Assembly: GCA_021740045.1 (NCBI GenBank)
Contig: JAIPAP010000029.1
Span: 1-39,549, forward strand
Direction of reading: 5' to 3'
DNA: 39,549 nucleotides
Source of the DNA: Bacteroidales bacterium
GTDB taxonomy: Bacteria; Bacteroidota; Bacteroidia; Bacteroidales; JAIPAP01
A program made the position numbers and the translations under genes. The notes beneath the pieces are model-generated. The model was not told the origin of the DNA, searched no databases, and saw only the letters and a program-made list of their open reading frames with translations. This document shows, piece after piece, positions 1 to 39,549 of the stretch. Position 1 is the first letter of the stretch. Each line of letters starts with the position of its first letter.

Positions 1-461
1 CCATTAGTCAATATTACCGACTTAGCTTTTATTTCTTGACCCATAGCTGTTTTAACCCCGGTTACTTTATTCTCCTCAACTATAATACGGGTAACCATAT
101 CCTGCCAAAAATCCAAATTGGGCAATTTCTCAAGCGTCAATCTCCATTCCCATGAAAACAACATACGGTCGCTTTGCGCACGGGGGCTCCACATAGCAGG
201 ACCCTTTGAGCGGTTGAGCATCCTGAATTGAATCATGGTTTTATCGGTAACAATCCCTGAATATCCTCCCAACGCATCTATTTCCCTTACGATTTGTCCT
301 TTTGCAATACCTCCCATTGCAGGATTACATGACATTTGGGCAATATTTGCCAAATTCATTGTAACCAACAAGGTTTTTGATCCTAAATTGGCTGCTGCCG
401 CAGCGGCTTCGCTCCCCGAATGACCGCCACCAACTACTATTACATCATATACTGGTAACAT
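1..461 (-). CDS. mnmG: tRNA uridine-5-carboxymethylaminomethyl modification enzyme MnmG, 5' part
   Basis: This is the N-terminal 153 codons of MnmG (GidA), cut by the window edge. With MnmE it builds the cmnm5 group on the wobble uridine of certain tRNAs, using FAD and NADH. The start is the ATG at 461; the protein opens MLPVYDVIVVGGGHSGSEAA, the FAD-binding GxGxxG-type loop with the typical HSG(C/S)EAA run. The segments MSCNPAMGGIAKGQIVREID and MLNRSKGPAMWSPRAQ follow and are hallmark MnmG sequence. It is the last visible gene of a minus-strand run after DUF4175 and ybeY; only 28 bp separate it from the ybeY stop, and a parS site fills most of that gap. The reading frame is open to the window edge. 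Identity is near certain. Confidence 0.97.
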   Translation of the reverse strand, partial: MLPVYDVIVVGGGHSGSEAAAAAANLGSKTLLVTMNLANIAQMSCNPAMGGIAKGQIVREIDALGGYSGIVTDKTMIQFRMLNRSKGPAMWSPRAQSDRMLFSWEWRLTLEKLPNLDFWQDMVTRIIVEENKVTGVKTAMGQEIKAKSVILTN

Positions 462-472
462 AATTTCAAAAT

Positions 473-488
473 TGTTTCACGTGAAACA
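473..488. promoter_or_regulatory. parS: parS centromere site (ParB binding), perfect consensus
   Basis: TGTTTCACGTGAAACA is a perfect 16-bp palindrome identical to the widely conserved chromosomal parS consensus bound by ParB/Spo0J. It lies in the 28-bp gap between the ybeY stop and the mnmG start. By simple base counting a perfect match is expected about 1e-5 times in a window this size. Chromosomal parS sites usually cluster near the replication origin, and mnmG/gidA is often origin-proximal, so both signals agree. No parA or parB is in the window. Confidence 0.9.
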
Positions 489-489
489 T

Positions 490-909
490 CTATTTCCTTA
501 ATCCTAAATACAGATTTTCGCGTTCGGTCATTAACGCTTTTTCTGCTTCCGATGTATCACCGTAGCCTATCAAATGTAAAATACCATGAACTATTATCCG
601 ATCCATCTCATCCTTCATTTTCACCACGTATCTCCTGGCATTTTCCTCAACCCTGTCGACACTAATGAAAACATCGCCATAAATTTCACCAGGCTCATCA
701 TTGTAGTAAAAACTTATGACATCGGTATAATAATTCCTGTTTAAATGGTCTTTGTTTATATCTAATAAATAGTCATCACTACAAAACACGAAATTGACTT
801 CATTTATTTCACTTCCTTCCTCGTTGGCCACCAAAGTAATCCAATTTGAACAGTCTTTCTCATTTATGGTAGGTTTCCTGTTTATATAGTGAAATTGAAT
901 ATTACTCAT
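490..909 (-). CDS. ybeY: Endoribonuclease YbeY (rRNA maturation factor)
   Basis: This is a 139-residue YbeY, a metal-dependent single-strand endoribonuclease acting in 16S rRNA 3' maturation and ribosome quality control. The zinc motif is near residues 109-117: two His in HGILH are present as in the family, but the third position of the HGxLHLxGYDH motif is Asp (GYGD). From memory, Bacteroidota YbeY proteins commonly have this Asp, so I do not read it as inactivation. The upstream segment NRNYYTDVISFYYND matches the family's (T)DVLSFP-like core. Its start overlaps the end of the DUF4175 gene by 8 bp, suggesting translational coupling, and mnmG follows. Confidence 0.93.
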   Translation of the reverse strand: MSNIQFHYINRKPTINEKDCSNWITLVANEEGSEINEVNFVFCSDDYLLDINKDHLNRNYYTDVISFYYNDEPGEIYGDVFISVDRVEENARRYVVKMKDEMDRIIVHGILHLIGYGDTSEAEKALMTERENLYLGLRK

Positions 910-3900
910 TCCGATTGTCTTTGCCGTTGAAATTGTAAAAATAAGTGTTCACTTTACTTTTGTAAAAGGCCTTGAGTTTAGGCGGAACGGTTCGGAGCAT
1001 TTCTGTTTCATTGCGTTGCTCTGCTTCAAATTGCTTTAATTCAGGAGGTGTTGATATCTCATATTCCTCTGCTTCCACCGATTTCCTTCTTTTTTCTTTC
1101 TCTCTTTGTCGTTCGGCCTTTTCTGATTTCAATAACCTGGTTAATATTTCCTTCTGACGTTTAAGGGTTTCATTAGTAATCATGCGATTGACCAAGTCTG
1201 TTTCTGTTTCCTCCATATCTTTAATGGCTTTATCCATATTCCCACCATATCCTTTGCCTTCTTCCTTAAGTTGCTCTTTATATTTTTCCATCATCCGGCG
1301 AATTTGTTCTTGCTGGGCAGACATTTTGGCCAGTTGTTTGCTCATGTTTTGACCACCCGGCGACTTTCCCTTTTTTAATCCTTCCTTCATCTGCTGCATC
1401 TGTTGATTCAATTGCTGCTGCATCTGACGGATTGATTTCATTGATGGCTTACCCATTCCGGGTGTTGGACAACTTTGGTTTCCCTGTCCCTGACTCATCA
1501 TCGACATTTGTTGTTGCATTCTATTCATCATCTCACTCATGAAAAGTGCCAGCTTGTTTAATGATGACATTACGTATTGTTGCTTGCTTCTTGCAGTGCT
1601 TACTCGTCGATTTTGTAGGGCATCCAGAACTTTATCATAATCACGCTCAATATTGGAAATTTGTTTATTTATAAATGGCTCTATCATCACCTGCCGTTTA
1701 CTCAGTGCATATAAAGAGTCTTTCACTTTGGCAAGCTCATCACTTATTTCATTTTGTTTATCAATGATATCGAGGTATTTGGGATCGTTACTAGATGTTG
1801 ATTTTAATTTATCAATAAGGTTCTCCTGATCAAACGAGAGCTGAACAATATTTTCGAGCTGCTGCCTTAAATTTCGCATGTCTTCTGTCATACCTTGCAT
1901 CATCATGGATTGTTGCATGGACGACATCATCTGCTGCATTTGTTCCATCATCTCAGCGGCATTTTGCTGCGATTGTTCAGCATTCTCCATATTTCCCTCT
2001 TGCAGCTCCTGAGAACTGTTCCGCATCTCCTGATCTATGGCCTCTTCTTTATTCTTATCCCGTTTAAAATTGTTTGGATATTGTAAATCATCGTTCATTT
2101 TCTCCAGCTCCTCAAGATCCTTCTGATAATCTCCAAACTCCTTATTTAAGCTATCCTGGGCTGATCTTAATGAATCCTTTTCCGATTTACCTTCCTCTGT
2201 CTTCTTTTTAAGTTCTTTTTGTTTTTTGGCCAGCTCTTTTAAATCCTTGATACTCTCTTCGAGTTTCTTTTCAAATTCAAATTGTTTAAATAACTCCAGG
2301 TTCCTATCCAGTTGCTTCTCCAATTCTTCATTATCAAACTTTAATTCATCCATTTTCTCCTGCATCTGATCTTTATTCAAACTATCGATCATCCGCTGAA
2401 GCTCCTTCATTTTTTCCTTCATCTCTTCATCAAGAACTTTATCGAACAACTCCTCCAGTTGTCTTTGCTTTTCCATTATCCTTTGTTCTTGCTCATTGAA
2501 GCGAGATTCCTTTTTAAACTTTTCCTTGTTCAATTCAGAAAGTTCCTTCAGTTTTTGGCTTAAATTTTCCCGTTTATTCAGCAGGTCTTTTATGTTCTTT
2601 TTATCTTCCCAGTTCAGCTCTTCTTTATTGATTAATTTCTCCCGAATATCATCAATTTCCTTATTCAGGTTTTCAACGTCTTTAATGGTTTTCTCCAAAT
2701 CCGATTCGATCTTTTCCCGTTGTTTTTCGCTTTCCCGTTCTATCTCTTTTTCGGTTGGTGCGCGATAACTCAAAATGGGTGTTTTGGCCGATTTATACCC
2801 ATTTACCTGATCATTATCCCATACTTTGAAGAAGTATTCCAGGGTTTCTCCGGGCTTTAGTTCCACGCTTTTTAAATCGATGAAATGGAAAAATTGTTCT
2901 TTTACGGATGCTCCCCCAAGTTTAATATCCGTGCTACTGTATTTCTTTTCGTCCTCTTTTTTACGAAAAAATTTCAGATCAGTAAAGCCGTAATCGTCTT
3001 CTATAAACCCATCAAAATAAAGCCTCCTGTTCTGTGTGGAATCTCTATATTCCTTTACTTCAATTTGGGGATAATTATCTTTAACAATGCTTATCGAATA
3101 TACCAGCGAGTCTTTGCTTTCGAGGTATTGATTCTTGCTTTTTACTACATAAGAGGTGTTTGATCCCAATGTTCGCTTTACCGAAAACTTATTTGAGCCT
3201 TTTGAGCTAATACGTGAGGCATCCTTACCAGCCCTGAAAAATATGGTTTCGGTGTCGCGGGTAAAGAAATTCCAGGTAGCTTTGGTTCCTTCAGGAACAA
3301 TCATATCCCCTTTGTTCTCGATAGTTTCATCCTTACGCCCGGTATATTTTGGATAATCGAGCTGTATATTAAAACTTAAAATAGTTGGCTTGGGGAGCAC
3401 CCTAACTTTATAGGTTTTTGATTCATATTGATGATTACGAATCCGGAACGTGATATCCTTTTGAACGTTTTTTATCTTGTGTGAATAGCTTCCCGGCTTA
3501 TGATTATTCATTCTGAATTTACCATCCCTTGTCTCCACATAAAGATCTTTAGGGATTTCCTCACCATCTGCTTCAACTTCTATGACAAAATCTTCCTGTT
3601 GAATAACTTCAAGATTAGTATTCTTGAGTTTAATTTCATACGGTAAGGGCTTTTCGAAATGCTCATTATATTTGATTAAGCGCTTAGTAGGTTCGGTAAC
3701 GCTTGTGGGTGATGCAAGAATCATGATACCAAGAATGCTCATGGGCACTACCAGGTATTTAATATACTTTTTGTTAGCTTTGAAATTAATTGCATTCGTA
3801 AAGGGAACAGGGCGCAATTCTTCAGTACGTTGATTTATGCTCGCTATTAACAGGGCCGAACGGTCCGATCTGCTCAGCTCTTTTAATTGCAAGGTGTTTA

Positions 3901-4228
3901 ACAGGTGGTCTTTAACATCAGGGAAATGTTCTCCAATGATACGTGAAGCCTGCTCGTGATTGATGTGTTTCCCTATTTTTAAAAACCCGGCAATTGGGAT
4001 AAAAATATAGTTGGTTAATATGATAAAGCTTAGGCCAATAAAAACAAAAAACATCACGGTGCGTATTTCTGACGCAAAATAACCAAAGTATTCGCTTATT
4101 GTTAATAACACAAAAGCCAATACCAGCAATGCCCCAGAAAGTATCGAACCTTTGATCAACTGGTTTTTGTAATACTTACGTATGAATTGGTCTAGCTTAT
4201 GGAGTAATATGTCTGTTCGATCTGTCAT
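902..4228 (-). CDS. DUF4175 family membrane-anchored coiled-coil protein
   Basis: This is a very large (1108 aa) protein of the Bacteroidota-specific DUF4175 type, of unknown function. Hydrophobic helices lie near residues 26-46, 56-80 and 158-174, followed by a beta-rich extracytoplasmic stretch to about 490. Then comes a very long, highly charged coiled coil that becomes Met/Gln-rich (about 780-1000, with many MQQQM-like runs). The C-terminus is Glu/Arg-rich and ends in a short Tyr/Phe-rich tail. The topology suggests an inner-membrane anchored protein with a long rod in the periplasm or cytoplasm (inference). It overlaps ybeY by 8 bp and sits upstream of mnmG, a neighbourhood I recognise from related genomes. 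The start is the ATG at 4228. Confidence 0.85.
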   Translation of the reverse strand: MTDRTDILLHKLDQFIRKYYKNQLIKGSILSGALLVLAFVLLTISEYFGYFASEIRTVMFFVFIGLSFIILTNYIFIPIAGFLKIGKHINHEQASRIIGEHFPDVKDHLLNTLQLKELSRSDRSALLIASINQRTEELRPVPFTNAINFKANKKYIKYLVVPMSILGIMILASPTSVTEPTKRLIKYNEHFEKPLPYEIKLKNTNLEVIQQEDFVIEVEADGEEIPKDLYVETRDGKFRMNNHKPGSYSHKIKNVQKDITFRIRNHQYESKTYKVRVLPKPTILSFNIQLDYPKYTGRKDETIENKGDMIVPEGTKATWNFFTRDTETIFFRAGKDASRISSKGSNKFSVKRTLGSNTSYVVKSKNQYLESKDSLVYSISIVKDNYPQIEVKEYRDSTQNRRLYFDGFIEDDYGFTDLKFFRKKEDEKKYSSTDIKLGGASVKEQFFHFIDLKSVELKPGETLEYFFKVWDNDQVNGYKSAKTPILSYRAPTEKEIERESEKQREKIESDLEKTIKDVENLNKEIDDIREKLINKEELNWEDKKNIKDLLNKRENLSQKLKELSELNKEKFKKESRFNEQEQRIMEKQRQLEELFDKVLDEEMKEKMKELQRMIDSLNKDQMQEKMDELKFDNEELEKQLDRNLELFKQFEFEKKLEESIKDLKELAKKQKELKKKTEEGKSEKDSLRSAQDSLNKEFGDYQKDLEELEKMNDDLQYPNNFKRDKNKEEAIDQEMRNSSQELQEGNMENAEQSQQNAAEMMEQMQQMMSSMQQSMMMQGMTEDMRNLRQQLENIVQLSFDQENLIDKLKSTSSNDPKYLDIIDKQNEISDELAKVKDSLYALSKRQVMIEPFINKQISNIERDYDKVLDALQNRRVSTARSKQQYVMSSLNKLALFMSEMMNRMQQQMSMMSQGQGNQSCPTPGMGKPSMKSIRQMQQQLNQQMQQMKEGLKKGKSPGGQNMSKQLAKMSAQQEQIRRMMEKYKEQLKEEGKGYGGNMDKAIKDMEETETDLVNRMITNETLKRQKEILTRLLKSEKAERQREKEKRRKSVEAEEYEISTPPELKQFEAEQRNETEMLRTVPPKLKAFYKSKVNTYFYNFNGKDNRNE

Positions 4229-4255
4229 AAATTCCTTTTCCTTAATTTGATTCAG

Positions 4256-4283
4256 ATAACATGTAACTTATTACATATGTTAT
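4256..4283. other. Inverted repeat between the cyclase and DUF4175 genes
   Basis: ATAACAT plus GTAA at 4256-4266 pairs with TTAC and ATGTTAT at 4271-4283, with a 2-nt bulge (AT) and a 4-nt loop. It fills much of the 54-bp gap between the cyclase stop and the DUF4175 start. It has no T-run, so it is not a classic terminator. It could be an operator or an RNA stem between the two genes. Confidence 0.4.
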
Positions 4284-6310
4284 TAACGATGAAATTCGCG
4301 TTCTCCTATAATTTGCCGGCATCGATTTATATATACATTAATCACTTTATCATCAGGATTTTGTTCATTAATATCCCTAAATATTTTCAGGGCTTCCTTG
4401 AATTTTTTCCCCTTATACAGGTCCATCGCCTTTGAATAAAGTTCTTTAGTACTTTTTTTCTTTTCAATCATCTCAGGACTATCGCCGTCATAGATTTCAA
4501 AGATGTATACCTCCTGTTTTTTACCTTTAACTTTGGTAACATCCAGAAAACGATAGTTATACTTAGCAGGATCCTTAATCTTTATTAACGTATCTTCACT
4601 AATAATTATTGATGTTCCATATACTTTGGTTAAACCTTCCAGCCTGGAGCTTAGATTAACGGCATCGGAAATCACCGTTCCATCCATCCTGCCTTTGCCG
4701 CCTACGACTCCAAGCATCAAATTACCGGTGTGAATTCCAATACCACTGTCGATAGCATCGTTACCATCGCGTTTACGTTCTTCATTAAATTTTACAAGTG
4801 TTTTACGCATCTCTATCCCAGCGTCTATAGCATCTTCCGGATTCTCACTAAATAAAGCCATAATCGAATCACCTATAAACTTATCGATAAACCCCTTGTT
4901 ACGTGATATGACCGGTTCCATATATCCCAGATAGCGGTTTATAAAGTTAAAGTTTTCCCTGGGCGTCATTTCTTCCGATATCTCGGTAAAATTTCTGATA
5001 TCGGTAAACAGTACGGTCATTTCTTTTTGCACCTGGTCGCCAAGGTCGATTTGTTCAACTGAATCCTTTCCCAGGTATTCAAGGAACTGCCGTGGCACAA
5101 ACCGGTAATAGGCCTCATTCATCCGGGATATCTTATCAATATATTCCCTGATCTGAGTGGTCATTTTATTGTAACCTTCACTCAGGTTGCCAATTTCGTC
5201 ATTGGTCCTCACAATAGCATAATTATTCATTTTTCCCGCGCCGGTTTGTTTCATGTGAAACATTAGCTCCCTAACCGGATTAACAATATCGGCGGTAGTC
5301 CAGCGAACAAAAAACAGGATGTATATCAACGAGATAACAATACCACTGATGATCCCGAAGAACATGAGTAGATTATCAAAAGCATTTACATAATACAATG
5401 AATCGATGTTGACATCGCCTTCATCGGATATAACCTTAATCATCTTGTAATATTCACCTAACAACACTTGTTTTTGAGGATCCTCTACCGTATCGAGCGT
5501 GCTAACAGGCGTTAAACTGATTAAAAGATACACGGTTACAATTAAAAGTGGTAACAGAGTGGTCATGGCACTTGAGATCCATAACCGGTTTTTAATAAAT
5601 CCCCGGCTATACCCGAATATTCTTTGGCGTAGTTCCATCGGATCAAAAATATTTTCAATGTAACGGATATGTACCAGGTGCTTTTGCCAGAAATAAACGA
5701 AAAGTATTACCAGCAATGAAGCAACAAGCGATATGTAGAAATAATATTCAAACAGCTTTTTTTCAATTTCATCAGTAAAGGATTGGTCCTGCAAAATAGC
5801 ATCAATCATAAAAAAGTGCATGATCGAAAATGTTATCAGTAATATTCCTGCATTAAGAAGCGGTGTGTGTAAGAGAGTTTTACGTGTATATTTATTTATC
5901 CATTCCGGAATTCGCTTGTTCTTTCTTAGTCGCTTAAACCTGATTTTAAACGGTACGTTAACCAGAAATCCCAGGAAGAAGGTTAACAGTATAACAAACC
6001 TGATCATCAATAGTATGGTGCGGTTGAATGGATTTACCTCCACCCTTGTTCCGGTCTCCCCGGTTTTATCATTATAGTTGTCCTGTATATCAACAAAGTT
6101 ACCTTCATCGGCTGCTGCGTTGGTTGTGTCCTTTGGGACTGTGTTCTTTTGTCTTTCTATACTAATAAATCTATCACCGCGTGTTTCTATAATTTTGGGT
6201 GACATCTTTAATACCAAAAAAATTACAATTGGAAGTACCATCATAACATAAAGCACTAAGGCCAATGAAAATATTCTAAAGGTTCGGTATTTAGGTGTAT
6301 ATTTCTTCAT
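4283..6310 (-). CDS. Membrane class III adenylate cyclase with HAMP domain
   Basis: A 675-residue membrane nucleotide cyclase, expected to make cAMP from ATP. About six hydrophobic segments (near 10-35, 97-118, 149-170, 186-207, 245-268, 312-336) precede a HAMP linker (about 340-393) and a class III catalytic domain (about 425-605). Metal-binding Asp are D437 (FTDIRNFT) and D481 (FIGDSIMALF); the transition-state pair is N552 and R556 (AVNLSSRLEG). The base-selecting positions read K477 and T545, the Lys/Thr pair seen in bacterial adenylate rather than guanylate cyclases. A short TPR-like tail (about 620-665) ends the protein. It is divergent from gltX. Bases 5247-5262, coding MFHMKQ in the HAMP region, form a near-perfect parS. 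No cAMP receptor is visible here. Confidence 0.9.
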   Translation of the reverse strand: MKKYTPKYRTFRIFSLALVLYVMMVLPIVIFLVLKMSPKIIETRGDRFISIERQKNTVPKDTTNAAADEGNFVDIQDNYNDKTGETGTRVEVNPFNRTILLMIRFVILLTFFLGFLVNVPFKIRFKRLRKNKRIPEWINKYTRKTLLHTPLLNAGILLITFSIMHFFMIDAILQDQSFTDEIEKKLFEYYFYISLVASLLVILFVYFWQKHLVHIRYIENIFDPMELRQRIFGYSRGFIKNRLWISSAMTTLLPLLIVTVYLLISLTPVSTLDTVEDPQKQVLLGEYYKMIKVISDEGDVNIDSLYYVNAFDNLLMFFGIISGIVISLIYILFFVRWTTADIVNPVRELMFHMKQTGAGKMNNYAIVRTNDEIGNLSEGYNKMTTQIREYIDKISRMNEAYYRFVPRQFLEYLGKDSVEQIDLGDQVQKEMTVLFTDIRNFTEISEEMTPRENFNFINRYLGYMEPVISRNKGFIDKFIGDSIMALFSENPEDAIDAGIEMRKTLVKFNEERKRDGNDAIDSGIGIHTGNLMLGVVGGKGRMDGTVISDAVNLSSRLEGLTKVYGTSIIISEDTLIKIKDPAKYNYRFLDVTKVKGKKQEVYIFEIYDGDSPEMIEKKKSTKELYSKAMDLYKGKKFKEALKIFRDINEQNPDDKVINVYINRCRQIIGEREFHR
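5247..5262. promoter_or_regulatory. parS: parS-like site inside the cyclase gene (15 of 16)
   Basis: TGTTTCATGTGAAACA differs from the parS consensus at one central base (C to T). It lies 4.8 kb from the perfect site at 473-488 and is within coding sequence, specifying M350-Q355 of the cyclase. ParB sites inside genes are well known. Expected chance hits with at most one mismatch are about 5e-4 per window, so a second hit here is unlikely to be accidental. Confidence 0.7.
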
Positions 6311-6428
6311 AGCTCTAAATTAAACACAAACATGTAATAACAGACAAATTTAGTAGAATTAAACTTCAATAAACAACTATTTACCCAATCAACTCATCCT
6401 CTGCAAAAGTAATCCTTGTTCTATTTTA

Positions 6429-6436
6429 TATCTTTG
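6429..6436 (+). promoter_or_regulatory. -7 promoter element of gltX (TAnnTTTG)
   Basis: TATCTTTG matches the Bacteroidota -7 consensus TAnnTTTG and lies 23 bases before the gltX ATG. No clear -33 TTTG is present at the usual spacing, so the element is called on the -7 box and its position only. Confidence 0.5.
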
Positions 6437-6458
6437 CATCTTCAAAATATTGAATATT

Positions 6459-7988
6459 ATGAATAACAATGTACGTGTGCGTTTTGCACCTAGTCCAACA
6501 GGGCCGCTTCATATTGGTGGCGTAAGAACAGCTTTGTATAACTATTTATTTGCCCGTAAGCATAATGGTAGTTGTATCCTGCGTATTGAAGATACCGATC
6601 AAACCCGTTATGTAGATAGTGCTGAAGATTATATTCTGAACTCATTGGATTGGTGCGGTATTGAATTTGATGAAAGCTTGCGTAAAGGCGGTGATTTTGG
6701 CCCCTATCACCAGTCGGAACGAAAGCATTTGTATCGCCGCTACGCCGATAAACTTGTTGAAAAAGGGCATGCCTATTATGCTTTCGATACCCAACAAGAA
6801 CTGGATGTACTCCGATCGGAATATGAATCACAAGGAAAGACTTTTATATATAACCAAACTGCCCGGAAAGAACTTCGCAATTCTATAACACTTTCAAATG
6901 ATGAAGTTCAATCAATGCTCGAAAAGGGGGAGCCTTATGTGATCCGTATCAAAATTCCCGAAGATGATACCGTAGAACTTACCGATCTTATACGTGGCCA
7001 CATCTCAGTTCATACCAAAGAAATGGATGATAAAGTGCTTTATAAGGCTGACGGTATGCCTACTTATCACTTGGCCAATATTGTTGATGATCATTTGATG
7101 GAAATCACCCACGTGATCAGGGGTGAGGAGTGGCTTCCTTCAGCACCATTACACGTTTTATTGTATAAATTTCTTGATTGGAAAGCTCCTGCTTTTGCCC
7201 ATCTCCCCTTATTGCTCAAGCCCGACGGGGCGGGAAAATTGAGTAAACGCGACGGCGATCGTCTCGGCTTTCCTGTATTCCCCTTAAAATGGAAAGATCC
7301 TAAAACCGGTGAAGAATATATGGGTTATCGGGATTCGGGTTACTTTCCCGAAGCTTTTATCAACATCCTTGCTTTCCTTGGCTGGAACCCGGGAACTGAA
7401 AAAGAACTTTACACACTTGATGAACTGATCAAAGATTTTTCTCTTGAGCGCGTTGGAAAGTCGGGTTCTCGCTTTGATCCTGACAAAGCTCGCTGGTTTA
7501 ATCATCAATACCTGATCAGGAAAAGTGATCGTGAAATAGCCGAACGATTTATGACATCTCTTGATGAGAAAGGTATTTCAGCAAATATCCATTTTGTTGA
7601 AAAAGCTGTAAGCCTGGTTAAAGAACGTGTGAATTTTGTCCGGGAAATCTGGGATGAGATCTCGTTTATGTTCATAGCACCAACGGAATATGATCCTAAG
7701 GTGGTTAAGAAAAAATGGAAAGAGCACACGCCTGGTTTACTTTCTGAGCTTTTGGAGCAATTCAGGCAAATTGACCCTTCTGATTTTACAGCTGAAAATA
7801 TTGAGGAAGCTACCAAGGATTTCCTCGCCGAAAAAGATTTGGGAATGGGGCAAATTATGAATGCTTTCCGTTTAACCATTGTAGGCGGTAATAAAGGCCC
7901 CAGCATGTTTCACACGGCTGAGATCCTGGGAAAAGAGGAAGTATTAAAGCGTATGGAATATGGAATTAATCATATTTCCCGTGATTAA
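6459..7988 (+). CDS. gltX: Glutamyl-tRNA synthetase
   Basis: Class I synthetase that charges tRNA-Glu with glutamate. The ATP-site signature is PSPTGPLHIGG (HIGG at 18-21) and the second signature is KLSKR at 260-264. IEDTDQTR near residue 43 and the HVIRGEEWLPSAPLH segment near 218 are typical of bacterial GluRS. I choose the ATG at 6459 (MNNNVRVRFAPSP; 509 aa) over one three codons upstream, because the usual GluRS begins just before VRVRFAPSPTG and the -7 box at 6429 leaves only a short leader. As glnS is also in this window, this enzyme should be the discriminating type (inference). Confidence 0.97.
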   Translation: MNNNVRVRFAPSPTGPLHIGGVRTALYNYLFARKHNGSCILRIEDTDQTRYVDSAEDYILNSLDWCGIEFDESLRKGGDFGPYHQSERKHLYRRYADKLVEKGHAYYAFDTQQELDVLRSEYESQGKTFIYNQTARKELRNSITLSNDEVQSMLEKGEPYVIRIKIPEDDTVELTDLIRGHISVHTKEMDDKVLYKADGMPTYHLANIVDDHLMEITHVIRGEEWLPSAPLHVLLYKFLDWKAPAFAHLPLLLKPDGAGKLSKRDGDRLGFPVFPLKWKDPKTGEEYMGYRDSGYFPEAFINILAFLGWNPGTEKELYTLDELIKDFSLERVGKSGSRFDPDKARWFNHQYLIRKSDREIAERFMTSLDEKGISANIHFVEKAVSLVKERVNFVREIWDEISFMFIAPTEYDPKVVKKKWKEHTPGLLSELLEQFRQIDPSDFTAENIEEATKDFLAEKDLGMGQIMNAFRLTIVGGNKGPSMFHTAEILGKEEVLKRMEYGINHISRD

Positions 7989-8164
7989 TCAATTATTTTC
8001 AATTGGTTGGCATTTGGCTTTCCTTATTGTCTGGTTGTTTGCCTCCCCCACTGCCTTCCATTCCTTGTAAGGATGTTTTTTGTCAATTCAATAATTGGTA
8101 ATACGTTTTCTGATATGAACTGTTTACTTTTTCATTGGCGGCTTTTCCTAAATTAGCCACTTCG
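7989..8164. other. Intergenic gap between gltX and tRNA-Gln
   Basis: 176 bases between the gltX stop and the 3' end of the minus-strand tRNA-Gln. I see no convincing gene, strong promoter or T-run terminator here. The small open frames reading across the tRNA are not credible genes. Confidence 0.6.
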
Positions 8165-8237
8165 TTGCCCGACCAGGGTTCGAACCTGGACTCTTCTGAT
8201 CCAGAATCAGACGTGTTGCCAATTACACCATCGGGCA
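8165..8237 (-). tRNA. tRNA-Gln (CUG anticodon)
   Basis: On the minus strand the acceptor stem TGCCCGA pairs with TCGGGCA. The D arm reads GTGTAATTGGCAAC, the anticodon stem is TCTGA/TCAGA and the loop is TTCTGGA, giving anticodon CTG. The T arm is CCAGG TTCGAAC CCTGG. The discriminator is A and no CCA is encoded. It reads the Gln codon CAG. It lies downstream of, and on the same strand as, glnS, whose product should charge it. Confidence 0.95.
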
Positions 8238-8242
8238 AAATT

Positions 8243-8273
8243 GCTGCACTTATATCCAAGGCGTGCGTGCAGC
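8243..8273. other. Hairpin between glnS and tRNA-Gln
   Basis: GCTGCAC (8243-8249) pairs with GTGCAGC (8267-8273) around a 17-base loop, in the short leader between the glnS stop and the tRNA 5' end. It may help processing of a joint glnS/tRNA transcript or be a weak terminator; there is no T-run on the minus strand after it. Confidence 0.35.
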
Positions 8274-8322
8274 TTTTATTAATTTCCGGTTGTATCCAAC
8301 GCCGGCTTCGCCTAAATATTAT

Positions 8323-10011
8323 CTATTTCTTCTGGCTGATTTTTGCCCAGGTATCTCTCAAAGTAACGGTCCGGTTAAAAATCAATTTTTCGCTTGTGGA
8401 GTATCGATCAACACAAAAATATCCAATCCTTTGAAACTGGAAACGATCTTCTGGTATAGCATCCTTTAAGCTTGGTTCCAACTTACATTCTTTTAGAATA
8501 TTGAGCGACTTTTCATTAAAGAATTCCTTGAAATCATGGTCTTTGTATCCAGCAGGATCTTCATCATTAAACAGGCGGTCATATAGCCTTACTTCAGCAT
8601 TTATAGCATGTGGCGCTGATACCCAATGCAAGGTGCCTTTTACTTTGCGGTTGCTTTGGCTTGCGCCACTTTTTGTTTCAGGATCGTAAGAGCATTTAAG
8701 CTCAGTAATATTTCCCTGATGATCTTTAACAATATCTTCGCATTTTATGATATAGGCACTCTTAAGCCGTACTTCTTTACCTGGTGACAAGCGGAAAAAT
8801 TTTCGGGGAGGATCTTCCATAAAATCATTTCTATCAATATAGATCTCCCTTGAAAAAGGTATCTTGCGGTAACCCATACTTTCATCTTCGGGGTTATTGA
8901 TGGTTTCCAGTTCTTCGGTTACATCATGGGGATAATTCTCAATCACTATTTTTAAGGGATCGAGAACGCCCATTACCCGTTGTGCTTTTTTATTCAAATC
9001 TTCTCTAACACTGTGTTCCAGCAATGCTACATCGATCACATTATCACGTTTTGCAACACCGACTTTTTCGGAGAAATTCCGGATTGACTCCGGTGTAAAC
9101 CCTCTTCTGCGCAGTCCTGATATGGTTGGCATGCGGGGATCATCCCAACCATCCACATAGCCTTCCTTTACCAGTTCCATCAATCTTCGTTTACTCATTA
9201 CGGTATAGCTCAGATTGAGCCGGGCAAATTCGATCTGTTTGGGTCGATAATCGCCGGTAGCTATCTGATCGAGAAACCAGTCATATAATGGCCGGTGAAC
9301 TTCGAATTCAAGCGTGCAAATGGAATGGGTTATGGTTTCTATGTAATCCGATTGGCCGTGAGCGTAGTCATACATTGGGTAGATGCACCATTCATTTTTT
9401 GTTCGCTGGTGATAAGCATGAAGAATCCGGTACATGATGGGATCGCGCAAATGCATATTCGGGGAAGCCATATCAATTTTGGCCCGCAAAACTCTCGCAC
9501 CGTTTTCAAATTCTCCAGCCTTCATGCGTCTAAACAGATCAAGATTTTCCTCTATCGAGCGTTCACGATATGGGCTTATCTTACCGGGACGGGTTGGTGT
9601 ACCTCGCGTTGCTGCAATTTCTTCCACACTTTGATCATCAACGTAGGCTTTCCCTTCCTTTATCAGCAATTCGGCCCATTGATATAGCTGTTCAAAGTAA
9701 TCGGAGGCATAATATTCACGATCTTCCCAGTCGAATCCCAGCCACGAAACATCTTCTTTAATTGATTCGATATATTCCATCTCTTCCTTGGTAGGATTGG
9801 TATCATCGAATCGTAAGTTGGTTTTTCCCCCATATTTTTCGGTTAATCCGAAATTCAGGCATATCGACTTGGCATGGCCTATATGAAGGTAGCCATTGGG
9901 TTCCGGGGGAAATCGTGTGTGCACGCGCCCATCATTGTTATTTTCCGAAATATCTTTTTCAACAATGGCTTCAATAAAATTCCGCCCTTTTTTGTGTTCT
10001 TCTTCACTCAT
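8323..10011 (-). CDS. glnS: Glutaminyl-tRNA synthetase
   Basis: A 562-residue class I GlnRS that charges tRNA-Gln directly. The N-terminal signature is [15 protein letters not shown] (HIGH at 43-46), and the second signature is VMSKRR at 271-276. [11 protein letters not shown] near 68 and the segment [20 protein letters not shown] near 214 are strongly conserved in GlnRS and eukaryotic-type GluRS. The C-terminal beta-barrel anticodon-binding part is complete. The cognate tRNA-Gln gene lies about 86 bases downstream on the same strand. The promoter region is shared divergently with folB. Confidence 0.97.
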
Positions 10012-10040
10012 AACCTATTTATTTACTTTTTGGAAGCATG

Positions 10041-10048
10041 CAAAAATA
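10041..10048 (-). promoter_or_regulatory. -7 promoter element of glnS
   Basis: On the minus strand TATTTTTG matches TAnnTTTG, about 30 bases upstream of the glnS start. It pairs with the divergent folB promoter (10099-10106). The -33 box is not clear. Confidence 0.45.
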
Positions 10049-10098
10049 CAATTTTCAAAATGAAGTTTAATGAACGCATTTTCAGTTTTTTCATTTTC

Positions 10099-10106
10099 TA
10101 TATTTG
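10099..10106 (+). promoter_or_regulatory. -7 promoter element of folB
   Basis: TATATTTG matches TAnnTTTG 20 bases before the folB ATG at 10127. It puts transcription start near 10112, which rules out the upstream in-frame ATG at 10070 and so decides the start codon. Confidence 0.55.
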
Positions 10107-10126
10107 CACACTCAAAAGAACTATAT

Positions 10127-10492
10127 ATGTCATTAATTTCTATCGAAGGAATGGAGTTTTTCTCCCATCATGGTCATTTTAAGGAAGAGCAGATCATTGG
10201 GACGAAATTTATTGTTGATTTCCATCTCACGGCCGATACCTCAAAAGCAGAGGAGTCCGATGAGCTTTCAAAAACGGTAAACTACGCGGCAGTTTACCGT
10301 ATCATTAAAAAAGAAATGGAACAAAAATCATATTTGCTTGAGCATGTAGCACATCGTTGCCTGAATAAAGTTCTTGGTGCTTTTCCGGATATTTTTGATG
10401 CCAAGATCAAGATATGCAAGCTCAATCCGACTATGGGGGGTAAGGTGCAAAAGGTTTGCGTAACACTTTCTACCAAAGACATACAGCCATGA
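10127..10492 (+). CDS. folB: Dihydroneopterin aldolase
   Basis: FolB cleaves 7,8-dihydroneopterin to 6-hydroxymethyl-dihydropterin in folate synthesis. The 121-residue protein begins MSLISIEGMEFFSHHGHFKE; the early (E)GMEFFxxHG motif, the VNYAAVY segment near 54, LLEHVA near 73 and a late KLNPTMGGKV stretch are all typical. The open frame extends upstream to 10070, but the promoter box at 10099 lies inside that extension and the extra residues are not family sequence, so I take the ATG at 10127. It is divergent from glnS. Confidence 0.92.
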   Translation: MSLISIEGMEFFSHHGHFKEEQIIGTKFIVDFHLTADTSKAEESDELSKTVNYAAVYRIIKKEMEQKSYLLEHVAHRCLNKVLGAFPDIFDAKIKICKLNPTMGGKVQKVCVTLSTKDIQP

Positions 10493-10514
10493 AAATAAAT
10501 ATCGGCCAGATGCG

Positions 10515-10544
10515 TTTGTTTTTTTGCTAAATAAATTACTTTTG
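10515..10544 (+). promoter_or_regulatory. Promoter of tRNA-Cys
   Basis: A complete Bacteroidota-type promoter: -33 TTTG at 10515-10518 and -7 TACTTTTG at 10537-10544, with 18 bases between, ending 11 bases before the tRNA. The same TACTTTTGC box precedes tRNA-Phe at 35807. Confidence 0.65.
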
Positions 10545-10555
10545 CATTGTAATAG

Positions 10556-10626
10556 GGTCTCGTGGCCGAGTGGCTAGGCAGGGGTCTGCAAAACCTCCGA
10601 CGGCGGTTCGAGTCCGCCCGAGACCT
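10556..10626 (+). tRNA. tRNA-Cys (GCA anticodon)
   Basis: Acceptor stem GGTCTCG pairs with CGAGACC. The anticodon stem is GGGGT/ACCTC around loop CTGCAAA, giving anticodon GCA. The T arm is GGCGG TTCGAGT CCGCC. The discriminator is T (U73), as expected for tRNA-Cys. No CCA is encoded. It has its own promoter and terminator, so it is a single-gene unit. Confidence 0.95.
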
Positions 10627-10637
10627 CAAAAACTGAA

Positions 10638-10663
10638 GGCTGTGAATGGTTCGCAGCCTTTTT
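10638..10663 (+). terminator. Rho-independent terminator of tRNA-Cys
   Basis: GGCTGTGAA pairs with TTCGCAGCC (9 bp, one G-U) around a TGG loop, followed by TTTTTGTTTTT. It is well placed 12 bases after the tRNA. It may also stop the minus-strand gene that ends at 10711. Confidence 0.85.
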
Positions 10664-10710
10664 GTTTTTAATCTTTAATAAATTCGATTAGAAGTTCAAT
10701 TGCTACGCGC

Positions 10711-11340
10711 TCATAACTTCAAAATCGCTTTGCGGTATGAGTTTAATTTTCGCAATAACTCAATACCTTCATCATAATCTCCTGTATAGGTTGCCGTATT
10801 AATCGTTACATAAAACTTCCATTTTTCATTTTGTGGGAGGTCCATTTCGTTCGATTCGGGATCATAATACATACCTAATTCAAGCTTTTCATTTAATGTT
10901 AGCTTATAGAGTATATAATTATCCTGCTGTTGCCCGGTAGCTGCAATTGCTTTATTTATGAATCCTTGAATTTGCTGTAAATTATTTGCAGTAAGAAAGA
11001 TATAACCTTCTTTATTTATATTATTGGTTGTAACTCCTACTGATGATCCCCAAATATTCCCTAGATTAGCAAAGGCCAGTGACGAACCTACTATCTCAGT
11101 TTTTGAAGAGTACACAAAAACTTCCACTCCCTTAATTATCTCTCCATTATCAAGGTTACTTATTTCTACATGGTTAAATTCTATTGAGGCAGATTTATTA
11201 CTAAAAATGGAAGAATATTTCTTCTTTATTTGATCTAACCTTTCGTATTTAACTTGATCTACCTGGGAATATGCTATGCTTGAGTTAACTAAAAATAAAG
11301 CCATTATTATTATTGCTCTATAATTTCCGATTTTTTTCAT
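10711..11340 (-). CDS. Secreted hypothetical protein
   Basis: A 209-residue protein I do not recognise. It has a clear signal peptide (MKKIGNYRAIIIMALFLVN, with likely cleavage after AYS before Q26), so it is exported. The mature part is mixed alpha/beta with no Cys, no repeats and no motif I can name; a long helix with KYERLDQIKKKYSS begins it. Its codons are more AT-rich than those of neighbouring housekeeping genes. It lies in the variable patch between tRNA-Cys and pheS, next to a decayed glycosidase. Confidence 0.7.
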   Translation of the reverse strand: MKKIGNYRAIIIMALFLVNSSIAYSQVDQVKYERLDQIKKKYSSIFSNKSASIEFNHVEISNLDNGEIIKGVEVFVYSSKTEIVGSSLAFANLGNIWGSSVGVTTNNINKEGYIFLTANNLQQIQGFINKAIAATGQQQDNYILYKLTLNEKLELGMYYDPESNEMDLPQNEKWKFYVTINTATYTGDYDEGIELLRKLNSYRKAILKL

Positions 11341-11378
11341 GATGTATCAATATTTCAATGTTTAGTCGTATAAATATA

Positions 11379-11664
11379 TTAAAATATAATTGAAATACCT
11401 TTTCTAAATCGACATTTCACATGAAAAATCCATGCTATCTCCACTCCTCCAAAGCCCATTTCTTTTACCCGTTTCAATTGATGATCAATGTCGTCCACCT
11501 GAATCTCCCGGGCAAACCACCGCCACCTTAGTATAGGGCTTAGCATTTTTATACATAGAGATTTTTTCACTTGGATGTTTCCCGGAAGCCCATTGACTAT
11601 CATGACCAGAATAATTAAGGGATAAGATGGTTATAAAAGTCAAAAGAACATTCGTTTTCTCCAT
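11379..11664 (-). pseudogene. Decayed N-terminal fragment of a secreted glycoside hydrolase
   Basis: From the ATG at 11664 the frame reads MEKTNVLLTFITILSLNYSG, a signal-peptide-like start, then continues to KNAKPYT before a frameshift. The next frame continues RWRWFAREIQVDDIDHQL and then KRVKEMGFGGVEIAWIF. The pattern KP-T-RWxWF, then (D)DIxxQLxxxKxxGFGGVEIA, is the N-terminal signature of large secreted glycosidases (alpha-L-rhamnosidase-like and related). Removing one base near codon 45 restores the join. After GGVEIAWIF the similarity stops and the frame ends at 11379, so hundreds of residues are missing. The call rests on pattern recognition; the exact glycosidase family is not settled. 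Confidence 0.6.
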
Positions 11665-11845
11665 TGCTTAACTTTTTAATAGAATGGTTCCAATTAAATA
11701 ATTTCAGTTTACTACCCCGTATTTTATCAAAATTTCGATATATTTATGACTTGGAACATATCAACGTCTTTATGTTGATAAGTATCCGATACTTAAAATC
11801 TTATAGGATGGGATTTTGATTATTTTTACCTAAACATTCTTGCTT
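11665..11845. other. Intergenic region with two stacked palindromes
   Basis: This gap separates the decayed glycosidase from the lipoprotein at 11846. It holds the inverted repeat TATCAAC/GTTGATA (11759-11765, 11774-11780) and the 17-base palindrome TAAGTATCCGATACTTA (11779-11795), which overlap by two bases. They could be regulator binding sites for the downstream lipoprotein. No gene is evident. Confidence 0.5.
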
Positions 11846-12310
11846 ATGATCAGGTACTTGGTTCCGGGTCTGGCATTAGTTATAATAATCGGGGTGCTTG
11901 GATGCCAGAAGCCCAGGAATAATCAAACACATCAAGTTGAAAAACCCGATCTTTCCGATTACGAGATAATCGATACCGTTCATATCCGTCTAAGTCCAAA
12001 TAGAACGGAATATATTAAAACCATCGACAGTAACCTGGTTTATGAAGTGTATACGATCACCAGCGAAGTAGATCCTGAGCGGGCCACACAGGTTTTTCAT
12101 GCGGTAGACACAACAGGGCAGGAAAATTTTGCGGGTAGGCTTTATTTAGTTTATGAAGCAAGGTATGATGATACCGGGCAGATCAATGAAACTTATTCGG
12201 CTCAGTTTCCGCTTTATATTTTGGGCAACTATTCTATGAAGTTTCTCTTTGAGGGGGGCGGTATGGGTTCAGCTTCATTACATATTTATATACACCGGCA
12301 AAAAGAATAA
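11846..12310 (+). CDS. Hypothetical lipoprotein
   Basis: A 154-residue predicted lipoprotein of unknown function. The signal MIRYLVPGLALVIIIGVLGC gives a lipobox with Cys20, so it should be anchored in a membrane facing the periplasm. The mature part begins QKPRNNQ and is rich in beta strands, ending GGGMGSASLHIYIHRQKE. I take the ATG at 11846 rather than the TTG two codons upstream. It is isolated between palindromes and the bidirectional terminator before pheS. Confidence 0.75.
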   Translation: MIRYLVPGLALVIIIGVLGCQKPRNNQTHQVEKPDLSDYEIIDTVHIRLSPNRTEYIKTIDSNLVYEVYTITSEVDPERATQVFHAVDTTGQENFAGRLYLVYEARYDDTGQINETYSAQFPLYILGNYSMKFLFEGGGMGSASLHIYIHRQKE

Positions 12311-12345
12311 TAACTGACCCTGCATGTGAATAAGGAATAAATAAA

Positions 12346-12381
12346 GAAGCCACTATACGATTAATCTCGAATAGTGGCTTT
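12346..12381. terminator. Bidirectional terminator
   Basis: AAGCCACTAT (12347-12356) pairs with ATAGTGGCTT (12371-12380) around a 14-base loop. It lies between the plus-strand lipoprotein and the converging pheS. Short A and T runs flank both sides, so it can serve either strand. Confidence 0.65.
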
Positions 12382-12400
12382 AAAATTCGCACTGAGTTGT

Positions 12401-13444
12401 TTAAACGGCTGATTCAAATTGCTTTAGAAATCTCATATCATTTTCAAAAAACAACCGTAAGTCGTTTATCTGGTATTTTAACAACCCTATTCGCTCTATA
12501 CCCATGCCAAAAGCAAACCCTGCGTATTTCTTGCTATCGATACCGCAGTTTTCCAATACATTGGGGTCGACCATACCACATCCCAGAATTTCAACAAAAC
12601 CGGTATATTTGCAGATATTGCAGCCTTTGCCTCCGCATATAAAGCATGAAATATCGAGTTCGGCCGAAGGCTCTGTAAATGGAAAATACGAAGGGCGGAA
12701 CCTCAAACGCGTATCCTTTCCAAACATTTCCTTGGAAAAATAGAGCATGGTTTGTTTCAAATCGGCAAAACTCACACCTTTATCAACATAAAGCCCTTCT
12801 ACTTGGTGGAACATGCAATGAGCACGGGCTGAGATAGCTTCATTGCGATATACCCTCCCGGGAAAAATACTTCGTATAGGCGGCTTCTGATTTTCCATTA
12901 CCCTAATCTGCACCGAAGATGTATGCGTTCTCAGGGCGATTTGATCAGATTCTTTTGCCACTTTGCTTCCGCTATCGACAAAAAAAGTATCCTGCATATC
13001 GCGGGCCGGGTGCTCCGGGGGAAAATTGAGCGCCGTAAAATTATGCCAGTCATCCTCGATCTCGGGCCCTTCATTAACCTGGAAACCGATGCTTTTAAAA
13101 ATTTCGGTGATCTCATTTCTAAGAATATTGATCGGGTGCCTGGCTCCCACTTCCTGAAAATAGGCCGGTAAGGTCAAATCTTGCTTCTGCTGATCCTTTT
13201 TCTCAGCAGCTTCAAAACTAGCTTTGAGGTCATTAAACTTTTGCTGAGCATCATTTTTAAGCTCATTCATCAGCTTTCCCAATTCCTTGCGTTCCTCCTT
13301 AGGAACGTTTTTAAATTCGGTGAAAAGCTGGGGAATGATACCTTTCTTACTCAGGTATTTAATTCTGAACTCTTCGACCTGTTCCTTATTTTCAGGTTGG
13401 TAATTTTCAATTTCACGTCTTATCTGATCAATTCTCTCTTTCAT
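12401..13444 (-). CDS. pheS: Phenylalanyl-tRNA synthetase alpha subunit
   Basis: A 347-residue class II synthetase subunit that, with PheT, charges tRNA-Phe. The N-terminal coiled-coil (about 1-95) is followed by the catalytic core: HPINILRNEITEIFKSIGF near 112, then the motif with EDDWHNFTALNFPPEHPAR near 138-156. Motif 2 includes FPGRVYRNEAISARAHCMFH near 203-222, and motif 3 is GMGIERIGLLKY near 315. The gene pheT is not in the window, so the two subunits are unlinked here. It follows the cyclophilin gene by 25 bp on the same strand, suggesting joint transcription. Confidence 0.97.
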   Translation of the reverse strand: MKERIDQIRREIENYQPENKEQVEEFRIKYLSKKGIIPQLFTEFKNVPKEERKELGKLMNELKNDAQQKFNDLKASFEAAEKKDQQKQDLTLPAYFQEVGARHPINILRNEITEIFKSIGFQVNEGPEIEDDWHNFTALNFPPEHPARDMQDTFFVDSGSKVAKESDQIALRTHTSSVQIRVMENQKPPIRSIFPGRVYRNEAISARAHCMFHQVEGLYVDKGVSFADLKQTMLYFSKEMFGKDTRLRFRPSYFPFTEPSAELDISCFICGGKGCNICKYTGFVEILGCGMVDPNVLENCGIDSKKYAGFAFGMGIERIGLLKYQINDLRLFFENDMRFLKQFESAV

Positions 13445-13469
13445 CGTAACAAGTATTCTTCAGTAATTT

Positions 13470-14315
13470 TTAATCAACTACTTCCATCTTGATCATAATA
13501 TCTTCTTTCGGTCTATCCATACGATCGGTTTCAACCGTTGCTATTGAGTCGATCACATTCAGGCCTTCAACCACCTGCCCAAAAACCGTATAATTTCCAT
13601 CGAGATGGGGAGCACCGCCAACATTTTTGTAGGCTTTGCGCTGCTCTTCGGTAAATGTGAATTTTCCTTTCTCCTGAAGACGCTTCTCCAGTACGGGCTC
13701 AATTGAGTCAACGAGTGATTGAAACGCTTCGCGGTTTTGATTTTGACGATATTTTTGTAAGCGTTGCTGGATATGCTGATTACCCTCATTTTGGATCATA
13801 TCCATAAAAAGTTGCTGCTTTTTTTTCAGGTTCATCTGCTCTTCAACCTTATTCAACTCTTCATCGGTATACGTTTTACCATCCACGATGTAGAACTGCG
13901 ATCCTGATGATTTCTTTTCAGGATTCATCTGATCACCCTGACGGGCAGCAGCTATAGCACCTTTTTTGTGGAATAAACCTTCTTTGAGTTCAGCTTCAAG
14001 CTTATACCCTGGGCCACCTTCACCAAGTTGCTGACCTGGAGCAGCACCCTTTGAATCAGGATCGCCACCCTGTATCATGAACCCGTCAATAACGCGGTGA
14101 AATAACGTACTGTCGTAATAACCTTCCTTTGCCAGTTTTACAAAATTTTCGCTATGCTTTGGGGTTTCATCATGCAACTTTACGATCATATTACCATAAT
14201 CGGTTTTGATCTTCACTTTTTTCGATTCACCATTAGTGCTGCCCTGTTGTTTGCAACCTGCAACTGCAACAGTCATAATAGCAACCAATACGATTGTTTT
14301 AACTCTGAATAACAT
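13470..14315 (-). CDS. Cyclophilin-type peptidyl-prolyl isomerase lipoprotein with large insert
   Basis: A 281-residue exported cyclophilin that probably speeds proline isomerisation of envelope proteins. MLFRVKTIVLVAIMTVAVAG precedes Cys21 of a lipobox, so it is membrane-anchored. The cyclophilin core spans about 34-145 and 234-280: catalytic FHRVIDGFMIQGGD (72-85), SGSQFYIV (137-144) and HLDGNYTVFGQVVEG. About 88 residues between (146-233) form an extra Lys/Gln-rich helical block, absent from the E. coli enzymes, though I recall related Bacteroidota cyclophilins carrying similar inserts. It is followed 25 bp later by pheS. Confidence 0.92.
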   Translation of the reverse strand: MLFRVKTIVLVAIMTVAVAGCKQQGSTNGESKKVKIKTDYGNMIVKLHDETPKHSENFVKLAKEGYYDSTLFHRVIDGFMIQGGDPDSKGAAPGQQLGEGGPGYKLEAELKEGLFHKKGAIAAARQGDQMNPEKKSSGSQFYIVDGKTYTDEELNKVEEQMNLKKKQQLFMDMIQNEGNQHIQQRLQKYRQNQNREAFQSLVDSIEPVLEKRLQEKGKFTFTEEQRKAYKNVGGAPHLDGNYTVFGQVVEGLNVIDSIATVETDRMDRPKEDIMIKMEVVD

Positions 14316-14429
14316 AAATTACCTGCTTTAATTTTTATTTGGTTAATTTTAGCGCAATATTAATAAAATAAACACAATATTAACGTGTTGACCAATGGTT
14401 TCTTATTTAGGCCCGGTGACCCCTTGGCA

Positions 14430-15014
14430 TTATTTTGCTGCTTTTTGTGCTTCGTTGTAACATTTCCGGCATAGCGGGGCATACTCATTCTGCTCGCCCA
14501 ATACGACTAATTGCTCATTTTCTATTTTACGGTAAGAATATTGGGCCAGATTTCCACAGCGGACGCATATGGCATGCACTTTTGTAACATACTCGGCTGT
14601 TGCAATGAGCTTGGGCATCGGGCCAAAGGGCTTTCCCTTATAATCCATATCCAGCCCGGCTACAATAACCCGAATCCCGCTATCGGCAAGTTGATTACAA
14701 ATGTCCGTTAATTCTTCATCGAAAAACTGCGCTTCATCAATACCAACCACATCATAATCGGTGGCATAAAACAAAATTTGCTCCGAAGTTTGAACGGGTG
14801 TCGATTCTATGAATTTTTCATCATGCGATACTACCCGTATTTCGTCATAACGGGTATCGATATTGGGTTTAAATATTTCGGTTTTCTGGCCGGCAATCCG
14901 GGCCCGCTTAAGACGACGAATGAGCTCTTCAGTCTTACCGGAGAACATGGATCCGCAGATAACCTCTATCCAGCCTCTACCTTGTTTCTGACTTACAGGA
15001 TTTTCTATAAACAT
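14430..15014 (-). CDS. tdk: Thymidine kinase
   Basis: A 194-residue type II thymidine kinase that phosphorylates thymidine in pyrimidine salvage. The P-loop is GSMFSGKT (21-28) followed by [10 protein letters not shown]. The catalytic Glu is in GIDEAQFF (E94). The structural zinc is held by Cys150, Cys153, Cys182 and Cys185 (CVRCG and CRKC). The promoter region is divergent from the hypothetical gene at 15110. Confidence 0.97.
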
Positions 15015-15044
15015 GATGCCCGTGGCCTCGATCTTTAATATTAT

Positions 15045-15052
15045 TACTTTTG
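15045..15052 (+). promoter_or_regulatory. -7 element for the 15110 operon
   Basis: TACTTTTG matches TAnnTTTG, about 58 bases upstream of the first gene of the plus-strand run. The -33 box is not clear. Confidence 0.4.
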
Positions 15053-15057
15053 TAATA

Positions 15058-15065
15058 CAAAGTTA
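15058..15065 (-). promoter_or_regulatory. -7 element of tdk
   Basis: On the minus strand this reads TAACTTTG, matching TAnnTTTG, about 44 bases upstream of the tdk start. It lies beside the opposite-facing box at 15045-15052. Confidence 0.4.
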
Positions 15066-15109
15066 ACCAAATCGTTTTTTGAACAGCATTAGAAAATAAA
15101 TTTCATACT

Positions 15110-15826
15110 ATGGAGAGTAAGCAGGAAATAGCTCGTTTATTGAATACCATTACCCAGCAGTATAAGGCCATATACCTTAACAAACACAAAATACCCCAAA
15201 TCGAACTTGATATTCTCAAGCAAAATGTCCGTAACCTCTATGATAAACTTCGCGCTCTGGAGGAAGAAAACGAACACTTAGCTGAAGACGAGCCCCGGGT
15301 GCAATTTACCAGTGAAGCTGAAAAACCCGGCGAGGAGAAGAAAGTGACTACCAAGGTTGAATTCGAAGGTGAGCCCCTGGAAGAAAATCCTGAAGCTCAA
15401 CCGAAAGAAGACGAACAACAGGATACGCCCGGAACAAAAAAAGAAAGAAAATCCTCCGGTGAAGAAAAGATAAAGGAGGAGTCCAAAAAGGAATCCATTG
15501 CCGATCGTTATACGGATGAGAAAAATACCATTCACGATAAAGTATCCCCTAAGGATGAAAAAAGCACGGTAGCCTCCAAGCTGGAAAAAAATCCGTTATC
15601 CGACCTTAAAGCAGCTATTGGCATAAACGATAAATACCAATTTGTGCGTGAACTTTTCAATGGTGATAACAAGACCTATAATGAAGCCTTAAACCGTTTT
15701 AACACCTTCAATGATTGGAAACAGGCGCTTAATTACCTGAACAAACTTGCTGATGAGTACAATTGGGATGACGATGATCCAAACTATCAGCGATTCTACC
15801 AGATTATAAGCCGTAAATTCACTTAA
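15110..15826 (+). CDS. Conserved hypothetical protein with acidic/basic middle region
   Basis: A 238-residue soluble protein with no signal peptide or membrane segment. The first 65 residues form a helix of heptad type. A long Glu/Lys/Pro-rich low-complexity linker (about 66-160) follows. The C-terminal 75 residues are compact and look conserved: AAIGINDKYQFVRELFNGDN, then EALNRFNTFNDWKQALNYL and EYNWDDDDPNYQRFYQIISR. I have seen this last block in Bacteroidota hypotheticals but know no function. It leads a tight operon (next gene 12 bp downstream). Confidence 0.8.
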   Translation: MESKQEIARLLNTITQQYKAIYLNKHKIPQIELDILKQNVRNLYDKLRALEEENEHLAEDEPRVQFTSEAEKPGEEKKVTTKVEFEGEPLEENPEAQPKEDEQQDTPGTKKERKSSGEEKIKEESKKESIADRYTDEKNTIHDKVSPKDEKSTVASKLEKNPLSDLKAAIGINDKYQFVRELFNGDNKTYNEALNRFNTFNDWKQALNYLNKLADEYNWDDDDPNYQRFYQIISRKFT

Positions 15827-15838
15827 AATCATTGACCT

Positions 15839-17116
15839 ATGCATAAACTATTAATTCTTCTCATTACAATTCTTATTCAATGTTCCCTGCTCCAGGCACA
15901 GGATACTGAATATGCAAAAAAACAAATCGATACCCTCTCCTCCCCTGCTATGCATGGCCGGGGCTATGTTAATAACGGGATCAATTTTGCAGCCGATTAT
16001 TTGAAAAGCGAATTGCAGTCGTTGAAGCTCTCACCACTGGGTCAGGATTTCTTCCAGCCTTTTCATATCCCCATAAATACATTTCCCGGCAAAATCGAAC
16101 TTTCAATCAATGGCCAAGAACTAAAACCAGCTGTTGATTATATGATCGCCTCCAATTCTCCTTCCATTTCCGGGAATTTTAAGATCGATTCTATACCTGT
16201 TGAGTTTTTTGACGATAGTGTTCAGCTGGTCAATTTCTGCAAAAAAGATCACGCGGGTAAGTTTATAATGATCAACCGTATGGCTGCCGGTAAAAAGCAC
16301 AGGAAACTTATCGATTCCATTGCTTCGAAAAATGAATGCAAGGCTAAGGGATACATTCTTATTAAGAAGAATATATATTGGCATGTCTCAAAAGCTCATA
16401 CAGTGAAAGATCATGTTCAAATCGATCTTTTGGCTGAATCCTGGCCTGAGGAAGCGGAAATGATGAGCATTAATGTCAAAACCCGGTTCAATAAGAATTT
16501 CCCGGTTAAAAATGTGGTGGGCTATGTGCCCGGTAAAAAGTATTGGTCTAATTTTGTAGTGATCACAGCCCATTATGATCATCTGGGAAGAATGGGCAAT
16601 TCCATATATTTTCCGGGTGCAAACGATAACGGAAGTGGAACTGCTATGGCTCTTGACCTGGCCAGATACTACGCCCAACCGGAAAACAAGCCCGATTATT
16701 CAACCGTGTTCATATTCTTTGCTTCGGAAGAAGCTGGTTTGCTTGGTTCAAAATATTTTACCGATCATCCGCTTGTTCCCCTTAAACGTATCCGTTTTAT
16801 GATCAACCTCGATATGGTAGGCACCGGTGGTGACGGTATTACGGTGGTAAATGGTAAAGTGGAGAAGGAGGAATTTAACATGCTCACATCCATTAACGAT
16901 ACAGCCAAATACCTCCCCGAAATAAAAGCCCGTGGTGAAGCGGCCAACAGCGATCATTATCATTTTTATAAAAATGAAGTTCCGGCTATTTTCATCTATA
17001 CCCGCGGTGATGATTACAGGGAATATCACAACATTTACGATAAACCCGGTAAATTGCCTTTAACAGGCTATGAAGGCTTATTTAGACTTTTAACTGATTT
17101 TATTGAACAATTGTAA
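15839..17116 (+). CDS. M28 family zinc aminopeptidase, exported
   Basis: A 425-residue exported metallopeptidase. The signal peptide MHKLLILLITILIQCSLLQA is followed by AQDTE. A protease-associated-like N-terminal half precedes the peptidase domain (about 222-423). The co-catalytic zinc ligands of M28 can be seen: H245 (TAHYDHLG), D263 (GANDNGSG), E297/E298 (ASEEAGLLGS), D325 (NLDMVG) and H373 (SDHYHF). It most likely trims peptides from the N-terminus in the periplasm or outside the cell. It is the second gene of the plus-strand run, with rsmI 6 bp downstream. Confidence 0.92.
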   Translation: MHKLLILLITILIQCSLLQAQDTEYAKKQIDTLSSPAMHGRGYVNNGINFAADYLKSELQSLKLSPLGQDFFQPFHIPINTFPGKIELSINGQELKPAVDYMIASNSPSISGNFKIDSIPVEFFDDSVQLVNFCKKDHAGKFIMINRMAAGKKHRKLIDSIASKNECKAKGYILIKKNIYWHVSKAHTVKDHVQIDLLAESWPEEAEMMSINVKTRFNKNFPVKNVVGYVPGKKYWSNFVVITAHYDHLGRMGNSIYFPGANDNGSGTAMALDLARYYAQPENKPDYSTVFIFFASEEAGLLGSKYFTDHPLVPLKRIRFMINLDMVGTGGDGITVVNGKVEKEEFNMLTSINDTAKYLPEIKARGEAANSDHYHFYKNEVPAIFIYTRGDDYREYHNIYDKPGKLPLTGYEGLFRLLTDFIEQL

Positions 17117-17122
17117 TCCTAT

Positions 17123-17797
17123 ATGGGCAAATTATACCTGGTCCCCACTCCTATCGGAAACCTCGAGGATATAACCTACCGGGCAGTACGTATTCTTTCG
17201 GAAGTTAACGGAATACTTGCGGAGGATACCCGAATCACCTCCCGTTTGCTACAACACTATAGCATCTCCAACCAACTTTCGTCCTTTCATCAATTTAATG
17301 AGCATAAAATCCTTCAGGGGATAATTGAGCGGCTCCTGAATGATGAGACCCTTGCCCTGGTCACCGATGCGGGCACACCGGGCATTTCCGATCCGGGTTA
17401 TCTTTTGGTAAGAGAATGCATTCGAAACGAAATCAATGTGGAAACACTACCCGGTGCTACTGCTTTTATTCCGGCTTTGGTCAATTCGGGAATACCGTGT
17501 GATAAATTCAGCTTTGAGGGATTTTTGCCGCATAAAAAAGGTCGCACTAAAAAGCTTAAGGAGCTGGTACATGCTGAATACACCCTGGTATTTTATGAAG
17601 CGCCATACCGCTTGTTAAAAACGCTGGGGCAGCTTGCCGAATACCTGGGGGAAAACCGTTATGCTTGCGTTTCGAGAGAGCTTACCAAAATTCATGAGGA
17701 AAACATAAGGGGCACACTCGAAGAATTGATCAATTACTATAATGAACATACCATAAAAGGTGAGATCGTAATTGTTGTTGAAGGTAAAAAGGATTAA
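17123..17797 (+). CDS. rsmI: 16S rRNA (cytidine-1402-2'-O)-methyltransferase RsmI
   Basis: A 224-residue tetrapyrrole-methylase-fold enzyme that 2'-O-methylates C1402 of 16S rRNA with SAM. Its N-terminal LYLVPTPIGNLEDITYRA, the AEDTRITSRLL and SFHQFNEHK segments, the SAM-site VTDAGTPGISDPG, and LPGATAFIPALVNSG with GFLPHKKGRT are the standard RsmI signature in order. It lies 6 bp after the M28 peptidase and 2 bp before the NUDIX gene, so all are probably one transcript. Confidence 0.96.
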   Translation: MGKLYLVPTPIGNLEDITYRAVRILSEVNGILAEDTRITSRLLQHYSISNQLSSFHQFNEHKILQGIIERLLNDETLALVTDAGTPGISDPGYLLVRECIRNEINVETLPGATAFIPALVNSGIPCDKFSFEGFLPHKKGRTKKLKELVHAEYTLVFYEAPYRLLKTLGQLAEYLGENRYACVSRELTKIHEENIRGTLEELINYYNEHTIKGEIVIVVEGKKD

Positions 17798-17799
17798 TT

Positions 17800-18240
17800 A
17801 TGCCATACACTTATGAATATCCACGCCCGGTAGTAACGGTCGATATCATTGTATTTCACCGGACGAATGATAATAATCTCGAAATTTTGATTATACAACG
17901 CGACAATCCCCCTTTTGAAGGCAAGTGGGCTTTTCCGGGAGGATTTGTTGAAATTGATGAATCGCTTGATACTGCTGCATACAGGGAGCTCAAAGAGGAA
18001 ACAGGGATAAGCAAAATCAAGCTTGAGCAACTTTATACCTTTGGTACCTTAAACCGCGATCCCCGTCACCGAACCATTTCGGTAGCCTACACGGGCTTTG
18101 TGGATGAGGAGGAAAAGCAAAAAGCTAAAGCAGCATCCGATGCCCGCTCTACCGGATGGTTTAAAGTGGACCAAGTTCCTCCCCTGGCCTTCGATCATGA
18201 TGAAATACTTAAAAAGGCCCTGGAATTTATTGATTATTGA
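17800..18240 (+). CDS. NUDIX hydrolase
   Basis: A 146-residue NUDIX protein. The Nudix box G(x5)E(x7)REUxEExGU is exact: G48, E54 and REL-x-EE at 62-67, ending GI at 69-70. The segment WAFPGGFVEIDESLD resembles the ADP-ribose or NAD-related hydrolases and NrtR-type domains of Bacteroidota, but substrate is not determined by the sequence. It is the last gene of the 15110-18240 run and is closed by the terminator at 18309. Confidence 0.92.
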   Translation: MPYTYEYPRPVVTVDIIVFHRTNDNNLEILIIQRDNPPFEGKWAFPGGFVEIDESLDTAAYRELKEETGISKIKLEQLYTFGTLNRDPRHRTISVAYTGFVDEEEKQKAKAASDARSTGWFKVDQVPPLAFDHDEILKKALEFIDY

Positions 18241-18308
18241 ACAGCGTGGGGATTTTGTTGGCAGTATGTTTCTGGTAGGTAATGCAGTAATCAAATCTTA
18301 TCGATAAT

Positions 18309-18337
18309 AAAAGCCGGTTGCAACTCAACCGGCTTTT
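18309..18337. terminator. Bidirectional rho-independent terminator
   Basis: AAAAGCCGGTTG pairs with CAACCGGCTTTT (12 bp, perfect) around loop CAACT. It lies between the plus-strand NUDIX gene and the converging elbB and can act on both strands. Confidence 0.9.
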
Positions 18338-18356
18338 AATGAAATTCTTTCTTGGC

Positions 18357-19007
18357 CTATTTCATCGTTTCCAGCATGGCTTTTACCACGTTATTGGCGC
18401 CTTCTTCGATCTGAAGGATATTGGCATCGAGCATATAGCAAGGGGTAGTGAATACATTGTACTTCGAATCCCTGATCACCTGCCCGTGAGTTGTTTGCTT
18501 GTGGGTTGCGCCCATCTTTTGAAGGGCCTCAGCAGTTGACTGGTCACTACCAATGGTTAATTCAACATCGCCCAAAAGCTTTCCAATAATTACCGGTGAG
18601 ATACAAAGCGCTCCCACGGGTTTCTTCTGATCGATGAATGCCTTAACGGCTTTCTCCACACCGGGATTGACTTTTAGATTTTCGCCATCGATAGCGAATG
18701 TCGATAGATTTTTGGCTGCACCAAATCCACCGGGCATGATCAGGGCGTCAAAATCATTGGCATCCAGTTGCCCGATTTCTTTTATATCACCCCGTGCAAT
18801 ACGGGCAGCTTCAATCAATACATTACGCTTCTCATCCATCTCCTCACCGGTGATGTGATTGACCACATGGTGTTGTGTGATGTCCGGCGCGAAAATTTCA
18901 TAATCGGCTCCCTGACGTTTTATCGCCAGCATGGTTAAGGTTGATTCATGGATTTCGGCTCCATCAAAGACTCCGCTACCTGATAGAATCATCGCAAATT
19001 TCTTCAT
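18357..19007 (-). CDS. elbB: ElbB-type DJ-1/PfpI family glyoxalase
   Basis: A 216-residue ElbB (SCRP-27A/HES1-like) protein of the DJ-1/PfpI superfamily. The start MKKFAMILSGSGVFDGAEIH, the GAEIHE and MPGGFGAAKNLSTFAIDG segments, and the nucleophile-elbow Cys in ALCISPVIIG are diagnostic. ElbB has been tied to isoprenoid production and shown to have glyoxalase activity in E. coli; the physiological role is not clear. A terminator converges from the plus side. Confidence 0.92.
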   Translation of the reverse strand: MKKFAMILSGSGVFDGAEIHESTLTMLAIKRQGADYEIFAPDITQHHVVNHITGEEMDEKRNVLIEAARIARGDIKEIGQLDANDFDALIMPGGFGAAKNLSTFAIDGENLKVNPGVEKAVKAFIDQKKPVGALCISPVIIGKLLGDVELTIGSDQSTAEALQKMGATHKQTTHGQVIRDSKYNVFTTPCYMLDANILQIEEGANNVVKAMLETMK

Positions 19008-19069
19008 ATCACTTTATTTTTTGGTTTTCGCAATGCTAAGTTAATAAATTTCAGTTGACTATCCATGGA

Positions 19070-20611
19070 TTATCGTTTCCATTTCAAATCGTAAATATCC
19101 TTACGTCTATCCTTCAAATTCATTGCACTACCTTTTGTATGAAGCTCCTTTAACAGGTCGAGGTTGACATCGGCTATCAAGGTCATTTCGTTATTGGGTG
19201 TTGCTTCTGCTACTACAGCATTGGTGGGAAAAGCAAAGTCTGATGGAGAAAAGACCGCCGATTGGGCATATTGTATGTCCATATTACTTACCCGGGGCAA
19301 ATTACCGACCGCACCGGCAACGGCAACATAACATTCATTTTCGATAGCCCTCGACTGGGCACACCGCCTAACACGGGTGTAACCGTTTTGGGTATCGGTT
19401 AAAAAGGGTACAAACAGGATTTCCATGCCTTCGTCGGCCATCAAGCGTGAGAGTTCGGGAAATTCAACATCATAACAAATAAGAATTCCTATTTTGCCAC
19501 TATCGGTATCGAACACTTTAACCTTTTCACCTCCTCTAAATCCCCAGGTGCCTATTTCATTGGGTGTAATATGAAGCTTATATTGTTGGTCCCAGCTACC
19601 ATCGCGCCGGCATAAAAAAGACACATTAAATAGCTTCTCATCGCCTTCATAAACCGGCATGCTTCCGGCAATGATATTTATATTGTACGATATAGCAAAT
19701 TCAACAAATTTATTCCTTAACGAATCGGTATAATTGGACAATTCCCGGATGGCCTCCGGCATCTCCAGGTGGTTATAATCAGCCATCAATGGGGCGTTGA
19801 ACAATTCGGGAAAAACCACAAAATCGGCATTGTAACCACTTACAGCATCGATAAAGAATTCGGCCTGATCGACCAGCGCCTCCATAGAAGCTACCCGTCG
19901 CATTTGCCATTGCACCAGACCTATTCGAACCACCGATTTTTTAAGACCAATCAACTTTTCCGATTCTTCAAAATAAACATTATTCCACTCAATAAGCGTG
20001 GCATAGGTTTTCGATTCATTATCGGTGGGCAGGTAGTTTTTCAAGATTTTCTTTACATGAAAATTATTGGAGATCTGAAAGGTTAGAATAGGATCGAAGA
20101 GCTCACGGTTTTGAACTTTTTCAATGTATTCTTTCGGTGTCATTTCGTGGGCATATTCCTGGTAACCCGGTATCCTACCTCCGGCTACTATGGAGCGCAA
20201 ATTAAGGCTTTCACATAATTCCTTACGGGCATCATAAAGTCGCCTTGCTAATCGCATTCCCTGATAATCGGGGTGGACAAAAACATCAATCCCGTACAAG
20301 ACATCCCCGTTAGGATCGTGGGTTCCAAACTTTCCATTATCGATAATCCGGTTGTAGCTATGATTGTCACCGTATTTAGCATAGTTCACAATAATGGATA
20401 AGGCCACTGCTACCACCATTCCGTTAACCTCAAGACAAATCTGTCCTTCGGGAAACTGATCCAGTAAGCGCTTGATCTCCTCGCGGGTCCAAACTTCTTC
20501 CCTGATCCCGGCATAGGCCTTCCCCATGGATTTCTCCAGGTCTTTATAATCGGCTAGCTTCAGGTTTCGAAGTTCGATCATATAATTTTGTTGCGCATCG
20601 TATTCTGCCAT
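19070..20611 (-). CDS. GNAT acetyltransferase / carbon-nitrogen hydrolase fusion
   Basis: A 513-residue two-domain protein. The N-terminal GNAT domain (about 10-190) has an acetyl-CoA-loop-like VHPDYQGMRLARRLYDAR (112-129). The C-terminal nitrilase-superfamily domain (about 225-505) shows the catalytic triad: E269 (FPELF), K345 (QQYKLHIT) and C379 (ICYDVEFPEL). The architecture is known among Bacteroidota and Proteobacteria. The substrate cannot be read from the sequence; an amidase or ammonia-releasing role is expected of the nitrilase half. It is divergent from the lytic transglycosylase gene at 20755. Confidence 0.92.
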   Translation of the reverse strand: MAEYDAQQNYMIELRNLKLADYKDLEKSMGKAYAGIREEVWTREEIKRLLDQFPEGQICLEVNGMVVAVALSIIVNYAKYGDNHSYNRIIDNGKFGTHDPNGDVLYGIDVFVHPDYQGMRLARRLYDARKELCESLNLRSIVAGGRIPGYQEYAHEMTPKEYIEKVQNRELFDPILTFQISNNFHVKKILKNYLPTDNESKTYATLIEWNNVYFEESEKLIGLKKSVVRIGLVQWQMRRVASMEALVDQAEFFIDAVSGYNADFVVFPELFNAPLMADYNHLEMPEAIRELSNYTDSLRNKFVEFAISYNINIIAGSMPVYEGDEKLFNVSFLCRRDGSWDQQYKLHITPNEIGTWGFRGGEKVKVFDTDSGKIGILICYDVEFPELSRLMADEGMEILFVPFLTDTQNGYTRVRRCAQSRAIENECYVAVAGAVGNLPRVSNMDIQYAQSAVFSPSDFAFPTNAVVAEATPNNEMTLIADVNLDLLKELHTKGSAMNLKDRRKDIYDLKWKR

Positions 20612-20708
20612 ATTCCTTGTATACTGATTATTTACTACTTTTAAGCTCCATTAATACTTGTTTGTTCAAATGCTAAACAAATCGATATTGAGCAAAATTA
20701 CGTTGAAT

Positions 20709-20732
20709 CCTGTTGTATAGTATACAAACAGG
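20709..20732. promoter_or_regulatory. Palindromic operator-like site upstream of the lytic transglycosylase
   Basis: CCTGTTGTATA-G-TATACAAACAGG is an inverted repeat with a 1-base bulge; its core TTGTATAGTATACAA (20712-20726) is perfect. It lies 22 bases before the ATG of the MltF-like gene, in the 143-bp divergent region. It resembles binding sites of GntR-type repressors, but that is only by shape. Confidence 0.45.
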
Positions 20733-20754
20733 CTAAAATTAAAATAATTACAGT

Positions 20755-22212
20755 ATGCAAAAACTTTACATTTTAACACTTATTGCAATCTTACTAGGCT
20801 TTTCAGCCTGTCAGAATATACAAACCGGTGGTCAGAAAGAATCCGGACAACAAGGTTCGGAAGAAACAGTGGAAATAAAAGTGTCGAGAGATCTTCCAAA
20901 AATTAAAGAAGATGGTGTTTTAAAGGCGATTACCACCTATAGCTCTACCAGTTATTTTCTTTATCGAGGAAAAGCCATGGGTTATGAATATGAATTGCTC
21001 GAAAGGCTGGCCGATTATCTCGACCTTAAGCTTGAAATGGTCGTGGCTGAAAACCTTAATAAAATGATAGAAATGCTTAATAACGGTGATGGTGATATTA
21101 TTGCTCATGGATTGACCATTACCAAACCGCGTAAGAGAAAGGTAACTTTCACCCGGCATCATATTACTACACACCAGTCGCTGGTTCAGAAAAAGCCAGA
21201 TAACTGGCGAAGAATGAAACTGCACCAAATTGACAAGAAGCTTATCCGTGATCCATTGGAACTTATCGGAAAGCAAGTGCATGTGCGTAAAAACTCTTCT
21301 TATTATCACCGTTTGGTTAATCTTTCGGCCGAGATGGGAGCCGATATCGATATACAAACGGTATCGGGTGACCTTACTACAGAAGACCTTATCAAGATGG
21401 TGCGCGATGGGAATATTAAATACACTGTGGCCGATCATAATATAGCGGCACTTAACAAAACTTACTACCCTATTCTTGATATTAGTGTACCGTTAAGTTT
21501 TTCGCAGCGAATTGCCTGGGCTGTTAGAAATAACTCCCCAAAATTACTCGAGGCCGTTAACGAGTGGATAGACAAAATGCGAAAGGAACCTGATTACTAT
21601 GTGATTTACAACAAATATTTTGAAAACACCAAAGCCTGGAAACGACGCATTAAGAGCGAGTTCTACTCCAAAACAGGCAACCGTATCTCCAAATATGATC
21701 CTATTATAAAGAAATATGCCGAACAAATTGACTGGGACTGGCGCCTGCTGGCGTCGATGATCTATCAGGAATCTCGCTTTGATCCATCTGTTAGGTCCTG
21801 GGCCGGAGCCAAAGGGTTAATGCAACTTATGCCGCGAACGGCAAGCCATTATGGCGTTAGTAATCTTTCAAACCCCGAATCAAGCGTTAAAGGAGGTGCA
21901 GCATTTATTGCGGACCTGTTGGAATACTGGAAAAAAATCCCTGATTCCACCCAGCGCATGAAGTTTGTTATGGCCTCCTACAATGTTGGGCAGGGTCATG
22001 TAAGCGATGCAAGGCGCTTAGCTTCCAAATATGGACGCGATGAGAACCAATGGGAAGATAACACAGCTTACTATATCCTTCAAAAATCAAAACCCAAGTA
22101 TTACAATGATAAAGTGGTCAATTATGGATATTGCCGGGGAGAGGAGCCTTTTAATTATGTTCACGACATTTTTGAGCGCTATGAACACTACAAAAGATTC
22201 ATCGAAAAATAA
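20755..22212 (+). CDS. mltF: MltF-like membrane-bound lytic murein transglycosylase
   Basis: A 485-residue lipoprotein that cleaves peptidoglycan. MQKLYILTLIAILLGFSAC ends in the lipobox Cys19. A periplasmic solute-binding-like domain (about 50-285) is followed by a lysozyme-like SLT domain (about 315-450) whose catalytic Glu is E339 in IYQESRFDP. GLMQLMPRTASHYG and ASYNVGQGHVSDARRLA follow in the usual order. The fold and order match MltF (YfhD). It converges on the unknown gene at 22219 with only 6 bp between stop codons. Confidence 0.93.
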   Translation: MQKLYILTLIAILLGFSACQNIQTGGQKESGQQGSEETVEIKVSRDLPKIKEDGVLKAITTYSSTSYFLYRGKAMGYEYELLERLADYLDLKLEMVVAENLNKMIEMLNNGDGDIIAHGLTITKPRKRKVTFTRHHITTHQSLVQKKPDNWRRMKLHQIDKKLIRDPLELIGKQVHVRKNSSYYHRLVNLSAEMGADIDIQTVSGDLTTEDLIKMVRDGNIKYTVADHNIAALNKTYYPILDISVPLSFSQRIAWAVRNNSPKLLEAVNEWIDKMRKEPDYYVIYNKYFENTKAWKRRIKSEFYSKTGNRISKYDPIIKKYAEQIDWDWRLLASMIYQESRFDPSVRSWAGAKGLMQLMPRTASHYGVSNLSNPESSVKGGAAFIADLLEYWKKIPDSTQRMKFVMASYNVGQGHVSDARRLASKYGRDENQWEDNTAYYILQKSKPKYYNDKVVNYGYCRGEEPFNYVHDIFERYEHYKRFIEK

Positions 22213-22218
22213 ATATGG

Positions 22219-22620
22219 TTATAAAACGATAGTATAGCGTCCGTTAGAGAATACAACATTCTTAACTTGCAGGCCTTTGGTGTTTTTATCCAAAAGTTGA
22301 TGTATCTCTATGTACATCCAAGGGAAGTCGAATTTTATAAGATTGCTTTTTACACGGTTGTTCAATATCTTGTTAATATTTATCAGTGAAGCCATGTTGC
22401 GTGTCAACCAATCGGTTTCGATGCTTAATACGATGTGGTCATTGGCGTATTCATAATAACGCAGGGTAATGGGAATATAGGGTTTTAAAAAACTTTTGGT
22501 ATTAAGTTTAAGTGTAATATAATCTTCAACGGCTTTTACATCCGTTACAATATCAGGAATCAGATCGTTGGCGTTTAGGATATTGATCAATTCCTCATTT
22601 GAAAGAATTATACTGGCCAT
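22219..22620 (-). CDS. Hypothetical protein
   Basis: A 133-residue soluble protein with no signal, no membrane segment and no motif I recognise. It is alpha/beta with alternating hydrophobic strands (IVTDVKAVEDYITLKLNTK, HIVLSIETDWLTRNMASL). It has no Cys. Its ATG is at 22620. It converges on mltF and lies 76 bp after the YkvA-like gene on the same strand. I suggest no function. Confidence 0.65.
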   Translation of the reverse strand: MASIILSNEELINILNANDLIPDIVTDVKAVEDYITLKLNTKSFLKPYIPITLRYYEYANDHIVLSIETDWLTRNMASLININKILNNRVKSNLIKFDFPWMYIEIHQLLDKNTKGLQVKNVVFSNGRYTIVL

Positions 22621-22696
22621 ATTCGCGCAATTTTAATGATTATTATTGCCCGATAAATATATAAATTTTTCTTAAGCGCGAAGTTAAAATTTTAAA

Positions 22697-23077
22697 CTAT
22701 TCTATATCCTCAAACTCGGAGGTCTGTAAGTCAGGTTCTTTTTCACCACTTAGTGTGGATAATTTCGATTTAGCCTTGTCCTTGATCTCATCAGTAACAT
22801 AGGGTGCCACCTTGCTATAAACCATTAAAAGGGCCCCAAAATCATCCATATATCCAATGCCTGGCGATACGTCGGCGATAAAATCCAATGGAAATATAAA
22901 ATAGCCAAGGGCGGCCAGTATTATGAGCTTGTCCTGCGGAGGTATTTCCCCTTGCCGCATGGTATAATACAATATCAGGGAAAGATAAATAAGCTTTTTA
23001 CCGGCCTTACGTATAACCCGTCCTACTTTACTCCAAAAAGCACTGTCGCTAAAGTAATCAGCATAATTATTATTCAT
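22697..23077 (-). CDS. YkvA family DUF1232 membrane protein
   Basis: A 126-residue small membrane protein of the YkvA/DUF1232 family, function unknown. The diagnostic segment is PPQDKLIILAALGYFIFPLDFIADVSPGIGYMDDFGAL (45-82), with the YFIxPxDxxPD-like motif read here as YFIFPLDFIADV. Hydrophobic helices lie near 27-42 and 50-67. A charged C-terminal tail ends DLQTSEFEDIE. It is divergent from the SRAP gene. Confidence 0.85.
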   Translation of the reverse strand: MNNNYADYFSDSAFWSKVGRVIRKAGKKLIYLSLILYYTMRQGEIPPQDKLIILAALGYFIFPLDFIADVSPGIGYMDDFGALLMVYSKVAPYVTDEIKDKAKSKLSTLSGEKEPDLQTSEFEDIE

Positions 23078-23191
23078 GATTCCTCCGGTTTTTTTTCAAA
23101 TGTTTATCTTTATATCAAACGAAGATACAAATGGAACAACCTCATTCGTCAACTGTTTATATTTTTATATAACAAATTTAATCAATTCATT

Positions 23192-23857
23192 ATGTGTGGA
23201 CGCTTTTCCTTAACCGTTAACGAATCCGAGCTTAATGAGCGTTTCGGAACTTACGGGGGCGATAGCCCATATGTTGCACGTTATAATTGTGCTCCAACCC
23301 AGCAGTTACCTGTTATCACCAATACCGAACCTGAAAAGCTCAATTTTTTTCGCTGGGGATTAATTCCTTTCTGGGCTAAGGATAAACGCATCGGTAATAA
23401 ACTTATCAATGCCCGTGCCGAAACTCTTGACAAGAAAGGGTCATTTAAGCACCCATTTCGCCGCAAGCGATGTTTGGTTCCCTCGGATGGTTTTTATGAA
23501 TGGAAGCGCAACAAGGAAAAAATTCCACACCGGATCATTCATAAGGGCAACAACTTGTTTTCCATGGCCGGTATATGGGATAGCTGGAAAGATGAGAGCG
23601 GTGCAACCATTCATACCTTTTCCATAATTACGACCCAGGCTAATGACCTGGTAAAATCGCTTCACGATCGCATGCCAGTGATTTTAAGCCCCGATCATGA
23701 AAAGGCTTGGCTGGAGCTTAACAACACCGAAGATTTAAAATCACTGCTTGTCCCCTATCCATCGGATAACCTGGAAGCATATCCGGTTTCAAAAGCGGTG
23801 AATTCGCCCTATAATGATTCACCCGAAATTATCGAACGGATCAATGGAAAGCCTTAA
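23192..23857 (+). CDS. yedK: SRAP (HMCES/YedK) abasic-site protein
   Basis: A 221-residue SRAP protein that shields abasic sites in single-stranded DNA by covalent linkage. The catalytic Cys is residue 2 (MCGRFSLTVNESELNERF), which fixes the ATG at 23192; the open frame upstream to 22952 cannot be real because Cys2 must follow Met. Other key residues align with YedK: N73 (LINARAET), E103 (GFYEW) and H158 (SLHDRMPV). Downstream lies a palindrome-rich element. Confidence 0.95.
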   Translation: MCGRFSLTVNESELNERFGTYGGDSPYVARYNCAPTQQLPVITNTEPEKLNFFRWGLIPFWAKDKRIGNKLINARAETLDKKGSFKHPFRRKRCLVPSDGFYEWKRNKEKIPHRIIHKGNNLFSMAGIWDSWKDESGATIHTFSIITTQANDLVKSLHDRMPVILSPDHEKAWLELNNTEDLKSLLVPYPSDNLEAYPVSKAVNSPYNDSPEIIERINGKP

Positions 23858-24128
23858 GGGATAAAAATCTCCTTTCAAAAAGGGGTGTGAACAACAATTA
23901 CACTTAATTCATGTTTTATTCTGGAAAGCGGATAATCGAAGTCAACAAACTTCTACCTAAGTTGAGCGATTTGAATCCCGAGGAATCGGGAAAAAATCGC
24001 TTTACTTATCCCGAAGCATCGGGACCGATTTAGAAATTGTGGCTTTTCACCGAATGGGTGAGGTGAAAAGCTTACAATTTCTAAATCGTGAGCGAGAATC
24101 GCTCAATTTGGGTTCTAATCAGCCATCG
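23858..24128. repeat. Cluster of nested palindromes, MITE/REP-like element (core 23962-24109)
   Basis: Four hairpins lie in series. (1) AGCGATTT/AAATCGCT at 23965-24001 encloses TCCCGA/TCGGGA. (2) TCCCGA/TCGGGA at 24009-24024. (3) CGATTTAGAAATTGT plus GCTTTTCACC at 24026-24051 pairs with 24062-24088 (25 bp with a small bulge). (4) TGAGCGA/TCGCTCA at 24089-24105. The outer ends TTGAGCGATT and AATCGCTCAA are an inverted pair. No transposase and no clear target-site duplication are seen. It looks like a non-coding mobile or REP-type element. Confidence 0.65.
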
Positions 24129-24653
24129 ATGAAGAGATCATACGCACATAATTTCATTTTAGGCCTCGTTATTGCCACGCTGATGTTTTCATGCGTAAAG
24201 GAGGAAAATTACCCAGTTGAGCCTGAGATTACATTTGAACAATTTCTTATCCTTAACAACGATACCACTATCGATGAACGCGGGGTGTTGAAGTTCTCAT
24301 TTACTGATGGAGATGGCGATATAGGCTTGACAAATCAAGATACAGCCGAGCCTTATAAATACAACCTCTTTATTTCCTATTTCGAACGCCGCAACGGTAC
24401 ATTTGAGGAGGTCTTCATTACGGTTTATAATCCTGAAACCGAACAGGAAGATACTATCACCTTTAACTCCCGCATACCCATGTTGCTTGACGAGGGTGTT
24501 GAAAAACCCATTAGCGGCACTATCGAAGACACTCTGTTTATCAATAATTATAATTCCCCTTATGATACCATCCGGTTTGAAGCCTACATTGTAGACCGGG
24601 AGCTACATAAAAGCAATACCATACAAACACCTCCTATTATTATTAATAAGTAG
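24129..24653 (+). CDS. Hypothetical lipoprotein with acidic start
   Basis: A 174-residue predicted lipoprotein: MKRSYAHNFILGLVIATLMF is followed by Cys22. The mature part begins VKEENYPVEPEITFEQF and carries LKFSFTDGDGDIGL, a motif I recall from Bacteroidota lipoproteins of unknown role. It is beta-rich and acidic. I take the ATG at 24129, not the frame's upstream ATG at 24039, because the latter lies inside the palindrome element. It is 200 bp upstream of mrdA. Confidence 0.78.
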   Translation: MKRSYAHNFILGLVIATLMFSCVKEENYPVEPEITFEQFLILNNDTTIDERGVLKFSFTDGDGDIGLTNQDTAEPYKYNLFISYFERRNGTFEEVFITVYNPETEQEDTITFNSRIPMLLDEGVEKPISGTIEDTLFINNYNSPYDTIRFEAYIVDRELHKSNTIQTPPIIINK

Positions 24654-24853
24654 GTGGCACCGCGGTTATTTAATGATTATTTTTACCTGCCGAAATGATA
24701 TTATGTGATCCTGAGCGGAAGCACATGTTTTAGGGAACACACTTGAAATTAGCGTATAAAATGAAAGATCATCATACTAAATATGCTTGAGACTTCGTAT
24801 TGATAAAGGGCATCAGCTTATCGGCTAATCACCAAATATTGCAGATTGACTAA
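24654..24853. other. Intergenic region before mrdA
   Basis: 200 bases without a recognisable gene or terminator. GATTATTTTTACC near 24670 is also found upstream of the lipoprotein at 11846 and is a possible degenerate promoter (TATTTTTA). Otherwise I see nothing. Confidence 0.45.
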
Positions 24854-26695
24854 ATGAAAAAGTCGTATAAGAACCGTAGTTACATCATTATATCCACCAT
24901 TGTGCTTGTCGGGTTGATATTTATCGGACGCTTGTTCTATCTTCAGATCATCGATAAAAGCTATATCTTATCCGCCACCAACAATGTAATTCGCCGTATA
25001 ACCCAATATCCGGCACGAGGATTGATTTATGACCGCAATGGCAAGATATTGGTGCATAACGAAGCGGCTTTCGATTTAATGGTGGTTCCCCGCGATGTTA
25101 ATGACATTGACACTACCGAGTTTTGTAATTTGATCGGCATCGATAAAAAAAACTATGAGGAGCGTTTAAAAAAGGCTAAAAACTACTCATATCATCGGCC
25201 TTCCATCTTTCTCAAACAATTATCAATGGAGGAATATGCTTTCCTGGAAGAGAAGCTTTACAAGTTCCCGGGTTTCTTCGTTCAATCGCGCACCCTCAGG
25301 AAATACCCCTCCCCTATTGCTGCACATACCTTAGGCTATGTGGGCGAGGTATCTAAGAACGTTTTAAAACGGGATGATTATTACCGGCAAGGAGATTACA
25401 TTGGCATTAGCGGCCTTGAAAAAACTTATGAAAAAGAGCTCAGGGGTAAAAAAGGTCTTAAGGTGATAAAGGTTGATGTTTTTAATCGCAATATGGGGAG
25501 TTTTAAAAATGGTAAATACGATAAACCTGCTCACATGGGTGAAAACCTCTATACAGGCCTGGATGCCGAATTACAGGCATATGGAGAAAAGCTCATGCGC
25601 AAAAAGAAGGGAAGCATTGTTGCCATTGAGCCTTCATCCGGCGAAATATTAGCGTTTGTAACCAGCCCGGGATATGATCCCAATCTGCTGGTTGGACGAG
25701 AGCGTACCAAGAATTTTATTAAATTGAACAAGGATACCATTAACCCCTTATTGAATCGTGCTATCATGGGACAATACCCACCGGGGTCCACCTTTAAACT
25801 GGTTACCGACCTTATCGGGTTGCATGAAAATGCTATTTCAAAGCATACCATGTTTAAATGCCAGGGGAAAGAATCATGGCCTATAAAATGCACACATTAT
25901 CACGTTACACCCCTCGATTTAATTGAGGCTATCCAACAATCATGTAATCCCTATCACTGGAAGGTTTTCAGAAACTTTATTAATAAGCCAACGTTTGGTA
26001 ACCCGGAGGAAGCTTATAAAACCTACCGTAAACACGTAACAAGCCTTGGATTCGGTCATAAATTCGATACTGACCTCACTTATGAATTAAACGGTAACGT
26101 TCCACCGCCTGATTATTATTCCGATATTTACGGTAAAGGCCACTGGAATGCACTTACAATACGATCGCTGGCCATCGGGCAGGGTGAGATACTGGTAACG
26201 CCACTTCAACTGGCCAATTTTGCTGCCACTATTGCTAACCGGGGAGTGTATTATACACCACACCTGGTTTCTCAAATAGGAGAGGGTGAAAACACCGATA
26301 TCATTAAACCGGAAATGCACAGGTCAACGCTGGACAGCGCCGATTTTGAACCAATCATTGAGGGAATGCACCAGGTGTTTGTAGGTGAGCATGGCACCGC
26401 CCGATGGTATAATATCGATAGCATTCCCATGGCCGGAAAAACGGGAACGGTTGAAAATCCCCATGGCGACGACCATTCACTTTTTATTTCTTACGCTCCC
26501 AAAAACAATGCAAAGATTGCCTTATCGGTAGTGGTTGAAAATGCAGGCTATGGTTCCAAATGGGCAGTACCAATATCAACACTAATGATAGAAAAATACC
26601 TTAATCGCGAGATCAATCGTAATTGGTTGGAAAAACGAATGCTGGAAGGAAACCTGCTTGATCCTTCGAAAAAAGATAAAGAGGAAGAAGAGTGA
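24854..26695 (+). CDS. mrdA: Penicillin-binding protein 2 (MrdA), elongation transpeptidase
   Basis: A 613-residue class B PBP that cross-links peptidoglycan during cell elongation. An N-terminal membrane helix (about 9-30) is followed by a PBP dimer domain from ITQYPARGLIYDRNGKIL (49). The transpeptidase shows all three active-site motifs: S312-T-F-K315 (YPPGSTFKL), SCN at 363-365 and K529-T-G531 (AGKTGT). It is followed by rodA with a 4-bp overlap, the usual partner. The mreBCD genes that often precede mrdA in Bacteroidota are absent here. Confidence 0.95.
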   Translation: MKKSYKNRSYIIISTIVLVGLIFIGRLFYLQIIDKSYILSATNNVIRRITQYPARGLIYDRNGKILVHNEAAFDLMVVPRDVNDIDTTEFCNLIGIDKKNYEERLKKAKNYSYHRPSIFLKQLSMEEYAFLEEKLYKFPGFFVQSRTLRKYPSPIAAHTLGYVGEVSKNVLKRDDYYRQGDYIGISGLEKTYEKELRGKKGLKVIKVDVFNRNMGSFKNGKYDKPAHMGENLYTGLDAELQAYGEKLMRKKKGSIVAIEPSSGEILAFVTSPGYDPNLLVGRERTKNFIKLNKDTINPLLNRAIMGQYPPGSTFKLVTDLIGLHENAISKHTMFKCQGKESWPIKCTHYHVTPLDLIEAIQQSCNPYHWKVFRNFINKPTFGNPEEAYKTYRKHVTSLGFGHKFDTDLTYELNGNVPPPDYYSDIYGKGHWNALTIRSLAIGQGEILVTPLQLANFAATIANRGVYYTPHLVSQIGEGENTDIIKPEMHRSTLDSADFEPIIEGMHQVFVGEHGTARWYNIDSIPMAGKTGTVENPHGDDHSLFISYAPKNNAKIALSVVVENAGYGSKWAVPISTLMIEKYLNREINRNWLEKRMLEGNLLDPSKKDKEEEE

Positions 26696-27957
26696 GAGAA
26701 CAACGCACCATAAACGTATTCGGAAACCTCGACTGGTTGAGTGTTTTACTGTACCTGGCACTTTTGGTCATAGGCCTGGTCAACATATATGCAGCCAACT
26801 ATGATGCTGAACATACCGCCTTATTCGATTTAACGCAAAAACATGGAAAGCAGCTCATGTGGACAGGTGTTTCGCTTGTTATTGCCATATTCGTGTTATT
26901 GATTGATGCCCGGTTCTTTGCCAACTTTTCTTACCCTATTTATATCATGGTTATTATCAGCTTGGTGGCTGTATTATTCTTTGGTAAAGAAATTGGCGGT
27001 TCACGGTCGTGGTTTCAGATAGGCGGCTTTGCCCTTCAGCCTGCCGAATTTGCCAAGTTCGCAACTAGCCTGGCAATTGCACGTTTTTTAAGCTCTATCA
27101 GCATACACCCCAACTCCCTTAAGAACCGATTCTTTTCCGTTGTATTTATGGGAATCCCCCTGCTTTTAATCCTTGCCCAAAACGACACCGGTTCTGCACT
27201 TGTGTTCCTGGCTTTTATCATTGTGCTCTACCGGGAAGGTCTTTCGGGGAATATCCTGGTATTCGGCATTATTACGGCCATTATCTTCCTTATGACACTT
27301 TTATTCGAAAAGCTTATCATCATTGGGGTTTTGGGAGCTGTTACCATTTTGATGATGTTTTTTATCCAGCGAAATACCCGCAACGTTGCGGCCATGATCG
27401 GTTTGTTTATTTTGGCAGCCGGCTTTTCCTATTCCGTCGATTATGGGTTTAACAACTTTTTGGAACCTCATCAACAAACCCGTATTAATGTGCTATTAGG
27501 GAAAGATACCGATGTGCAAGGCGCGGGATATAATGTAAACCAATCGAAAATTGCCATTGGCTCAGGAGGTTTCTCCGGCAAAGGCTTCCTTAAAGGAACG
27601 CAAACGAAATATAATTTTGTTCCCGAACAAAGCACTGATTTTATCTTTTGTACAGTAGGAGAGGAGTGGGGCTTTATTGGATCCTCGTTTGTTGTCATCA
27701 TCTTTGCCCTGTTATTGGTACGTATAATCATGCTTGCCGAAAAGCAGCGATCCGGTTTTAGCCGCATTTATGGTTATTGTGTGGCGGCCATTTTCTTCAC
27801 TCATTTCGCCATTAACATCGGGATGACCATCGGACTGGCGCCGGTAATCGGAATACCATTGCCATTTATAAGCTATGGGGGTTCTTCGTTAATCGCCTTT
27901 ACTTTCCTCCTGTTCGTATTCCTTAAACAGGATACGGTTAGGAATCATATGATTTAA
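26692..27957 (+). CDS. rodA: RodA SEDS glycosyltransferase
   Basis: A 421-residue multi-pass SEDS protein that polymerises lipid II with PBP2. About ten hydrophobic helices are present. Signature segments are SWFQIGGFALQPAEFAKF (near 105), AQNDTGSALVFLAF (about 163) and FVPEQSTDFIFCTVGEEWGF (about 308-327), where the essential SEDS Asp region lies, then PFISYGGSSLI near 395. The start is a GTG at 26692 (MREQRT) overlapping the mrdA stop, so translation is coupled. Confidence 0.95.
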   Translation: MREQRTINVFGNLDWLSVLLYLALLVIGLVNIYAANYDAEHTALFDLTQKHGKQLMWTGVSLVIAIFVLLIDARFFANFSYPIYIMVIISLVAVLFFGKEIGGSRSWFQIGGFALQPAEFAKFATSLAIARFLSSISIHPNSLKNRFFSVVFMGIPLLLILAQNDTGSALVFLAFIIVLYREGLSGNILVFGIITAIIFLMTLLFEKLIIIGVLGAVTILMMFFIQRNTRNVAAMIGLFILAAGFSYSVDYGFNNFLEPHQQTRINVLLGKDTDVQGAGYNVNQSKIAIGSGGFSGKGFLKGTQTKYNFVPEQSTDFIFCTVGEEWGFIGSSFVVIIFALLLVRIIMLAEKQRSGFSRIYGYCVAAIFFTHFAINIGMTIGLAPVIGIPLPFISYGGSSLIAFTFLLFVFLKQDTVRNHMI

Positions 27958-28017
27958 TTCACAACTCCATGTAGATAATCCTTTGGAATTTATGATGGAC
28001 CACTATATCATCAGGAC

Positions 28018-28045
28018 AAAAAAAAGACGCCCCGCAGGACGCCTT
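28018..28045 (-). terminator. Terminator of the PpiD-like gene
   Basis: On the minus strand AAGGCGTCC pairs with GGGCGTCTT (two G-U pairs, loop TGCG) and is followed by TTTTTTT. On the plus strand the two G-U pairs become A-C mismatches, so the hairpin favours minus-strand transcription and fits the gene ending at 28083. Confidence 0.7.
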
Positions 28046-28082
28046 CTCATAAGCCAATATGTTAACTCAAATAATTCAGTTC

Positions 28083-30206
28083 TTAGTAAAAGAATACACG
28101 ATTGTCGTCAATATCTGCTTTTTCTTCCAATGCCTGATATATCGACCGGCTTGCTCTTGCTTTAAAGGACCCTTCGAGACGTGATTTCATACCGCTGTAT
28201 TCCTCTTTTTCTTCGGCAGGTATCAACTTATCCAGGGCAACCATATATACGGCCATTTCGCCTTTTAGCGGTGTTGATGTTATTCCGGGCTCCATACCGA
28301 AAATGTGACCGATCACTTTAGGTTCCCGGCCGTATTTGGGAATATTATTGGATGAGAATTGAATGGTATCATTGTTCACATCAAGTTCCAGGCTGTTGGC
28401 TATAGCATTGATCTCGCCTGATGCCTGTGAGGCTTCTTCAATATCTTCCATGATCATCGAAGCTTTTTTCTCCCGTTGAACCAATGGTTCTATCTTTTCC
28501 TTTACATCTTCAAGTGGCGCTATTCCTTTTTCGGTTCTGTTTTCCAGGGCGGCAACAACATAAGTTTCCCGCATATCAAAAACCTGTGAAATATTACCTT
28601 CTTTGGTGTCTTCACGAAAAGCCCACCGGATGATTTGCCTCGGGTATTCAATACCGGGGATGTTGTTACTCATTTTCTCAACATCATCGGCGCTACGCAT
28701 GTTAAGCCCCTGTTCTTTAACCATTTGCTCGAATTGCTCAATATTATCAGCTTCTCCGGCAAAGCGGCTGGCGCTTACGTATACTTTCTGGAAAGTTTCG
28801 CTGCTGGGTTCAATTGATCTTTCAAACAATGCCACCCTTATTTTTTTAACAGGCTCTTTTTTGTCATCTACCCGCACAATATGATAACCGAACTGTGATT
28901 CAACCTTTACAACATCACCTACATCATTTTTGAGAACGGCCTGGTTAAAGGGATAAACCATAGCTCCGTCTTCAAACCAACCCAGATCTCCTTGATTACG
29001 CTGAGCTGATGGATCATCGGAATATTGAATAGAAAGCCCCTGCAATTTAGAAGGCTCCTTTTTGAGTACCTGGAGCAAGCTATCGGCCAGTTTTTCTGCT
29101 CTTTCTTTTGAACGGGTTATTTGTTGTTGCTGAGCCGTTCTTGTGCCCTGATAAGAGATAAGAATATGACTGGCTTTCATCGAATCGGGGCGCTGTTGTA
29201 CATCCAGTAGCTTGGCAAAGTAGTGTTTGTTGTTCTTCACAAAGGGTTTTACATAGGTGCCAAGTTCGGCATTGAAAAGTTTATTTTCTATTCTTACGGG
29301 TAAATCACCTTTTGCATGCCATGTGCTGTCATAACGCTTGTCGGAAGTCCTGTCAACGAAATCAGCCGGGTTACTGAATTCTTTGAAATCCTGAAACAAC
29401 TCCTCAACATTTTCGGCGATCTGCTTACGGTCTTCTTTACTAGGCTTCACATCAAAGACTACATATTCCAGGTCTACATTAGCCTCGGTTTCATATTCAT
29501 GCTTGTGTTCTTCATAGTAGTCTTCATAGTCGCTTTCTTCAAGCTTCACCAATGTGTCGGCAATATCACCATAACGCTTGCCGAAGAATTTATAGGTTGC
29601 CTGCTGATTTTGATCCAGATAATCCTTTTCGGCCAGGGCAGTTGGCATATAGTACGCCTTGGTAAGCAGGGCATTGTATTTTTTCATCTTCCTGTCATCC
29701 TTAATGGCTTCTTCGATAAGCAAGTAACGCCGCTTCATCTCCGGGTCAACCTCATCGAGGCGCTGAAGGAAATTGGTCACCATTTGGGGACTGAACTGAC
29801 CGGTTTGGGGGTCTTTAAAATTCTGAACTATGTACTGGTGCGGATTTTTGCCCATGATCTGGTCTTCCAGTTCTTCAACGGGTACGGTTAATCCAAGTTC
29901 TTCATACTGCTGGGACATGATGACGTCCCTAACCATTTGGTTCCAGGTGGACTGACGGATCTGGAAACGCTGTTCTTCCGACAATGAAGTAACCCCCTGG
30001 CTTTGCTTGCGCATATTAATGTTTTCTTCAACCTTTTTATTGAATTCAGGAGCTTTGATTTCTTCACCTTCAACCTCGCCTACTACGTTTTCGGGACGCT
30101 GTGGTCCTTTACGAAGAAAATCGCCCAGCACAAATGCTGCTAATGCAACACCTATAACGATAATAACTAAAACTGAATGTTTCCTAATACTACCTATTAA
30201 AGCCAT
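28083..30206 (-). CDS. PpiD-like periplasmic peptidyl-prolyl isomerase / chaperone
   Basis: A 707-residue membrane-anchored parvulin chaperone. One N-terminal membrane helix (about 11-30, VLVIIVIGVALAAFVLGDF) precedes a SurA_N-like helical region (about 40-240). A parvulin (PPIC) domain at about 343-460 begins SMKASHILISYQG and includes QGDLGWFEDGAMV and FGYHIVRVDDKKEP. A C-terminal second helical region follows. The order matches the Bacteroidota PpiD/SurA-type proteins. It likely helps outer-membrane and periplasmic protein folding. It has its own promoter and lies downstream of lptC and CNNM genes. Confidence 0.88.
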   Translation of the reverse strand: MALIGSIRKHSVLVIIVIGVALAAFVLGDFLRKGPQRPENVVGEVEGEEIKAPEFNKKVEENINMRKQSQGVTSLSEEQRFQIRQSTWNQMVRDVIMSQQYEELGLTVPVEELEDQIMGKNPHQYIVQNFKDPQTGQFSPQMVTNFLQRLDEVDPEMKRRYLLIEEAIKDDRKMKKYNALLTKAYYMPTALAEKDYLDQNQQATYKFFGKRYGDIADTLVKLEESDYEDYYEEHKHEYETEANVDLEYVVFDVKPSKEDRKQIAENVEELFQDFKEFSNPADFVDRTSDKRYDSTWHAKGDLPVRIENKLFNAELGTYVKPFVKNNKHYFAKLLDVQQRPDSMKASHILISYQGTRTAQQQQITRSKERAEKLADSLLQVLKKEPSKLQGLSIQYSDDPSAQRNQGDLGWFEDGAMVYPFNQAVLKNDVGDVVKVESQFGYHIVRVDDKKEPVKKIRVALFERSIEPSSETFQKVYVSASRFAGEADNIEQFEQMVKEQGLNMRSADDVEKMSNNIPGIEYPRQIIRWAFREDTKEGNISQVFDMRETYVVAALENRTEKGIAPLEDVKEKIEPLVQREKKASMIMEDIEEASQASGEINAIANSLELDVNNDTIQFSSNNIPKYGREPKVIGHIFGMEPGITSTPLKGEMAVYMVALDKLIPAEEKEEYSGMKSRLEGSFKARASRSIYQALEEKADIDDNRVFFY

Positions 30207-30252
30207 CTTTTCTTAGAGTTTATATGATTTTCAGCTATTTTTTAGAAATGTG

Positions 30253-30282
30253 CAAATTTACAATATTTGTCCAGCTTTCCAA
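30253..30282 (-). promoter_or_regulatory. Promoter of the PpiD-like gene
   Basis: On the minus strand -33 TTGG (30279-30282) and -7 TAAATTTG (30253-30260) are 18 bases apart, close to the Bacteroidota promoter. The ATG at 30206 follows about 47 bases later. Confidence 0.45.
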
Positions 30283-30360
30283 CATTAATTCAGGAATCGC
30301 TAAATTTTTTCAGCCTGACAATGAAACACAAAGACCCTTTTCAGGCGCGTGGACAGCACC

Positions 30361-31626
30361 CTATTTCTCAAGCTTTAGCAATACTTTCTCAATCCGGTTC
30401 TCCGATGCCTCCAGAATTATGAAACGGAATGAATTTATGGTGATCTCTTCATCCAGCTCGGGTATGCTTTCATGATGATTGATGATTAATCCGGCAAGGG
30501 TTTCATAATCGTCAGACGTTGGCAGATCGAGCTTGTATTTATCATTGAGGTAATCGATTTCAAGGCGACCTGAAAAGATGTACTCCAATTCGTTTTTCTG
30601 GACCTCTACCTGTTCTTCGGTATCATATTCGTCTTCTATTTCGCCGAATATCTCCTCGATGATATCCTCGAGGGTGACCATACCGGAAGTTCCACCAAAT
30701 TCATCAACCACAATGGCTATGCTCCGGTTTTCCTTAATAAAACGGGTGAGAATCTCATTGGCCAGCATGGTTTCCGGTGCAAAAAGCAAGGGTTTTACGA
30801 TGGATTGAATATCACGGGGCCGCCGGTACATGTCGAAATGATGGACATATCCCTCGATATTATCAATAGATTCATTAAATACCAATATTTTGGAATGGCC
30901 GCTCTCAATAAACAATTGCCTCAGTTCTTCAATGGTTTCGTTTTCTTCGAGTGCCACAATTTCGGGACGGGGCACCATGCATTCGCGCAGCTTCACACTC
31001 TTGAACTCTATGGCATTTTGAAACATCTGAATCTCGGACTGTATGTCGCCCTCATCCATATCGCTGTTATGAAATTCTTTGATAAAGTTATCGAGATCGA
31101 CTGACGTAAATTTTGATGACTCTTCTTTAAACCGGACCCTGAACAGATTTTTTAGAATAAATTCCGAAATCCCGATAAACAGATAATTAATGGGGTAAAA
31201 GATATAAAACAATATCGCTATCGGAATGGCGAAAATATTCAGGATGGTGTTGGAGTATATGCGGAAAAATACCTTGGGTAAAAACTCGGCGACAATCAAA
31301 ATTATGATGGTTGAAATAACCGTTTGTAGCAGCAGGATAAGCAACTCACTTTCGAGATGAGCAGGCAGGTAACTTATGATGGCCGGTTCCAGTATCAGGG
31401 CAATGGCAATACCGTAGATAACCAGGGCAACATTATTTCCCAGTAATAAAGCTCCGATAAAATCGGATGATGACTGCACAAACCTGGACAGAACCTTTGC
31501 TGAGATTAATCCCCTTTGCCGGTCGAGTTCTATTTTAAGTTTGTTGGAACTAACAAAAGCGATTTCCATTCCGGAAAAGAAGGCCGACAATACAAGGGTA
31601 ACCAGAATTATCATCCAGTTATTCAT
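30361..31626 (-). CDS. CNNM/CorC (HlyC-type) membrane protein with CBS domains
   Basis: A 421-residue member of the CNNM/CorC hemolysin-like family. An N-terminal DUF21 domain with about four hydrophobic helices (about 1-145) is followed by two CBS domains (about 205-325; MVPRPEIVALEENETIEELR and VVDEFGGTSGMVTLEDIIEE) and a CorC_HlyC C-terminal domain (about 340-420). Some family members are Mg2+/Co2+ efflux proteins. The architecture resembles GldE, but without gliding genes nearby I do not assign it. It follows lptC by 30 bp. Confidence 0.9.
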   Translation of the reverse strand: MNNWMIILVTLVLSAFFSGMEIAFVSSNKLKIELDRQRGLISAKVLSRFVQSSSDFIGALLLGNNVALVIYGIAIALILEPAIISYLPAHLESELLILLLQTVISTIIILIVAEFLPKVFFRIYSNTILNIFAIPIAILFYIFYPINYLFIGISEFILKNLFRVRFKEESSKFTSVDLDNFIKEFHNSDMDEGDIQSEIQMFQNAIEFKSVKLRECMVPRPEIVALEENETIEELRQLFIESGHSKILVFNESIDNIEGYVHHFDMYRRPRDIQSIVKPLLFAPETMLANEILTRFIKENRSIAIVVDEFGGTSGMVTLEDIIEEIFGEIEDEYDTEEQVEVQKNELEYIFSGRLEIDYLNDKYKLDLPTSDDYETLAGLIINHHESIPELDEEITINSFRFIILEASENRIEKVLLKLEK

Positions 31627-31656
31627 GGGTGTGTTGCTTAATAAACATTTACCGGG

Positions 31657-32217
31657 TTATTCTTCTTGTTTTATTTTGAATTCACCCCTGGGATCTTTTA
31701 TCGTCCAATTGGTGAAATCTTCATTTGCGGAAAATCCAACCCCGTAAATGATCTTATCTTGTGTTTTTATGGTTACAAATTTATCAGAATATATTTTATG
31801 TTCCCGCTCCTTCCAGATCAATTCTTCGGTTCTCAGTTCTTCATTATTCTTCTTGTTTTCAACCACAACATTTTCCTTTGCCTTCATCATTTTCTTTTTG
31901 GTATAGCGTATACCGTAATTAGCCGAAACTTCCGATTTCACATTTTGTAAGGTATCATAAAACCAGATATGAAACCCTTTTGGAAATTCCATATAAGGTT
32001 CCTTTTTATCATAGTGATCGAGCTGTGGGCTTTTTAACCGAAACTGAACTTCGCCGTATTCACTGTATAGCACATCGATGTCCTTGGCCGATTCCAGCGG
32101 AAGGGTATCGCGTTGGGTAATCTTTTTAACGACCTCGGGGTCGTTCTCACACGCAAAAAGCATTGTCAGTAAAATAAATATGACAATGCTTCCTGCTGCT
32201 TTTATGAACCCGTTCAA
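31657..32217 (-). CDS. lptC: LPS export protein LptC
   Basis: A 186-residue LptC that passes lipopolysaccharide from LptB2FG toward LptA in the periplasm. Its LptC beta-jellyroll core reads IDVLYSEYGEVQFRLKSPQL, EFPKGFHIWFYDT and VVENKKNNEELRTEELIWKE, then the KIYSDKFVTI and IYGVGFSANEDFTNWTI stretch. The start is a TTG at 32217: no ATG or GTG lies between the upstream stop and the signal. The signal ends in a lipobox (MLFAC, Cys23), so it seems to be a lipoprotein rather than the transmembrane form of E. coli. It precedes the CNNM gene. Confidence 0.9.
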   Translation of the reverse strand: MNGFIKAAGSIVIFILLTMLFACENDPEVVKKITQRDTLPLESAKDIDVLYSEYGEVQFRLKSPQLDHYDKKEPYMEFPKGFHIWFYDTLQNVKSEVSANYGIRYTKKKMMKAKENVVVENKKNNEELRTEELIWKEREHKIYSDKFVTIKTQDKIIYGVGFSANEDFTNWTIKDPRGEFKIKQEE

Positions 32218-32297
32218 TGGCTCGTTATGCTTTTTAAGTGTTCCCGTAAACGCTAAACTTTCGTTTGTATAATGAAGACTTCTTCAATTCATATCCA

Positions 32298-33641
32298 TTA
32301 TGGCGCTGCTCTAACTGTTGTAGTTCTATTGATCCAGCAGTCCACTTTATAACTGTCACCTTCATTCAGGTCATAAAAGAAGATGGTTTCGGCTGTTGGA
32401 AACTGTTGACGGTACGACTTGATCAAATCACCAGCCACATCCGATACAGTGGGGTCTACATTTTTTGCTTTTTGATACATGTCAACGGCAACCCAGTAAG
32501 CTACTTTATTCGTTAACTTATTATCGCCGCATTGCTCAGCGCTGGCAGCATATAAGTTGCCGATAAGCAGATAAGGATTACCATCTTTCGGTCGCAATTC
32601 GGTTGCATTAAGAGCCGCTTCACGGGCCTTGGGAAAATCTTTCAGCTTCCTGTAGGTTTCAGCCAAAAGAAGATAGGCATCGGCACGTTTTACCTTATCT
32701 TTCATTTCCGAACCCTTTTGCAGGTAATTAACCGCCTTTTCCGATTTTTCTTCTTTCATCAGCATACGACCTAATTCAAAGGCTACGGTTGGATCATCGG
32801 TTATTTCGTAATATTTCTTCATGGTGTTGAAATAGAGATCGGAATCCTTACAATCCTTATCTTCCAGCAAGCCGGTAATTTTTTCAAGGAGTTCTTTATC
32901 CTCGGGATTCTCCTCGAACTTCTTTCCATAGATCATTACCAGGTCTTCGCAGTTTGAATAGGGTTCAAAAACATTTTCTATATAACCTTTAACATTCTGG
33001 TAGCGAGAAGCTTTGTTTCCATTTTCAATGTTATATTCAATAATGCTCATCACCTTATCAAAAGCATTGACCAATACTGTTTTTTCAACTTCATCTTTTT
33101 CCACCATATCGCGGGTAGCCCTAAAATAATAGGCTAAAGCTGCTGAAGAAGATTCATTGCCCCGTAAATCAATGGATCGACCTAAAATATCGTGAATTTC
33201 CCTGGAAGCATTCGGACGGTATTTATAGAGATCAACGCCCTTGCGTCCCAGTACATAGCCTTCACGGTTATAATATTTAATGCGCTGGTCATAAACCATC
33301 ATAAGGCTGTCAATATAGCCTTGCTTCTTTTCGTCATTCTCGGCCTTTGCTATTAGCCAATCCATTATCTTAGTTCCGTCAATATATATATTTTGCGATG
33401 ACACCGGGCAGTGCTTAAAAACCCAGCGCCAGGGATCCAATGCATCAGCATAATTATCTTGTTTTGCGAACTCCCGGTACAGCGAAAGATTCATTACACA
33501 TTTAACGCTGTCTTCACCATACTTAGGCAACTCTTTTGCAGCCTCTGTTTGTGCCCGGGCACCATCAATCAAAAACATGCTCATTAGTGCCCCTAAAACA
33601 ACTGAAAATACTACCTTTTTCATTTTGCCTGTTGTTTTCAT
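32298..33641 (-). CDS. Exported TPR protein
   Basis: A 447-residue exported helical-repeat protein. The signal peptide (about 8-31) ends GARAQ. TPR-like repeats are clearest in the C-terminal half: PTVAFELGRMLMKEEKSEKA, VKRADAYLLLAETYRKLKD, FPKAREAALNATELRPKDGN and PYLLIGNLYA. Four Cys (CVMNL, CPVSS, CEDLV and CKDSD) are scattered. I know this as a conserved Bacteroidota TPR protein near coaX and lptC, of unknown function. It follows the OMP gene by 14 bp. Confidence 0.85.
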   Translation of the reverse strand: MKTTGKMKKVVFSVVLGALMSMFLIDGARAQTEAAKELPKYGEDSVKCVMNLSLYREFAKQDNYADALDPWRWVFKHCPVSSQNIYIDGTKIMDWLIAKAENDEKKQGYIDSLMMVYDQRIKYYNREGYVLGRKGVDLYKYRPNASREIHDILGRSIDLRGNESSSAALAYYFRATRDMVEKDEVEKTVLVNAFDKVMSIIEYNIENGNKASRYQNVKGYIENVFEPYSNCEDLVMIYGKKFEENPEDKELLEKITGLLEDKDCKDSDLYFNTMKKYYEITDDPTVAFELGRMLMKEEKSEKAVNYLQKGSEMKDKVKRADAYLLLAETYRKLKDFPKAREAALNATELRPKDGNPYLLIGNLYAASAEQCGDNKLTNKVAYWVAVDMYQKAKNVDPTVSDVAGDLIKSYRQQFPTAETIFFYDLNEGDSYKVDCWINRTTTVRAAP

Positions 33642-33655
33642 TATATTTTAGAAAT

Positions 33656-34957
33656 TTAATTGTATTTACGTTTAACAAACCACAGTTCCTGTATCGACAA
33701 TCCCAAACTTAACCGGATAAAGTTTTCTTCTATTAAATTATCGGCCGTTGTTCCCCTCTTTCCGACTTCAGCCCCGAGATTGACCATGGTGTTGGAACCT
33801 CTTATGGGTAGTCCAATACCAAAACTAATGCCAAATTCATTTATCTGGTTATCGTTCAAGTTAAGGTAGGAATTATAATACCTGAATCCCAATCGATAAC
33901 GCATCCGGCTCCAATAACTTGAGATACTGGTGGCGTCGGGGGTAATTTCGGCTCCTACTGATAAACGACTGCTGTTCACCAGCGAGTCCGCCTCGCCAAA
34001 TCCTTTATAATCTTCCCATTGCTGGGTTTCGTAATCCATTCCTATCAACCAGCGGTTACGTTTGCCTACCACTACACCTATGCCGTACTTCATGGGTAAA
34101 GTAACACTTCCCTCGGTTGTGTGGGTATTAACAGTATCTTTTACAATGGATATTGATTCCTCAGGGTCACCCAGAAAAGTTTCTCCTATAACCGATTCTT
34201 CGGCATGAAGATCCCAGGAGTTTTGGAATGTAGCGCCTACATCAACATACAGGTCATTTTCCCAGGCGTTATGATATTGAAGCCCATATTCAAAATAAAC
34301 ATCTTGTATGTTCACGGAACGCACCCTGCGTGAGCTGATCATAAACAATGAATCAGGAAAAAACACACTGTTGGTTCTGTCGGTATTACCAAACATATAT
34401 GAAGCATTGGCTCCTACCGAAAAATGTTTCCCAAGTTGAAAAGCGCTTCCAATATAAAACCGGCTCAATCCTCCCGATCCCTCATAGCGATATAGGGCAT
34501 CGCCCACGTTTTCGACGAAACGGGTGTTATTAACGTTGTATCCCACATTGCTGTAGGGGAGCAAGCCAAAACTCGCTTTCCACCATTTAGTAACCGGAAA
34601 TCCAAAAACCAGGTTGCCCAGTGATGTATAATTGCCGGTCTCGCTCATTTCCTCGGTTTTCAGGTTGGCATAACGGTTATAAACACCACCCTGAAATACA
34701 AAAGATTGAGCAGCAAAAGCGGTGTACGATGCTGGATTAGTAACGTTGATATACCTTGCGCTTCGTGCTCCAATGGTGGCTCCTCCCATGGATAAGAAAT
34801 AAGAATTTGAACTTTGACTTAAATCGCCCACCCCAAATCGTGAATATGGTGATGTAACCCTGTTTTGACCTTCAAGATTGATGGTTGTTGCAAATAGCAG
34901 AATCACTGCTGCCAGATGATATTTTATGCTTGTTTTTCTCAAATCTGTCCTACTCAA
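33656..34957 (-). CDS. Outer-membrane beta-barrel protein
   Basis: A 433-residue exported beta-barrel protein. A short signal (LAAVILLFATTINLEGQ) is followed by NRVTSPYSRFGVGDLSQS, and the rest is alternating-strand sequence rich in Gly, Tyr and Asn, ending IRLSLGLSIQELWFVKRKYN. It is of the type often called OmpP1/FadL-like or simply outer-membrane protein in Bacteroidota. The best start is a TTG at 34957 overlapping the coaX stop by 8 bp, or a TTG five codons later; no ATG lies in this frame. The barrel is predicted from pattern, not measured. Confidence 0.8.
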   Translation of the reverse strand: MSRTDLRKTSIKYHLAAVILLFATTINLEGQNRVTSPYSRFGVGDLSQSSNSYFLSMGGATIGARSARYINVTNPASYTAFAAQSFVFQGGVYNRYANLKTEEMSETGNYTSLGNLVFGFPVTKWWKASFGLLPYSNVGYNVNNTRFVENVGDALYRYEGSGGLSRFYIGSAFQLGKHFSVGANASYMFGNTDRTNSVFFPDSLFMISSRRVRSVNIQDVYFEYGLQYHNAWENDLYVDVGATFQNSWDLHAEESVIGETFLGDPEESISIVKDTVNTHTTEGSVTLPMKYGIGVVVGKRNRWLIGMDYETQQWEDYKGFGEADSLVNSSRLSVGAEITPDATSISSYWSRMRYRLGFRYYNSYLNLNDNQINEFGISFGIGLPIRGSNTMVNLGAEVGKRGTTADNLIEENFIRLSLGLSIQELWFVKRKYN

Positions 34958-35681
34958 AATTGTACAATAGTATTTTATTTAGTCCCTCAATCACTATATT
35001 TTGGAGTACAAAGATGTTATTTTTTAGCTTTCTATCAAAATAAAAGCAATCTCCACCCCCTATAACCACTTTTAATTGATTATCAGTATAGTTTCTATAA
35101 TTATCGATTATTCCATCCACTTCGGCAATCACCCCGTTCATCACCCCCGATAAAATTGAATCTGTTGTGCTGTTACCGATCAATCCAGGCGATTTTGCCT
35201 TTTCGATCAATGGTAATTTATGGGTAAACGAATTTAAGGCCCTAAAACGCATATCGATGCCCGGCGAAATTCCACCCCCGTGATAAATCCCTTGCCCATC
35301 AACAAAATCGTAAGTTATAGCGGTTCCGGCTTCAACAACCAGTACATTTTCATCAGGATACAAGGCATTTCCCATAACAACCGCTGCTATCCTGTCATTT
35401 CCTAAAGTTTCCGGAGTTTTGTAGTTCACCTTAAGGGGTAGGGGAGTGGTTTCATCAAGCTGGAAATAATTCATCGTTTCATCCAAAAATCGTTTAATAT
35501 CCGGGCTCACGTCAACAACACTGCTAATTAAGCATTTCTTAAGCCCTGGATATTTCTTTTGGATGCCCGCAATAGTTTCTTTTGAGATGCCCTTAAAGGA
35601 ATAGCTCTCCACAAGCTTGTCATTTTGAAAGACCGCCAGCTTGGTAAGTGTGTTCCCTATGTCGATTACCATGTTTTGCAT
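34950..35681 (-). CDS. coaX: Type III pantothenate kinase
   Basis: A 243-residue type III PanK that starts coenzyme A synthesis; it is insensitive to CoA feedback and needs a monovalent cation. The phosphate loop is MVIDIGNTLTKLAVF (4-18). LGNDRIAAV, VVEAGTAITYDFV and GGGISPGIDMRFRAL are family signatures in the usual order. I take the ATG at 35681 rather than the upstream TTG, because a -7-like box (GACCTTTG) sits at 35691-35698. It heads the minus-strand envelope operon and overlaps the next gene by 8 bp. Confidence 0.95.
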   Translation of the reverse strand: MQNMVIDIGNTLTKLAVFQNDKLVESYSFKGISKETIAGIQKKYPGLKKCLISSVVDVSPDIKRFLDETMNYFQLDETTPLPLKVNYKTPETLGNDRIAAVVMGNALYPDENVLVVEAGTAITYDFVDGQGIYHGGGISPGIDMRFRALNSFTHKLPLIEKAKSPGLIGNSTTDSILSGVMNGVIAEVDGIIDNYRNYTDNQLKVVIGGGDCFYFDRKLKNNIFVLQNIVIEGLNKILLYNFE

Positions 35682-35806
35682 TGAGGGGCGCAAAGGTCTG
35701 AATAAAAATGCAAAAACTTATCAAGAATTAGTTTAAATTTCAGGGGCTTACAACAATTTTTCAGGAAATTTTGGGTTGGATATTCGAAAATTACAGAAAA
35801 CTGTAT

Positions 35807-35814
35807 TACTTTTG
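35807..35814 (+). promoter_or_regulatory. -7 element of tRNA-Phe
   Basis: TACTTTTG, identical to the tRNA-Cys -7 box, lies 17 bases upstream of tRNA-Phe. The -33 box is not clear. Confidence 0.5.
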
Positions 35815-35831
35815 CGCCAGTCAAATGACAA

Positions 35832-35904
<73 letters not shown>

Positions 35905-35915
35905 CGAAATTAGGG

Positions 35916-35940
35916 CCCGGACAATGTTCCGGGTTTTTTT
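35916..35940 (+). terminator. Terminator of tRNA-Phe
   Basis: CCCGGA pairs with TCCGGG around a six-base loop, followed by TTTTTTT. It comes 12 bases after the tRNA. It also abuts the stop of the converging FISUMP gene at 35939. Confidence 0.8.
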
Positions 35941-36937
35941 ATTCCATATTCTTTATACATCGAACACTGTACCCCCGATTCTTTTTAAGATCAACTCTAT
36001 AGAGTTCATCCGATTCATAATCAAAACTCCAGCGCCAGGCATATGCTTCATTTTCGGCTTCTGAGGAAGTCCAGAAGGATGCAACATATCCAAGAAGCGA
36101 AATTGAGAGATCTTCGAAATTTCCTCCCTCCGGACGGTAGGCCCCGGGCAGGACGGTAAAATTAAACTCATCAGTGCCATTTTCATTTCCATTCCAACCA
36201 TAACTACTCCTCAACCTATAACCTGCATTTTCACCAACATAGCCAACAAGTATCATCCAATCTTTATCCGTTGGAATATGCCAGCCTTCCGGGCACAGGC
36301 CCTGAGCTCCTTCATTTTCCGTATATTGCATCAACTCGTCCCACTGGTAGTATCCTCCGTATTCTTCACAGTTGGCCTGATCATTATCATAGCAATATTT
36401 TTCAATAGTATCATTATCTTTCATTTCAATGGGTCCGTCTATCATTTGGCCAAGGTTCAAATTTTCGGCCATCCAGCATTGATCTCCTATCATTACCGTC
36501 CTGTATGTTTGTCCTTCATAATCCACTATCGGACTACGAGGGCATGCTTTCCCATCGGCATCTACAATATTGACCTCTGTTTCGTCTTCTCCCATCTCCG
36601 ATTCGTTATCCACGGCCATCACTTTGATGGTATGATAACCTAAGGTATCGTCGGCAGTATTCCATTCATAAATGTACGGAGAGGAATTTACAGTATCCAT
36701 AACCTCATCATTCACAAAAAAGATAACTTTACTAATGTTCTCCTCATCATCTTTTACATCAGCAGAAATGGTTACAATAGTGCCTTGAATGATTTCCGTC
36801 CCTGTTCCTGGATTGGTGATTGTACATGTGGGAGCTGTGTTTACGTTGTTCCCATCATCTTTTTCACAAGAATAAATGCTTAGTACAGCAAGCAAAAGTA
36901 AGGCTGCAACTGAGGTTGAAAATGTTTGTTTTAGCAT
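35939..36937 (-). CDS. FISUMP-domain lipoprotein with Ig-like domain
   Basis: A 332-residue surface or periplasmic lipoprotein of unknown role. The lipobox is SIYSC (Cys24). A bacterial Ig-like domain (about 33-125; TAPTCTITNPGTG, YIYEWNTADDTLGYHTIKV) precedes a FISUMP domain (about 130-331). The latter shows its hallmarks: MIGDQCWMAENLNLG, GLCPEGWHIPTDKDW, GYRLRSSYGWNG, FNFTVLPGAYRP, FWTSSEAENEAYAWRW and GYSVRCIKN. These domains are common in Bacteroidota secretomes. Confidence 0.9.
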   Translation of the reverse strand: MLKQTFSTSVAALLLLAVLSIYSCEKDDGNNVNTAPTCTITNPGTGTEIIQGTIVTISADVKDDEENISKVIFFVNDEVMDTVNSSPYIYEWNTADDTLGYHTIKVMAVDNESEMGEDETEVNIVDADGKACPRSPIVDYEGQTYRTVMIGDQCWMAENLNLGQMIDGPIEMKDNDTIEKYCYDNDQANCEEYGGYYQWDELMQYTENEGAQGLCPEGWHIPTDKDWMILVGYVGENAGYRLRSSYGWNGNENGTDEFNFTVLPGAYRPEGGNFEDLSISLLGYVASFWTSSEAENEAYAWRWSFDYESDELYRVDLKKNRGYSVRCIKNME

Positions 36938-37003
36938 GGTTAAAGGTTTTTGTTATTATGGGTTTTAGTATTTCCATGATATGATCCTGAGTGATGATGG
37001 TAT

Positions 37004-37011
37004 CAAAGGTA
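37004..37011 (-). promoter_or_regulatory. -7 element of the FISUMP gene
   Basis: On the minus strand TACCTTTG matches TAnnTTTG, about 66 bases before the FISUMP start. The longer string TTACCTTTGAT recurs at the promoter of the gene at 38209. Confidence 0.4.
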
Positions 37012-37027
37012 AATATTAATTGCTAAA

Positions 37028-38149
37028 TTAGTCACAATATCGCTCCAAAAATTCTCCTGCCTTTTCATTTCCCAGCTCCAGGGCTTTTTTCCAATCCTTA
37101 CAGGCTTTTGCTTGATTGTTCAGATGATGGTGAACCAATCCCCGGTTAAACCAGGCGCCGGCATAATCCGGATTGAGTCGAATGGCCCGGCCAAAATCAT
37201 CTAATGCAGTTTTCACCTCACCGCTCATACTCTTTGCCATTCCCCGGTTGTTATAGGCAGTTGCCATGGTGCTATCCTGTTCTATGGCTTTTGTAAAGGA
37301 CACGATAGCCCTGTCATATTGTTTCAGTGAAAAATGCGTCAGGCCTTTATTGTTAAACACGTTGGCGGACTTCAATCCATAGTTAATGGCCTTATTATAG
37401 TCATGGAGGGCATTTTTTAGTTCGCCCTGTTTTTCATAAAGGATACCCCTGTTATAATAGGCATTTGCATGATCGGGTTGGCGGCTTATCACGCTGCTAT
37501 AATCCTGCAAGGCTTTCTCCAAATGACCTGATTCCTGGTAAGCATGGGCCCGGTTATACCAAGCCTCAACATAGCCGGAGTCGATCTTGATGGCTTCCGT
37601 ATAACTATTAATTTCTTTTTTGTTACTGTCCAGCTTCCCATAAGCAACGCCCCGGTTAAACCAGGCTTCGGCAAAGGCTGAGTCGACCAGGATGGCCATG
37701 TTGAAATCACGAAGGGCTTTTTTATATTCTCCTTTCTCAACCCGGATATTGCCAAGGTTATTATAAGCTTCGCCATAACGTGGATTCAACATGATCACCT
37801 GGGCATAATCGGCAATGGCTTTTTCATATTTCCCCATTTTTTCATACAAATTGGCACGGTTGTAATAAGCCTCCGCCGAGCGGAAATTTAATTCAAGAGC
37901 CTTATTATAATCCCGCAGGGCCTTTTCATATTCCCCCAGCTTACTCCATGCCGAACCCCGGTTGATGTAAAAATATTCAATTTTGGGATTGTATTTGATC
38001 ACCCTGTTGAAAAGATCGATCGCTTGGTAATAGTTCCCCTTGTCCATTTCGGTTTTTCCACGGTCGAAAAGGGTTTCCAGGTTGGGCTGCTGGGAATACA
38101 AGCCTTTTACCAGCAGGCTCAAAAGCAATATGAGTATGATCTTTTTCAT
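37028..38149 (-). CDS. Exported ten-repeat TPR protein
   Basis: A 373-residue exported protein made almost wholly of tetratricopeptide repeats. The signal MKKIILILLLSLLVKGLYSQ fixes the ATG at 38149; the frame opens 21 codons earlier without a signal-like start. Ten back-to-back 34-residue repeats follow (for example AEAYYNRANLYEKMGKYEKA, NAYYNRGILYEKQGELKNAL), each with the W/N-LG-Y-A-P pattern. The last ends AKACKDWKKALELGNEKA, and a short Cys-containing tail closes the protein. It is probably a scaffold for other envelope proteins; no partner is evident. Confidence 0.9.
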   Translation of the reverse strand: MKKIILILLLSLLVKGLYSQQPNLETLFDRGKTEMDKGNYYQAIDLFNRVIKYNPKIEYFYINRGSAWSKLGEYEKALRDYNKALELNFRSAEAYYNRANLYEKMGKYEKAIADYAQVIMLNPRYGEAYNNLGNIRVEKGEYKKALRDFNMAILVDSAFAEAWFNRGVAYGKLDSNKKEINSYTEAIKIDSGYVEAWYNRAHAYQESGHLEKALQDYSSVISRQPDHANAYYNRGILYEKQGELKNALHDYNKAINYGLKSANVFNNKGLTHFSLKQYDRAIVSFTKAIEQDSTMATAYNNRGMAKSMSGEVKTALDDFGRAIRLNPDYAGAWFNRGLVHHHLNNQAKACKDWKKALELGNEKAGEFLERYCD

Positions 38150-38208
38150 TTGTGATAAAACGTGATGAAAACATCTAAAAGAATTGGTATTCAACCCATT
38201 AAAGTTTA

Positions 38209-38742
38209 TCACGGCTCAATACCAATAATCCATAACGGCACCGGGGGATTTGTGCGTCCATGTCCCAAAATATTATGTACTTCCTTTTCAAACCAGGGAG
38301 TTTCTCTGGTTAATTCTTCGTGAAATGACCTCATAGGAAGAATTTCTACTCCAACTTGTATATCAAAGTATTTATATGATGCCGGATATTTCACAAAAAA
38401 ATCCTCCATAACTTTTTTATAGTCTGTAAACTCAATCTCAACTGCAACCTGCTTTTTCCTGTGAGCCAAGTAAATCTCAAACCTTTCATAGGTAATACTA
38501 TTTTCCTTTGGATCAATATTTTTTAAAAGCCTTGATTTCCAACCCAATTCCTTAAGTCTCGTTTTAAATTCATTTTTGAGTGAATCAATGTCCCAGTTAT
38601 TTTCAGCGTTATCCCCTGCCCCTGAGCATTTATTTGAATCAATATCCTTAATAATTGACAGTATCTCCTCATATTCCACATTATTATGGACTTTCATATA
38701 TTCTACTGCATTAATATGACTATAGGTCTTAATAATTTGCAT
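38209..38742 (-). CDS. BglII/BstYI-family restriction-endonuclease homologue (orphan)
   Basis: A 177-residue protein matching, from memory, the BglII/BstYI type II restriction family. Telling segments are the start MQIIKTYSHINAVEYM, the core KKQVAVEIEF (97-105), DIQVGVEILPMRSFHEEL (127-144) and the end NPPVPLWIIGIEP. The metal site shows E102 and E104 (ExE), where BglII has Glu and Gln. The Asp nine residues earlier in BglII is Ala (A93), and E89 is the nearest acid. No methyltransferase lies in the window, so it may be inactive, repurposed or unlinked from its partner. A -7 box lies at 38771. Confidence 0.72.
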   Translation of the reverse strand: MQIIKTYSHINAVEYMKVHNNVEYEEILSIIKDIDSNKCSGAGDNAENNWDIDSLKNEFKTRLKELGWKSRLLKNIDPKENSITYERFEIYLAHRKKQVAVEIEFTDYKKVMEDFFVKYPASYKYFDIQVGVEILPMRSFHEELTRETPWFEKEVHNILGHGRTNPPVPLWIIGIEP

Positions 38743-38770
38743 TTATTCAGGCATTTGAATTTTACATCAT

Positions 38771-38778
38771 CAAAGGTA
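38771..38778 (-). promoter_or_regulatory. -7 element of the BglII-like gene
   Basis: On the minus strand TACCTTTG matches TAnnTTTG, 28 bases upstream of the ATG. It shares TTACCTTTGAT with 37004. Confidence 0.45.
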
Positions 38779-38862
38779 ATACAAATTACTGTATATTACT
38801 GATAGATCTTTAGTTACAATACTAAATCATGTTAAATAAGACGAAAACATAAGGCATAAAAC

Positions 38863-38888
38863 AAAAAAGGCTCCCAATGGGAACCTTT
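38863..38888 (-). terminator. Terminator of the atp operon
   Basis: On the minus strand AAAGGTTCCC pairs with GGGAGCCTTT (one G-U; loop ATT), followed by TTTTTTGTTTT. It lies just after the atpC stop at 38916. The reverse orientation has a C-A mismatch. Confidence 0.8.
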
Positions 38889-38915
38889 ATTCATGAGAAA
38901 TATTATATCCAGACA

Positions 38916-39170
38916 TCAATCGGCCAGTATGAGAACCTTATTTTTCAATACCTCAATAACGCCTCCCTTCACCTTGAAAAACCGCTCCTGGGTGTTTTCA
39001 TCTTTTATTTTAATACTTCCTTCGGAAAGTACGGAAATTAAGGGAGCGTGATTTTTCAATATCTCGAATTTACCATCAACACCCGGTAGTTGAATAAGGC
39101 TAACATTTCCTTTAAAAATCTGCTCATCCGGGGTGATGATCTCCAGAACTATTTCAGGTTCTCCTGCCAT
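38916..39170 (-). CDS. atpC: ATP synthase F1 epsilon subunit
   Basis: An 84-residue epsilon subunit of F1 ATP synthase, a part of the central stalk. Only the N-terminal beta-sandwich is present: LEIITPDEQIFKG, QLPGVDGKFEILKNHAPLIS and VKGGVIEVLKNKVLILAD. The C-terminal helical domain that can inhibit ATP hydrolysis is absent, as is usual in short Bacteroidota forms. It follows atpD by 2 bp and ends the operon at the terminator. Confidence 0.96.
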   Translation of the reverse strand: MAGEPEIVLEIITPDEQIFKGNVSLIQLPGVDGKFEILKNHAPLISVLSEGSIKIKDENTQERFFKVKGGVIEVLKNKVLILAD

Positions 39171-39172
39171 AA

Positions 39173-39549
<377 letters not shown>

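Follow-up and report, generated by a model that had tools for sequence, protein, structure and literature searches.

In addition to its part in chromosome segregation, ParB usually has a second job, the loading of the SMC-ScpAB condensin at parS. The consensus of chromosomal parS sites is a 16-bp palindrome, TGTTTCACGTGAAACA (from Livny et al. 2007, cited in the available passages of PMC10197239). The proteins that read parS and those that read the NBS sites of the nucleoid occlusion system (ParB and Noc, respectively) are separated by specific residues, R173 and G201 in parS readers versus Q173 and R201 in NBS readers (PMC7383237). Within the Bacteroidetes, two gut members that lack known condensins have been studied by Hi-C; there, parS clusters were used to place the origin, which did not always coincide with dnaA (available passages of PMC10197239).

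The window analyzed here, a whole contig of 39,549 bp (C27) from a Bacteroidales genome (3.9 Mb in 161 contigs, 97% complete), carries an exact copy of TGTTTCACGTGAAACA at positions 473 to 488. This palindrome has no strand of its own and occupies most of the 28-bp gap (positions 462 to 489) between two minus-strand genes. One is mnmG (gidA; positions 1 to 461), of which the contig end leaves the 5' part with its ATG at 459 to 461; the other is ybeY, encoding the rRNA maturation RNase (positions 490 to 909, stop codon at 490 to 492), the upstream neighbor of the site. The sequence-only reading had described an exact match in this gap with a chance expectation of about 1e-5, and both statements hold, the latter as arithmetic for 16 fixed bases in 39.5 kb with uniform base frequencies. 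A second, parS-like site with one mismatch, TGTTTCATGTGAAACA, is found at positions 5247 to 5262, inside the coding sequence of a HAMP-like and adenylate/guanylate cyclase domain protein (positions 4283 to 6310, minus strand) encoded two genes upstream of ybeY; the CATGTG variants seen in it also occur at the mnmG edges of relatives. The gene directly upstream of ybeY (positions 902 to 4228) encodes a 1,108-amino-acid protein with a partial match to DUF4175. Judging from the sequence match and from the fact that the same slot is filled in relatives, the palindrome at 473 to 488 is very likely a chromosomal parS, the predicted ParB nucleation site of a ParABS segregation system.

The genome encodes a single ParB above the family cut-off, with the ParB_N, HTH_ParB, and ParB_C domains, and ParA is encoded directly upstream of it. 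The motifs GERRLKA and ENIQR, which we take to be the CTP motifs of the ParB family, are both intact, and the nearest solved structures are those of ParB/Spo0J proteins. This ParB shares its fold with Noc, and the NCBIfam Noc model gives it 239.5 bits, short of the cut-off of 315. It carries Arg and Gly at positions 173 and 201 (its own residues R163 and G191), not the Gln and Arg of the NBS readers, while the DNA site is parS rather than NBS (PMC7383237). Position 179 is Phe and position 184 a permissive Lys. The ParB gene on which the sequence-only reading depended is thus present, and its product has residues of the parS-reading type. Going by established ParB biology, a ParB dimer would clamp on the site, load CTP, and slide into the adjoining DNA over mnmG and ybeY, and ParA would then move the ParB-DNA complex, drawing freshly replicated origin regions apart. 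An effect of ParB on mnmG expression, also raised from the sequence, is possible.

A search of the whole genome with up to two mismatches returned five sites: C27:473 (no mismatch), C27:5247 and C48:1878 (one mismatch each), and C48:14108 and C2:18084 (two mismatches each). By arithmetic, ∼0.04 sites would be expected with at most one mismatch and ∼1 with at most two, so the two-mismatch sites carry no weight. All three sites with at most one mismatch, one exact and two with a single mismatch, belong to the mnmG neighborhood: they lie at the 5' edge of the gene, at its 3' edge on contig C48, and 4.8 kb upstream in the cyclase-like gene. An even spread over the chromosome would have spoken against a centromere, and the sites instead form the small cluster that is typical of chromosomal parS. 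That the palindrome is a chance match, or the binding site of another factor, could draw on the two-mismatch matches, which are near the chance level (about one expected, two seen, one of them in MltD-like LPRET coding sequence). Against it stand the exact site, the clustering of all sites with at most one mismatch, and the phylum-wide retention described below; as a whole this explanation is very improbable, and for the exact site, chance is already refuted by the comparative data.

Contig C48 begins exactly at the ATG of mnmG and contains a complete copy of the gene. The mnmG starts on C27 and C48 are 97.6% identical over 461 bp (11 differences), so that C48 either continues the C27 locus or represents the locus of a sister strain; the two starts probably reflect strain variation at a contig break. 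The one-mismatch site on C48 starts 9 bp past the end of the mnmG match. Relatives show the gene order ybeY-mnmG-methyltransferase, which supports joining C27 to C48, and we infer this join from that gene order and the mnmG identity. With the C27 site before mnmG and the C48 site after it, the gene would be bracketed by parS on both sides. A search for the contigs of relatives with YbeY as the query found none.

Linkage to mnmG was also seen across the order in a set of 41 genomes (G000 to G040), consisting of this genome and 40 relatives, each from another family, that were searched genome-wide for TGTTTCACGTGAAACA or TGTTCCACGTGGAACA with no more than one mismatch. Of the 55 sites obtained, 45 are located at most 600 bp from mnmG, with 39 following its stop codon and 6 preceding its start, and 32 of the 38 genomes that have mnmG carry a site near it. 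With a looser motif, such a site appears in 35 of 37 relatives (downstream of mnmG in 34, upstream in 9), and one of the two siteless relatives has a truncated mnmG. In G001, both mnmG and ParB are present and no site was found near mnmG; in G018, ParB is present, and the searches for mnmG and for a site were both negative. These positions bear on the proposal that parS is kept at mnmG mainly for a ParB-linked or cell cycle-linked regulation of mnmG and ybeY, with segregation as a by-product. The repeated placement of sites at the very edges of mnmG would suit such a role, as would the position of the site studied here, 12 bp ahead of the mnmG start codon, where bound ParB could matter. However, the predominance of sites after the mnmG stop codon in relatives is easier to reconcile with a fixed map position than with promoter control, and no promoter-like match was seen beside parS on the mnmG strand, which makes regulation improbable as the main reason for the placement.

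In a wider comparison, 80 named Bacteroidota loci from Bacteroidales, Flavobacteriales, Cytophagales, Sphingobacteriales, Chitinophagales, and other groups were examined. A site with at most two mismatches lies within 400 bp of mnmG in 65 of them (before the gene only in 33, after it only in 5, and on both sides in 27), a site with at most one mismatch in 38, and an exact one in 17. Shuffled palindromes scored on the same 80 loci gave a mean of 0.12 at the two-mismatch level and 0 at the stricter levels; a single shuffled palindrome, which may lie near the real motif, scored 27 at up to two mismatches. Among these 80, no site lies near mnmG in the Dyadobacter loci or in the majority of those from Saprospiraceae. 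The Saprospiraceae/Lewinellaceae loci L038, L054, L055, L065, and L108 lack a parS-like site in the mnmG flanks examined, which suggests that parS was lost or relocated in this lineage.

In the site collection, conservation covers exactly 16 bp, with sharp ends and a nearly invariant core, and only positions 5 and 12 alternate (C/T or A/G); the collection was chosen by a motif of that form, so that only its sharp ends and the constancy of the remaining positions are informative, and these too only within the limit of one mismatch per site. The same sites can be set against the idea that the palindrome functions at the RNA level, serving as a terminator hairpin or as a processing site between ybeY and mnmG. 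RNA of the mnmG strand could indeed fold into a hairpin with an ACGU loop on a stem of 6 bp. However, its fold is no more stable than those of shuffled sequences (−4.7 kcal/mol, z = −0.17), the would-be loop is conserved, a C/A mismatch interrupts the mnmG-sense stem at 23 of 117 sites, and sites occur both upstream and downstream of mnmG. Action in RNA is therefore most unlikely.

The proposal, made from the site together with mnmG as a gene often near oriC, that this is an origin-proximal centromere region draws indirect support from relatives rather than from this genome itself. On long contigs of three relatives, sampled coarsely in bins of 5 to 10 kb and with gaps in G025, the GC-skew minimum falls ∼10 to 50 kb from parS: at ∼377 kb with parS at 423 kb in G015 (∼46 kb apart), at 284 to 288 kb with parS at 317 kb in G025 (∼30 kb apart), and at 258 to 268 kb with parS at 247 kb in G002 (10 to 20 kb apart). 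The skew of G023 was too noisy to be informative. Within the window, GC skew is negative throughout and shows no switch, so, provided that skew is a reliable guide here, the ∼39 kb on the ybeY side should not include the origin; the origin is probably located past the far end of the window or on the opposite side of the site, the arrangement seen in G002.

The locus thus resembles known chromosomal parS sites in its 16-bp palindrome, in the few, clustered copies, in the presence of ParA and a ParB with parS-reading residues, and in the origin-proximal position in relatives. It differs from the usual arrangement in that its sites are placed at the edges of mnmG, that parAB and dnaA are on other contigs (no full-length dnaA or ParB match was found on the mnmG contigs of this genome or of its relatives), and that no ScpA turned up in the genomes of the order that were searched. 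ScpA (PF02616) was detected in none of the 41 genomes of the order, nearly all of which have ParB, versus 9 of 14 controls, and no SMC protein above the cut-off was found in this genome; these searches relied on models of SMC and ScpA rather than on those of MukBEF and MksBEF. A 1,475-amino-acid frame on contig C66 with weak similarity to SMC proved to be a sensor kinase and not a MukB or SMC protein. The palindrome is accordingly not classified as an SMC-ScpAB loading site, a class that presupposes that complex, and SMC-ScpAB loading at parS is probably absent here or proceeds via another partner. That neither SMC nor ScpA was found agrees with the gut Bacteroidetes, members of the same phylum whose parS clusters were mapped by Hi-C and in which no known condensin was found; unlike the case described here, the passages of that work on gut Bacteroidetes parS describe no linkage to mnmG (available passages of PMC10197239).

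Taken by itself, the element is an ordinary chromosomal parS, and what deserves attention is the regularity of its placement at mnmG edges. It may be, although confidence in this falls slightly short of even, that in much of the Bacteroidota parS has been kept or regained on the two borders of mnmG, at a distance from parAB and dnaA and in genomes where ScpA is not found. If so, either a ParB landing platform over mnmG is strongly conserved or ParB occupancy is functionally linked to mnmG, and the ParB-parS system would either dispense with the usual condensin or rely on one not yet known. The edges of mnmG could then serve as a simple pointer to the centromere and to the origin side in Bacteroidota, including fragmented metagenome-derived genomes, and would provide a clean setting for the question, raised by the Hi-C work, of the role that ParB and parS have in bacteria in which no known condensin has been detected (available passages of PMC10197239). 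No parS-mnmG linkage was found in the literature searched, whose scope took in neither Livny et al. 2007 nor most subscription journals, and the novelty of this regularity is uncertain.

The two-mismatch sequence TCTTCCACGTGAAACA recurs in MltD-like genes, at positions 14108 to 14123 of C48 (locus L007) and in loci L076, L085, L090, L094, and L110, ∼12 kb after mnmG in this genome and ∼5 kb after it in Flavobacteriaceae. It was considered as an additional parS and rejected: here and in Flavobacteriaceae, it falls on conserved LPRET codons, for which other relatives use other codons, and CCACGTGAAAC takes its place at these codons in 8 of 17 relatives. Its recurrence may reflect codon usage or, alternatively, a weak ParB site concealed in the gene. 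The window also contains three tRNA genes, at positions 8165 to 8237 (minus strand), 10556 to 10626 (plus strand), and 35832 to 35904 (plus strand).
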